Positions 1 to 64,000 of a stretch of DNA of 64,000 bases are shown one piece after another. The position numbers and the translations under genes are program-made. The notes beneath the pieces were generated by a model, which had not been told where the DNA came from, did no database searches, and saw nothing but the letters and a program-made list of their open reading frames with translations. This stretch comes from Gonapodya prolifera JEL478 (taxonomy: Eukaryota > Monoblepharomycota > Monoblepharidomycetes > Monoblepharidales > Gonapodyaceae), in contig KQ965792.1 in NCBI GenBank assembly GCA_001574975.1, forward strand, positions 8,919-72,918, given 5' to 3'. Position 1 is the first letter of the stretch. Every line of letters begins with the position of its first letter.

Positions 1-599
1 GTGAAGTGCAGCCTCACTAGTGTGGGAGGGGGCATTGAGGATGGATCTCAAAGCCATTGTCTGTGTCTTTTGGTAGACACGCTGAAGCTGGGAGTCTGGC
101 TCTCNAAGCTCCATGCCATATTCAAGTATTGGGCGCACAAATGTCTTGTAAACATTTGCTGCTGCTGCTGGTGCCCATCCAGTCACATTCATTCCAACTG
201 CCCTCAACATGTGGACCACTTTTGCTGCTTTGTCACATCTCTCCCTGCATAGTGAAGCAAAGTCAATGCCATGTTTTGTGAAAGGGTACCCAAGGTATTT
301 CTCCTTGGCTACACTAGGAAGGTCCTGTCCATAGAGCTGCAAAGGGACTGGACGATCTGCAACTGCCTTTGCAAAGCAAAAGCACTTTGGTGGAGAGAAC
401 TCCATCCCAGACTTTTGTGACCAGGCATCACAGACCCCAAGCATTGCTGCTAGAGCCTCATGAGTTGCTGCTACCAATGCTGTGTCATCTGCAAAGAACA
501 AAGCCTGCAGAATTTTGCCATAGACCTTGGCCCCCCCTGGCACCAAGGCTCTTACCCTAACGACTAACTCCCGTAGTAACCCTACTACACCGGCAATTA
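1..599 (-). mobile_element. LINE (non-LTR retrotransposon) reverse-transcriptase fragment
   Basis: The minus strand is open from about 599 to the window edge and reads as the second half of a non-LTR reverse transcriptase. Visible landmarks in order are the catalytic FFADDT motif (near 490), AKEKYLGYPFTKHGID, and the post-RT stretch FVRPILEYGMEL followed by LQRVYQKTQTMALRSIL. The N-terminal RT motifs are absent because the frame closes at about 605, which fits the 5' truncation usual for LINE copies. The element continues past position 1, so its 3' end is not seen. One ambiguous base (position 105) falls in the frame. The remaining part has no stop, so this copy may be fairly young. Family assignment beyond LINE is not possible here. 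Confidence 0.88.
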
Positions 600-601
600 T
601 A

Positions 602-1037
602 TCTGCTCACTCAGTGGTTGAAAGTTAACAAAAGCATGCAGTATCGATAAACTTGTAAAACATTATGTGTCTGCTGAAGACCATATCTCTGCATAGCTTC
701 TGCGTCTTGCAATCAGCTGAATACTGAGAGTTACAGTCTGCTGACAAGTCCGTGAATAACTCAACATGTAGCAGTCCAATTAAAGCGAAAATTTGAGTGT
801 GTAATATCAATTGTAATATTTAACGAGTGGTGGCATTTAAATTTCGATATATGTATTTGTTCTGCGTCGCCGATCCCGTTTTCAAAATTACGCCAAGAGA
901 GATTACTGCTCACTGAGCAATTTAATTCAAAAAGCAACGCGTCGCCTCAATAAACATGTAATGGGGCGTGTGCCTGCTAAAAATCATGTCCCTGTATAGC
1001 TTCTGAACCTTGCAGTCAGCTAAAAACAGGGAAGGAA
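602..1037. repeat. Diverged direct repeat pair (602-735 and 906-1037)
   Basis: Two stretches of about 130 bp start with the same CTGCTCACT word and run in the same order through ATAAAC, TGTGYCTGCT, ATAGCTTCTG and GCARTCAGCT. They are about 304 bp apart and clearly diverged. They abut the broken end of the LINE fragment but are not part of its open frame. They could be the remains of a tandem duplication or of a short non-coding element. No coding capacity is evident. Confidence 0.55.
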
Positions 1038-2297
1038 GTTTGGCATAATGCTACACATCCAGGTGAGCTGCACGGGCCTGTAATCTGCAGGAACGTGTAT
1101 GTGTGATCAAATATACATAACAAGGTGTAATGTACATGGAGCTCACCTGCAGGAACGTGATGCCAAACTTAGGGCATGTCCTGCAGGTGTGCACATCTAA
1201 ACCCGCGGCCACAGTAGTGGCACAGCAGCTAATACCCAACACTCATACTACTCTATATATTCCACGTTAGTGGATGTCAGTGTGACACCACTGCACCCAA
1301 TCGCACCTTGAGAGCTTTGGGTGGTATTGGCCACATTGTTTTTCGCTTCTATCTGGAAGCCGGCTTTCACGTGAATGAGAAAGTTGAAGGCGCGGACTTC
1401 ATGACGTGGCAGGTGAAGAGGCCAGATGGCTCCCAGTGAAGATGCGGCCCAGAACAAAGTGAGGCTGCGGGGTGGTGCCATAGGAACTGATCGGTGTGAT
1501 GCCATTTTGGATGGAGCCGGGAAGCTTGCTGTAGATCCCCTGGCCGCTTGATTGCGGAAGATGATTTCATAAATGTTGGATTTAATGGAGAGGAATAGAG
1601 GCGAAATGTAATGGTGGAATGTTTGTGAATGTGTTAGAACATTTTAGAAATGAAAGGAAACTCATGGAACAATCTTGCGTAAGCAGTTTATAAACTATAT
1701 AAAGCCTAGAGATGTGCCCCCGACATCATATTGACCACTGCACATTGGAACTACGCTCTGGCCCCCGACCCTCCGTCTACACGAAATGAAACATACAAGC
1801 AAATCACTGTATGGTCTCTTCCAGCGGCAGAGCTCGCCGCCCCGACCCTGCCATGAGACCCATCTCCCCTCAGGGGAACTCTTGCCAACTGACTAGCCAC
1901 GGTACTACCCAGGAGGAAGACACCTCCGCCCCCCTGAAACACCACTCACGTATTGTACCGCTTCTTCTCAACTCCCCAAGCCAGTACATGCTGCTCACGT
2001 TGCACGTACCATTCCCGTCGTGGATTGGAAGCCCCACACGAGAAGGTTCATCCATAGGCGGATCAGCAGCACGTCAAACACCGTCCCAACCCATCTTTGT
2101 GCCACAGTTGTTTTGCAGAGGAATCTTTTGGTGTGATGTGATTGAGAGTGGCGCCACAATCGGACGCGCAATATATTAGCCCGATATATTCTCCCATATA
2201 CCAACACCTCCCTATGCCTCTGCTATGGACATGCGTTGAACTCTTCGGTCGATTCTTCTCGCTGCCGCATTGAAAGTAATCCCTCAAAAACATCCGC
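1038..2297. other. Intergenic stretch with no supported gene
   Basis: Only short frames occur on either strand. A minus-strand segment at 1390-1560 reads GITPISSYGTTPQPHF and looks protein-like, but it is cut by stops and by a frame change, so it may be a relic exon of an unrecognised gene. AT-rich words GCAATATATTAGCCC and CGATATATTC lie at about 2168-2193, roughly 100 bp upstream of the kinase start, and may serve as its core promoter. Confidence 0.4.
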
Positions 2298-5200
2298 ATG
2301 GGGGCCTGCTTTTCCAAGTCCGACGAGAAGCCCGCCCAAGCAGTCGCTCTTCCCATCAGGGCAGACATCTCGGCTGCTTCATCCTCCGTTGCTCCCGACA
2401 TCCTTCGCTACTATGAAATCTTCAAAAGAGCAGAGTTCCGAGCAAAAGTTGCCGCGAAACTGCCTTACCTGTGGGAGATCGACAAGGCGGACCTCACATT
2501 CGAATCCACAAAGATCGGGCAGGGTGGATTCGCCACGGTCATCAAGGGCGCTTGGCTTGAGCATATACCAGTTGCAGTCAAGATCGTGAACTTCAACCAC
2601 GACTATGATGAAAAGGTAACAATCGTTCTCGCTCTTTCAAGTCTCTCTGTCATTCAAGCTTTCGAATTTCAAACCCAGGCATTTGAACGCGAAGCTTCCC
2701 TCTGGTTTCGTTTCGCATCGCCGCACGTCCTCAACATGTACGGCATTGTAAAGTTTGATAGCGAACTGGCCTTTGTGTGTCCCATGCTGGAGAACGGAAG
2801 CGCAGATAAGTACCTGGATACCTTTCACGATGTGCAACAGCGTCGAGAAAAGGCGTTGGAACTCGTGAGTTTCTGGCCAAATTGATCAATCTCTCTTCAC
2901 AATGAGCTGATGAAAGTGCACTGCAGCTTTTGGATTTTGCTCGAGGTATCAAATACTTACACGACCATGGCGTGAGCCACGCTGACATCAAGCCACCAAA
3001 CCTCCTCGTGGATAAGAACGGCCAAGGCGTTGTCGCGGACTTTGGAGTGTGTAAGGTTCACGGTGTCCCTGGGCCTGGCGTTTCTGCTCAGGAGAGCGGT
3101 GATCCTGATGATCCCTTGGCTGACGTCGACGAAAAGCAGACTGGGTCTCGCGCAGGCACCGCTCGTTACATGTCGCCAGAGCGGCTTCGCGGGAAAGGCA
3201 CAACAGAGAAGGATGATGTCTGGGCATTTGCGCTGAACATTTTTGAGGTATGTGGAACATGTTCGTTGAGGCTCTGGTCGTGGTGAAGTAATGTTGCACC
3301 CGCCGGGATGCCTGCCCCTGAAAGCTCTGGACAGGCACAAATGCTTTTGACAAGCTCGCCAAAGAGCAGAGAACCTCCAAGAAGATGCTCTTGCTGGAGC
3401 TTATCAGCTCAGAAGAGTACCAATTCCGCCCCAACTTGCCAAAGGACGCCAACATGCCTGACGAGTTGAAACAACTCATGGAGCAGTGCTGGAACCAGCA
3501 TCCAGACCAACGCCCCACCTTTGCCGAGATTGTTCAGAAACTGGAGAGCATTTGGTGGGTGCGTTTGTGTTGCTCGATCTTGGTTTACTGGCTCTCGAAC
3601 AAGTGAACCCCTGTTGGCTGTCACTACAGTCCACCACGACCCGCAACTCAGGAAACCATCGGGCTGGGCAAGGAATTCAGCGACCAACCACTTTTCCTCC
3701 GCGCCTCAATCTGCTGCCACGAGCAAAATTTTTCAAAGGCCTTCCAACTGTACAAGCGTGCAGCCGAGGCAGGTTATGCTCCGGCCCAGGTTGAGCTTGC
3801 GTTCTTCTACGCCCACGGGATTGGTGTTCCCTCCAAGGATCTGGAACAGGCCGTGCGTTGGTACCTCAAGGCCGCCAAACAGGGCAACAATCGGGCACAG
3901 TTTAAACTTGGGCTGCATCTTTATTATGGGGAAGGGCTGATGCGGCAAGATCCTGTCGCTGGGGAAAAGTGGCTGAGAAAGGCAGCCGAACAGGGCGTCA
4001 AGGAGGCACAGGTCCTTCTTGGTGGGATCTACCATCTTGGGCAGTTTGTAGAAAAGGACAATGCCGAGGCTGCGATGTGGTGGAGAAAGGCCGCTGAACA
4101 GGGCGTCGCAGATGCCCAGTACCTGCTTGCGTTCTGCTTACATAACGGGACCGGTTTGGAAAAAGACGAACAAGAGGCTGTGGTGTGGTGGAGAAAGGCT
4201 GCTGAACAGGGCAACAACGAAGCACAATTTTCTCTTGGTGTACACTACGCAGAGAAGTTGGGTGCAGAGACATATGAGCAAGAGGCTGCACTGTGGTGGC
4301 AAAAGGCTGCGAAAAAGGGCAACGCAAAAGCACAGTTCAACCTTGGTGTGTTATACCATGATGGGAGAGGTGGTGTGGACGCAAATAAACAGGAGGCAAT
4401 GCTGTGGTGGAGAAAAGCTGCTGATCAGGGCATGGCAGAAGCGCAGTTTCAGCTTGGAAATTGCTACAGAATTGACGGAGGTAACATACAGTTCATTGAC
4501 ACAGCTGGTGTGATTTGGTGGCAAAAAGCCGCTGTACAGGGTCATGCAGAAGCGCAGTACGAGCTTGCTGTCTGCCTTCTGGGTGGTATTGGAATGGACA
4601 TGAACAAAACTGCGGCTGTAAGGTGGTTTCAAAAGGCTGCTAACCAGGGTGTCATGAAAGCGCAATTAGAACTCGCTGGATGCTACGCCAACGGTGTGGG
4701 TGTGAGAGAGGACGAGAGAGTGGCTGTTATGTGGTGGAGAAAGGCAGCGGAACAGGGAAGCGCGACTGCGCAGCGAATGCTGGGTGCATGCTATGCTGAA
4801 GGGCATGGTGTGAGAATTGACTTGCAAGAGGCTGCAATGTGGTATAAAAAGGCCGCAGAGCAGGGCATTGCGAGAGCACAGTACATCTTCGGCAACTATT
4901 GTTTTCAGGGGACGGGCGTGGACAAAAACAACCAAGAGGCCTTGAATTGGTGGAGAAAAGCTGCCAACCAGGACAATGCAGAAGCTCAGCACAACATTGG
5001 AGTCTACTACAGTCAGGGTCTAGGTGGGACAGAGGACGTAAATGAGGCTGTCCTCTGGTGGAGAAAAGCCGCAGAGAATGGTAACGCGACCTCACAGTAT
5101 CAGCTCGGTATGTGCTACTCTGCTGGACGGGGGGTGGCGGAAAGCGATGAAGAGGCCGCTGTGTGGTGGAAGAAGGCCGCAAGTCAGGGGCATGCGGATG

Positions 5201-5343
5201 CAGAGTATTTGCTCGGCTGCAGCTATCTTCGTGGGACGGGTGTGGACGAAAATCCTCAAGAGGGTGTGAGTTGGTTGCGCAAGGCGGCAAAACAGGGCCA
5301 AGCAGAAGCGGTCTCCCTTTTATCCAGCCTGGAGGAAGAATGA
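2298..5343 (+). CDS. TKL-like protein kinase fused to a Sel1-repeat domain
   Basis: Five exons close in phase: 2298-2615, 2679-2864, 2927-3247, 3325-3554 and 3630-5343, giving 922 residues. The start reads MGACFSKS, a good N-myristoylation signal (Gly2, Ser6) with Cys4 available for palmitoylation, so membrane anchoring is likely. The kinase domain spans about residues 70-345. Its glycine loop is IGQGGFATV (73-81) and the ATP-binding Lys is K95 in PVAVK. The catalytic loop is HADIKPPN (D188), where Ala replaces the Arg of HRD. DFG (D206), GTARYMSPE and the C-lobe CWNQHPDQRPTF are also present. From about residue 390 to the end run some 15 Sel1 units of about 36 residues with the hallmark WRKAAEQG. 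All key catalytic Asp and Lys residues are kept, so activity is expected. Sel1 arrays are scaffolds; targets are unknown. The first intron (63 nt) is a multiple of three and reads through. Confidence 0.93.
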
Positions 5344-5599
5344 TCGTATAGCGTATCGATTTTATCATATTTCATGTTTTGTCTTTAATGTCATGTTTGC
5401 CATGTACAAAGCTGCTTGTCGAACCAAGGAGGCAGGAAGTACAGAGGGGAAAAGAGAGGATGGAAGAGGGGAAGGGTGGAAAAAGTATAGGTGGGATGAA
5501 CGATGCCTTGGGAACATTCATTATCGCATTTGCTGCCCAAGCGAGGTTGCAAAGACCCAAACAAGACTTCTACTATAAACCCTCCGCGCTCCTTCACGC
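5344..5599. other. Spacer after the kinase gene
   Basis: This spacer is AG-rich around 5440-5490. It presumably holds the kinase gene 3' untranslated region. No clear gene or strong polyadenylation word was identified. Confidence 0.3.
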
Positions 5600-5997
5600 A
5601 AACGCGCGTTCAATCTGAGCGCGCTTCCAATCGAGCTCATTTCCTCCCTCGCTACGTTCCTCCCCCACCGATTGGGTCTTCCAACTGAGGCACTCAACCG
5701 ATGACTTTTCTCCATTCTAGCGTCTCCTGGGAGCATCGCCAGATGCGCAGTGCGACACTACAAATGCCGCACGCGAGCGTTCGTGATCGAGGCCTCAATC
5801 GGCGCCTTGGGAGTTGTCAACGTGTTGCTCTCACCCGAATGCGTCAATAATGGGCCTCCCTGGGCGGCCATCGGGGGAATCAGAACGCTACGAGCCACGT
5901 GGCCACTTCAAGGGGCGGTGATGAGCGGGAGTGTAGCGATGGTTGAGCTGATGTTGGCCAACAATGCCAAAATTGACATTGGGGACGGTGCGCCGCT
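5600..5997 (+). pseudogene. F-box/ankyrin gene fragment, truncated
   Basis: The plus strand reads LSALPIELISSLATFLPHR (about 5607-5665), an F-box-like start, then LGLPTEALNR. After what may be a very short intron or a damaged patch it continues ASPGSIARCAVRHYKCRTRA and ankyrin-like text (VNVLLSPECVNN, MVELMLANNAKIDIGDGAP). The layout, F-box-like LPxELIS then a basic RRF/RHYK patch then ankyrin units, matches the intact gene at 52289-53677 (LPPELISRIGHF, RAMRRFATFERAL), so the two are probably paralogues. Homology stops near 5995, where the next fragment begins on the other strand. Only the first two or so ankyrin units remain, so it is a broken gene. Confidence 0.6.
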
Positions 5998-6717
5998 CGT
6001 GACGATAAATGCATCAAACTTGGTCACGAGCAGACTGCCTGCCTGGTGAGTCGCGCCCCCGATGGTCCAATCCGATCGAAGTTCAAAGAGGATATACTGT
6101 CGATGGGCGTTGACCTCTGCATCATCTGGCTTAGCGAGCTTGACTAGGGCACCGTTTTGGTCACGGTAGTCAGTCTCATTCGTCCAGAAAGTCACTCCAC
6201 GCTGGACAAAGTCGCGCTCGAAGCCGGGCTTGAGGTCAGAGAAAACGGCAACTGAGACATCACCCTGTTCCCCGGCGTAAACGGTTTCAGCAGACGAAAG
6301 AGGGGTGCCACGACGCCACAGCTTGATCACTCGTGGGTAGCCAGAGTCGGTGAGACTCGAGGATTCTTCGCCAGGGAAGACAGTTCCAACGAAGAGCGAG
6401 TCTCCGCCGGGTCGCCAATATAAGCGGCTTTTTGCCTCAGGCAAAGTAAAGCCGTCCTCTTTAGGGGTAATGAAGCGCTTCCGAATGACGTCGAATTTCC
6501 GGAGGACATTCGCGTCAGCACCGCCTCGGCTGAGATACACAAGGGCACGTTCATTGGCTGGGTCCAGAAAATGTGCTCCTGCCCACACCCAATTCTCGCC
6601 CTCGTTGCGGCCCAATTGGTCCAGGTCGAGGACTATGTCCCAGTTTGGCGCTTCCTTGCGGTACTCGTCGAGTGTGGTACGGCGCCACAATCCTCGCGGG
6701 TTTGTCGCATCCTTCAT
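5908..6717 (-). pseudogene. S9 (prolyl oligopeptidase family) peptidase fragment
   Basis: This 269-codon open frame matches the beta-propeller part of bacterial/fungal S9A-type peptidases. It begins MKDATNPRGLWRRTTLDEYR and continues NWVWAGAHFL, RALVYLSRGGADANVLRKFD, SRLYWRPGGDSLFVGT, SGYPRVIKLWRRG and QYILFELRSDW. Homology ends at LLVTKFDAFI (about 6005). The last 30 codons are unrelated and lie antisense to the neighbouring ankyrin relic. The N-terminal part of the propeller and the whole alpha/beta-hydrolase catalytic domain (Ser-Asp-His) are missing, so no peptidase activity is possible. The frame itself is undamaged, which suggests a recent rearrangement or continued expression of a truncated protein. 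Confidence 0.75.
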
Positions 6718-8513
6718 AGATTATAGTACAACTCGTTTTTGGAGGTTGCGTGTTTGGCAATGGCGGGGATTTTATCCTTGGAGTCTATGAAACAAAGTGT
6801 GCTCAATTCAAACATTCAATGATCTCGAGACAGAACGTCTGTCCACTGATTTATCAAAGCCAGCAAATCGTTCGAGTTCTTCCCGAATTTGAAGTATGGA
6901 GGCCTCCCGCGCGAGAGATTTCGTCAGACTGATGGTTGGCGAGACGATTTGGAGTGGTGGCGGCTCTTATCGGGCGAGAGACGTTGAAATCGAACCACAT
7001 AGTTGGAAGAATAAAATGAAGGTGAGCCATCTCACAGATACGGGTCAGCAAAAGCTTTGATGATGTACCCACGAGTTGTCTCTCTAAAAATGACCAGGTT
7101 CCGTCGTGCTTTTCCTTGTGGAATCACCGTTTGGGGGTTTCACAGATTGTGCGGCTGCACAGCAAGCCAAAGGCGTCCAAAGCATCGCGCCCCAATGCCA
7201 CCGCGTTACTTGCGAATCCAACGAATCCAATGTGTTCCAGGACAGGCATGAGATTGTGACCAAGAAACCACCGGGATAGTCCCATAATGGTCTTGTGTCC
7301 GGGGTCGGGTGACCCACAATCTGGAAGTTCACATTTCCTCGGAAAACGAAGACGTAAAATGATGAAAACTCACCATTTTTGTTGCTCGCACCCCTGGTAT
7401 CTGACCGACTTTTGCGTGCAAGTCTTTACTGTGGGGTACCGTCGACGTTTAATCACCAGCAGAGGGCATAAAATCTCATCGTCATCACTGATTTGAGCTC
7501 TTTCTACCCAGCGCGGGTCCGTTTGTCGTTTATGAGCGCTGTGGCTCTTCACGTCGTGAAGTTTTCCAAACGGGAGGAGATAAATCAAAATCAAAAGTTG
7601 ACGTACATGTGGATCACACTGTAAGTTTGTGAACTGTCATCGCCGGAGGCCCCCACCTCTTTTTCCCTTTCTGCATCGCTCTACGAATGCTGGCGGTGAT
7701 GGCGGAGACGGACCTACCTCGCCCAGTCAACGGGACGGCTCACCCGTCTCACAGGAGCTGACGGGGCATCAAATGGATTCCCTGCTGTTCATTACTATCA
7801 GCTGTCAAAGGATGTACACGTGTCATTGTCACAGAGAATTTCCACGTCAGTGGAAAGCGATGTAGGTGTAGCGCATCATGATCGCTCGCATTTGAGACGT
7901 GAATAAAGGTAGTTGAAAGTGGGGAGAGCTGACGGGAGCGTGAGTGGCAACAGGAAATCGCTCTCTTCCAATAGGGCTTATAATTTCGCCGTGCAATGGC
8001 TGCGATAAGCTCCGAAAGGGAGTCCTGTCTGACAAAAGAGTACTCTGTCGTCAGGCTTCTCTCTTTTGGACCCTCAGCACTGCAGGATTCTGCACAGGGT
8101 CAGTCGTCCATTTCCACGGAACGCTGAACCAGAGGAGGAGCTGGAGGCAGGAGGAGTTGGACGCAGATAGGACAAAGCTATCCATTACAGACGCGGGTTT
8201 GGCAGTGTGGTCTTGATGCAAGTGCCGTGGCTGCGAGGGCACAGGTGGTCACGTGACCACGGGGTAGGGCCATACGCGATCCTCTGAGACCCGTGCGCGT
8301 CAATCGAGTTCTGACACTCTTGCGGTCGAGCGGAAAGTGCCGGATTTGCGCGTGGCTCGCTCCAAGAACATACGGGGATGGTAATAATGAGTATTCACAG
8401 ATGAGTGATGTACACATGTACCTTGTCAGGTAAACAGCCAGGGCGCAGGGGCGTGCGCAGGTTTGTTTTAAGCTTTATCAGGCCCGCATCATCGCAATTT
8501 TCCCTCGTCCGTC
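6718..8513. other. Gene-poor stretch
   Basis: Only short unconvincing frames are present on both strands, with no recognisable domain, tRNA or transposon signature. It may hold regulatory DNA for the flanking genes. Confidence 0.4.
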
Positions 8514-8521
8514 TATATAAG
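8514..8521 (+). promoter_or_regulatory. TATA box
   Basis: The word TATATAAG sits 20-60 bp upstream of the ATG codons at 8541 and 8571. This position is suitable for a core promoter of the candidate cysteine-rich protein gene. Confidence 0.4.
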
Positions 8522-8540
8522 TGCTGCCACATCGCGTCCC

Positions 8541-9234
8541 ATGGGTACCGCACTACAAGGGTCGGCAACGATGCACTCCAACGTCAAAGTGAAGCACGTC
8601 GCTGTGTTTGTTCTCGTCGATCGGACAGGTTTTCGCTCACACACCTGGTATGTTTGGGGCTATTCCCCGCGCTTTTCTTCTCCATCCAAGACATTCTGTT
8701 GACCCGTGCTTTCTTTTCCGCAACGATGCTGTTCCCTCACGTCTCTCACATGCACATCGGCATGCCGCACATTCATTTCCGACCCTCCGATCGCCACTCG
8801 CTCCTCCTGCTCAGAACTCGCCGACCGAGCCAATGACATATCGTGCAGCGTTCCCGGGAAAACGTGTTGCTGCTACAATTACGGAGCACGCGGGCTTGAC
8901 CAGAGGGCACTGACTTTCGCGTTATGCGACCGGTGCACGTTGGTCAAGGTTGACGGTGAGTCCCGTCCCGGTCTATGACTTCTGTGGCGGTTCGGCCACG
9001 CAACGGCGACGGTCCGATGCATGCCTCATGACGTATATCCCTTCGCCTGTCCCTGCCACCGCCACCACCCACCTCAACGGAATCACAGCAAAGCTTATCA
9101 TCTGTGGCACCAACTGTCGGGAGGGAAGCTGCCCCTCGCAAAACCGGGGAGTACAGCTGTGTGGCGGGAGCAATTGTCAAGGTCGTGTCTCTGCTCAGAC
9201 TGGCACAGGGATTTCTATGTGCCCACAAAAGTAA
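8541..9234 (+). CDS. Candidate small cysteine-rich, probably secreted protein
   Basis: A confident 3' pair of exons is seen. One ends at 8955 and reads CSVPGKTCCCYNYGARGLDQ and ALCDRCTLVKVD. A GTGAGT...CAG intron (8956-9088) joins it in phase to 9089-9234, reading KLIICGTNCREGSC and LCGGSNCQGR and ending GISMCPQK. The cysteine density (about 14 Cys in 90 residues, with CCC and CxxC spacing) resembles small secreted fungal proteins. The 5' end is unresolved. ATG codons at 8541 and 8571 follow a TATA box and encode a short hydrophobic VAVFVLV, but the simple GTATGT (8648) to CAG (8814) intron does not keep phase, so another splice pattern or a different start must be used. No family is recognised. 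Confidence 0.4.
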
Positions 9235-10504
9235 CAAATTTGGTGTAGTCGACCACTCGTGAAGAAATAAAGATGATCCCTCTGTTTTCACATGGGGACA
9301 ACCTTGGCAAGAATAGATGCCCAGGTGACTATCGATGTATCAACACAATTCGCCGGTCGGTACACTTGAACCATCTCAAAATGCAAGCATCTCTCTGCCC
9401 CAGCAACGGAGCCGGTTGTGAGTTGTCCAAGTTTCCGGGATCTTCTCCGGGCGGGGAAGTACGCGCAGCGCGCCAACACTCTTCATATCGTGGGAGCTAG
9501 GGCAAAATTGAGTTTACCGAACACTGTTAGCATTGGCGAGACCAGTTTGGATAGAAGACAAAATGGCACGAAGGTCAGCAGGGTTGCACCAATAATCTTC
9601 GCATTTTTTGCGGTGCAGTTCTCTTCAAAACTACCACAAACTGACGGCGATGGGAACAGAATCGGTCATGCCCCATCACGCCACCTCTTCTCCAACGCCA
9701 GACGCTGTGAACTGGCATACCGGGCTTCCCGCGTTGCAATCGGTACCCCCCAGGATACAAGCGAAGAGGGCAGAAACCCGGCCTGCGCACTCCGGCGCCG
9801 GACTCACACACTGTGCCCTACGTAAAGCTCGTCGGGAGTAAACGGCACCTGTTGGTTGACCGCGTCCGCGTGGACCCGGGGAGAGGGGGACTCACTGAAG
9901 GCCCCGTGTGACGTCCCGTGGGCGGTCGGCGTTGTGGTGTTCGAGATGTTCGCGGAGTCGGCGCCAAGATTGAAGCAACGGAGACGGGATGTGTGCTGAG
10001 CATCCGTGGGCTCGTTGCTCCTTTGTTGTACCCGGCTCCCAAGCACAGGAAAGGTGTCCTTGGATCATGGATCATGGAGATGAAGCAGAGGCAGAGCAGG
10101 GCGGTGCAGCAAGCAGGGAGGACACCGGACGGGGAATGGAGCCAATGAAAAATTGTTTGCTCACATCTCTTTTGAAGCAACACGCACCACGCGACACGCA
10201 ACACCATAGACAATGAAATTCGCTCGTACTGCTGTGCCGCAAGGCAAGGTTCGAGACTTGGGGGAAAGGGTACAGCAGTCGGCAGTCGGCAGTCGGCAGC
10301 TACCGTCAAGGGACATTGGAGACTGGGCGATGCAGATGTTCATCGACGTGTGAGCTGTGAAAGTCGACAAGCTCTGGCGGGAGTCGGGACGAAGCAAGGG
10401 ACTGACAGCTGTGGAAGACGATTGTCGAGTGGAGCGTGGAGCGTGGGGACCCGTCGTGATTGGTTGCGGACGGCGGACTGGCCGGCCAACTGCGACGTAC
10501 GAGT
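9235..10504. other. Stretch with only a weak minus-strand exon candidate
   Basis: The minus strand at 9804-10046 is open and reads protein-like text (NLGADSANISNTTTPTAHG, VNQQVPFTPDELYVGHSV) ending at a stop. No supported start, partner exon or domain was found. A short GCAGTCG tandem (about four copies) lies near 10273-10300. Nothing else was recognised. Confidence 0.3.
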
Positions 10505-10975
10505 CACTGCGGCGCCAGACATGGCGGCTGGCGTTATGTCGCCGTCTGGCGTCTTTGGCAGAAAAAGAAATGAATGTCAACTGCGACATGCGACGTGCGA
10601 CATGCCAGAGTTTGCCACTCGCTTGATGTCATTACCGCCGCCTGGCGTCATTTGGCAAGAAAAGAAAGAAATGAATCTCAAGTGCGACATGACATATGTT
10701 GCGGCTCATCGCGTTTTATGTCGCCGACACGCCGACACACCGACTCGCCGACTCGCCGACGATACGCCGACTCTGAACTCTCGTAAAGAGAATGAATCTC
10801 GACTGACTCGCGTATGTGGCCGACTTTTCGCGAGGGAGAAAAACGAGTCTCGCCTGTGACTGGTGAGTGGTGACACATGCAAGACTTGACGACTCGCTTC
10901 GTGTCGCCGTCTACATACGTCTGGCATCTTTCGCGAAGAGAAGAGCATGAATGCGAAACTGACGTGACTCGATCA
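10505..10975. repeat. Degenerate tandem repeat, about 100-bp unit
   Basis: About four diverged copies share the ordered words ATGTCGCCGYCTGGCGTC, TTTGGCARAAAAAGAAATGAAT, CTCAAGTGCGACATG and GACTCGCTTG. Between copies two and three lies a short minisatellite at about 10722-10772 built on CGCCGACTCG/CGCCGACAC. The stretch has no long open frame on either strand. It most likely arose by local duplication. Confidence 0.6.
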
Positions 10976-11215
10976 TCGTCTTTTTCTCTTTCTCCAATTC
11001 GTGCTTACTGAAAAGCCGATGAAAGCAAAAGTAATGTTAAGTAAAATAATGCAAGAGAAAGAGCAGAGTACATATGTTGATTCCTGCTTCTTTCAGTCAG
11101 TTCAACGAGTGTTTCTCGTTCCCCTTCACTTTTCTGCCTGACATCATGAAGTTGAATAATATATTGTGAAACATAGAAAGATACGAAGACGGGCGTATCA
11201 GAATTACCGTGTGGG

Positions 11216-14118
11216 GTGGGTGACATCCTGCGGCCTCGCCACAAGTTGTTCAGGCGCAACAGACTTCGCGCGGCGAATCGGGCAGACACGCGGTTACCGA
11301 TGAGACACACGCGGACGGAGACGGGCGAGCGGGAGAACGCGTTGAGGCGCGGTGCTTTTGGCGGGGTGCGCGAGTCGACGCGAGAGGGAGTCGACGATGG
11401 CACCGCAGCAGCAGAAGAGACAGATCTGGCCGTTTCCGCCGCTGACTCCGCGTGCGTCTTCTTCTCCTTTGCTCTTCTGCACTTTTTCTCCGCTCACTTC
11501 GCGTCTCTCCGCTCGCCAGCCCCGCCTCCTCCTCCTCCTCCACCGCCTCCCTCTCCCTCTCCCCCTCCACCTTCTCCCCCACCCACCTCGTCGCTTCCCC
11601 CGCCCACGTCCGCAGACGTACCTACGCCCCAGCCCTCGCAGTCCTCAGATCCATCTCCAACTCCACAACAACCTCAACCACCCGCACCTGTAACCACCAC
11701 GCGCCAGCCTGACACTCCGTCTCCTAACGCTCCCCCGCCACCCGCACCCTCGCAAACCACTGCGTCTGACTCCTCGTCGCTCCCTCCGACTGCACCGGTG
11801 TACTCTTCCATCTCCTCTTCGTCCACAACCGCATCCGCTTCATCCGGCGTACCCCTCGCCCTCCGCCCCTCCTCTGTACCCTCGTCACCCTCCTCTCCCT
11901 CTCAACAACCGCTCTCCACATCCACTGCGCCATCTCTCGGATTCCAAGTCAATGCACAAGACTCGCCTTCCTTCTCCTTACCCTTTGTCGCAGGGTGTGC
12001 CCTTGCTGCCGTGTTTGCGCTCGCATTGTCGGTAACGTTGTTGTATTTGAGGAAGAGGAGGAGGAGGAGGGAGGAGGAGGAGCAAGAGTTTAGGTGAGTC
12101 GAGCCGTCCGAGCGAAGCGAGGACACCGAGGCCTTGGCGCTGTAGCGCCGACCGAGGAGTCCGCCGGAGGCGAGCGATCCGCGAAGCGGAATAACGTCGC
12201 GATCGACATCGAGGCTAAGCACGAAGTGCTGACCGAGGAGTCCGCCGGAGGCGATTGACTTGCGCGAAGCGCGAATGATCCAGGCGTGAAGCGCATATTG
12301 AGGCCAAAGTGCGAAAGGCGCTCACCGAGTTGATTTGTTTCAGGTACAAGGGTACTCCGCCACCACCACAGTGGAGAGAGTGGGAGGAGAGAGACCAAGG
12401 TGAGTAGACTGCAATGCAAAAGACGAGACGGAGCGAGCAGTCCGAGCAGGAGCCGAGGACTCTGAGGGCTGGAAAAAAAAAACCCTAAAGGCGCTGTAAG
12501 AAACTGTCGAACGAGAACGAGACTCGTGCCGGAGGCGAATCATCCGCGGAGCGGGTATTGAGGCGTAAGCGGAATATGCGCTCATTGGACACTCAATGGA
12601 CGCGACGCAAGTCGAGTGAGACGCGCCGATTCAAAGGCACGGCCAGGTGGTGAGGAGGATTCCTCGAAAAATTCTTACGGGAATGCGAGTCGTGAGTCGT
12701 GAACAGCAGAAGGGTGACCATCTAAGGAACATCCATATTGGTGGGGTGGAGTGGTCTCCAGGTTGCTATCAAACCTTGGAGTCCACGGACGAAAAGGGAT
12801 GGACGCTTATAGACACATACTACCTGTGGTACATTTGCGCCGTACCAGAGGCCTGTATGGGAGCCGCTGCGAATCCACGCCCGAGCAACCCAACTGTGGT
12901 CTAGTTCGCACACCTTACTCTTCTTCTTCTTCTGACCGTTCCACCCCCCACCCCTCCACCCCTCTTCGCACAGACCCCCTTCCCTACCGCCCCGTCTCCT
13001 CCCAATCCCGGCACGGCGGGCCGACCGTGTTCATCCCGACCCAAGTCCCGTCCAAGCACTCCATGAGCACGCACACCCGAACCGAGCACCAGCACCAGCA
13101 CCAGCACCAGCACCAGCGCGAGCCTCGTCGCTCCTCATCCTCCCATGCACATGCACATGCACATGCACGTGCGCGTGCACACGCACCGCAGTTCTTTTCC
13201 TCCTCGTACGAGCACGAGTACGAGACCGACCTGCACCTGCACACGAACGGGAGAGCAAGCACGCAAGCACACCCGGGCATTACGCGGTCCCCGAGCACGT
13301 CGTCCCACTCCACGACGCTTCCCTTGGGACCGGGACGTGGGTTGACAGGAATGGCAGGGGCAGGTGTGGCGGGCACTGCACCCGCACCGGCGCCCTCGAG
13401 CCCAGACTCGTTCGACATGTCGCCCGTGCTCGCGCCGGGGCGGTACCTGCACTCGTCAGACCGCTCCGACGGAGGAAGTATGAGCGCCGATTTGGGTCCG
13501 GAGCCGGGGCGTTACCTCCACGGGGACGACACGTACCGCAACCGCAACAGCACCGGAGCAGAGTCGTACACCATGTCCCCCCTCGGCCCCGCCTCCGCCC
13601 TCGCCTCCGCTCCGCCAGGACACTACCTGTACGCCCCCCCTGCGCACCCGGTCCCGTCTCCACTCCTCCCACGCCCGCTGTCCGCAGCGCCTTCGGACTG
13701 GGTCACCATCTCGTCCGACACGGGGTCCGCTTTTTCCTACCCCGACAGTCCGGGCACCAACCCCCGATTGAGGCCGTACCCGGACCATATTATGAGCTTG
13801 GAGCTGCCGGGTCCTGTGGATCCTCTATCCGAGGTCGAGCGGGACTCTCACCCACGGGGAGGGAACGTAAACGTGGAGCCTGAGCGCACGCGGGGAAATG
13901 GCGAGCAGGATCGCAGGCGAGAGCAACAAGTGGACCCGGAACTGGATCCACAGCTCCTCCCGCGCGTCGTCCCGCAGAAAGGAACCGCCCCACGCGCCCC
14001 GCCCGACGCCGTGACACGCGGTCCGAGTGGGAAGAGGCGCAAGCTGCCCGAGAATCTGCGTGCGGGTGCGGTCGTGGGTGCATCGGCGCGGAATGTGAAT
14101 GCGTTTGGAGGGTACTGA
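11216..14118 (+). CDS. Proline/serine-rich single-pass membrane protein, sensor-like layout
   Basis: Exon 1 (to 12093) encodes a long Pro/Ser/Thr-rich region (poly-Pro, then SSSSTTASASSG-type text). It then gives one hydrophobic helix, LPFVAGCALAAVFALALSVT, followed by KRRRRREEEEQE, the positive stop-transfer side. Intron 1 (12094-12343) and a 56-nt exon (12344-12399, YKGTPPPPQWREWEERD) close in phase. The next in-phase acceptor ends at 12904 and opens the tail exon 12905-14118, which has His-Gln and His-Ala repeats, RYLH repeats and a basic GPSGKRRKLPE stretch. The layout (glycosylatable rod, one helix, cytoplasmic tail) resembles fungal wall-stress sensors and mucins, but no WSC or other domain is visible. 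The start is uncertain: 11216 is simply the first ATG of the frame, and a signal peptide could come from another exon. The second intron may contain a further exon (TDEKGWTLIDTYYLWYIC). Confidence 0.6.
12094..12590 (+). repeat. Intronic array of mini-hairpins and direct repeats
   Basis: Both introns of the membrane-protein gene carry short perfect stems closed by GAA loops: CCGCGAAGCGG (12179), GCGCGAAGCGCG (12262), GCACGAAGTGC (12219) and GGCGCTGTAGCGCC (12135). A 24-bp word beginning GACCGAGGAGTCCGCC is exactly duplicated at about 12150 and 12231. A diverged copy (GCCGGAGGCGAATCATCCGC) appears in the second intron at about 12528. ATTGAGGC also recurs after the second and third copies. The GCGAAGC core is known to form an unusually stable DNA mini-hairpin. 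Confidence 0.65.
13088..13192 (+). repeat. Short tandem repeats coding for His-Gln and His-Ala
   Basis: Six-base CAGCAC units encode alternating Gln and His. Shortly downstream, CACATG units pass into CACGTGCGCGTGCACACGC, coding His-Ala and Arg-Ala. The second tract is almost perfectly alternating purine-pyrimidine over about 45 bp. It lies inside the cytoplasmic-tail exon. Confidence 0.7.
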
Positions 14119-16046
14119 GCACGCGTGGAATTGGTGCGCGTTTAGGGCCTAGGCGATGTGTTGTTTCGTGGCGTGGTGTGTTGAAGTGTAGTGTGGCCCG
14201 TGATGCACATGTCCTGTTTCTTTTGGACGGTTTCGGGTGCATTGGAAAACAAGCTGTTGCATTCCGTGGTCGTTGGAAAAAGCGGGGTTTTTTTGCATAG
14301 TAGTTTTTTTCGTGTCCACTACTGTATATAAGTAGACGGTGTGGAAAAGAAGACAATTGTTTTGATCGAATCACACGCCATTCGATTCTACGGTATGAAA
14401 AGTGACAAAGTTCGATGTATTTGCCACACGAAAACAACAGTGTGATAAATTCGTTTTGAAGTTGCGGTTTGATGTGATCATATGAAATAGAACCCGCGCC
14501 CACATCGCTCAACTCAAGGTACTCTGTTCAGGAGTTTTACAGTTGCTGCTGGGCCCTATGATGCACTGCGGATATATTTCGGCGGTTTTGAATAGTCTCT
14601 TTTGTGTGGAACATCGCGGTATTCATTCAGTTCAAGCGCTTCATGTGAGCGGAACGATATCTTCAATATGCTGGTACTTTTCGCGTGCGGACGCGACGAT
14701 TCCGGAGTCGCTCACGCCCTTGAATCTAACAGAAATGATTTATTTAGCGCCTAACAAGATAACTGGCACGGCCGCAGCCTCCATTTTTATTGGCCCGGCA
14801 GAATGAATCTGCCGTTCCACCACTTCTGCACACTCCGAACACCCGGGGGTTCGGACACGCCGGAACTCTCGCTTGACTCCCGGCTCCCCTGTGCCCGCCG
14901 CTCGGTGACCACCGACGAAGCCAGACCCGGCCCCCGTGGCTTTTACAAACCCGCGGGCAAGCTGCATCTGTGTGGATTTGCTGTGTCGTGAGACGACCGG
15001 TGCGCGTCTGGACCCGGCAATAGAGGAGACGGTCGGTGGCTCTGCCTGCGTGATAGAGCGGCTTAAGTGGAGGGGCATGGAGTGCATGGCAACGGCGTCC
15101 TCGGCGCGTACTCTGGAAACATCTGCAACGAGGGTGGCTAACGGTTGCCGCGTAGACTAGCATAGCATCTTTCTGTACTAGCGCTTGTAAATGCTTTGCT
15201 TCACTCAAACCTTGTTTGCCTGCCTCTGTCCTTTGTACTCGCATTTTGAGCTGACTGTGTCGAGCCGACCTCTGTGAGTTGGGAGAGATGGCGCAGGCCC
15301 CGTCTCCTGTTCGACTCAGTACTTTGCTCTTAGGTTTTGTACTGCACAAGCTGGCTTGCCGTCTTGTGGGTGACTCGGTGACTTGCAGCGGAATGCGAGT
15401 AAGGAAACGAAGGAGCGCTCGCAGACGCAGCGGCGTCAGCGATCAGGCCACACGCCTCACGACCACTCAACTGAGCAATTGCAACCGATACATGTGTCTA
15501 TCGAGAGTAGCGATGGCGCTGCACGAAGTGAATGCACAAATCATCGATGTTTGTCCTGTCCACACTCCACCCCTCCAGGAAGTCCATCTTTCTGACTTGT
15601 ACACCGTAGATTACACTGTAGGAAGCCAGAGCGGGTCATTTCTGCCCACAACGTCCCCGATAAATGAGTTCTCCGTGGTGTTTGGGCTGTAGCACGAACG
15701 CAACACCGGCGCTCGCGTTTCGCATTTCGTGATTGCTTTCGGTCAGTGTAATCAAGTATATGCATCTTACAGTAATGGTAAATGTCGCGAATGCACTGCT
15801 TTACGTCCTCGTCTCGTTCGCAAACAGGGCGTTCCAATTGCATTTCCCCAAACCTTGCACTCCAACGACTTCCCCTTGTCCACCTCTCCTTTGATGTTAT
15901 CGCTTCAGCTTTCGTGCGGCGTGCGAAATCATAATATCGGATCAGAAATGACAAAGTTCAATGTATTCATCACACGAAAACAAGTGATATAATCCAACAC
16001 TCTAAACAGATTAACACGGTCTCCACAAAATCTCCAGTGTCTCAAA
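14119..16046. other. Intergenic stretch with a spaced direct repeat (14396-14450, 15945-15992)
   Basis: No gene is supported. Short frames such as 14543-14806 (plus) and 15541-15954 (minus) lack domains and normal context. A word of about 45 bp containing TGACAAAGTTC, ATGTATT and CACACGAAAACAA occurs in the same orientation at both ends, about 1.55 kb apart. The stretch lies between the 3' ends of two converging genes. Confidence 0.4.
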
Positions 16047-19000
16047 CTACATAAACGTCGACGCCTTCACTAGTTCGAGGTATTCCTCCTCGTCGCTGTC
16101 CAAAGCCCATATGCGGTTACTCGGACCTGGAGCAGCGACACGGTTTTTAGAGGTGAACGGGACGGGGGCGGGTATTCCAACACCGAGGTTGGCGCCATCT
16201 GCCATTGGGCCGGAGCGGTTGTGAAGGAAAATCTCATGCTGGGGACACAGAGTGACAAGGTGAGGTGAGGCAGACGACATAAAGCACAGATAACGGAGGC
16301 TCACCTCGACGGTGTCTTTGATAACCATGCGCACCACTGTGACGGTCTTGTCCTGGCCAAGACGGTGTGCTCTCCCGATTGCCTGACCCTCGATGCCGCT
16401 GACGTACTGAGGAGTTCCCTGAATTGCGTCGAGGAGAATGACGTGGGATGCTTCCTGTAACGAGATGACCAGAATAAATTCGTGATTTGGCGATGAAAAA
16501 CACTCCACGGAAATCTCACAATAAGGTTGGTACCACTCGCAGCAGTTTCTAAAGAAAGCATCATAAGGCGGACGTTATCGGCTTTCCTGAACTTGGAAAT
16601 CGCTCGGTTGCGTTGGTGCACATTTCCCTGACACCAAACGTTGGGCACGCCGTTCTCTTTCAAAATGTCTCCGACTTGGTGCAATAGCTCGTCCCACTGT
16701 GAGAACACGAGAAATCGTGCGTCTTCCATCTCCTCCTGAGTCTGTTGCACGTAATCAATCAGGCGAGCGACCTTCGTGCCGTATTGTTCTCGGAGAGTGT
16801 CGAGTGCTTTGCGCTCTTTGATCGCTTGAATTTGGTTTTCTTCGATGATCTCGGTGATTTCCTCATTCCCTTTGATGGCTTTGCGGCACGAAGGGCATTG
16901 AGGGTTCTTGTTGAACCACTGGACAATGCACTCGAAACCTTTGGTGATGGGGTGTGAGTGAATCTTAAGACGAAAACCGACAATATCACCAAACTTACAA
17001 AATATGTGGGCACACGCTTGAAGAATCGCCGGGCGTTGCAGTTCTTCCTCGAGACAAATCAGGCAGGCCTATGACGATTTCAGTGTTTCGAGATTTTGGC
17101 ATGAAATAACCCAGCCACATTTGAATTCTCACCCCATGGTCTTTGAGCCCTTGGATGCTCTCAAAGTACTCTTGAGATTTCTCCAGGCTTACAATTTGTT
17201 TTTCGAGTCTGGTCAAGTTGCCCTTCAATGACTCGATGCTCCTCTCTTTGGCCTTCTTCAAAAGTTCCACTTTCAGGGAGTGTTGTTTGAGTTTCACGCA
17301 ATAAATGGGGAAAGGGTCCATGGATACGCACAGGTTTGAGTTTTCCCGGTCTTCGAGATCAGAATCTCTTTGACAATGTCAGCAACCTCCCGCTTCGTTG
17401 CATCGATCGACTTTTGTGTATCGACCACCTGAGCATTCGCTTCTTTGAGACACTTGATCTGATGCTCAATCATAATATCGCGGATCTCGCTCAGCGTTCG
17501 CTTGTTTGTACCAATCACTGCACGATCAGCATTTGATATCTGCAGGTCTGTTTGCAATAAAGAATTCCGTTAAACGACGATCGGGTAGTGTCAAACGAAA
17601 TCGCTCAACGTACGACAGCAAATCTGCCTTTGTCGGAGCCGATTCCCTTGTGCAGCCCTGGCATAAAATTGTCGGTATGGTTTTAATCGATTTCAATCGA
17701 TGTCGTTTCACTTGCCAAAACTCACATGTACATCCCGCGCTCAACGTCGGTCATATCCAACATAATGACCTCTTCTTGTGTAGGCGGAATCTGAATCTCT
17801 TGCTCCACATCTTCTTTCGACCTTCTGCAATACAGATTGGAGAGTATCGCCTCGCCAAAAAATGCCGCGTCGAAGCGATCTCGAGAACCGTATCCAAGTG
17901 AGTAGAAAATGTCTTATCGAGAGGAAACATGAAGAACTTCCCTCTGAACTTCCATGACGTGCCACTCACCTGGACCTATTGGGGAGTCTGAAATGTCGTC
18001 GTTGTTGTCTTCCATGCTACCGTTGTATGTCCTTGGCGGCGGAATGTCCCCTGCTGTATCATCAGCGTCCGTCACCTCCCAGAACCGGCCTCGTTCCATT
18101 GTCCTGTCTTTTTCCACTCTCCAGCCGAGGAACCTCAAGGCACCGATAAAGCTGGACTTGCCCTTCGTGAAAGGGCTTCCAGTGACGTACCACCGAGTTG
18201 AAGACCTGATGTCGCAGAGTTGCTGGAGAACAGCGTTCTTTTTGGGACCGCGGCGCCCATAATATTCTCTGGGAGCATCATGGTCTGCAAGGACTTCGTG
18301 CGCTTCGTCGCATATCAGACGATGAAATCGGAAGTGCTAATCGGTAGAATCAGTGGACGTATTGGATGCGGAAATGCGACAGAGCATAATGGTGCCCAAA
18401 AACAAAAAACGAGTGTTGATTAGTGGGGCGGTTTCTTTGTGATCAAAAATTGTAATTACCTCAAGATAAGGAGATGTCTGAGCCAAAGCGTCTGGCCGTC
18501 GCTTCATGTCTCGGCCGAGGAGCATGCAGTAGTTCATCAATTCTGTATCCGGTACCTTTGGATTCTTGATTTTGCCGCGATGATCGTACCAAGGTCTAAC
18601 ATCTTTGTCCGCCTCGTAAAATTGCTGAAGGCTTTCGTTGTAAGCAGGGTTGCTCATGAATTGGAACGATACCACAACGAAATCGGCACTACGAGATCGA
18701 AGGATGAAGACGGAAATGAGCAATCTTGAGCAACGTTTCGCTTACGTCATGACATCAAAGTACGTGATCTTTTGGTGTTGTGGTTTCGTTGTAATGACGA
18801 GAACCTTGGGTTCGCCTTCCATGTGTCTCTCTATCTCTTCCTGCCATTGCTTAACAAGATGACTTGGACAAATGATAAGCGTCGCTGGGGTTGGGAACAG
18901 ATGCGTCTCAGGTCCTCCCAACGTTGTTAGGTATGGACTCGGTTGCGTCTTCAGTGGGCTCGGGTTTGCCGAAGCGAGTCCCAATACAGTTACGGTTTTG

Positions 19001-20638
19001 CCTTTGAAAGCAATTACTAGATGTGGTATTGCGAGGGATGAAGTAACATGTACCTAGTCCCATCTTATCGGCAAGGATGCCTCCCATCGCGTACATTCGA
19101 TTTGAACTGGGTGGTAATTTCGCTGGGTACATGTTCTGGGAGCGGAAATCGAACAAAGTACCGAATTCCTTTTCATGCGAGAAACACCACCATTAAATGA
19201 ATGTGTCAATTGAAGGATCTGATCCCACCAACCTCGAAAGGTGCAACAGAAGAAATCTGAAAACCTTGCCCCGAGATCACATGATTTTCCACATCTAACA
19301 TCCAAGATAATGCTTTGAGTTGATAGGCGCTTCAGTAAGGAACGTCGTGAGTGGGTGCGATCTTCGTAACTTCTTTTTATCATTGACTCACAGCATTTTG
19401 ACTTTCAAACCAGAGGGTTGTGCTGCTACCACGGCATTCCCCTTAAACGGAGGGGATGACTTGTCAAAATGGGCAATAATTTTCTCCATCAATCGATATT
19501 CATCCCCTTGTGTAATTCCAAACAGATTCGTTTGGGCTGAAATGTTGAGCGCACTTCCATCCTCCGCGACTGGTTCACCTCCAAGGGGGCGTGCGAGAGA
19601 GGGATGAATGAGATTGAACATGCATCGAAGGAGAAAACTCCGTCGTGGGACAAGTTGGCCATTCTCCACCATCCAGTCTAGGAGGGCCATATCAACCGAG
19701 TACAAGACGAACGCCCCTGACTCTTTGAGTATAACGCGCAGGTTGTACAAGTTGTCGGATGTATTTGGCTCAAGTGTGTTTGTATAGTCCTTCGGCCAAT
19801 TGACGATGGCTTTGTTCTCTGAGGGCGATGGTGACAGGGGACACAACATGAAAGGACAGACGTAAAAAAAGAAGGTCCTGCACTCTGAAACTAATCGGAT
19901 TCTCACTCGCGTCTCTGAGACTACCACCGTATTCCAAAGGCTGAATCTTGAAAGGCCTGGAAAAGAGAGCGAAGTGTGGTAGAGTGATACAACTCCATTT
20001 CATCCGTGACATGCTCTCACACTTCAAAGTCGGCAAACTAAGTGAAAGTATATGTATCAGTCACAGAGTTAGCGTGGAGAGCAGAACCTTATATTACCTT
20101 CACTTGCTCCTCGATAAACTTTGATGTAACGGGATCGTAGTAACTATTGCCGACGTAAGGGAGCTTCTCCTGCATTATCACCACCCAGTGGGGTTCTGGT
20201 TTCGGAGGAAGGGGCTTCACATAGACCTTTGCAGAGCTTTGGGGTCCCTTGGCCTTCCGCGCAGCGGCAGTAGGTGCGCGACGTGGTCTGGAACGATTGT
20301 TCGGTTATGAACCCCCATCGATGACGCTGATGGCACGCACTTTTTCCTCGATGGACCGGCCATCATGTCGTCATCGTCGGATTCGGCAAGTCTCGCCTTC
20401 CCTTTGTGAGGCTGTGAGAGCGGCCGGTGAAAGGAAATTGGTACCGTTGATGGTTGATTCGATGATGAATCTCACTCGCGTTTAAAGCGACATCATCAGA
20501 CACTTCTAGACTCACGGCGATGTACTCTTCATCCTCCGGTGGACTGTTCTCCTCGTCCGCTGGCGTCCACTCGTCAGCACCCGCCTCGGGCTCTGCAGGT
20601 CGCCTCTTGCTGGGGTTGGATCTCGCTTTGCCCTTCAT
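16047..20638 (-). CDS. SNF2-family ATPase with inserted RING finger (SHPRH/IRC20/RAD5 type)
   Basis: Nineteen exons close in phase (1101 residues), from 20516-20638 down to 16047-16238. The N-terminal third is basic, then acidic. The ATPase half shows MGGILADKMGLGKTVTVLGL (Walker A), LIICPSHLVKQW (Ia), FHRLICDEAHEVL (DEAH box) and RWYVTGSPFTKG (III). LRQRQICCHLQ follows, then a coiled-coil stretch (about 17133-17330). A C3HC4 RING comes next, CLIC with CAHIFC, FEC and CPSCRK (16870-17068). The C-terminal helicase half has RFLVFSQWDELL (IV), MLSLETAASGTNL (V) and IEGQAIGRAHRLGQ (VI). A RING between helicase halves marks the E3 ligase-translocases of DNA damage tolerance and repair. No HIRAN or PHD domain is visible, so the exact orthologue is open. 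The fourth exon (20021-20037) is only 17 nt. An in-frame ATG further upstream (to 20776) could extend the N-terminus. Confidence 0.93.
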
Positions 20639-20907
20639 CACACGTGCTCGATTCACTCTGGTTGGTTCGGGTCGAATCAGGTTTTTAAATGGGGTTGTGG
20701 GACCTAGTGTTCGTGACCTGGCCACGAAATGCGAAGACGGATCCCCAAAGCACTCCTCACTCTTTTCATTATTCAATTGATTTCAAGGAGCTCATCAACG
20801 ACAGGCATCTGAAATGGGGACATTTCTCTCGTAGATTTTTTGGCTTCATTCTATTTCACCAACATGTACATCGATGCACCCTACATTCATAAGGGCAACT
20901 TAGCAAT

Positions 20908-23245
20908 TCATAAAAACTTCTTAGCGAGAATAGTATCAATGTTAAGCTCTTTTACCCAGTCCACGTCTGGGTAATGTATAGCTTTCGCCTCGGGGTAGCT
21001 CTTCATCTGCTTGATATAAAACCGGTACTCCCCAATGGTCTTGCACACCTTCCGGCTTCAAGGCGATTGAGAAATGAGAGTTTTACAAGAGAACGACGAA
21101 AGGAAACATTCCTCACTTGAACTCCATGGCTTCATACCGATTCTTCACGTCCGGCTTCTCGTTCCGGACCTTCTCGGGCAAGATGTCGTCGGCGAGCGGT
21201 TCTAGCCACCTCGGCGAGGTAATTCGAGCGTGGAGAAAGTAAGCTGAAAATGGGCACAAGCGTTTTTCAAATGCTCGGTGCTTCTGTGTTGCGCCATTCG
21301 CCAACAAGAACGGGAGGGCCGAGGGGTACTCACGCCAGGAATATCTCGAAACTCCGCTCGTGTTGAGTTTGACGCGATGCGAGGTGGCGATGTAGCGGCC
21401 ACCCGTGATGGCTTCCAGGAATGATCCGACGTTGCACACCATCTACGTCGTTGAGAGAGTAGAGTGATAGAGTAGCATGATAACAGTTGAAAATTCCTCG
21501 AGATGATAAAAGACGGAGCACGTGAACCGACCGTTCCTTGGATTGGTTTCACATCAATCCACCTGGAGGAATAAGCACTTTTTGTTGAAGCAGGCGTCGA
21601 ACATTTCGTTCTATCAATGGAACTCACTCTCCGTCAAAGTTCTGCACCTGCAAACCGCCAATCATGTCCTCTGAAGGACAGCAGTGTTAATTCTGTACGT
21701 GCTTCGAGAAAACACATCTCACCCACTCACGCGCCAAGATGGTGATTATATCGTCGTCCTGATGCGCCGCGTCTCCGAGGTTCTCAGCCCACTGGTGTCG
21801 ACATTCACGGACGTTGAGCAGTGAGCTCCACCAATACGAATCAATACAAATCTCTCACCTCAGGACTCTCCGAAACATCAATCGACGGGTAATGGTTGAA
21901 CTGGAATCCATGCGCAGGCCGTGAGTCGTCGTTGACGCCCCACAAGTCGACAAAGTAGGGCGGCGGGAGCTCCAGCGTTTCGGCGACTGCGTGGAGAAGT
22001 TTGAGCGCCACGGCGTGGACGGCAGAGAGGTATTCGAGACTCGTGGCGCGAAATTCTGGGACTTGGTCGTCCTGGTTTGAGATGGCTTGATTAGCCATAT
22101 TTGATGACGACTTTCCGATTTGTAATTACCGTAGGAACGTTCCAAGGCCCTACCGAAATCCGTTGAGAATGGTTATATTGATGCGCAACTGCAGATTGTA
22201 ATGATCCAAGCCCTACCGATGCAATTAAACCACAGCGGTTCATTTTCGTTGCGAGCGCGATTGTTGTATGAGACGGAAAGAGTCTCGCGCATGTCGTTTC
22301 TACGAGTCATTGAAAAAGATGGTTGAAGGCATCGCACACGTCATTCGCCTCCTGCGGGAACATATGCTCAGTGCTGTCTCATTCGCGCTTCGCGACGATC
22401 ATTCGCTTCCATCCTCGGGCTCGCTCTGCGAGGGTGTCCTACTCCGCGGGTTAAATTGCTTCCGTTGGCCAGCCTCGGTCCTCGCCTTGCGGCGCTTAGA
22501 CCTCGGGCTCGATGTTTGGCGCGTACTCACTTGCCGTAGGTGACCTCTCGTCCCAACTCGTTCCACCCTTTGAAGCAAGGGCTCCGTTCGATCGCGAACT
22601 TGAGCTTTTCCTCGCGCGGCAGGGCTATGCAATATGCATTCGGATTTCGAAATGAGAGCATTGAGATTCGAGCACTGTTCAAGTTACTCCATCGAGACGG
22701 TGGGGATCGGATCTCACCAAACGTCTTCTTGATGACATCGTACATGCGTGATTGCAAGTCATCGGGGACTGAAAGGAAGGAGGTACATAGTTGGCCATCT
22801 CTTAAAAACACATTGCGGCATGCGCCATTCATCTGCTTACGTCCGGTATTCTTGACATAAAAGAATCCACACGACATGAGGACATCTCCTACAATTTCAT
22901 CCCAGTCGAGTGACCTAGGGTTAGTCAAACCGGTAACGTCCATCCCAGAAGTACCTCATTCGTGAACTCACGAAACTGGTCGATAAACTTGGACTTGTCG
23001 TCAGGCGTTCCGTCGAGCAATGCAAGGTCGAGAATCGGGATGACCCTTTGAAAAAAACAATTGCGTTCGTAATGTGAGATGTGTTGTTAGCAACGAGCAT
23101 AAGCAGGCGAGATTAGGTCCACGCACTTGAACGACTTTGAAAACTTCTCGACGGCAGCCGCCTCGTCAATGCCTCCTTTGTTTTCATGCGAGAGTGTTTG
23201 CGTGGCAGTACTTGAGCAAAAGTCGGGATGAGCCGTCGTTGTAAC
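20908..23245 (-). CDS. 2-oxoglutarate/Fe(II)-dependent dioxygenase (isopenicillin-N-synthase type)
   Basis: The exons read in order. An N-terminal lead contains HENKGGIDEAAAVEKFSKSF. The DIOX_N domain follows with VIPILDLALLDGTPDDKSKF, SCGFFYVKNTG and LPREEKLKFAIERSPCFKGW. Then comes YLSAVHAVALKLLHAVAETL with FVDLWGVNDDSRPAHGFQFN. The catalytic barrel has AAHQDDDIITILA (metal His and Asp), GGLQVQNFDGEWIDVKPIQG, GRYIATSHRVKL (second metal His) and SRYS (2-oxoglutarate Arg). It ends VDWVKELNIDTILAKKFL at 20908. All iron and cosubstrate ligands are present, so it should be active; the substrate is unknown. The first coding exon is unresolved: upstream frames reach 23454, but I could not place the start and first intron. 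It ends about 150-350 bp from the P450 gene on the same strand. Confidence 0.85.
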
Positions 23246-23607
23246 ATATCCGCGGATTCCTTCCCTGACACACCCACAGCCTCGCGTGTCCCGCGTCTGT
23301 CAGCGCTACGGTCATCGTGCTCTGCAGCATGACTGGAATCTCTGGAATTTCGCGCGGACTTGAGTGGAGAGCGTCGGTGCTTCGGTCGATCAGCGAGCGG
23401 CTTGCAACGCACCCGTTCCGAATTGAACCGGATATCCGGCGAATCACCGGCCATTCACGAGCTTATTAACCGGCGTGCACGAGTCCGTTGAGAGCGCTGT
23501 GGGGGAGTCTTGAAGTGTTATTGGATGATGAAATGCCAATAATTCACACTAAAACGCTATGAACTTCCTCAACACCAACCAAACAATCCCGTTTCACATC
23601 TATACTG

Positions 23608-25889
23608 TCATGCCTTCCTCGCCTTCACCTTGATCGGCAGCCCACCCGTCCTCGTCACCTGCATGGTCACGAACTGTCTCACCCTCACATCCACCAGCGT
23701 GTCCCAACCTGGCGCGATATCGTACCTCCTGATGAGGTGTCCAAGCACAATGCGCATCTCGTTCATTGCAAAGTTGCGGCCGATGCAGTCACTGCGGGTG
23801 CGTTATTCGTTATTGAGACGATCACCGTTCGCGAACACACAGTGGGACGACACTCAGGAACACACCGAGATCCACTAGAAAAGGGCAAGAACAGGTCCCT
23901 ATTGACCAAACGTGGCCTTCCCCACTCAGCAGATAGTGACCCTTGTGCTTCTTTCGTGCCACCGCCGTGACCCGCAGATCCTTGTCCTGTGACACCCCAC
24001 ACCTCCTCGTTCCCCATTCCACTGTGGCCTTCGATCCATCGCTCGGGGAGGAACTCGTCGCCCCGTAGCCACACTGGGTCAAGCACCACGTAAAAACGCG
24101 GGTGGGAGTGATGACGTGGTTATCCAAACATTTTCACCTGTTTACCGTGTACGTCACGTCATGCAACGACATGAAACACTCACACTCGGAACACCGCTGC
24201 AACGCGTAAACCTGCACATTCAATCTCGTCCCTTTCGGAACCTGCAACGTCTTTTCCCCGCCGGCGTCGGCGTCCTTGTACCTCCACGTCGCATCCTCGG
24301 TGGTCTCCCTCGAAACAAACGGCACGACCGGCGCCAGCCGCAGCGTCTCCTTGATCCCCGCATCCAGCAACGCAACCGTCTTAAGCGTGGCGAGGTCCAG
24401 CGCCTTGGTGGTTCCCTCGGGGAACGCGCGGTCGAGTTCGGCGCGCAGTGCGGAGAGGTAGTCGGGTCGCTTGGCCAGAGCAAAGTACCAGAAGAAGGCC
24501 ATGGCGTTGGCCGACGTTTCCGACCCGGCCAGAAGGAACAAGTTGGCGTTGGTCGTCACGTCCAGCTCCAGCGCGCTGCCATCGCCGTCGCCTTTCTTTT
24601 CCTTGTCGAGCAGGAACTGCAATATGTCGGCCCTCCTCCCAGTCCCATCCGGCCCCCGAGACGCATCCCTTCTCTCCCGAATAATCGCGCCCATTATGCG
24701 TGACTGCACGGTCTGGGCGGACCCGAAGAAGGGCACAAACTGCACCGGAATGACGTGTAGGATGGGAAGCGTCATGCCCAGGGCGGACCATACCAGAAGC
24801 CGGTTGATGGCTGTGAGGAGGGGGTTGTTACCGGACTCCACCTGAGGTTGCGTGAGAGCGTCATGTTTGAGAAGGCCGTCGCAGAGGTTGTGCCGGAGTA
24901 GTTGGACACCACTTACCATATCGAAAGACCTTCCAAAAGCCGACTCGCCAATCACGTCCAAAGCTACATTCTACTGGGTCGAGAGTGCTTGTCGTGGGTG
25001 ACTCGGACCGTAAAGCAAGCTGCACGCGACGACAGTGATACTCACATGAACAAGCTTCACAACATCCTCGGTCGTCCACCCGTCGTCTCCAGCTCCTGCT
25101 CCTGCAGATTCATCCAGTCTCCGTTGCAGTGTGTTCCAGACCTTGATCATGAGCGGTTCGAGATTCTCGAGGTACTTTGTCGAGAAGGCCGGCGAGAGGA
25201 TACCCCGAGTGCGGCGGTGGAAGTCGCGGTCTAGCGTGGTTAGGAGGTTTTCGGACGGCTGATGGGACGAGGCGGCAGGCGGCAGGCGGAGGGTAGAAGT
25301 CGTGAGTGGGAAGGTGTGGGCGAAACACGGAGAGCAGCTTACTCCTTCAGAAAGACGAAACGACTTGTAGACCATGGCATCTTTTGGGAGGTCATCGGTG
25401 CGAAGAATCTGAGGATTACGTTCGTCGGAGGAGGGTGAGCGGGGATGAAACGGTTCGTAAAGTTTGGCAAAAGGTTCGAGGCGGACAACATGGGTTCAAG
25501 ACACCTTGCGTGCAAGCTGGGGATCGGCTACCGAGATGCGGTTGGGTCCGATCCTGACGCCGTAGAAGAAGGTTCATAGCGCATTCCAAACCGAATTGAA
25601 TTCATTTCCAGTACGATCACAGTAGCTCGAGGTCGCATTCCTCGTACCTCACGATCGGCCCGTGCTTCCGATGCAACTCATACGTGTAGAGAAAAAAGGA
25701 TCCCTTGATCGTGTACACGATGCCCGTGAGCGTGGGGAACGCCATCTTGAGCCAGCCATGGTGGTTGGATAAGCGAGCAAGTGGGGATGAAACGAGTGCG
25801 TCCCATAGGGCCACGAGGGTCGTGGTGACCGAGTAGAGGAGGAGCGCGGAGATGATGTTGGAGAGGGTCAGAGCGTCGTACAGGGGCAT
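23608..25889 (-). CDS. Cytochrome P450 monooxygenase
   Basis: The start MPLYDALTLSNIISALLLYS begins a membrane anchor. Exons then give HRKHGPIV joined to RIGPNRISVADPQLARK, the common fungal P450 N-domain text, and DFHRRTRGILSPAFSTKYL (C-helix). FGRSFDMV follows. The I-helix is NLFLLAGSETSANAMAFFWY (AGSET), the K-helix GIKETLRLAP (ExxR), and the meander contains FLPERWIEG. The heme loop is FSSGSR joined across an intron to DCIGRNFAMNEMR, with the axial Cys in DCIG. The C-terminus GGLPIKVKARKA ends at 23608. All hallmark residues are present. An unusually Gly/Ser-rich insert (TGQGSAGHGGGTKEAQ) lies between the meander and heme loop. It would use an endoplasmic-reticulum reductase partner. Substrate cannot be told. 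The neighbouring dioxygenase may act in the same route. Confidence 0.93.
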
Positions 25890-27407
25890 TGGGGATGGTG
25901 GAAGAAGTCAGAGTTTGGTCAACAACTATGTTCGGTGAAACCTGGAGAGGCATTCACCCAACGTGTCCAACGATTTCAGACGCATACGGGTGTCTCTTTT
26001 CATTCGGTCACCCGAGCAGTGCACCCGAGCAATTGCATTACTGACTTCTACAGTCTCCCACTCAGACACAAAGTACGTTGAATGGGTTTCATCGTTCACA
26101 GTGATGTCCGACAGTAATACATTGGGGAAATCATAATAGCCACTCCAGCACACATTGCGACGACCACGTTATGGTCCGATACCAGATGTTGAGGCTCGAC
26201 ATTTGGAAGCGAGAAGAGTTAGCCGCAAAGACTTGCGAGAAGATCCACACGTCAACTTACTTTGAGTTTGGAGGTTGGGTGTCATGTCCGCGAGTAGATG
26301 GCGCGGCATCTTCTCAAACCAGTCGACTGCGTACGAATGCATTGGATACTGAATTCGAATTTCAAGGGGAAAGGCAAGACGCACCATCACTGGTAGTTGT
26401 TCAGACCTAGAGGCTCTACTTCCTTCAATCCACAAGAGATTGTGATCCGGAATCTGCGAGGAACTTATGCGAAGTCCCCTTTCGGACGAAGACGAGAAGA
26501 AAGATTTGAGGAAGTGGCAACCAGTAGTCGAATGCATACCGCGGAACGTACCCGATCTGGGGAGACCTTCCGAGTGTTCCTCTGGCTGGCATGTTGTACG
26601 ACATTCTGCGAGGGTCGAACCGAAGTTCAACATATGAGGATCTCGAAGGAGAGCACGGCCAAGCGCTCTCTCGACACCCGTATGAACTTTTCGATGGGGA
26701 TTCCCCTCGTCCGGGTTTTCAAGGTTTGATTCCCGGGACAGGCTCAATGCGTGGAGGCCCCGGTAGGCGTATCGCTCGACGACACCTTCTCGCGAGCGAA
26801 CTAGGACGGACTCCCACTACACAGAACGACTTCACGCCCATGTTGCACCGTTTCTCCTTTTGCGTGCGGGCGCCGAGTAGCTCTCTGGCCGCCAGACGAA
26901 AGGGTAGGTACCATCGAAAACCAGGGACCGCGAGGCGATACCTGCAGACGGTATGAGTTAGAACACGATGGTGGGACAACGGCGTCGTTCTTGCGGTCGT
27001 CTTCGTCCCAATGGCGATGTTGGTCGTGGAATTGTGTTCGTGAGTCAGCGTGTTGAATGCGACCGCAGCTTGCGCACTCTTCACCTCTTTCTTCTTCCGC
27101 TCTTCTTTTCAAGAGCACTAGTGTCGGTGATGGAGCTTAAGATTTCCCAGTGATATTAGCTGTTGGCTCCTACGCCGTGACATTCAACGTCTCGTGGATA
27201 TTCATTCCGTGCCACTTTGATTTTCCGTGACCATTCTGCTTGCAGATTCACGCAAAGAATTCAACTGTGAACTCCTTTTCCCAGGCAGCCGGTATTTAAA
27301 AAGGGGTGCTGCCGCACTCGCCAGGACCAGGTCTGGCCTTAAATATAAAAGCAACCTTTTGAATCCAGCTCTTCACCAACCAATAACACCACGAGACATC
27401 TCAGGCC
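25890..27407. other. Intergenic stretch with unresolved short frames
   Basis: The plus strand from 26528 is open for about 140 codons and reads protein-like text (YRGTYPIWGDLPSVPLAGML, HPYELFDGDSPRPGFQG). The opposite strand is also open (26169-26747). Neither has a recognisable domain or a convincing start, and one may be a relic. The last 150 bp before 27408 are the likely promoter of the RNA-repair-like gene. Confidence 0.3.
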
Positions 27408-30400
27408 ATGGCGTCGACATCGACCGGTCACGCGGAACGCTCGTCGATCAAGACCGTGACGACAGCACTGGTGGCAATCCCACCGTCGCACTCATGGGCA
27501 CCGATTCAAGCGATTCGGATGGGGAGGGACAAATCGTATCGAAGATGGTGAATTCCCTTGTCCAAGTCACTGTCCTGCCTCATAAATAATCCATCCTCTG
27601 TTCACCGGATGACAAATTCCACTCCCCATCTGATGACATGTATCGATTCACTGGAATGGACCGGATTCCACTATCCCTTTTGCCAACCTATCACGGTCTA
27701 CCGCACGACGACAATTTTCCATATTCCATCAATGTCGATATGATGGACTGCAATGTCCGAATTCCACACTCGCCCTTGCCAATCTGAACTCTCCAGGCCT
27801 CCTCACGTCAATATTCTCTACCCTTTCGTCCCTCGCTCCGAGTTTGCGTCTGCAGCAACCACTGCACGAGACGCTCTCGCCCAATTCCAACCATTCACCG
27901 TCACACTCAACACCATTTCTTCGTTCCAGCACGCACGAACTGCAGTAAGTCATTCAAATCATTGCAAACCGAAAATAATCACGTTTCTCAACACCTCTGT
28001 GCCCACCCCACAAGACACTCTTCCTCGACTCTGCTCCGTCCGACCTCTCGTCAACACCGCTCAAGCAGATCAATTCTCTCCTCCTCCCCCACTTCCCGCA
28101 CTGCTCTGACCTCTCCTCACGTTCCGACTTTGGGTTCCGCCCGCACCTGAGTCTCGGGCAAGTCACCCTGCCAGGCACCCAGCGCAAGGCCCGCGAGACG
28201 GTCGAACGCGCTGAGGAAGAGTTCTCGCAGCTGTGGGAATCGGGTCACGCCAAGGGCAGCCTGGAATGGCTGGTGGATCGAGTCTACTTGATTGCACGGC
28301 ACGAGTCGGATAAGGCGGTGCCCTTTGAGATTGTGGAGGAGATCCTGCTGGGTAGACGTGATGCCGCAACGCTTCAAAAGTCAGTATGCTCGTGGAAGTA
28401 CCTGGGGGGATCCGGTACAGATGGGAGTGTGGAAGGGGAAGGGGCGACAGGCGCGTCATCTTCGAATGCCAAAGTGGTGGACCCCACGCACCAGTTAGGA
28501 CCACCCAGCGACGAAGACTCATCCTCGAGCGAACCTGACGCACGCCCCGCCTCGGGGTCTTCGCCGCGCGCCTTCCTCCCCTCCTTCACCTTCGATTCTT
28601 CCTCCGCGACCTGGTCCTCCTCTTCCCAGCAACACCATTCACCCGCCGCACCCACCTCTCTTCCGCCCACCGTGTCACTTCTCTCGTGGAATGTGCTCTA
28701 CTGCACGAACCCCCAAGCACAACTTCCGCCTGCTGACTTTGCCGACCCCGTCGAGACCGACCGCATGGCAAAGGTGGCCGAGGCCATCGCGGCGAGCGGG
28801 GCGGACGTGGTGGCGTTGCAGGAGGTGACGCAATGGGGAACGGGGTGAGTTTCGGACTGTTGGGCGTTGCTGTATCGCTTGTTGCTCAACACATGCCGTC
28901 GCCCGCAAATCCAGCATCTTGCTTTCGAATCCGGTCCTCCGCCAGTACCACTCCTCTCATCCTCCAACCGCGACACGCCCTCTCCGTGGCGGCCCGCTCG
29001 TTCTCTCGCGGCTCCCTTTCGTCCACTGCACCGTGGATATCGGCGGGAAGGAAGCCGTCGGAGCGAGATTTTCGGGGGAGGCGACTGGGGAAGGGAGCTC
29101 CTCGGACTCTGCGTTGGAAGTGTGGAGCGTGCATCTGACGAGTGATTTCAGAGGATTCATGGGGAAGAAGCGCATGGCGCAGGTATGTGTGTGATTTCCT
29201 TGACATCCGTGTCGACACCTCACAACTTCACCAACGTGTCAATCACATCAAACCAGCTTCACCACCTGACCTCCCACCACCTCACGCCTAACACTCCGCA
29301 CATCCTCGCCGGCGACTTCAACTCCGACGACCCCTCCCTATTTGCTCTCCTGCCCCGCTTCGTCGATTCCTGGCGCTCCAAACACAGCGCGTCCGACGGA
29401 GGATGGACGTTTGATCCCAGGGGAAACCCACTTGCTCGTGCAGTGGCCAGGGCTGTGGATATCCCCAGGCGGTACGACAGGGTGTTTTTGGAGGGCGGAG
29501 TTGGTTGGGGCGTGAAGTCATGCGAGGTATGTAGTTCAGGATGGTATTTTCTGAAAGACGCAATGAACTTATATGGTGTCTGGTTAGGTTGGATCTGCTG
29601 CAACGTCGGACGGTCTCTGGTTGTCGGACCACACACCCATCTTCACCACCTTTGACCGCAACGCTCCTGCGACTCCCATTGCCTCTACACCCTTTGATCC
29701 ATCGGATTCGACTTCGGTCCTCTCCCCTGAGACACTCGCTGCTTTCCTTACTGAAAACCTCCGGATCCCTCCCACCGATGATACCCGGCACGCCGCTGCG
29801 CTGGACGCCGTGCGCCGGCTGGTCAATACGGCACTGTATCCTGCCGAATCCCAAGCTTGGGCTGTCGGTTCCTTTGCCATGGGCGTGCACTCGCCGGATT
29901 CGGACTTGGACGTCCTCGCGGCGTCGGGGGAGAGTGAAGACGCCTTCTGGGCGGGGATGCGAGTAGCAGTCGACCTTGGTGTTCCGGGAATTCAGGTTCT
30001 GAGGTTCGTGGGAGAAGGAGCGAGGGTGAGAGTGGTGACGGTGCTCTGCGAAGGGGTCAAGTGCGACGTGAGCTACGTTTGTGCGGCGGAAGGGGTTATT
30101 CAAACGTGAGTTGTTGTTTTTGTAAGAGGTCACACTGGGTGTTTCATTCATCGTCTTTCGCGTTGTTCAGCTTGGATTCCGCCGTGGCCTCGTCAGAATC
30201 GAGTTCGGACGATCTCACCCCTCTCACAGTCCCCAAAATCCCAGATCATCTGAGCACTTCGGCAATCACCGCGCTTACAGACGCCCTCGTCCTACCCCGT
30301 CTCTTTCCGCGAGAGTCATCTTCGTTATTCCCCAACTTGGTCCGTTTGATCAAGTTCTGGGCTGCCCGTCGCGGCGTTTATTCTGCCCGACTTGGTTTCC

Positions 30401-31515
30401 CAGGCGGATCCGCAGTGGCGGTGATGGTAGCTGCGTGGCTCCGCACTGGCGGTGACCCGTCGGACCTGGGGGGCTTTTTCCGCAAGTACGCGTCGTGGGA
30501 CTATCTTGCTCGAGCCATCGCGATTCAGGAAGGCTCGGGCCGGACAGGAACTGGTAGCGGTAGGGACGCAGCCAACGGAGTTTCTATATCCAAGGACAAC
30601 CCTCCCTTGCAAGTGCGGACGCCCACCCCCCCTCATGTCAATCTGGTACGCAACTCGACCGTGCATACACTGCGGGTTCTGCAGGAGGAGCTGGCTCGCG
30701 CAGAGAGGATCCTATCCCCTCGCGTTGTCTCGGACGGGTCTTGGGTGGAGGTGCTGGATGCTTTGTGCGAGGATGGCACAACGGGATTCTTGAGGAGATT
30801 CGACGCGTTTGTTAGGATTCGCTTCGGGCTCCGGCGTGGAGGAAATAGCAAGCGGGCAGGATCAGCGGCAGTCAAGGAGGGGTCATCCGACGGGGCTCAG
30901 GAGACTCGATCAATTGAGGACATTGCGGCGTTCGTCGAAGCGAAACTTGTTGGCTTGTGTCTGGCGCTTCCAGTGGGTTCGTGGGCTCGGCCCTGGCCTG
31001 AACGGTTTGAAGGCGGAAAGACGCTCTTGGTGGGCATTGAGGGTGGCCCCTCAGCGGCAGTGGCAGAACCTCTTGCACGTTGGCTCAAGGCAGAAGTGAA
31101 AACTGCCGATGGGTTCACTTCTTCTTGGGGAGATGTTGAGGCGGTTGTTGTTTCGAAGACTGACCCATCGATGTCGTGGATATCGGACCTTTTGGGGGAC
31201 GCGCCAGCTCCTGTGACTAGCAAGGGAAAAGTTGGTGACGGAGAACGAGGGAAGGTCAAGGGTCGCCTTCGACCCGCCGACGAGATATTCAACAGGATTC
31301 TGTGGGATCCCTCGCTGGCTCCTCTTTCGAGCTGGACGATTGGTTATGAGGACCGCTTCGCTGGGGTACAAGAGAAACTCGTTTCGGAGTTTTCCAGGGA
31401 GGCGACGGACGAGACCTTCATACCAATGCATCGAGTGCGGTACTTCAAGCGCAATGGACAGATTGTGTGGGACCGGGCGTTGAGGATTGACAAAACGGGC
31501 GAGAAGGATATGTAG
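27408..31515 (+). CDS. Multidomain RNA-end processing protein: 2H phosphoesterase, EEP, nucleotidyltransferase, MJ1316
   Basis: Seven exons close in phase: 27408-27547, 27797-27944, 28015-28844, 28915-29182, 29257-29526, 29588-30105 and 30171-31515 (1172 residues). Residues 15-240 are a 2H/LigT-like phosphoesterase with HVN (50-52) and HLS (140-142). A Ser-rich linker follows. Residues 315-575 are an endonuclease/exonuclease/phosphatase fold: LLSWNVLYC, ALQEV (catalytic Glu about 366), VHLTSD, GDFNSDD and SDHTPIF. Residues 620-1000 are a poly(A)-polymerase-like nucleotidyltransferase: VGSFAMG, SDLDVL (D658, D660), KCDVSY (D712), then IKFWAARRGVYS and GFPGGSAVAVMVAA. Residues 1094-1172 are an MJ1316/DUF504 domain (IFNRILWDPSL, FIPMHRVRYFKRNGQIVWD). 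Known members of these families trim or recognise 2',3'-cyclic-phosphate RNA ends and add nucleotides, so one chain could clean, trim and re-extend damaged RNA. This combined role is inferred. Confidence 0.92.
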
Positions 31516-31654
31516 TTCTTTTGCACTGTAATCTAGTACTCTATTGCATAAGAGTAGGAAAGAAAAAGTGGTGAAAGTTGAGTCACCACCTCAACCGGCA
31601 GATTTGGTCCATTTGTCCGTCTCTCCAAAACTTCGAGGATCGAGCCCATATCCG

Positions 31655-33301
31655 ATGGAATTCAAACGCCCGCGCATCATCGTTGCCCCTGCTGATGGTG
31701 AGACCTCACTGAAGGCGACCGCTTGGATGCTTCAACTGTTCTCAACGAAAGCGTTTCCCCGCTCCTTCGCGGATTCTCGTCGCAGGGGAGATGGGATCCG
31801 ACCTGTGTAAACTTCTTCGGAGCGCGACGAGAATCTACCCTCGCAGCTGGTGTGTTTTACTCTGCATTCGATGCGAGAGGATGATGTCACTGTGAATGGC
31901 GAACTCATGAACATCACACACAGCACTCCTGAAGTCTCAGCTATTCTATCAGTGTCATCTCCGTACTCTGGTGAGTGTCATTTTCGGGATCCTCGGCACA
32001 TTTGTCCCCTGTTTTTCCCCTTTCAACACGCGCTGTCCACCGCAGCTTCCGATGCACCCTCGTCTCGGCCCCCCGCGTCCATTCTCACTGACATCGGTGC
32101 TACAGTCATTGAAACCTCACCACCCACAACCACGGCCTCTCACTCCAAGCCTTCCATTGCGCCTGACCCGTCCGCCCTTCAGATTGCACTCCGCGGATGC
32201 TCCTTGTTGTTCCTGGTCCTTGCGGATACGGTTGTCGCGGCGTCCGGGGAGGTAGAAGCACTAAACGGATGGATGGAGGCCTTCGTAGAGGCGGCCGGAA
32301 GAGAGGGCGTGGGACGAATCGTGCTTGTGACACCGTTTCCAGAGCAAGGAGTGGACGAAAGCAAGATTGACGTGGCGAAGCAACCGTCAGTACCCACCAG
32401 CTTGTGAATTCTCGTCTCGTATCGTCTACATATACAATTGACTCGCTGTTCGTTGTTCTACCAATCTAGGTTCTTCATTCAATTTCAAAAGATGGAAAAG
32501 ACGCTTCTCAGCTCCCTCCCACCAACGCGCACAACCGTCGTTCGCACTGCGCCACCGGGAATATTCTTCGACTCTTTGGCACTGTTCGCGGAGGGAGTTG
32601 CGTCGCAGGGAGTGTTGAAGATGCCTATTGACGAAGGTTGTGAGGTACGTGGCGGTACAAGCTTCGCACTCACATTTGGCTCCAGTTGAGCAGTTTAACG
32701 GAACTCTCAACGATCTTGCCCGTCCAAGGTACCCTTCATCGACCTCCCTGACCTCACACGTCTCCTCTTGCGCATCATCTTGGACCCCCCTGCCCCAAAG
32801 TCTGATGATGCAGTTCATCGTATCACACTTCAACCTTCTTTCAGCTGCACTGGGCCTCAGCTCGCCAAGGTCCTGTCCACCGCTCTCGGCAAGCAAGTCC
32901 TCTTCCATCCCGCCCCTGAATCGCACGTGGTTTCAGGCGTCGGTACCTTGGGCGAAGTCGATCCACTTCTTGCGGAGCAGTTCGGACTCCTTCGCGCACG
33001 CACCGGCGTTACCGCTCCTGACCCAACCGGCCGTGGTGATCTCATGCGTCTCACGGGTCAAGCGGCGAGAACGGCGGAGGAATGGTTGAGGGAAAACCTG
33101 GCGGTCTTCACGGAGAGGGAGAGAAGGGAGGCAGAGGTCGAGGCGGGAACTTTGGCAACAGTGGATGTGGAGGGAGATAAGGGGAAGGGCATGGAAGGGC
33201 AAGCGGTGCCGGCTGGGGAGATGATCAAGAACGCGTTGCAGCAAGGGAGGATTGGAGCTTTGCCTGAATTGGTTGAAGAGAGGTTCGGGAAATCTGCGTG
33301 A
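31655..33301 (+). CDS. NmrA-like atypical short-chain dehydrogenase/reductase
   Basis: The start MEFKRPRIIVAPADG resembles the first beta strand and nucleotide loop of NmrA-like proteins. Downstream exons give DDVTVNGELMNITHSTPEVS, LRGCSLLFLVLADTVVAASG, WMEAFVEAAGREGVGRIVLV and KMEKTLLSSLPPTRTTVVR followed by PPGIFFDSLALF. Then comes VPFIDLPDLTRLLLRIIL, and the C-terminal half ends ELVEERFGKSA at 33301. The order (Rossmann start, AGxxGVGRIV strand, TTVVRxxPxxFFDS, binding of a long C-terminal part) fits NmrA/azoreductase-type proteins that bind NAD(P) without a classical catalytic tetrad. The exact splicing between 31690 and 31870 is unresolved; at least two intron arrangements keep a frame. 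Role could be regulatory or reductive. Confidence 0.72.
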
Positions 33302-33356
33302 ATTTACGAAGAATGGTCGGATGGAAAAAAGGGGAGGATTAATCTTTCAATTTGAA

Positions 33357-33362
33357 AATAAA
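33357..33362 (+). terminator. Polyadenylation signal AATAAA
   Basis: A canonical AATAAA lies 56 bp after the stop codon of the NmrA-like gene, inside an AT-rich run. This position suits 3' end formation of that transcript. Confidence 0.45.
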
Positions 33363-33600
33363 GTGATCTGCAGTCTTTCACACAATCACAACGGGTTGCC
33401 TCTCACTGTCAGCAAGGCTGTCATGTCAGCGACACAATCCAGGAGAGATGTCATATGGCACAACCAGCTTTAACTGGCAAATGGCTTGTTATGATCAGTT
33501 TCTGGGCTACGTGTTTCCGATGCCTGCGGCCACTCCATTTTGAGCCCTCACGGCCATTTTTGAGCCGTTGTCCCCCTTTCCGATACAGCGGCATCGCATC

Positions 33601-34270
33601 ATGGCGGATTCGTCTCACTTTCCCGATGTCGTCGACGAATTCCACGCGGTGCGGATGTGCATCGATCGTTTGCAAGCGTTTGGTCTCTCAACTCTGCACT
33701 TCCGTTCCCAGCACATCGTTTTCCACCCTCACATCTCAGAGTCCGTGCAGGCGGCGGTCGACATTCGTGCAAAGGTAGCGCAAAGGTACCTTAAGTACCA
33801 GGTAATGCCGCTACAAAGCGCCCGGGCAGCTTTCCCAATGCCGATGATTCAGGTGCGTGTCATCACCAATTTTGACGTCTGGTGCATTCGCGCTCACGAG
33901 CATATTTGCAAAGATTGTCATACCTAAAGACCAGGCCGCGTCTTTTGGCGAATTCATCTCCTGGCTCGCCCTCAACCGTCACCCCACCCACTCCATACTC
34001 CTCCACCCCATTACCAACAACCAAGACTACCCAATGTCACACGCGCTCTATGACCACCAGCACTTGGCTTGGTGGTGCGGTCCCCCTTTACCCCTGGACT
34101 TCAGTTTTGGAAACTGCTCAGCGTATTTGAAACCGGAAGAGAAGTCATATGCGGATTTGCGGGTGGGAATAGCGAAGGCCAAAGTGCAGGAAGAAGCAAA
34201 GATTGTGTCCATACTCTCCAAACTTCCGCAAAGTCATCAGACAATCGTGCCGACCAAAACAAAGCTGTAA
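33601..34270 (+). CDS. DOPA 4,5-dioxygenase-like protein
   Basis: Three exons close in phase: 33601-33648, 33712-33852 and 33914-34270 (181 residues). Joining exons 1 and 2 restores DEFHAHIVFHP, the HxH start of the DOPA-dioxygenase family. Exon 2 carries SVQAAVDIRAKVAQRY. Exon 3 gives FGEFISWLALNRHPTHSILL, then HPITNNQDYPMSHALYDHQ and WWCGPPLPLDFSF, the signature GxPLPLD. Family members open catechol rings (DOPA to betalamic or muscaflavin precursors) or are uncharacterised detoxifying dioxygenases in bacteria and fungi. The C-terminal 40 residues are a lysine-rich tail that the family usually lacks. The gene lies 330 bp downstream of the NmrA-like gene on the same strand. Real substrate unknown. 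Confidence 0.87.
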
Positions 34271-34626
34271 ATTAAAACCATTTGTTCACCACATTGCAAT
34301 ATTGAGAGAATTCATTCGGATTCAAGGGGGATACTCTATTGTTCTTTGTAAACAAATAACTTAGAAGAATATACGCAAACGTCCTCTGCAAAGGTCCAAA
34401 ACAAAAGATATGGATAGGGAAAAAATGGGGGGTACTCGCAAAAGCATTGTTCGGCGTGCTGTGAACGCCGAAGGGATATGATAGTCGTTAGTCCTCGATC
34501 ACACAATTTCCATCTATAATCCCAAGTCCACCACGAACGTAAGTACTGTCTCGTTTCCGGTTGTAGCTTGTCGTTCAAAGTTTCGGCAGTTGAAAATTCC
34601 CTCATCTTCGCAGTTTGCAGTCAAAA

Positions 34627-37327
34627 TCAGATACGATCGTCGCTTTCGCCCGCGTCCACGAGTTGATCTTCTGGTGCAACGTCATCCCCAGATTCCGTAT
34701 CCTCATATTCATCACCATCAGCCCGGCCCACCACGTCATCCCAACTAGGTAAGGGAGTCGTACCCCTTAGTCCGTCCAAATTGGGCAGAGCTGGGGACGG
34801 GAACGAATGCGCCACTCCGTCAACTCCCTGTGCGCGCTCCGGTGGCGGAACCTTGGGCCGCTCAGGGGGCATGATGACGGCCTCAGGAGCCGGGTGGGGC
34901 TCATCTGAGTCGTCGGCTGCGAGGACGTGTCGAGGCGCACGGGTTCTTGGCAGGGGTTGTACAATTGGGAGGTCTGAGGGAGGTGTGGGGGAGAGGCATG
35001 AGAAGGGGAAGTAGCCGGATTGGCACGTAGTTTTGTTGGTGCCCTGGAAAAGGTGGACCGGGAGCAGAAGAAATGGGGTGGGGGCGGGAGGTTAACGTTG
35101 GCGATCACGTAATGTCGTTAAACGTTGCAACTCACGGCAGCCCATCCTCCTTCGAACACAAACAAGCACAGCACTGTATCCCCAACGCCAAGTACCATCT
35201 CCCCCGCCCTTGCCTCTGGGGGTTCGTGTGGGTGGACCGCGTACATAATCTCCCTCACTTTCTTCCCTTTCGAGCCCCTCGCAACCCCGTTCCACCGCCC
35301 CACTTCTGCGCCTCCTTTTGAAGGAGTATAAGACTCTCTGACGCGCCCATCATCAGTTCCCCACCATGCCACGCTCCCGGCATACCCATGTCGTCCTCCT
35401 GCCCCGTTTGGTCCAGTTCCCCTTTTCTCTTTCACTTCCTTGCGCAGCCTCTGCACTTCCTTTTCGAGTGCTTTTACTGCCCTGTCCCCACCAAGGACAG
35501 CCTCCATTCCTTCCTCGATACGGCGAATCTCCGCCTCAAGCGCACCCCGTTCCAACTCAACCAAGCGACCCTCGAGCTGGGCGCGGACGGCGTCACGCGA
35601 GGCAAGGAGGCCTCTCAGGCGATGGATGTGCTCGCGGTGTGCGTGCAGGGACGCAAGGAGAGACTCTGTTGACATCTCCGAGGGTGGCGAGGGCATGCTA
35701 GGGACGGGCTCGGGAGCAGGGAGAGAAAGCGGCGGTGGGGAAGCAGATGGATGGCGGCTGCGATGCCCGTGGTTGCCTCCACGGTGGGAGAGCAAGCTCG
35801 TGTGCTCGTATGGGTGATTGTCACCAGGGTTAGAAGCGCTCGAGGGCGAGCGCCCTTGTGCTGAGCTTCCAGCAGTAAGCGCTGAGGGCGATATGGCAGA
35901 AGAACTCGGCGGGCGACCGACGCTTACGATCACACTAGCGCGGCGGCGGGACGTTGGGTGAGGGTACCGATCGCGCGCTCTGTCGCGCTCGCGTTCTCGC
36001 TCCTCCAGTACCGCGGCTAGATTGGCGGTCACCAGTCGTCCACCGTTGAGTGGCCGGGGCCGCTGCGGCTTCGGTGGTCTCGATTCCATCGACTCGCCAC
36101 TCGCATCCCGCTCAGCCGCCCTGGCAAGGTGTTCCTCGATAAGCTTCAGTATCGCCGGATGAGGAGTGACCTGTTCCATGTCCGCTCCCTCTCCCTGAGC
36201 AGTCTGCCGTGCCCGCTCGAGCACCGTCTGCGTCACCTCGGCACCTCCCGCGAGCAGTACAGCGACAACCTTCTCGCTTGGAACAAGCTCCACCTCTCGC
36301 CTAACCTGGTCCCATTCCTGAGGGTCTCGGAGTCCTACTCGGGCTCCAGCAAGATTGACCCACAGATGTGCGGTGGCCGAAACAGCCAGGTCCAGGGCAG
36401 AAGGGAAGCGAAGGGTCGGTGGAGTAAGCCAGCGCTCGTGTGTCCAAGACCAATTGGACCAAGGATAGTGGTAGCAGGCAATTTTCCACTCAATAGAGGT
36501 GGAGGGGTCGTAGCCTGTGGGAAAGGAAAGGAAAGGTTGTCAACCACACCGAACAAACATCACACAAAGAGCGTACCTGCTTCCAAAAGAATTTCAACCA
36601 AGTCTTCTCTCCCCATCCGAATTGCAATGGCCATAACGTCTTCCACCTTTTGTTCGTCCCGAGTGATATCCCCTGTCTCAAGCATACACTGCAGTACCAC
36701 TTCCTTTCGCGAAAGCCTGGGGTCAGCACCCCTAGAGAGTGCGGAACGGACCGCTTCGGCACTTCCCGACTCCACGGCTTCGATGAGAATATCATGGGCA
36801 TCGAGGGGCCGCATGGGTATCGGAGGAGAGAGCGGCGTCGCAGGTGTTCGAGGAGTGCCTGGTTGAGCTGAGGAGGCTATGGAAGCCATCGAAGTGGATC
36901 GAGGCCGCGATGTGTAGAGGTTGAATATTTGCGAGGCAGAAGTGCTTGAAGGGGCCGCAACAGGGGGTAAGTTGTTGGCAGAATCTCCGACAAGTGTCTG
37001 GTCAACAGAGTTGGTCTGTTCTGTCTCTCGCGGAGTCGATTCCAAGGAAAAACCATTGCTGACTTCTCGACCATCATCTAATACCTCGACTGCACCCTCG
37101 ACGAAGGTAGCTTGTTGTTCTGGGACGACTGTCACGTCTGGGTCATTTTCTTCTCCCGAGGGGACAGACACGGCCACTTGGGCCCCGTCACGTAGAGGAG
37201 AAGCAGGTGACGGTGCTTCATTGGGTCGCTTCACGGTCCCGGGTGTTGTACGCCCAACACTTGCTTCCCAAAACCCTTCGTCCGCCTCGTCCTCTGGTGT
37301 TTTCCTTGGCGGTCGCGACCCGTCCAT
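34627..37327 (-). CDS. Ankyrin, coiled-coil and SH3 adaptor-like protein
   Basis: The first exon starts MDGSRPPRKTPEDEADEG and, after a Ser/Pro-rich lead, gives ankyrin-like units (DILIEAVESGSAEAVRSALS, VMAIAIRMGREDLVEILLEA). The next exon begins GYDPSTSIEWKIACYHYPWS and reads NLAGARVGLRDPQEWDQVRR, then KVVAVLLAGGAEVTQ. A disordered Arg/Ser/Pro-rich part follows, then a coiled coil (LLASLHAHREHIHRLRGLLA to VKALEKEVQRLRKEVKEK). The end is an SH3 domain split by an intron: EIMYAVHPHEPPEARAGEMV, LGVGDTVLCLFVFEGGWAA, then TTCQSGYFPFSCLSP. A Pro-rich acidic tail ends DDRI at 34627. Such architecture suits a cytoskeletal or polarity scaffold. No catalytic domain is present. Exon borders within the SH3 were placed by homology rather than counted. 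Confidence 0.78.
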
Positions 37328-37697
37328 CAAACCAAGCACACCTCGTGAGCAACAAGGAGGGGCCTAGTTTCCGGGAATAAACCATTTAGAATACAGCCTT
37401 CCCCGCGCGAAGGTTTCCGACAAGGGGACCCTGGCTGTCACCCAAGTCCAACACGAGACCCACGTTTTCCGGTCGATGTAATTGAATGTTGACACGTCGC
37501 TGACCAGTGGGCGACGGTCGTTTCGGGGCGCCACGTGAGAGATCCTGTGCGGTTGTAGGAGAAATTTGAGTGGCTTCGCCCTCACTTCTCCTCAATGCGT
37601 TGGTCTCCCTTTTCTATATGCCGCAACCTCATAAAAGCGCCTGAAATACACCGGGCACATTACTAGGACTAGCTCACGTGTTAAATTATCCGAGGAT
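37328..37697. other. Intergenic spacer between divergent-end genes
   Basis: This 370-bp spacer separates the start of the adaptor-like gene from the 3' end of the F-box gene. It shows no gene. A sequence near 37620 (CATAAAAGCGCC) could be part of a core promoter. Confidence 0.3.
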
Positions 37698-39249
37698 TTA
37701 GTCCTCCAAAATAAGATCACAAACACCACCCCATCGTTCCGTCCACTCCCTTCGAACTGCATCTACCGCACCACCCCAGCCTCCTTGCCCAAGCACTTCC
37801 ATCGCTACCCCACGCCTCTGTATGAAGTCCACACCGTTTGCAACCGCAATGGTTTCAAGAGCCGTGTTCTGCGCGGGCAGTTCTGACAACAATGATGTAT
37901 CAACACAACGGTCCCCGAGATAGTCCAGTCGGTTCCCGGGAGATATGCGGAGGTAAGATAGCATTGGTAGTGATCCCGCCAAGGAAATCAAAGCATCCAA
38001 ACTGCATCCCGTGTTGGATCGTAAAGTCACTGTGAGCGAGGTGAGTTGGCTCCCTACTTTTCCCAAAAGCGTCGAAAGTTCTTCAAAGGAGTAGTTTGAC
38101 AAGTGTCCGGGAGCGAAGTGAAGGTGCGTGATTTTGGGAAGGTGGGACAATGCCAGAAGTGAAGTGTTCGTCACACCTCGAGGGACCATAGCAGCAATTT
38201 GCATTCGTCGGGTTCCAGACACCCGTTCCGTATCCCTTCCAGTGTACTCAAGAAGACTGAGGTTTGGAGCTCGGGACACCAGTATCGACGCTGCACCGAG
38301 AATGTTGGTGGGCATCGTTTCATCCATCCATTCCGTGACCTCTTCCACACGGCTGACCACCAGTTCTCTAAGATTTGGTGCTGCTTGTGGTAGCATAATG
38401 TTGAGCACCCTTCCCTCGTTTCTTTTGTGCAATAAGGCGCCATACTCCAACGCGTGAAGTTTCTCAGAAACCGCAGACCATGGAAGGCATGGAAAGAGGG
38501 GTGAGAACAGTTGTATGGAAATTTTGTGGAGATTCGGACAAGCGATCATTGCCAAGCGTAGCGTATCATGTAAGGAATATGGTGGGAAAGGGGCTACCGT
38601 AGGTTGACGAGCGGTGGTGAGAGACATGTTCATGTTACCGGACACATGCTCAGACGGATGTTCGTCCCCGTCAGTCTCGCAAGCAACAGAAAGCCACATA
38701 TCGTCGATATGGCTGACGAAAGACGCGTATCGGAATCGGGGAACATATTTCGGCGCGCTTGAAAGGTGGGATGGAAGATCGGAGCTCCAGTACAGCGCAT
38801 CTGAGAATGCTTTGACGGAGTGTGGTTTTACGGTTGGACCCAATCTGGGAAACCTGTGGAACGAGGGGAGGATGTGGTGATCCCATCGTTGTCCGATATG
38901 GAACGACCGCTACCCACCGCCACAGAACTTCAACGCCACTTGCACACCACGATTTGCTTGTGAGGATTACCGAATACATGCTTTGGATGCCTTGGAGCGT
39001 TTCTGCACCTTCCATGACAGAACGTGACCAGCTACCACGAGGACGAGGGGTGTAGCGAGATGATGGCAAAGAAGGAATGGGCAGGATGAACGAAAAGATG
39101 CGCAGCAGAATCTCGGATGGGAGGTCTGGCAGTGATGGACTCTTCGATCGTGGAGTCGGTGGGGATTGGAGACATTCCAACGTCGAAGCTTCCTGAAGTC
39201 CCAAGGCTTTGGATTCAGAAGCCATCTCGTTGGACGCGAACGAAATCAT
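37698..39249 (-). CDS. F-box protein with LRR-like C-terminus
   Basis: Two exons are joined by a GTGGGT...CAG intron near 38860-38925. Exon 1 starts MISFASNEMASESKALGLQE and carries the F-box LPDLPSEILLRIFSFILP, then TSKSWCASGVEVLWR. Exon 2 continues FPRLGPTVKPHSVKAFSDAL with leucine-rich units (ACPNLHKISIQLFSPLF, APNLRELVVSRVEEV, LPKITHLHFAPGHLSNYSF, LPMLSYLRISPGNRL) and ends CDLILED. F-box proteins bind Skp1 and select SCF ubiquitin-ligase substrates; the repeat part would bind the target. It belongs with the F-box proteins at 43152 and 59305. The alternative start MASESK (39225) is possible. Confidence 0.85.
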
Positions 39250-39740
39250 GTTTCGTACGCCGCGATGGCTCTGTTCAGTGTTGTGCGATCACTTTAGCGT
39301 GTTGACCTGTCTTGCATTGCCCTTCCTCATCAAAATACGACACTGTTGGTTCTTGCAATGACATTTGTACTCCCCGAGCTTTAGATACAAGTACAGTGCC
39401 GCAAAAGATTCAAAACTGTGCACGTGTTATAGCCATATCTGACTGGCGTTCGGAGTTATCTCATGTGAATGTTCACCGAAAACTTGTAGATATTTCAGAT
39501 GCATGGCAAATAAGCAAGTTGAGATGGTTGCAGATATGTGGGTGATGTGAGTCACGTGCGGTTGAACGGGTGAACTCAAGACACGTTTTCGCAGTTCCCT
39601 TTCTGAACGGCCATTTTCACTTCCAACGGGGACCGCTCGCAAACTCGGATTTAACATCTCAGTTTGGGATAACTCCACAAGGCCAGACAGCGCTGAGACT
39701 TTTGTCAGCCCAAGGAACACCTGACCGAACCAAACTCGAA

Positions 39741-42199
39741 ATGGCTACAACAAACGGCGACGCGAACACGGCCACTTCTGCCCAGCATTCACGCTTGAAC
39801 TCACCCGTAGAACCTTCAGCCAACGGGCCCCCGTTTCTGACCACGAGGAGGTTCTCCACGTTCGCAAAGGAAACAATTCTGCCATCGTTCAGGAGAACCA
39901 TAAAGGGAGCCGTTCTGCCACCGGGAACGAAAGGGTGAGTCTAGATGGTGTGATGGGTTGCTGGCGGATGCCGTCAACGGTTCGTGGAATGCCAGGATGA
40001 GGGCTGGCGCCTCCATTACGCGGGAGACATACCGCAGATGCGGGTAACTTCGTCGAGAGAAACATCTTTTCTGTGAATATGGACGCTGGTTTAGAGTTGA
40101 TCCCCCGAGGAAACCTACAGGGGTCGCCGGAGCGATGTTAACAGTTCCCTGCATGTCTTTGTTGTCGTTCCGCCTTCGTTTTCATGAACAACGTCCATTA
40201 TCTTTCCGCAGCTATGAAGAATCCCTTTTGGTTTACAACGGCGCGATTCAACCGCGTCCCGTCGTTGTCGTGAGGCCTTACGATTCGGAGGATGTTGCAC
40301 AGTGAGTATCAGCGCTTGGAAGTAGAGCGAGCGGGGGTCTATGGAACTTATGAGTAGCAAATCACACTTGATGAGCCCCTGCTCATCCTTGCGCCCATCG
40401 CCGCTCAATGTGTGCTGGCTCAGAGGAAGGCGAATCGTTTAATCAGTCTCTTTTACTTTCCTGGTTTCAAACAATGATTTATGCCACTAAACTCTTTCTT
40501 ATTTTTCGCTTTCAAAGAGTTGTACGTATCTGTCGTCGTTTCGGGCTCACCATGTCAGTGAAGTCCGGTGGAGCCACTGGATACGGTATCTCTGGACAAG
40601 TCGTGGTGGATCTAGCAAAGACTATGAACAGCGTATGGGTCGTGACAGAAGGAGGCGACAAGGTATGTTCATCGTTAGAAGACTGTCAATACGAGGAGTG
40701 AAGACGGAATCGATGGATTGCGTGAGGGATCCTTTATTCACTGCTTGACCTAACCATTTCATTCTACACCACACCCATCGCTGCTCCTCATCCAGCCCGT
40801 CGTCAGATTCGACGGAGGCTGCCGTGTCGCTGACATTGACGAAGCTACCTGCCGCCGAGGATTCATTACCCCCTTGGCTACATACCAAGGTGTTGGCGCG
40901 GGCTCAGTTCTTGGCGGAGGGCTCGGCTATGTTGGTAGGAAGTGGGGTCTCAGCGTGGATAACTTGGTGGAGGCAGAGGTGGTTACGGCTGATGGAAAGG
41001 TGTTGGTAGCAAATGAAAAGCAGAACCAAGGTGAGTTGTTGAAGGGTTCTTCGCTCGTTTGATCACCATTTTTGAAACTGCCCCAATTAATCGACAGACC
41101 TGTTTTGGGCGCTTCGGGGAGCGGGATCTAACTTCGGGGTCGTGACCAGCGTTGTCTCCCGGTTACACAAGCAGCGCACCTGCTATTCCGGCGTGGTCAT
41201 TTATCCGATGGAGTCTGTATACGCGGCGAAGCTCATTTTGGGAAGGTGGAGTGAAGCGATTGGCTATGGAGCAAGGGAGGAGATGAGCACAAGTGCCAAA
41301 TTGGGTTGTGACGTGAACGGGAGCCCGCTCGTTATGTTGAGCTTTTGCTATTCTGGTCCCGAGGTGGGTTTTATCGCGAGTGCTCGCGCTTGTGTTGCCC
41401 CTTGGAACGTTTCTGACAATGTGTTGCCGGCTGTTTCGGTTTCGTAGGACGACGCCAAGCAACTCATTCATCCATTCATGTCTTCTCTCCCTTATGTACC
41501 TGTGATGAACTCTCTGCGCACTCGCGACTACATCCAGCAGCAGCGAAACACGACTCAATACATTCCCGCGGCTGGGTACCGATACGGAATCCGCGGGGAA
41601 CACTTGACGCAGTTGACCCCAGAGGTCATTTCGTTCTTGGCGGAGGCCATCCTCCATCTTCCTCAGGATGCAACACGGAGTGTGATTGACGTTGTACTCC
41701 TCGGTGGTGCAATTACGAAAGTGGATGAAGATGCGACTGCGTGGGTACACAGGAAGGCGGCATATGAAGTGACGATGATTGGAACATGGGAAGAGGAGGA
41801 GCAAGACGTTGAGAATAAGAAATGGCTTGACGAGGTGCGTATGCATCATAGCCGAGATGTCTGGTTCGAGTCGGAATGATTAATGCCTCCCCCAATTAAT
41901 ATCTTTTTATCTAGACTCTCGCTCGGTTAAAGCAATTCTCGTTTGGGCCCCCTCCCAACTCGCAGGATGTCCCCGCGGCAGAAATGGCTACCGTGGCCGA
42001 GAAAGTGTACGGGTCCAACCTGAACCGACTCCGCGCTCTCAAGAAGAAGTACGACCCGACCAACTTTTTCCGATTCAACCTTAACATCGAACCAGAGGGC
42101 GGCGCAGTACCAGATGAGGAGGCTACTGAAGCAATTTTGGGTGCCCAAGTTGCAGAAGTTTTCTCGCCTAGCTCTATCGAGGCAAGACCTGCACAGTAG
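39741..42199 (+). CDS. FAD-linked oxidoreductase (FAD_binding_4/BBE family)
   Basis: The start MATTNGDANTATSAQHSRLN precedes exons joined in phase (39741-39934, 40212-40301, then further exons to 42199). Text in order: YEESLLVYNGAIQPRPVVVV, VVRICRRFGLTMSVKSGGAT, GGCRVADIDEATCRRGFITP, GAGSVLGGGLGYVGRKWGLS, DLFWALRGAGSNFGVVTSVV, and the BBE end YGSNLNRLRALKKKYDPTNF. The domain order is that of berberine-bridge-like flavin oxidases. The usual His of GGHS, which binds FAD covalently, is Ala here (SVKSGGATGYG), and no Cys is found at the second attachment loop (GGGLGYVG). FAD should therefore be bound non-covalently. No signal peptide is evident, unlike many secreted members. Substrate unknown. 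Confidence 0.9.
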
Positions 42200-42279
42200 G
42201 AAAAAGTGGGAACGGGATGGAGATGAATTGATGCGGTATAAAGTATAACGAAGAATTTCTTTGGAAATCATGTATTTCG

Positions 42280-43017
42280 CAACAGCAGAATCTGAAAAAT
42301 GGCATGAAACTTTACTTATTTTCATCGATCGCCAACAGCAAAGTTACAAAAGCCTCCTTCATGGCCAAAACACACTCCTGTCGCCTTCTCTCACCACACC
42401 CCTTCCACAGCACCCAGTTCCATCCTTCATCCTTGCCCGCCTTGCGCACCCAACGCTGACCTTTCCTCCGCAGCCTCCGCACGTCCAGTCGGGTGTCACG
42501 AGTGTGAGCGAGCCATGGGCTCCAGCGATCGAGGGCGACAGACCGGACGATGCTGACGAGAAAGAACAAAACGTCGTGATCAGTCGATGTTCAACATTGA
42601 TGAGATCCTTGCTCATTTTGATGGGTACTAACCGGATTGGTCAACGCTTAAATTACAAAAGGGGCATTCTCGGATCGGATGGCCACATGATGTGCATGAA
42701 GGAAAAGTGAGAAGCCTAAGACAAAGCAATTGATGGGTGCGTCCAAAAAACAACAACGCATTGGCCTCACTTCGTCACTGTTGGAGTTGTAACGCATGAA
42801 GGGCAGATCCAAGAAGTTCCACAAGTTGTCAAGCACGTGAATACTCGGCCCGGATGTACTTTTGGGGTTTTGCTTCCAGGTGCACAACATGCCCTGCAAG
42901 CCGGCGACGAGCACACTCGGCAACTTGTACAAGACCTGTGGTACCCGCGGACATGGTTGCAGTGCTGACATTGCGTAGGAACGAGAGGAGAAGAGAATGG
43001 TGGCGTGGGGTTTTCAT
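42280..43017 (-). CDS. Small hypothetical protein, weakly supported
   Basis: Minus-strand frames read MSAGTTGLVQVAECARRRLA with VVHLEAKPQK, later VLDNLWNFLDLPFMRYNSNS, and then VALDRWSPWLAHTRDTRLDV with GWNWVLWKGCGERRRQECVL, ending DENK at about 42312. The pieces look coding and could be joined by short introns, but I could not close phases. The basic, Arg-rich N-terminus might be mitochondrial. No family is recognised. Confidence 0.3.
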
Positions 43018-43151
43018 CCTCTTCAGAACCGCTCAGTTCGGTCGTAAAAGGCTCCCAGCCAGTTGGCTGCTGCTCGTCTTCATCAGATGGAGGACTTCCA
43101 AGGGTTTCCCACGACGATCCAGCCGCGGCCTGTTTGCCTGGTCGTACCGTC

Positions 43152-44021
43152 CTAAACTTCCAGAGCAGGCATCACATGGAAAGTTCGCTTCAGCTCTGAG
43201 CGGATTCTCTCCAGCTCAAACTGGACGGATGAGTGCAAATGAACAGGATGAAGCACAAGTTGCGTGTGAGCTCCACGCAATGAGGTGTAAACGCGAGTAC
43301 CGCTGATTAGAGCAACACCAAGCTTCGATGCCACGGTCTCCGTGCGGTCCAGTTCTCCTTCTTCCGAAGAGCGCGGCATTGTATCCAAAGATTCCGAACC
43401 TTCTCCAGTATCGCATTCTGACCGTCCAAACGCGGGACCTTCGTTGCTGATTCCCATACGGATAGTCCGCAATCCCATACCAATATCCACCCAGACCACC
43501 CTTTTCCCTGTAAAGCTTTATCCGGGATCCACGTGTATTGTGGACCTTGCCATGGCCACGATATTGAAGCAAAGAATAAGATCAACCAATGTTAGTTGAC
43601 CTGCAGGCACAAGGTCGTGTGCGATTCTCCAGACCGTCGGAAATGTCACCGGTAAGCCCCTTAAGACCAGCTCCGTCAGCCCCAAAGAGGAACGTGCGGT
43701 CGATTCCAACGATCGATTGGCTAATGACCCAAGATATGTGTCGGTCACGAGTTGCACGTCACAAAGGCGCAAAACATTTCCGTTTGATGTCGTGTGCACC
43801 TCTGGCACGTCGTCCTGAGAGCCTGCGAAGTCCAAGGAATCCCAGAGAGCGATGTTGCTGAAAAGTTCTCCATGTAAGGCCCGACAAGTCGATCCGAGCC
43901 GTAGCCGAGAAGGGAGAGGCAGGAAGGGAACGACGTGTCCCAAAAGTATTTCTGGGGGAAGAGCGTGTAAGGCACAGGAAGGAGGTAGAGATTCCATGAT
44001 GTTGGTCATGATGTTGGTCAT
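43152..44021 (-). CDS. F-box protein
   Basis: The start lies in a 12-bp tandem repeat (MTNIMTNIMES). The F-box is ALPPEILLGHVVPFLPLPSR with LGSTCRALHGELFSN. One leucine-rich stretch follows (LGLTELVLRGLPVTFPTVWR). A likely intron, from the CTGCAG/GTCAAC donor (non-consensus) to TTTACAG near 43515, joins in phase to KRVVWVDIGMGLRTIRMGIS and ends HVMPALEV at 43152. It is short for an F-box/LRR protein (about 260 residues), so the C-terminus may be reduced. Probable SCF adaptor, target unknown. Confidence 0.65.
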
Positions 44022-44030
44022 GATGTTGGT
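43995..44030. repeat. Three tandem 12-bp units at an F-box gene start
   Basis: CATGATGTTGGT occurs three times in a row. On the minus strand it codes for repeated TNIM and offers three alternative in-frame ATG codons (44021, 44009, 43997). Copy-number change would alter only the N-terminus. Confidence 0.8.
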
Positions 44031-44882
44031 GAATGGGAAGCTTCCCTGGAGCGGAGCTTGGAGCACTCCCTGTTTGAACTCTGCATGCCCACTTTTATCA
44101 TACTTACATCCACTTGAATACGCCGAGTAGACCGTCTTCGGGTCTTCACAGAAGAAAAGTAATTTCATCTGAAGGGCATGCAGGGGAGGTGGGCAGGATT
44201 TTTTACGTGCAGAAATTGGTCCAAAGATGATTCACAAATTAATTAAGAAGCATGTGATATGGTTGACAAGAGCCTACAGATGCTGGTAATGAAATAAATT
44301 GTCTTGCAAGAGTTGAATAATTCGTCTACGCAACTGGCTCCACAATTCTTCGTTGGTTTAGGGTGGTAACGAACGGGTACAAATCCCCACTTTTCACAAG
44401 CTTCCTTTGAGCGTCGCGGTGCTCGTCGCTGCTGCACACACTCGGCCTGGTTGGTTGCCGTCCACACTTTAAGGAATTGATTAACTCCTTCGGCCACCTG
44501 TTCGAGAAGCTGTAGAGAGATTTCTACTTCCAGCCATTCCGTCGGTCCCGTCGCCGAGCGGAGTCCACGTCACCTTGATGTTTCCGGGACAGTTGCATGT
44601 TTCGAATAGGAGAATCAACTGTTTTCCAGTGAAAACACATTATGATTGATCAGACTCGCTGACCCCCGCCTTGCCTAATGCCATGTCTTTGCGTTGTCGA
44701 TACGCAGCACGCTCCTCTCTCGATGGTGTTGACGTCTGGCCCGACGTCTGCTTTGGTCGAGATCTGCCCACCGTACATGTCACCTCCTTCCACAAACATC
44801 GCACGGAAAGACGCGAGTTAATACTGAGGAGCTCTTTTTTCATGGATCTCCAGGTCGATGGGGCGTTAAGCTGGATGGACCG
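44022..44882. other. Stretch with one small minus-strand frame
   Basis: The minus strand 44243-44497 codes 84 residues (MAEGVNQFLKVWTATNQAEC, ACEKWGFVPVRYHPKPTKNC), possibly an exon of a small gene, but no start context or partner exon was found. Nothing else is evident. Confidence 0.25.
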
Positions 44883-45893
44883 GTGGGAGTGGGATGCGAG
44901 ACCTCATTGCTCGAGCCAGGATTATCGGCAGCTGATAGGAGCGAACGCTTGGTCATGTGCAGCCTATATGGACGCAACCACGATTTTGTAAGGTATGCTT
45001 TCTTCGGGTATGTTCAGGTGTCTATATTGAGCAAACTAGATGTGCTTCTGAATTCTCAAGGAATTCAGCACCATTGGAATCGTACACATGTCGATTCTGC
45101 GAGCTTGACATCGTCAGCTCAGAGCCCGCTGCACCGAGTCCTGCGAGCAGTACTGCTTCACCCTTCCTTTCGATGCTGCCCCCAGATGATGTCATCAACC
45201 CTGCCCACAACTGTGTTTCCGACATATTTTTGGGACACTCCAATCTTTTATCCATCATTCGACACGGGAACGCCATTCTCTTCGACCTCACATGATCTCT
45301 ACGTATCGCCTTCAGCTTGCTCAATGGCGAGTCCAGCAACAAACAGTTTTGTTTCCGATCAACCAGAAAGCACTCCTCTCCAAGGTGCATCCCATCCTCC
45401 CTGCATTACCCCTCCCTGGAATGACTGAAAGTAGTAGAGTACCTATTGGAAGCGGTGAGCTTCCTTCAGCGAAGACGTGAAAAATGTTCTGCAAAGGCTC
45501 TGGGTGAATGACTCGCTGCGGCAGCTGGAAGGACCTGATCCTGTATTTTCGGAGTCGTATCCCCCGAACGACATGAGGAAGGAAGACTTCCCCAACAAGG
45601 ACCATTACCAAATTACCGACGAAGCACAAAAATACTGCGTGCCGGACGACTTCGTTTCAACAACGCCATCATCTGCTCCTCGGTTCATTGGTTCAGAAGA
45701 ATGCACTAAAATTCTAAGAAGCGCGAGGCCGCATACAGTCCGCTCAGTTCGCACGAAAGCTGTTCCGAAACGGTACTCTCCACCTCCAAAAGGGAGGTCA
45801 GGCTCCGCTCCTACCCGCCGTACGAAGAAGGCGCGGGTGATTCTCAGCTCGGTGGCAGCAATTCTTACGAGAAAGAAGAGGTCTGATGACTGA
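44883..45893 (+). CDS. Ser/Thr/Pro-rich hypothetical protein, structure unresolved
   Basis: Two plus-strand blocks look coding. The first (about 45130-45385) reads VFPTYFWDTPIFYPSFDTGT, SSTSHDLYVSPSACSMASPA and NSFVSDQPESTPLQ. The second (about 45500-45893) reads LWVNDSLRQLEGPDPVFSES, DHYQITDEAQKYCVPDDFVS and a basic end with TRRTKKARVILSSVAAILTR. A donor near 45382 and one or two short introns could link them, but the phases tested do not close fully. No domain is recognised. The Ser/Pro and basic composition would suit a nuclear or regulatory protein. Confidence 0.4.
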
Positions 45894-48154
45894 GCCGAAA
45901 AAATACGGACCGGAGAAATTCTTAGCAAGTGTGGCGCCCGCGTGTATTGTGTGTGCCTTTTTGGGGTTTTAAACAAAGTGCTTCCAAAATATGCCGGAAT
46001 TAACGAGTACAGCTAGCGATCGACAATTTGAAGTGGTCTTGGTCCCCGCACGCGTGACCGAGAGAACATGGGGCGGTTGTTTTGAAGAGACGAGAAAGAA
46101 AGACCCTGCTTTGCGAGCACCCGTGTCCCGAAATTACATACTTTGTTCTCATTCATGTCCAACAGTTACCATTATTCTTGGGGGTCAGCAAGCGCCCGAT
46201 TCGTTTCGTGTTTCGTTTCAGATTCCAATTATGCGGATCAACTTTTGGGCACATCCATCCAATCCACAACGGCGAGAGGTGGACATGGAATCATCACCAC
46301 CTTCAGCTTGAGCTGTCCTTACCAGCGCTCTGCAAGATGGCTGGGATGGCTTATTTTCGCTTTCGACTCAATCTCGGAAAACGCCTCACGGGTCCTTTCC
46401 CAGGATCCAAGACCGTCCGAGTGTCCAAAGAGAGATCGGATTGATGGATGAGAATGTTTTCGAATACGCTGGGGCATCGGATGGCTTCTGCGTGCTTGGC
46501 TTGATGGGTTGGAATGTGGACGACACCGTTATGAAGCCACCGTTGCCGAAATTCGAGCTTGTAGCAATCCCGTATGTACGCTTTGTTTAGAGCTCCACTC
46601 CATCCATCAGCGGTGAGCGGGGGGAACCGGTGGTTGATGCAAAACAGAACAAGAGAGAAAAGCGGGTTAACGAGCCCGAGTGTCTCGTAATTTTACATCG
46701 CCGAGGCGGAGTACTCCACCGTACTGAGCTGTTAGCCTTCGTTAGAGCCAATCTGCATGGTAGGAGATCTCTCGGCGGGGTGACAGAGAATGAAGTGTAT
46801 TGTTGGAGGGGCCAGAGAGTTGGATGAAATGGGGAATGATGGATCGTTCATTTCGCGGCCTTCATCCAAGTCGAGCGAGGTCCTGTGAGTGCTGTTTGAT
46901 GAAACTGACGCAGATCTCCTGGGAAGATGTGGCGTCCGAAAAACGTCAATGGGATTTAGACCCCGCAACCTCAACATTCCTTTCCAAAGTGGACTCATTT
47001 CCAGACCAGGATTTTTGCGAAAATCATTTTCGCTCTAGTCTTGGGCTTCGCTTTTCAGTGCACTCATTGCCAAATTCGGAGGGCAGATGTGCCGACGACA
47101 GATGTTCGAGGTACTGGAGAAGGCAAAGCCTGTAATGCAACGCTGTCTTAGCAGACTGGACTGTGCTTCCAGAAGAAAAAGTGTTTGTTTATTACAGGAG
47201 GTATTTTGTTTGTTTGACCTGGATTGCCACAGCGGTAAGGTAGCCCGTTGTGAACTCAAATTTACTCAGTGGGAATGACAAGTTTGGCAAGACCAATGTC
47301 GGAATGCCACAAGCCATCATGATTGATTTGTTATTGAGCGAAGGTGAGTGCTACATAGAGCTTCTTGCCAAATCACATCTGGCTGAAAAGGGACGGGAGG
47401 CACTAAAACAAATTCGCTGCCATCTTTGGATGATATTAATATCCTGTAAATCAGAATGAAAGAACTATCATTTGGAAAGCACTGACAACTCAGAAAATGC
47501 AGTTTGCAAACCTGCGCCACGTTCAGCGAACTTTATCCAATTGTCATTCCAAAGACATATACTTGATGAAACGTTTGGGTGACGGAAGGCATCTACGAAG
47601 ACTATTGTGCATTGATGCTTCGTGGTTGGTTACTTCATCAGCTGCTCCTCAACACTCAGTGGCGCTGGAAGAGATCAATCTTAATCCGGATGCAATGCCG
47701 CACAGCGCCTTCACAACGAAAACCTTTGTGACGAATAAGGTACGTACAGTGACCTGCCTCGATACGAGGGGGGTCGGGATGGGAAACCTCACGTTACTTT
47801 GGATGTGGGAAACACCCGAAAATTGGCGGGGGAGCGCCTTGCAAATACGGTCGCAGTTTCATTTAGTTTAGTACATTTCTATGAAGTGAAAAGGTGCGCA
47901 CAATACTAGACGCCCAGTGGTGCGCCAAACAGCGTCCCAAAATTCGGCGTTGTGTCCTTCTCCCGTTTTTCCAACCCCAGGAACCAAACGTGACAGACCG
48001 TCTGTCCAGTCCAATCGTTCATCGGAGGAAGATTATCTCTGCAGATTGACCAGCCGGCAAGGACATCTCGAAACCTGAAGGGTGGAGCTGGTGTGAGCGT
48101 GAAGTTTCCTCAAAAGGACCGCCTGAGGCAGCATTTCTGTTGCCGATTTTGACG
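45894..48154. other. Stretch of unresolved or decayed coding pieces
   Basis: Several plus-strand pieces look protein-like but do not connect: DENVFEYAGASDGFCVLGLM (about 46448), LTQISWEDVASEKRQWDLDP (46905), RRQMFEVLEKAKPVMQRCLS (47090) and LGDGRHLRRLLCIDASWLVT (47575). They may be exons of one unrecognised gene or a decayed one. No known domain is seen, so no CDS is called. Confidence 0.3.
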
Positions 48155-50204
48155 ATGTCGCAAGCAAACTCGCCCGAAAAGCCTTCGGACTCGGGCTCGG
48201 AGGCGGAGAGTGAGACGGATTCGAAGCAGGGTGACGGGGTGGATGAGATGGGACCGGATTCTGACATGCAACTCCCCGGGGATCCACAACAGGACGCAGG
48301 ACCTGCGGCGGACACCCCTCTCCGGTGAGTTTGCAGCGATGGACGACGAGCCTTCGTTGGCGAGCCACCCGATGGGAGCTCCGACGAGGAATCGGGCTCT
48401 GAACACCAGGTCCCTTACGAATCATGCACTGAACTGTTTATTTTATCTTCCACGATTCTGGACTTTCTTGCCTTCCGCCTCTATGATTGATCAGTACTCG
48501 GTCCTCGTCTCCTGCCGCCGCCGGATTCGCCAAGACCAATGAAACTACACCGGGACTTCCACCATTCGCAGACCTCCCCCAGCTCCCACAGGACCCACAG
48601 GACCCCAGACGCCCGCATGATCCCTCGCAACAGTCCTTTGCGTCTGAATCATCGACTTCTCCTGCTCGTTTTCCGGTTCAAGAACCTCCGAGTCATACTT
48701 CGGGCTTTTCTCAACGTCCTCAATCCTTCAATCCTTCTCGACCACCAGCCGGAGCACCTGGATATCAGTACCCTTATCCTGGAAACGCATTCGACCAGAA
48801 TCCGTGGCAGCCTACGCAGTTTGGATATCAGTACCCACCAACTCATTCATATTATTACGAACAGCCTGCGCAACCACCTTACCCTCCAACTTACTATGGT
48901 GGAATGTACGACAGACCGGCACTTCCTCCCCCATCTATGTACAATCGATATGGCATGCCTCCACAGCCCTATCACAATCCTATGCCGCAGCCTTATTCTG
49001 GATGGCCCAATTACGGTGGACAAGTTCCTAATTCTGACTTCCACTATCATCAGACCACTGGTTATGAAAGACCGCCAGTGCAGTTTGGTCCTCAGCCGAC
49101 ATACAACTATCCAGCACCGCCTGCGCCGTTCCAACATAATCATCCTGGTACATCGTCCATGGGATCGCCGTCGTCTTCACATGATCACTCTGGCGCGATG
49201 CCGGGTGGCTCCTCCCATTCCCACGGTCTACAGGACCCTTATTCTCCACAGAGTGTTCATAGGCCTCCAACAGCGGAGGAGTTGGAGCACGATGAACGCA
49301 CAACACCACCGGGTCAAGTCGCTCGTGGTCGCCCGCTGCGGAATCCGAGTTCGACATCGATCCAGCCTTATGAATATCGCATGTCGACGAATGTTGCGGA
49401 GGCTGGAAAGCGGACCTTAAAAACAGGTGTAGTGTCGTTTGAGCGGGACGAACATGGGAGAAAAGTCTATCGCTGTGAGTGTGGAACGGTATCGCGAATA
49501 ATATCGCGACCATCGTGTGATTATGCTTTCTTTTGTCTTTTCCGTTCTTCCTCAGGTGACTTCCCTGGATGCGACCGCAACCCCTTCAACACATCTGGAC
49601 ACCTTTCTCGACATCGCCGTGGGCATTTGGGCATTCGGCCATATGTTTGTCCCATACCTGACTGTGGAGCAACATTTACAAGAATCGATAACATGCGGAG
49701 GTACGTGTCGTTCACCAATCACAGTGGATTCCTAATTAATAGAGCTTTGCCCAAAGTCACGCCACAACCCATGCGCGGCGTCTTGGTATTCCTGTACCCC
49801 CAGACCTTCCGAGGAACTACACCCCTCGTGGCTCATCTCCACAGATGGGTAGAGGCCGCATGATACCTCCGTACACCCCTGGAGTGCGCATTGCGCCGCC
49901 CGAGTCGGATCTTATCCAGAGATCTTCGTCTCTCAACTCTCTGGATGCGGAGATTAGCCCCACAACTTCACCGCAGGAGTCAACGTCTGGTATTCCACGC
50001 TCAGTCACGGCACCGGCGGATTTACCCTCGACCTCAGTGAACAGTCAAAGGAACAGTCGAGCAAACATTCGAGGGGATCCTCGAGGGAGCAGTCGAGTGA
50101 ACAGGAGAGGCGCGCGTAGGACGTCGGGTAGAGTTAAGAGGACGGTGATTCCAACACCGGAAGATGGATTCGAGTCGGAGGACACCGACGAAGGGTCAGA
50201 ATGA
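48155..50204 (+). CDS. C2H2 zinc-finger transcription factor
   Basis: Four exons close in phase: 48155-48324, 48495-49474, 49556-49700 and 49757-50204 (580 residues). The N-terminus is acidic (MSQANSPEKPSDSGSEAESE). A long Pro/Tyr/Gln-rich part follows (GYQYPYPGNAFDQNPWQPTQ), typical of activation or low-complexity regions. Two adjacent fingers are rebuilt by splicing. Finger 1 is CDFPGCDRNPFNTSGHLSRH with RRGH, one residue longer than the C-X4-C-X12-H norm. Finger 2 is CPIPDCGATFTRIDNMRSHA with TTH, the regular C-X4-C-X12-H-X3-H. They are joined by LGIRPYV, a TGEKPY-like linker. A basic, Arg-rich tail (RANIRGDPRGSSRVNRRGAR) precedes an acidic end. It should bind DNA in the nucleus; targets are unknown. 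Both fingers are interrupted by introns. Confidence 0.92.
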
Positions 50205-50499
50205 GTGAAATTTTACGGGAACAATGCGCATTCGGATGGATGCCCAACTTGTACATGGGACACGCTTTTTTGATGAGGGTTCACACGTTTTCTGTTCGTA
50301 ACAACATTACACACCACTTCTTCAACGCGAGCACTTTCACGATACACAAGTAAATCGCACGTAGACACGAGCCAAATAATTTTCTCAACTTCATCGCTGC
50401 TATGTCACGGGTTGTTTACACGATTACCCATTAGTGCTAAATACATCACTTTCTTCACGATTTTCATGCTGGACTCGGTTGCGAAGCACAACGCGTCTC
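50205..50499. other. Convergent 3' spacer
   Basis: This spacer lies between the stop codons of the C2H2 gene and the methyltransferase gene. It is AT-richer, with no gene seen. Confidence 0.4.
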
Positions 50500-51626
50500 T
50501 CACTTCGTCGTTACGCCCTTGCCTGGCTTAGCCACCACCCACCAAGTCGTGCCAAAGTGCCATCTTCCCATCTCAATCACCTCAAGACCGCTCCTGTTCA
50601 AAATGTCGGCCACGTCCCTATTGTACCAGCACCCCCACTTGTCCGCGTGCGACATGGCAGTTCGGTCCAGCAGATCGTCCAGCCAGGCGTAGTGTGACCG
50701 ACCGTGCTCTAATAGCAGAATGGTCCCATCGGGCTTGCACACTCGCTGGATCTCCTGCAGAGCTCGGACGGGGTCGGCCTGAGAGCACAAGCCAAACGAC
50801 TGCACCACCGTATCAAAGGAGGCCGACGGAGCGGGGAGGCTGGCTGCAGAGGCGGGGACGAAACGGGTAGGTAAGGGGTGGGGCTGCTTGGGGTCAGTAG
50901 TGTTGGGTTCCGAGGAGTGGAATGTCGCTTGGAGGGGAGAGAACTTGGATTGCGCTTGTTGAAGCATTGGAATGGACACATCGGTAACGGTGAGGGAGCG
51001 GAGGGCGGATCGAGGATAGAATGGGAGGTTGCGGCCAGTGCCAGCGGAGACTTCGAGGGTGTCACCCTGTTTGATCCGGTGTTCATGAGAAAAACGGGGA
51101 GGTGACGACCAGCAGAAGCTCACCTTGGCTTTGCGCATGAGCCACCATCGTAGAAGTTTCATTCCCATTAAGAATTCGTCCCAGCTAGACCGGATCATTG
51201 TTCACATTCACGAGCACGAAATCGTGTCACCATTAACATCTCTAGGCAATTTTTTTCCTCCATCCCTACCGTCACTCACTCGATTTCTTTATCGTACCGC
51301 GCCGCGATCGTGTCGAAGACCTCTCTCTTGTTCTCCTGCCAATCCAGCCTCTCCACCCCATCTGGTCTGGGCGCATTAGACATGCGGTAATACACAAAAG
51401 CAGCGTACGTCGCACTCGCGTAGGCCGCGAATCCACCGAAGAGGAGGGGAAGGTGGTGTCGGCGGGGAAACCAGGAGGATCGGGGTGGGGATGGATGAGA
51501 GAGCGAGGCGAGCGACGCGCATGGATGGGCTGGGGAGGAGCGACGAAGGCGAGGGCGGATGGGAAGTTGGAATAGAAGAGAATGGCTGGGTCGATTGGCG
51601 AGAAAGACGATGGTATTGGGAATCAT
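50500..51626 (-). CDS. OMS1-like mitochondrial methyltransferase
   Basis: Three exons close in phase (51280-51626, 51124-51184, 50500-51066; 324 residues). The N-terminus MIPNTIVFLANRPSHSLLFQ with many Arg and Ser and no acids is a mitochondrial presequence. One transmembrane helix follows (HLPLLFGGFAAYASATYAAF). Then come FDTIAARYDKEI, WDEFLMGMKLLRWWLMRKAK and the SAM-binding motif GDTLEVSAGTGRNLPFYP, followed by VTDVSIPMLQQAQ, FDTVVQSFGLCSQADPVRAL, LQEIQRVCKPDGTILLLEHG and HADKWGCWYNRDVADILNRS. This order matches yeast OMS1 and METTL7-like proteins, which are inner-membrane-anchored methyltransferases linked to respiratory-chain assembly. Methyl acceptor not known. Confidence 0.9.
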
Positions 51627-52288
51627 TTTTGAACAGCACGAAAGGCCTTTTCATTAAAAATTTTGTTTCCACTCTCTTCATTTGGAGCGTATTTGCAATT
51701 TAACGCAAGGCAGCTCATATTGCGAGCACTCGTAAATACATCGTTCACCCTGTTGTACGCTTCGGTTGGGGGGGGGGGGGGGGGGGACAGACTGATTGTA
51801 GTTAATCGGGCACGTGGTCTTGGTGGATCAGGCGATGCTTGGGCTATTTTGCGTCCACATGATGAAGAAAGTCAGCAAGAATGACCCGGGATCACCACGA
51901 AGGGCTTCGCGACCCAAGATACGAGATAGCGGGTGAAGGACTGGGTGACTCCGTCATCCATCACCATACAGGCATGGTGCAAGACCCGCACCCACTCCGG
52001 TAACGAATTTGTGCTATTAGTCAGCGTCTCAGTCTATTACAGTCAAGACTTTACAGTTGCGTTTTCAAAGACTCTGCGTGGACTTTATATTTACGCGCCA
52101 AGGAAATTCATCCTTGTCACACGTGAATGGAGGCCCGCAAACAAATTCTGAAATTCGGTTGTTACAGATCAGATTTTTCCGTGAAAGATGCTCGGCTTCC
52201 CACTCCGGTCAAGTGGCCAGCCGCCTAAGCACATCCGTCCAAGTCTGCGCACTCAGGCCATGAGCGCCAACACTGACGATTTTGCAGG
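51627..52288. other. Spacer with a 19-base G run
   Basis: No gene is seen. An uninterrupted G run occupies 51768-51786. It could be a real mononucleotide tract or an assembly weak point, and its length may be inaccurate. Confidence 0.5.
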
Positions 52289-53677
52289 ATGCTTCGAGTG
52301 TTGCATCTCCGTCGAAAGCCATTTCCCCTCCTGCGTCTTCCCCCAGAACTAATCTCCCGCATCGGACATTTCTGCCACCTCCGTCTGGCGTTTCCGTCCG
52401 CCGCACTCACGAAACAACTCTACTGCGTGTTTTCCGACCCGCGCGCGATTTCTGCGAGGGCCATGCGGAGATTCGCGACGTTTGAACGGGCGCTGTACGA
52501 GGAATCGCATTTTGGCAATGTCGCTGTGTTGGAATGTCTGTTCCGACTCGCAGACGGCACCAAGGAATCCGACGTAGCCTACAGAGCAGACATTCTCTCG
52601 CTCTGTCTCACTGTCTCGTGCCGGCACAATCACGCGGCCGCCGCTCATCTCTTCCTGCACAACGGGGCACACATCGACGGCGCAAGCGAGGGCTCACTGT
52701 GCGCAGCACTCTCGGGCGGTCACATCACACTAGCAAAGAATCTTCTTTCCTTGGGCGCATCCGTGCAGGGCCGCATAGGAACTGTCGACGCACGTGTCCT
52801 GCCTCCTGCGGCAGAGACGGGAAACTTGGAGATCGTTCAGCTGGTCCTCGCAAAGGCCAACGGAGGTCCACACTGGGGAATTGACGATGCACTAGTTGTT
52901 GCCGTGCGCGCCGGGTTCCTCCCCATCGTATCCGCACTCCTTTCCCATGGCGCCAATATTGGGTTCGACTCCGGCCGCCCGCTTCTAGAAGCCGTGAGGA
53001 CACGCAACACCGCCATCCTCGCGCTCCTTCTCTCCCGCACGCCCTCGGACGCAGACGCCGGCCGCGCGCTCACCCTCGCTGCCCGTCTTGGGTTCAAGGA
53101 CGTGGTCGAAGTGCTCCTCGACCTTGGTTTGGACGTGAACGCAATGGGTGGCGTAACACTTATTGAGGCCGTGCGAGGCCGCGCGCACGTCGACGTGGTC
53201 AAGGTGTTGTTGGATAGGGGCGCTGATGTGACTTTGGTTGGAGTGAAGAACCTCGTGTGGACAGCGGGGTGGTACGAGGACAATGACGCCGTGCTTGAGA
53301 TTCTGCTCGAACATATTGGCGTTACGAAGGGCGGGGACTGGGGCGGGGGTAAGACTACGCGGATGGAAAGACGGAGGAGAGTGGAGCAAATGCTGAGACA
53401 GTTCGAGGAGCGGGAGCTAGCGGTCGTGGGAGGATCCGACGACAGCGGGGCCACTCTCACACTGGGTGAGTATCAGCGCCATGCCTTCCCGTGGGGCATA
53501 CCTGCAGACCTTGCCCCGACACAACTCGACACTGGGGCACCACACACCCGCCTTTCGGGGAATAGGACGGGGCGCAAGGTGGCGGCATGGTGGCGTAGAG
53601 TGAAGAGGAGGGTGGGACAGTGGTGTGGTGGCATGGAGAGGCGGGTCTTGCTGACGTTTGTGCCGAGGAAGTTGTAA
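52289..53677 (+). CDS. Intronless F-box-like/ankyrin-repeat protein
   Basis: One open frame of 462 codons. The start MLRVLHLRRKPFPLLR leads into an F-box-like LPPELISRIGHFCHLRLAFP. Seven or so ankyrin units then run from about residue 70 to 345 (GNVAVLECLFRLADG, HAAAAHLFLHNGAHIDGA, GHITLAKNLLSLGASVQG, GNLEIVQLVLAKANGG, GFLPIVSALLSHGANIGFD, GFKDVVEVLLDLGLDVNAMG, AHVDVVKVLLDRGADVTLVG). A basic tail ends LLTFVPRKL. F-box/ankyrin proteins probably recruit partners to SCF ligases. The relic at 5600-5997 has the same order of parts. Being intronless among intron-rich neighbours, it may stem from a retrocopy or belong to an intron-poor expanding family. Confidence 0.87.
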   Translation: MLRVLHLRRKPFPLLRLPPELISRIGHFCHLRLAFPSAALTKQLYCVFSDPRAISARAMRRFATFERALYEESHFGNVAVLECLFRLADGTKESDVAYRADILSLCLTVSCRHNHAAAAHLFLHNGAHIDGASEGSLCAALSGGHITLAKNLLSLGASVQGRIGTVDARVLPPAAETGNLEIVQLVLAKANGGPHWGIDDALVVAVRAGFLPIVSALLSHGANIGFDSGRPLLEAVRTRNTAILALLLSRTPSDADAGRALTLAARLGFKDVVEVLLDLGLDVNAMGGVTLIEAVRGRAHVDVVKVLLDRGADVTLVGVKNLVWTAGWYEDNDAVLEILLEHIGVTKGGDWGGGKTTRMERRRRVEQMLRQFEERELAVVGGSDDSGATLTLGEYQRHAFPWGIPADLAPTQLDTGAPHTRLSGNRTGRKVAAWWRRVKRRVGQWCGGMERRVLLTFVPRKL

Positions 53678-54725
53678 TCCTGCAAGTCTTCACGTCGTAC
53701 GACAAGCCGGGGACTGAACCCCACAGTTTGCAGTGACAGGAACAATTGTAGAAAAACTGTGAGCCACTATTATTCCAAAAAAAATTTATTCCAACTGTAC
53801 AGCTGGCGACAAAGTGTTTGTTGATTGTTTCTTTGGGGCTCACTACTGTGCCACAAGTCTCAATCTGCATCAAGAAATACAGAACATATTGAACAATAGT
53901 CAATAAGCTGCATGTTCTTGGACTGTGTAAGACTCATTCAATATATGGATGGAAAATAAGTTTGAATGTTATAATGTTATGTGGACAGTCATAATGGCAG
54001 CAACATCTTGACTTACTACACTGAATGAAAGAAAGGCTTCCAGGACCAAAGTACGCATCAAAAAAAACTTTCATTCAAATTCAGATTCTTGCTGAAGAGC
54101 AATAGTGGTGCACTTGAGTCTGGAGAGTTAGCATTTTGAAGTGTGGAGAGACTGCAACTGTCTGCACTCAGTTTTGTATGGGATATCATCTGAGCAGCAA
54201 AGCATTCTGGCACTGTGAAGAGGCAAAGATTGTGCCATCATAATTTGCGTCTCTTGGTGCAATCTTGAGTGCACAGGAGCCTTATTGAAGAATTGGCAGG
54301 GCTAACGCCAGCATTCCAANGCTGGCGTTAGCCCTGCCAATTTTGCAGTTGGGACCTACAGCAGCTTGGAGTGCCCAAAGTGTAGCTAATTGCCTGGAAT
54401 GCACACTTTGTACAACTCAGATTTCCTTTTTTTGACCTCGTTTTTTTCCCCCTAACAGTTACAGTGTTGGCACATTATAACTTGTGCACGAATTCAGACG
54501 CACCCTATGAACCATCACCATGACCGACGTATCATCAAGTTTGCACTAATCCATCTAACTACCATGACATTGAATACTACCACTAGAGGCGTTACTGATA
54601 CACGAAAACGAACAGGTACAGTTACAGGTGCAAAAAGAAAGGAGCATGTCCAAGTATCGATGAGATTTCCGTCCTTGCTCTGGTGCGCGCCGAGGCCGGT
54701 CGCACCCACAAACACAAACACGTGA
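53678..54725. other. AT-richer gene-free stretch
   Basis: No open frame with coding character is present. Composition is clearly more AT-rich than the surroundings, and one perfect inverted repeat with an ambiguous base sits in its middle. It may be the remains of a non-autonomous DNA element, but no target-site duplication was recognised. Confidence 0.4.
54291..54342. repeat. Perfect 22-bp inverted repeat around an ambiguous base
   Basis: The arm at 54291-54312 (AATTGGCAGGGCTAACGCCA plus GC) is the exact reverse complement of 54321-54342, separated by eight bases that include the N at 54320. The structure could be a true hairpin or a fold-back joining artefact. Confidence 0.85.
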
Positions 54726-55997
54726 CTATAGCAGACCCGCCCCTCCCGCAGGTCGTGCGTGCTTACCCTGTCCCATCCCGGTCCCATTCCCAGCCCCACC
54801 TATACCACCTTTACCCACCCCGTTTGCATGTGCGTACCCATTTGCTGTGCCTCCCGCACCGGCACCGGCAGCGGCGCCACCTTTCGCGCCACCCACCCGT
54901 CCGGGTTTCCCACCAGCAGCTGCAGCTCCGGCACCCTTCACGACGCCTCTTCCGATCCTCCACACGACGCGTCCGGCTCTGACCGCGGGACGTGCCCAGC
55001 GCACGACGACACCTGAAGACTTGCCGAGAGTGTCGAGCGCGGAGAGGAAGTATGAGAGCACGGTGAGGAGGGCGAGGAGGATTGCTGTGAGCGGGAGCGA
55101 GAGGAGGAGGAATAGAGCGTCTAGAAGGGGGCGGGGTGGTGGTGGGTTTGTGGCGGGTTTGGTGGCGGTGGTGCTGGTAGGGGGGGAACGGGGGCGAGCG
55201 TAGGGAGGGGATAATGGACGTGCGGGCGCTTGAGGCGTGAACGAGGACACGGGTTTGAACGTGTGCCAGGATGCGGAGCGGCGCGGGTGAGGTTGTTGCT
55301 GTTGCTGAGATTGCGTGTAGGGGGTTGACGTGCGCGGGGGTAGGTGCGTGGACGTGGACGAGTAAAGCCCCGTTGGCGTAAGCTGCGGCGACGCCGTGGT
55401 GGTGGTGGTGTCGGACCGAACGCGATCGTGCTGCTGCTGTGCACGCCCGGTCTCCCCGTGCTCATACACGGTGTCACCCTCCTCCCCGCGCCTTCGCACA
55501 TCTGACGCCCCATCCACACCCACACTCGAATCCGCACTCGCGTCCAAGCCCGCAAACCCAAACCCAATCGCCCGATGCGGCGGCAGGGGCGCCGACGTGG
55601 GGCGTCTGGGTGGGGTCACGACCTCGGCCGAGGTCACGATGTCCGCGTCCGCGACCTCCACGCGCGGGTGCGGCGCAAGGCCTGCTGAGCGCATGTGCAT
55701 GGGTCGAAGGTGGGTGTGCAGTGTTTCGACCGAGTTCGTGTCTGAGCGCGCGTCCCCGTCACCGTCCCTATCCCCGTCTCCATCTCCATACGCATCGACG
55801 TCGACGTCAGCGTCGATGTCGGATTCGTACACATCTGAGCGCACAGAAGTGGAGGAAGGCGAGTTGAGGAGTGTGGGTTCGGTGTCTGAGTACAGCGACG
55901 ATCGCGACGGCGAGAGAGGTGAGATGGGAGGGGAGGTGATGGGCGGGAATGGGTGTGCGTCCGATCGTGGTGGGGGTGAGTCTGGCCGGGGGTGCAT
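54726..55997 (-). CDS. Low-complexity protein with a hydrophobic hairpin, function unknown
   Basis: One open frame of about 423 codons from MHPRPDSPPPRSDAHPFPPI. A Ser/Pro-rich lead is followed by an Asp-dominated tract (DIDADVDVDAYGDGDGDRDG). Poly-Thr and Gln tracts follow, then SASWHTFKPVSSFTPQ. A long hydrophobic segment, LLDALFLLLSLPLTAILLAL and TVLSYFLSALDTL, can span the membrane once or twice. A Gly/Ala-rich tail ends GGAGLL. The frame is open a further 77 codons upstream, so the start could be earlier. Codon composition is consistent with a real gene, but no family is recognised and the repetitive make-up limits confidence. Confidence 0.5.
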   Translation of the reverse strand: MHPRPDSPPPRSDAHPFPPITSPPISPLSPSRSSLYSDTEPTLLNSPSSTSVRSDVYESDIDADVDVDAYGDGDGDRDGDGDARSDTNSVETLHTHLRPMHMRSAGLAPHPRVEVADADIVTSAEVVTPPRRPTSAPLPPHRAIGFGFAGLDASADSSVGVDGASDVRRRGEEGDTVYEHGETGRAQQQHDRVRSDTTTTTASPQLTPTGLYSSTSTHLPPRTSTPYTQSQQQQQPHPRRSASWHTFKPVSSFTPQAPARPLSPPYARPRSPPTSTTATKPATNPPPPRPLLDALFLLLSLPLTAILLALLTVLSYFLSALDTLGKSSGVVVRWARPAVRAGRVVWRIGRGVVKGAGAAAAGGKPGRVGGAKGGAAAGAGAGGTANGYAHANGVGKGGIGGAGNGTGMGQGKHARPAGGAGLL

Positions 55998-56902
55998 TGT
56001 TGAGTGGTTGGGGGAACTGGGAGCGGTTTTGGTGGTGAGTAAGGTTGGTTGCGGGTGGGTCTTGACACTCAGCAGTGAGCACGCCAACACTCTCCCAGTC
56101 TCCATTTCTTTCTTCTGCCCGTCTTCTTGTCTCCCCAATTGCAGTACTCCTTCCTCGTTACCCTTCCAACTGGTGCACACCTCCTCACCCTCTCTCTCCA
56201 TTTCGCATGTCCCTTGCTCCATACACACTCATGGCCCCCCTCCACCTTCCATTCGCATCCTCTGCATGTCCACGCCCTCTCTCTCCACGTCCACATTTTC
56301 GCCCTCTCTGCTTGTTTTCCCTCCTTCGTTCTTTCGAGTCCCTTCAAAGCTCTGCCTCCACCGGCCCATCCGTTGACCCCCTCCACACCGACTCCCGCGG
56401 ACTCCGCATTCGTATCTGCACCCGCTGCCCCTCCCGCGCTCGAATCTCCTCCCGTTCTCTCTCCCATCCCTCTCACCCCGCTGCCGGCGTCTCGCCACTC
56501 GGCATTCACATGCCCCTTGACCATACCACCGCTCTCGCGCTCTCCCCATCCCCAATCGCCCCCACCCCCACCCCCACCCCCGCCGTCCCCCTAGCCCTAA
56601 CCCTAGCCATCGCTCACCGCTCACCTGTTTTCGCCGCTCGCTCTTCTCGATCCGCGTCGGTTCACGTGAAGAGCGTGGCCGCAGCCGCGTCCTTTCCGGC
56701 GGTTTCTCCCATGTGATTTCAGATCACACTATTGTAGTCATAAATACTTTTATGTTTCTATTTTCCGGCGAGTGCGAGAGTCGAAAAGACGCGAGAACGT
56801 CACGCAATTCAAGCACTGATGACTTCTACATTCGCAAAACTCGCACAACAATCAAATAGTAGTCAAACAACCGACACAAACACTTCCACTGCCCTACCAC
56901 CA
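55998..56902. other. CT-rich spacer with telomere-like words
   Basis: The plus strand is strongly pyrimidine-rich, so long frames occur by composition. A CCCCCA-type tract at about 56565-56590 is followed by CCCTAGCCCTAACCCTAGCC (about 56591). The spacer is probably the promoter side of the low-complexity gene and the 3' flank of the syntaxin gene. Confidence 0.4.
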
Positions 56903-58992
56903 CTATTTCGGCCGGAACTGCACGATGAGGATGATAATGATGATAATAATGATCAGCGCGCAGATACCCGTCAGGATCCACAAGTTCTAGTATGTGGTCG
57001 GTTCCGGCGATTCCAAGGGGACACAAAATGTATGTGGGGATAATGGTGAACAAAGGGAGTTCAGAATGTATGTGGGGGCGACGGTGAGTAAAAGTTCCGC
57101 ACCACCCCCACAGCCCCACACCAAACCCACCTTGCGCGTATTGATCCTGATCCCCTTGGCCGTAGCGACCTCCCTGTTGCCCTCCTCCAGCAGCGTCACC
57201 GTCTCCTCGACGTTGTACTCCGCGGCAGTGATTTGCGCATCCTGCGCGTCAAGGAGCAGCGTCAGGTCTTGGAAGAGTTGCGCGAGGTCCTGGATGGTGG
57301 GTTATTTTGGGGGTGTTTAAGGTGTCGTGGGAGTCGGTGTGGTGTCAAGGCGGGGAGGGTTGGGAGGGGTGTCATCGTGGGGACGAGTTGGGCAGTTGTC
57401 GGGGTGGTCAAAAGCATCATCAACATCAGCACCTTCCCTGCACCACTGCAACCCCCTACCCCCACAAACCACGCACCGCAATACTCCTCTCCAACTTGCC
57501 GACCTCGCCCCACCTTTCGACGGCCTCGTCCATGGCGCGCCGCGCCTCGGTCGCGCCGCTCGAGACAAGGTCCTGCGTGAACGCCGACAGCGCGCCAGGC
57601 CGGGATTGCGCCGACGACAGCGCAGCGCGGATTTCGGCGTCGGTCGCCGTGGGGCGGACTGCGGTGGTGTGCGTGTGAGGTAGTGGGGGGGATGGGTAAG
57701 TGGAGGTTGGAGTGGGAGTGGGGAAATGGGTGGGAATGAGGAGATGGGAGGATGAGAGAAGGGAAGGGGAACGATATGTAAGAAGGGGGCACCAAGAAAA
57801 CCGAGTGAGAGCCCGAACGGACGAGACCATTGAAACGTGGCGGAGGCCATTAGGCCAGCCCCGTCCGATGTCTGCGTCTTCATGTCCCTTTCTTTCGGCC
57901 GTACCATACGACATCTCGGTCCATCTCCTCTCTTACGCCAGACCGCGTGCCTTGTTTGATTCGAGTTGGTCCCATCCGCCATTCGCAGCCCTCACGTCGT
58001 GCCTCTCTCGCCCTCACTCCCACCATTGTTTAAGCTTTACCCCCTTCCTCCCTCGTTTCTCCACCCATCTTCCCTCGTCCCACCCTCCTTCACCCACGCA
58101 CCCACGTCCCCATGCCCACCGGCACCCTCGCACACCTCACACAACACGGGGACCCACCCACTCACCAATCCTAAACTGCCTCTCTGCCTTCTCCCAATAC
58201 CGCGCCTTGTAGCGCTCCTGCACGTCCCTGTACGTTGTCACGGCTTCCCTCAGCTGGCGCGTCACCGAGGCCACTTGGTTCGACCGCAGGGCGTAGGGGG
58301 GTGTACCTGGGGGGAAGGAGGATTTCGAGACGGAGAGGGCTGGTTTGGGGGATGGGGGGGCAAGGGGGAATGCGGAGTAGGGGAGTGGGGGTAGGGAGAG
58401 GGGAATCGTCAATGGAGAATGGAGAAGGGGGAAGGGGAGAACTCACCCTTGAGCTGGTTCCGACACCACTGCAGCGCGGCATCTGTCCTGTCCACACACG
58501 CATCCAACGCGCGCTGGTTGGCTACCACCCCATCGTCGACACCATCAGCAGGACCACGACCAGAAATTCAAATTCGTCAAACCACCGGTCCACAGAGACG
58601 GGGAGGGCACAAAAGCAGCACACACCAGCGTTCTCCGCCTCGTTGATGTTGAGCAACGCGGCGCTGTGCAGCCGTTCCAAGGAACGCGTGTTGGCTTGGA
58701 CTTCGCCGAGGGCTTGCTTGAAGGATTCGATCTTTTGGGGGGTAGAAATGGGGTGTGGGTGGATGGTTGTGAAAAGCCCAATGCTTCTGCCCATTCCCAT
58801 GCCCATCCCGGCGTTTTTTCCCCCGCGAAGGTCCCACACGGTCCTCTGCCATCACTTTCCCCATCCCTCCGTCCCCCATCGCGAAACCCCTCGCACCTTT
58901 TCCAAAAACTCCGCGTCCGACTCTGCTCTTCCCGCGGGGCGCGACGACTCGAGCTCCATCGCGCGATCGCCGAGAAGGGGGCGGCCTGCCAT
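56903..58992 (-). CDS. Syntaxin (Qa-SNARE, Sso1/2-like)
   Basis: Exons read in order. The start MAGRPLLGDRAMELESSRPA leads to the N-terminal three-helix bundle: IESFKQALGEVQANTRSLER, RALDACVDRTDAALQWCRNQ, and VASVTRQLREAVTTYRDVQE with RYKARYWEKAERQFRI. Linker exons VRPTATDAEIRAALSSAQSR and VERWGEVGKLERSIA follow. The SNARE helix is DLAQLFQDLTLLLDAQDAQI then NVEETVTLLEEGN, with the zero-layer Gln in DAQDAQ. The basic RINTRK precedes the tail anchor NLWILTGICALIIIIIIIIL and ends VQFRPK. This is a complete plasma-membrane-type syntaxin that would pair with a SNAP25-like and a VAMP-like partner in exocytosis. At least six exons; individual borders were placed by consensus and homology. Confidence 0.9.
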
Positions 58993-59304
58993 GAGGGGAT
59001 GGGGGGATGGGTTGGGTTGAGTGGTCGATTGCGGTTGAGGCTGTGGACATTCCTCGCAGGCGGAGCGGAGGATTCTGAGAACAGTTCGCAAGAATTTTTA
59101 TGTGGAATGCGGGCGACAGGAAAGCGTAATGAGAGTGAATGGTTGGGATTAGGGCAATGGAGGTGGTTGAGCGTTGGGTGGTGGTGTGAGCTGATTTACA
59201 TACACCTGGGTGAGTTACCCTATCAGACGTGTCGAGCTACTTCAATCGAAATGCGAAATAGTACATAATTTGAATATGGTCCTAATTCCGTGATCTTTGT
59301 ACGA
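58993..59304. other. Upstream region of the syntaxin gene
   Basis: This is about 310 bp between the syntaxin start and the next gene's 3' end. No gene was recognised. An in-frame-shifted ATG at 59050 (MSTASTAIDHSTQPIPPSPH) could be an alternative 5' exon of the syntaxin gene. Confidence 0.3.
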
Positions 59305-60625
59305 CTATCCGGACTCATACCATCTGCACACCTCACTGGAGAGCCTTTCTTGCCACAGCGCCGGAAAACTGTTGACTTCTCTCGAGTCCGAATGAAGGGC
59401 TTCTTTGTTGGATACGTACTGATCGTGCCGTCTGGTCGATTGGAAGAGAATTACGCGGAAGGTACATGCGATAGAGAGAGATGAAGCTGCTTCCATCAAT
59501 CCGTCCATGAAGTTGATCGTACTCTGACACAAATGTCGTAGTTGCGGGCCCCCCAAACGAACTGACACCTCCAAAATCTCCAAGTGGGAGAAAAGGCTGA
59601 AGTTCCCTCGAGTAACACGTGGGAACAGATGACCATCCGCCAGCGGAAAATTCCTCCCTGGATATTGGAGATCGACAGACAACCCAAGCTCCCTTACACT
59701 GGAGGTAGATCCATGGTTCGTTGTCCCAGCAGTTACGTTTCCAAATAAAGAAAATGCTTCCTTAATCGGGAGGGGCTTGATGGAACAAAGCTGTGGGAAA
59801 ATCCTTGGTAACAAGAAGAGTAAGCAAACGCGATCGACAGGTTCTTCCATTGGCTGTGCTGAATGTCTTATTCCAAATTGGGTGACAAGCAACCTCCGAG
59901 ATGCTGAAACTTTGTTCATGAGAGCAGAAGCATCCTCATTGGTCAAGACGTAGGCCTTGGCCAGATTGAGGTGTTGCGCGTTTGGGACAGCCTTCAGCAT
60001 TGCCTCCAAGTCTCTCATGTCCACCCAACCTGCTTTAATTACCCTGGCAGATTTGATGACGGAGTAAGGTTTGACACATTCTGCCAAAACATCATGGGTA
60101 CGAGGCGTGGAAGTCAAGTCCCACTTCTTCAAAACCTCGCACGTCCATCCATGCAGCGGCTCTGCGTGTCGCAGCCAGCCCATCGTTCACCATCGCGTTT
60201 TCGCTTCAGGAATATTGCAATCCCTCCACAGCCAGGGCAATATTGGTTTGGAAGCGGCGTTCTAAACGCTTCAGCAGAACATTCTCCACACCCCTCACCA
60301 AATCACCACCTTCCGTGACTCGAATCGCGCAAAAATCTATCCGCTCGCTGATACCCGTCATAGAGGTCCAAACTTCAACCCCACCGTAGTGTACTGCTTT
60401 GAAGCGTGCGGTGAACCAATAAGATTGCCGATGGTATTCGTCTAGCACACCATTTGTCACGCGAATCCAACAGCACACCCCTACTTTTCCACCTGAACAG
60501 CCAGGGATGGCGTTTCGTGCTGCATCCCGAAAGGACCGACAGATAACGCTGATTTTGGAGTAGAAGTCCTTGGGAGGAAGGAACCGAAAAATCGCTTGAA
60601 GGATTTCAACGGGAAGCAGTTCCAT
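59305..60625 (-). CDS. F-box protein with LRR-like repeats
   Basis: The start MELLPVEILQAIFRFLPPKD is an F-box, followed by FYSKISVICRSFRDAARNAI and VTNGVLDEYHRQSYWFTARF. After LKRLERRFQTNIALA the frame shifts near 60205, where a short intron or lesion must lie. It continues PLHGWTCEVLKKWDLTSTPR with leucine-rich units (AVPNAQHLNLAKAYVLTNED, ASRRLLVTQFGIRHSAQ, SVRELGLSVDLQYPG, SHLEILEVSVRLGG) to the stop at 59305. No GT...AG pair tested closes the phase, so either a non-canonical intron or one frameshift is present. Otherwise it resembles the other F-box genes here and probably acts as an SCF substrate receptor. Confidence 0.7.
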
Positions 60626-61081
60626 GGATGACGAAAGAGGGTTCAGCGGAAGTCCGCACGCTGTGGGACAGGTCGCTTCGTTGTTCGGGTGATTGATCAC
60701 ATGAATCACAGGTTTACCCGGATCAATCTCTTTAGCAATCGCTGGCGCTTTCCTCTGAGTAGTGTAGGGGACGTATTTCTCTCATATTCGAGTGTACGTT
60801 TGACAATACACTAATAATTCATGCCACTCTTACTCTGACTGTTGGTAATACATATATAGATAAGCAAGCACGGGGTTGGATTGCCCACGGCACCTAAGAA
60901 GAAGAGGTTGTGCCATTTCGAAATAATAACGATTCGAGGGGAATCACGATGACATGCACTTCGGTGAGCACACGTTCGAAGTAGTCCAACATCTACGTCG
61001 TTCACAATGAGCGTCCACAGACGAGGCACAAAATGCACCGCATCAAACTCACAGGTCGAATTAAAACTTTTGCGCGGCTGT
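60626..61081. other. Intergenic spacer
   Basis: No gene is seen. The stretch is AT-richer and probably holds the F-box gene promoter and the 3' flank of the next gene. Confidence 0.35.
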
Positions 61082-62480
61082 TCACTCCGCCTCGTAGGGC
61101 CCGTCCTCCAGTACATTCACCAAGTCCGAAACCCAGGCCTCCAACCTGTCCTGCACCACCTCACACACCGCCTCAGCCTTGCCCCTCTCCACCTTCAGCC
61201 CCGTAAAATCCACCTTCTTCATCGCGTTGTGGGCCTCAGTGAGCGTGCAGTGCTTCATCATGGTCACGATGCGCTCAGCGACGCTGCTGTTGGGCTTGCC
61301 CATGACCCAGCCACGCCCGACAGGTCCGGTGTTGTTCAGGTTGCACGCCAAGTATAACAGCAGAATGTCCCCATCGTCGTCGAAGATTGCATCCGTGCTG
61401 CGCCGCTCAGCACGCGCCGACATGGCAGTGTTTTGTCGCGACCTGACACTCTGGTTCCACATGTTTTTGTAATGCTTCACCACGCACCCCTTCTTCCTAT
61501 TCACGCTGCGACTCGTCACGCTGAGATTGGCCAGCGCCGTTCCGTTCGTGTACACGTCGTGCAGTGGCTGGATGTACGGTCTTAGTTGCTGCTGCCTGAT
61601 CCCGTGGGACTTGTTCAGCCGGACTTTGATCTCGTCCTGCACCTCTTCGAGTTGTGCAAAGTGATTTAACAGCTGGAGCTCGATGACGTGGTCCACTTCA
61701 GGCGTCGGGCCCGTCTGCTCCAGGACGATTTCGGGGGAGAGGGTGTACCTGAAAACGTATATGGTCACGGCCGTTCTTCAAGAGATCCACAAGCAGGCCA
61801 TACGCACTCGTCTCTTCCCTTTCGGTGGACCCACACGCGTTTGCGATGCTTGGAAACGGAGGTTCTTGGGAACAACTTCTATATAAGTGAAGCTCCATCA
61901 GTACTCGACCCAACCACCACACTCCACAGCCACATCACCACTCACATCCGACGAGTCCTCGTCCTCGTCAGTTAGTGACGGCGCGTCGCCGGTACCGTCC
62001 TCACTGGAAAAAATTTTCGCGATGCTGACGGCGACGGCGTCCAGTCTGCGCGATGCCGTTCTATTTCTCGAGAGCGGAAATTGCACGTCGGCTACGACAG
62101 CTGCGAAGGGTCCAGAAGAAAGGTGCGTCCGCATGCAAACGCGGGTGCATGTCGTCGCCGCAGCCAGGACCCTTGCCCGTCCTCGAAGACCTTTCGGAAG
62201 GAGTGGGGTAAGGCGTTGCGTCGGATCCATAGGCACGCGACAAAAAAGAAAGTTTTTCGGGCACCTACTCAGGCAAAACATCGCACCGGAAGCAGACGTA
62301 GTGGAAAGGCTTCTCCTTGAGCGATTCCACGTCAGCATCTTCATTCTCCTCTGCGTCGTCGTCGTCGTCGTCGTCGTCGTCATCGTCATCGTCATCGTCA
62401 AGACGATGTTCATCCACGCCTATGCTACGTTGGTTTCCGTGGACGGCACCGTCGCCATTGTTGTCGGTGCGTGGCACCTG
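61082..62480 (-). CDS. Unidentified protein with an HNH-like DHVIELQ motif
   Basis: The main exon (61082 to about 61755) reads YTLSPEIVLEQTGPTPEVDH with VIELQLLNHF. Further landmarks are LHDVYTNGTALANLSVTSRS, NRKKGCVVKHYKNMWNQSVR and DAIFDDDGDILLLYLACNLN, and the end is DGPYEAE. A DHxxELQ followed by Asn- and Lys-rich strands is reminiscent of His-Me-finger nucleases (DHI-E-Q then N..NL..L), but this is only a resemblance. Upstream minus-strand frames contain VSIAKIFSSEDGTGDA with DEDEDSSD, and a poly-Asp tract at 62350-62400. The acidic part may be spliced to the main exon through a GTGAGT at 61947, but phase was not closed with a unique acceptor. The plus strand is also open over 61887-62510, so the 5' part is uncertain. 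Confidence 0.5.
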
Positions 62481-62576
62481 CAACGCACTGTACGATCTGG
62501 TGAGAACTGAGATGTGCGGCCTCGTGAGATGACACTCACTTGCTGCAGATTGTACACGGACGGGTAGGTCGCTGAT

Positions 62577-64000
62577 TCAGATAGCTGACGAGGTGTATGT
62601 GTTGGAGTCCAGCGTCCGGTAATTGCGCTTGGGCCCGCTCTCACCAAGCATAGGCACAAATGCGGCATTCATATCGCAGGCCATCAAACCGCTCATTAGG
62701 TTTACGCTTATTTCCTTTTGACATCCGCTTTCTGGAAAATAGGAAGGTTGGTAGTTGGAGGAGGGGGAAATGAAAATCACCACACCAAGTCCGGAATAAA
62801 ATACCCACTTTTCGCAAGCTCCGAGGCACTTGAAATACTTCCTTTTCTCAAGCGGTTGCAATTTTACAGCCCTTGAAGCGCGATGACATTTGTGATTGGA
62901 GGACACGCCATTCGAGTTTCCCCGGACTCACACAACGCCGCAACCCCGCTTCCCCAAACACTCGTAAACGACCGGCATCGGTGGGGCTGATAGTACAGGT
63001 GACTTTTTGGGTGTAATGACCGATGGTATCCCAAGCAGTTCTGGAACTTTGGGATGGTCTGCGGCCTCTAAGTCCGAGGCAGGAATTGTGGCACAGAGAT
63101 TGATCATTGCCTTAGGTGGTGCATTTGCGGAAAGCGCTGTCGGCGGTATCGTTCCGTTGAGATTTAGAGGAGGGATAAGTGTATGCTTGGGAAGAGTGGT
63201 GGAGGGAACAACAGAGCTGTTTTCGATGTGTTCTCGAAAGGAGCAAATTTCAAAGAGATTGTGGATATTACATAAACACAAGTTGTGTTTTTCTCTCCTT
63301 TTATCGCGATGGCTTCCGTGGCATTTCAAAGAGAGTGCGAAACAATCTTATCAACAGGGAAAGGGAAAAGTGGATTGACATGTGATGTCACGTGTCCGCC
63401 TGTCTGGTCGGGACCTTGTGAAATGATACAGCACAAGGAAGGCGATAGTGAAATTTTGGTGTGCGATAATGGTGAAGGAGGGATATTTTGAGTTGTTGTC
63501 TGTTGGAACCAAATGTTGGTCCCGGGGTTGTCAGATCACAAGTTCGCAAATTTAGAGAGGGATATGCTAAGGAGAAGATATGCATTCACTTTTACACATG
63601 TACAGTTGGTGAGAGATGGGGAAAATGTTCCATTTGGTGTCCTGGTTGAAGTACGTTTGTGTGCGACAATGGCGAGCATGCATCCACTTCCTGCGACGAA
63701 GATCGATGTAAAAGCTTGTAGGACTCTAGTGCTGCATGAATAAATGCGTGCGCCAAGGAATCACAAAGACCATCTTGTGTGGCAGGCATTGAGGGGGGTT
63801 CAGGGACCGGTGCCCTGTGCCCAGATCGAGGGGTTGGGAGATGAGAGCGTGAACGGCGACGAGAAGACAGAGCGACCGGCAGAGACACAGACGAAGACAC
63901 CGCCATTGCATTGGCGAGACGGAGAGTCTGGGTACAGGGAGGGGCGTGACAGCGAGACTCCGGAGACAGACGAAGAAGAGATTCAAAGTTGGCGAGTGCA
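62577..64000 (-). CDS. Partial gene running off the right edge
   Basis: The minus strand is open from the window end to about 63592 with Ser/Arg/Pro-rich text (SLPVALSSRRRSRSHLPTPR, PPSMPATQDGLCDSLAHAFI). A second open block (62928-63329) reads NAPPKAMINLCATIPASDLE and VVYECLGKRGCGV and meets a GTGAGT donor at 62924. Further exons give PLEKRKYFKCLGACEK joined in phase across an intron (GTGGGT...CCAG) to SGCQKEISVNLMSGLMACDM, ending TYTSSAI at 62577. Repeated CLG..C spacing suggests metal binding, but no domain can be named. The N-terminus lies outside the window. Continuity between the blocks is inferred. Confidence 0.4.

What the first reader, a model, noticed from the sequence alone, without database searches (positions are those of the whole stretch)
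27408..31515. Four RNA-end enzymes and binders in a single polypeptide
One phase-closed seven-exon frame carries a 2H phosphoesterase (HVN/HLS), an EEP nuclease/phosphatase (ALQEV, GDFN, SDH), a poly(A)-polymerase-like nucleotidyltransferase (GS...SDLD, D712) and an MJ1316/DUF504 domain. All catalytic residues that can be seen are present. These families act on damaged or cyclic-phosphate RNA ends, so the protein could form a self-contained trim-and-extend repair machine. Comparative genomics has already linked MJ1316 to RNA cyclic-end recognition, so the domain linkage may be known; the exact four-part fungal protein looks uncharacterised experimentally.
Basis: partly seen in the sequence, partly recalled or inferred. 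Interest (0 to 1): 0.85.

Follow-up and report, generated by a model that had tools for sequence, protein, structure and literature searches.

The report
Four-domain RNA end-repair enzyme
A water fungus makes one protein that carries the tools to recognise, clean and extend damaged RNA ends, and bacteria carry the same four tools in a different order, usually beside the genes that seal broken RNA, so it is probably half of an RNA repair kit.

Summary
The seven-exon gene at 27408-31515 encodes one 1172-aa protein, identical to NCBI M427DRAFT_137544 of Gonapodya prolifera. It holds a 2H phosphoesterase, a TDP2-like EEP enzyme, a nuclear-type poly(A) polymerase and an MJ1316 domain, with active-site residues that nearly all homologues keep.

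The homologues change the reading. Of 61 found, 56 have all four parts: the named fungi and Chromera as 2H-EEP-PAP-MJ1316, the bacterial type as MJ1316-EEP-2H-PAP, one dinoflagellate as 2H-MJ1316-EEP-PAP. In 71 of 80 bacterial loci (14 of 16 genus-level groups, mostly Actinomycetota) an RNA ligase and a kinase lie directly upstream, nearly always within 30 nt or overlapping. The protein therefore looks like the 3'-end half of a ligase/kinase RNA repair system. "Self-contained" can hold for 3' ends only.

Whether Gonapodya encodes the ligase partner was not tested, because the genome server stayed unreachable. Decay tagging is the main rival. Linkage of MJ1316 to RNA repair is published (Burroughs & Aravind 2016, which I could not read), so I call this a new variant of a known kind. 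The most surprising point is a eukaryotic-type poly(A) polymerase in a bacterial RNA-repair operon.

The parts
27408..31515 (+). Whole gene: CDS join(27408..27547,27797..27944,28015..28844,28915..29182,29257..29526,29588..30105,30171..31515), 1172 aa
   Evidence: Phase-closed exons with GT-AG introns; 100% identity to database protein P0001
27480..28308 (+). 2H phosphoesterase domain, residues 25-194 (exons 1-3; introns included in the span); His50 and His140
   Evidence: Pfam PF13563 E 9.9e-30; both His in 60 of 60 homologues with the domain
28681..29632 (+). EEP phosphatase/nuclease domain, residues 319-567 (exons 3-6), TDP2-like
   Evidence: Pfam PF03372 E 4.3e-16; TDP2 by profile and by fold, 4gz2 E 3.8e-10; N322, E366, H446, D482, N484 in 61 of 61
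29723..31194 (+). Nuclear-type poly(A) polymerase, about residues 598-1066 (exons 6-7); D658, D660, D712
   Evidence: Profile match to PAP gamma 4lt6 E 3.8e-49; Foldseek 4lt6 E 7.7e-15, TM 0.70 by target length; D658 58/60, D660 57/60, D712 56/60. The outer borders are my estimate from the secondary structure of the model
30328..30753 (+). PAP_central domain, residues 778-919
   Evidence: Pfam PF04928 E 4.5e-12
31270..31476 (+). MJ1316 (DUF504) domain, residues 1092-1160
   Evidence: Pfam PF04457 E 4.1e-18, 3.1e-18 on the DNA; H1145, R1146, W1158, R1160 in 58 of 58 aligned homologues

Best explanation
The protein is the 3'-end half of an RNA repair system. MJ1316 recognises or docks a cleaved RNA end (inferred). 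The 2H domain opens a 2',3'-cyclic phosphate (family knowledge). The TDP2-like EEP domain removes the remaining phosphate or other block to give a 3'-OH (inferred). The poly(A) polymerase domain then adds nucleotides to that 3'-OH without a template, to restore lost residues or extend the end (inferred). In bacteria the gene directly upstream supplies the kinase and the RNA ligase that complete the job. In the fungus sealing would need a separate ligase, for example the fungal tRNA ligase (inferred, not tested). Shown here: domains, active-site residues, three orders of the same four parts, and the bacterial gene linkage. Substrate and chemistry are not shown.
For: All four domains are found and their catalytic residues are conserved. 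The same four parts occur in three orders: 38 of 61 MJ1316-EEP-2H-PAP, 17 of 61 2H-EEP-PAP-MJ1316, 1 of 61 2H-MJ1316-EEP-PAP, so the set is kept while its order is not. An RNA ligase and a kinase (PF09414 and PF13671 in the 3 fused proteins scanned) lie directly upstream in 71 of 80 bacterial loci, in 14 of 16 genus-level groups. In 76 loci where the kinase could be placed, its stop overlaps the next gene in 39 and lies 0-30 nt before it in 34 (measured to the position that aligns with the start of the query). Argonema (cyanobacterium) has a ligase gene, an HD+kinase gene and the four-domain gene in a row. In one homologue a primase-polymerase stands in place of PAP (P0060), so the slot appears to be 'a polymerase'. 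A published scheme has RNA ligases working with kinases and phosphoesterases, 2H enzymes probably clearing cyclic ends, and template-independent nucleotidyltransferases restoring missing bases (PMC7824862, passages).
Against: No biochemical or expression evidence. The ligase partner could not be sought in Gonapodya: the own-genome search did not complete. In the window no ligase or kinase match was better than E 0.49 and 0.88. 4 of 80 bacterial loci show no ligase-kinase beside the gene, including all 3 Micromonosporaceae. One Streptomyces clade (9 loci) lacks the 2H domain and one locus (L072) has only MJ1316-EEP after its ligase-kinase, so not every part is indispensable. The operon evidence comes from proteins with another domain order, and 58 of the 80 loci are Streptomycetaceae, so counts are not independent. 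In the two alveolate proteins the third PAP aspartate (D712) is not aligned to Asp, and Y795 is Asp in 26 of the 40 homologues outside the eukaryote set, so activity or nucleotide choice may differ.
Confidence: 0.6

Rival explanations
1. Decay tagging: the protein heals the 3' end of cleaved RNA and adds a tail so that the fragment is handed to the exosome or another exonuclease. Repair and ligation are not its purpose in fungi.
For: The polymerase is of the poly(A) type with its RNA-binding part, and tailing marks RNA for decay in several systems (general knowledge). No ligase was detected in the fungal window with the bacterial ligase queries; these could miss a distant or intron-split ligase.
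Against: In bacteria the gene is joined to an RNA ligase and kinase in 71 of 80 loci, which a decay factor does not need.
Confidence: 0.2
2. The EEP domain acts like TDP2: it removes proteins or peptides attached to RNA or DNA ends, and the other domains finish those ends.
For: TDP2 is the best-scoring EEP family among solved structures by sequence (E 3.3e-18 with the bacterial profile) and the only EEP family in the 50 fold matches listed.
Against: The company it keeps (2H, MJ1316, PAP, RNA ligase) points to RNA ends made by RNases, not to protein adducts. The EEP relative ANGEL2 hydrolyses RNA 3' phosphates (PMC9525292, abstract).
Confidence: 0.08
3. Small-molecule signalling: the polymerase makes 2'-5' or cyclic oligonucleotides and the 2H and EEP domains degrade them.
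For: Some 2H and EEP enzymes degrade 2-5A and some relatives of PAP make oligonucleotide signals (recalled). An entry named NucC/CdnC is a weak hit of the bacterial profile (E 2.9e-4).
Against: The same profile matches nuclear PAP at E 1.4e-55. No effector-like family recurs beside the gene in the neighbour clusters printed, and no PADLOC model matches 4 of 4 proteins tested.
Confidence: 0.05
4. The open frame is a wrong join of two or more separate genes.
For: No RNA-seq was available to show one transcript.
Against: Every exon junction is in phase. A protein of another Gonapodya species (98% covered), Hyaloraphidium, Chromera and several Ascomycota have the same four parts in the same order, and bacteria have them in single frames, for example 943 aa in L004 covering the whole query.
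Confidence: 0.02

Closest known systems
Actinobacterial 'poly(A) polymerase' / 'RNA repair domain-containing protein' (for example P0021 Streptomyces europaeiscabiei, P0011 Nonomuraea rubra)
   Same: The same four domains with conserved active sites
   Different: Order MJ1316-EEP-2H-PAP instead of 2H-EEP-PAP-MJ1316; usually directly behind a ligase-kinase gene; no introns
RNA repair systems with ATP-dependent RNA ligase, kinase, phosphoesterase and nucleotidyltransferase (Burroughs & Aravind 2016, not held; scheme taken from PMC7824862 passages), and T4 Pnkp/Rnl1
   Same: The bacterial gene pair supplies ligase, kinase, phosphoesterases and a nucleotidyltransferase
   Different: The nucleotidyltransferase is of nuclear PAP type and is fused to both phosphoesterases and MJ1316; T4 Pnkp/Rnl1 has no polymerase part (recalled)
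Nuclear poly(A) polymerases (PAP alpha/gamma, yeast PAP, Pla1)
   Same: Nearly the whole solved chains align
   Different: Fused to RNA-end healing domains; about 17% identity; also present in bacteria
TDP2
   Same: EEP fold and motifs
   Different: Fused to RNA-end enzymes; substrate unknown
LENG9 and other eukaryotic MJ1316 fusions (LENG9 recalled; that MJ1316 has diverse eukaryotic fusions to RNA repair domains is in PMC6514570 passages)
   Same: MJ1316 together with 2H, as recalled
   Different: No EEP and no polymerase, as recalled

Membership tests
2H phosphoesterase (PF13563) | Two H-x-[T/S] motifs | tested here: met
   Both catalytic His in 60 of 60; the second motif is HxS/T in 60 of 60; the first is HxN in 51 of 60, a variant of this family
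2H phosphoesterase (PF13563) | Cyclic phosphodiesterase activity on RNA ends | not testable with these tools
   Needs enzyme assays
EEP superfamily, TDP2-like | Asn, Glu, Asp-x-Asn, Ser-Asp-His active site | tested here: met
   N322, E366, D482, N484 in 61 of 61; D566 60/61; H567 60/61
EEP superfamily, TDP2-like | Closest to TDP2 among solved structures | tested here: met
   Best-scoring EEP family, and the only one in the 50 rows listed; no proof of substrate
Nuclear-type poly(A) polymerase | GS...DxD plus third Asp | tested here: met
   Met for the window protein; D658, D660, D712 in 58, 57 and 56 of 60 homologues. The two alveolate proteins P0039 and P0050 lack an Asp at the third place in this alignment
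Nuclear-type poly(A) polymerase | Central and C-terminal RNA-binding domains | tested here: met
   Profile match spans chain residues 19-500 of 4lt6; Foldseek 487 alignment columns against a chain of 462 residues
Nuclear-type poly(A) polymerase | ATP specificity and tailing activity | not testable with these tools
   Y795 is kept in 19 of 20 of the eukaryote set but only 5 of the other 40
MJ1316 (PF04457) | Profile match above the curated cut-off | tested here: met
   66.3 bits against 26.3
MJ1316 (PF04457) | Binding of RNA 2',3'-cyclic ends | not testable with these tools
   Stated in PMC6514570 (passages) with reference to earlier work; I saw no experiment
ATP-dependent RNA ligase repair system | Ligase and kinase genetically linked to the 3'-end enzymes | tested here: met
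   Met for the bacterial relatives, 71 of 80 loci; not for the window itself
ATP-dependent RNA ligase repair system | Ligase and kinase present somewhere in Gonapodya | not tested
   The genome search did not answer after (and later)
OAS/CD-NTase signalling systems | Best match to a signal-making enzyme, or a linked effector | tested here: not met
   Best match is nuclear PAP; no PADLOC match in 4 of 4 proteins

The most novel reading that the evidence does not exclude
A single conserved RNA-repair module, shared by bacteria, fungi and alveolates, uses a nuclear-type poly(A) polymerase to rebuild or extend healed RNA 3' ends before sealing. Nuclear-type poly(A) polymerases would then have a second, repair-related role outside mRNA tailing, and the bacterial operons would be the place to test it directly.
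Probability: 0.35. Interest if true: 0.75.

Novelty: new variant of a known kind. Interest (0 to 1): 0.55.

Why it matters
What template-independent nucleotide addition does in RNA repair is little tested (my judgement). Here a tailing polymerase is physically fused to the enzymes that would prepare its primer, and in tractable Streptomyces it is encoded in tight overlap with a sealing enzyme. A eukaryotic-type poly(A) polymerase in a bacterial operon is itself unexpected. If confirmed, the system gives a compact way to reconstitute whole RNA repair (heal, extend, phosphorylate, seal) from two proteins.

Tried and rejected
Wrong-join artefact: rejected by phase, identity to the database protein, and homologues in the same order. 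Defence-system membership: no PADLOC match for 4 of 4 proteins tested at E 0.01. NCBIfam, same 4 proteins: only matches far below the cut-offs. Viral copies: one scan with the bacterial alignment found a single 29%-identical EEP-only match (L087), not pursued. Ligase or kinase inside the window: no match better than E 0.49 and 0.88. Literature: the key paper (NAR 2016, gkw722) is not held. Searches for MJ1316 (2 papers, one of them read in passages, the other not opened), DUF504 (none), HD-Pnk (1 paper, not opened, title on G-quadruplexes) and combinations (titles and abstract starts seen) listed no experiment on this protein; the library lacks most subscription papers. What is said of LENG9, T4 and 2-5A enzymes is recalled.
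Full report
WHAT IS THERE. The gene at 27408-31515 has seven exons that join in frame into 1172 aa. The product is identical over its full length to the database protein M427DRAFT_137544 of Gonapodya prolifera JEL478, a monoblepharidomycete fungus. The contig lengths agree too (285,626 bases), so the window comes from that genome (47.6 Mb held). Pfam finds 2H, EEP, PAP_central and MJ1316 above their cut-offs; the small nucleotidyltransferase model scores just below its own. A profile of 18 proteins of the fungal order matches solved poly(A) polymerases over nearly their whole length (PAP gamma 4lt6, E 3.8e-49) and TDP2 weakly (E 3.6e-5). An AlphaFold model (18 sequences, mean pLDDT 69.9, pTM 0.45, so domain placement is not reliable) matches PAP gamma (E 7.7e-15, TM 0.70 by target length) and TDP2 (E 3.8e-10, TM 0.74).

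ACTIVE SITES. Two protein searches gave 61 distinct proteins, including the window's own. In domain-wise alignments the two 2H histidines are present in 60 of 60, five EEP residues in 61 of 61, the three PAP aspartates in 58, 57 and 56 of 60, and four MJ1316 residues (H1145, R1146, W1158, R1160) in 58 of 58 (one truncated MJ1316, P0061, was dropped before the count). Among the exceptions, P0042 has several changes and may be a poor gene call, and the two alveolate proteins have no Asp at the third PAP place in this alignment. The first 2H motif is HxN in 51 of 60 rather than HxT/S. Y795 of the polymerase is kept in 19 of 20 of what I grouped as eukaryotes (a few of them unnamed and placed there by domain order) but is Asp in 26 of the other 40.

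THREE ORDERS. With domain HMMs made here, 38 of 61 are MJ1316-EEP-2H-PAP, 17 are 2H-EEP-PAP-MJ1316, 1 (dinoflagellate Effrenium, P0039) is 2H-MJ1316-EEP-PAP, and 5 lack a part: P0042 and P0044 lack MJ1316, P0041 lacks 2H, P0061 has a cut MJ1316, P0060 lacks PAP. The named holders of the fungal order are Gonapodya, Hyaloraphidium, Ascomycota such as Fusarium, Colletotrichum and Podospora, and the alveolate Chromera. The named holders of the bacterial order are Actinomycetota apart from one alphaproteobacterial MAG. A FastTree of the four concatenated domains (57 proteins; P0042, P0046, P0060 and P0061 left out) puts the fungi together (support 0.65) beside Chromera, and Effrenium with the bacteria; it is midpoint-rooted and does not show the direction of transfer. 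In P0060, from a eukaryote transcript set, a primase-polymerase stands in place of PAP.

BACTERIAL OPERON. By domain tblastn, 70 of 80 have all four parts, 9 lack 2H and 1 has MJ1316-EEP only. The 9 form one clade (support 0.992) and keep the GS...DxD motif, so 2H was probably lost once while the rest persists. Directly upstream lies an RNA ligase plus P-loop kinase, one protein in the three actinobacterial cases scanned (PF09414 and PF13671). Both were found there in 71 of 80 loci; in 5 more only the kinase was found and the contig ends close by; in 4 neither was found (L021, L037, L042, L069). The 71 span 14 of 16 genus-level groups, one of them an unnamed Catenulisporales MAG. In the 76 loci where the kinase could be placed, 39 stops overlap the next gene, 34 lie 0-30 nt before it and 3 lie farther (measured to the position aligned with the start of the query, not to a verified start codon). 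In the reduced gene set, apart from the target, the ligase-kinase and one antisense group of 24 loci whose representative overlaps the operon, no other family recurred in more than 16 loci. In the cyanobacterium Argonema a ligase gene, an HD+kinase gene and the four-domain gene follow each other. The sample is dominated by Streptomycetaceae (58 of 80), so these counts are not independent.

A EUKARYOTIC-TYPE POLYMERASE IN BACTERIA. The bacterial-order profile matches nuclear PAPs at E 1.4e-55 and TDP2 at E 3.3e-18; among the 50 sequences listed none is named as a bacterial poly(A) polymerase or CCA-adding enzyme.

MECHANISM. Family knowledge and the operon suggest: MJ1316 recognises the end; 2H opens the cyclic phosphate; EEP clears it to 3'-OH; PAP adds nucleotides; kinase and ligase finish the break. 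A comparative genomics paper on jumbo phages states that ATP-grasp RNA ligases work with kinases and phosphoesterases, that 2H enzymes probably clear cyclic ends, and that template-independent nucleotidyltransferases restore missing bases (PMC7824862, passages). The EEP relative ANGEL2 hydrolyses RNA 3' phosphates (PMC9525292, abstract), and several bacterial and viral RLIG1 homologues seal tRNA halves with 5'-phosphate and 3'-OH (PMC11494293, passages). MJ1316 as a reader of 2',3'-cyclic ends with diverse eukaryotic fusions to repair domains is stated in PMC6514570 (passages), citing Burroughs & Aravind 2016, which is not held. Steps shown here are the parts, their residues and the gene linkage; the chemistry and the order of action are inferred.

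LIMITS. Whether Gonapodya has the ligase partner is untested, because the genome server did not answer. No RNA-seq. No enzyme data. The architecture and operon may already be in the 2016 paper, so I claim no priority for them.

Noticed in passing
L084 (own genome C66, about 224257-227418), minus strand, between about 1840 and 898: A second 2H copy: pieces 67% (33 aa) and 46% (288 aa, with an in-frame intron and read past the stop) identical to the window's 2H region, apparently with the same two intron positions, ending in a stop after the 2H part; no EEP match follows within the held stretch.
   Followed up: partly
L003 about 6302-6731 (own genome C127): A free-standing MJ1316 gene, 49.5% identical over 99 aligned positions (intron included) to the window's MJ1316 domain, so both terminal domains of the four-part protein also seem to exist alone in this genome.
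   Followed up: partly
L071, L073-L079, L081: One Streptomyces clade of nine loci lacks the 2H domain but keeps ligase-kinase, EEP and PAP, which suggests that EEP alone can prepare the 3' end there.
   Followed up: partly
P0060 (eukaryote transcript): MJ1316-EEP-2H followed by a primase-polymerase (PF18188/PF23162) in place of PAP, with a P-loop-like stretch inside the EEP region seen by eye.
   Followed up: no
L007, L008, L068, L076 and four more of 80 loci: 8 loci hold both S10-cluster ribosomal genes and tuf; in the four printed these lie on either side of the repair operon (tuf seen in 14 loci, S3 or L3 in 17).
   Followed up: no
window 3607-5340 (+), 24134-24967 (-), 52277-53674 (+), 48487-49860 (+): Other genes in the window: Sel1 repeats, cytochrome P450, ankyrin repeats, a C2H2 zinc-finger trace; six further frames tested had no Pfam match (10 frames).
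   Followed up: no
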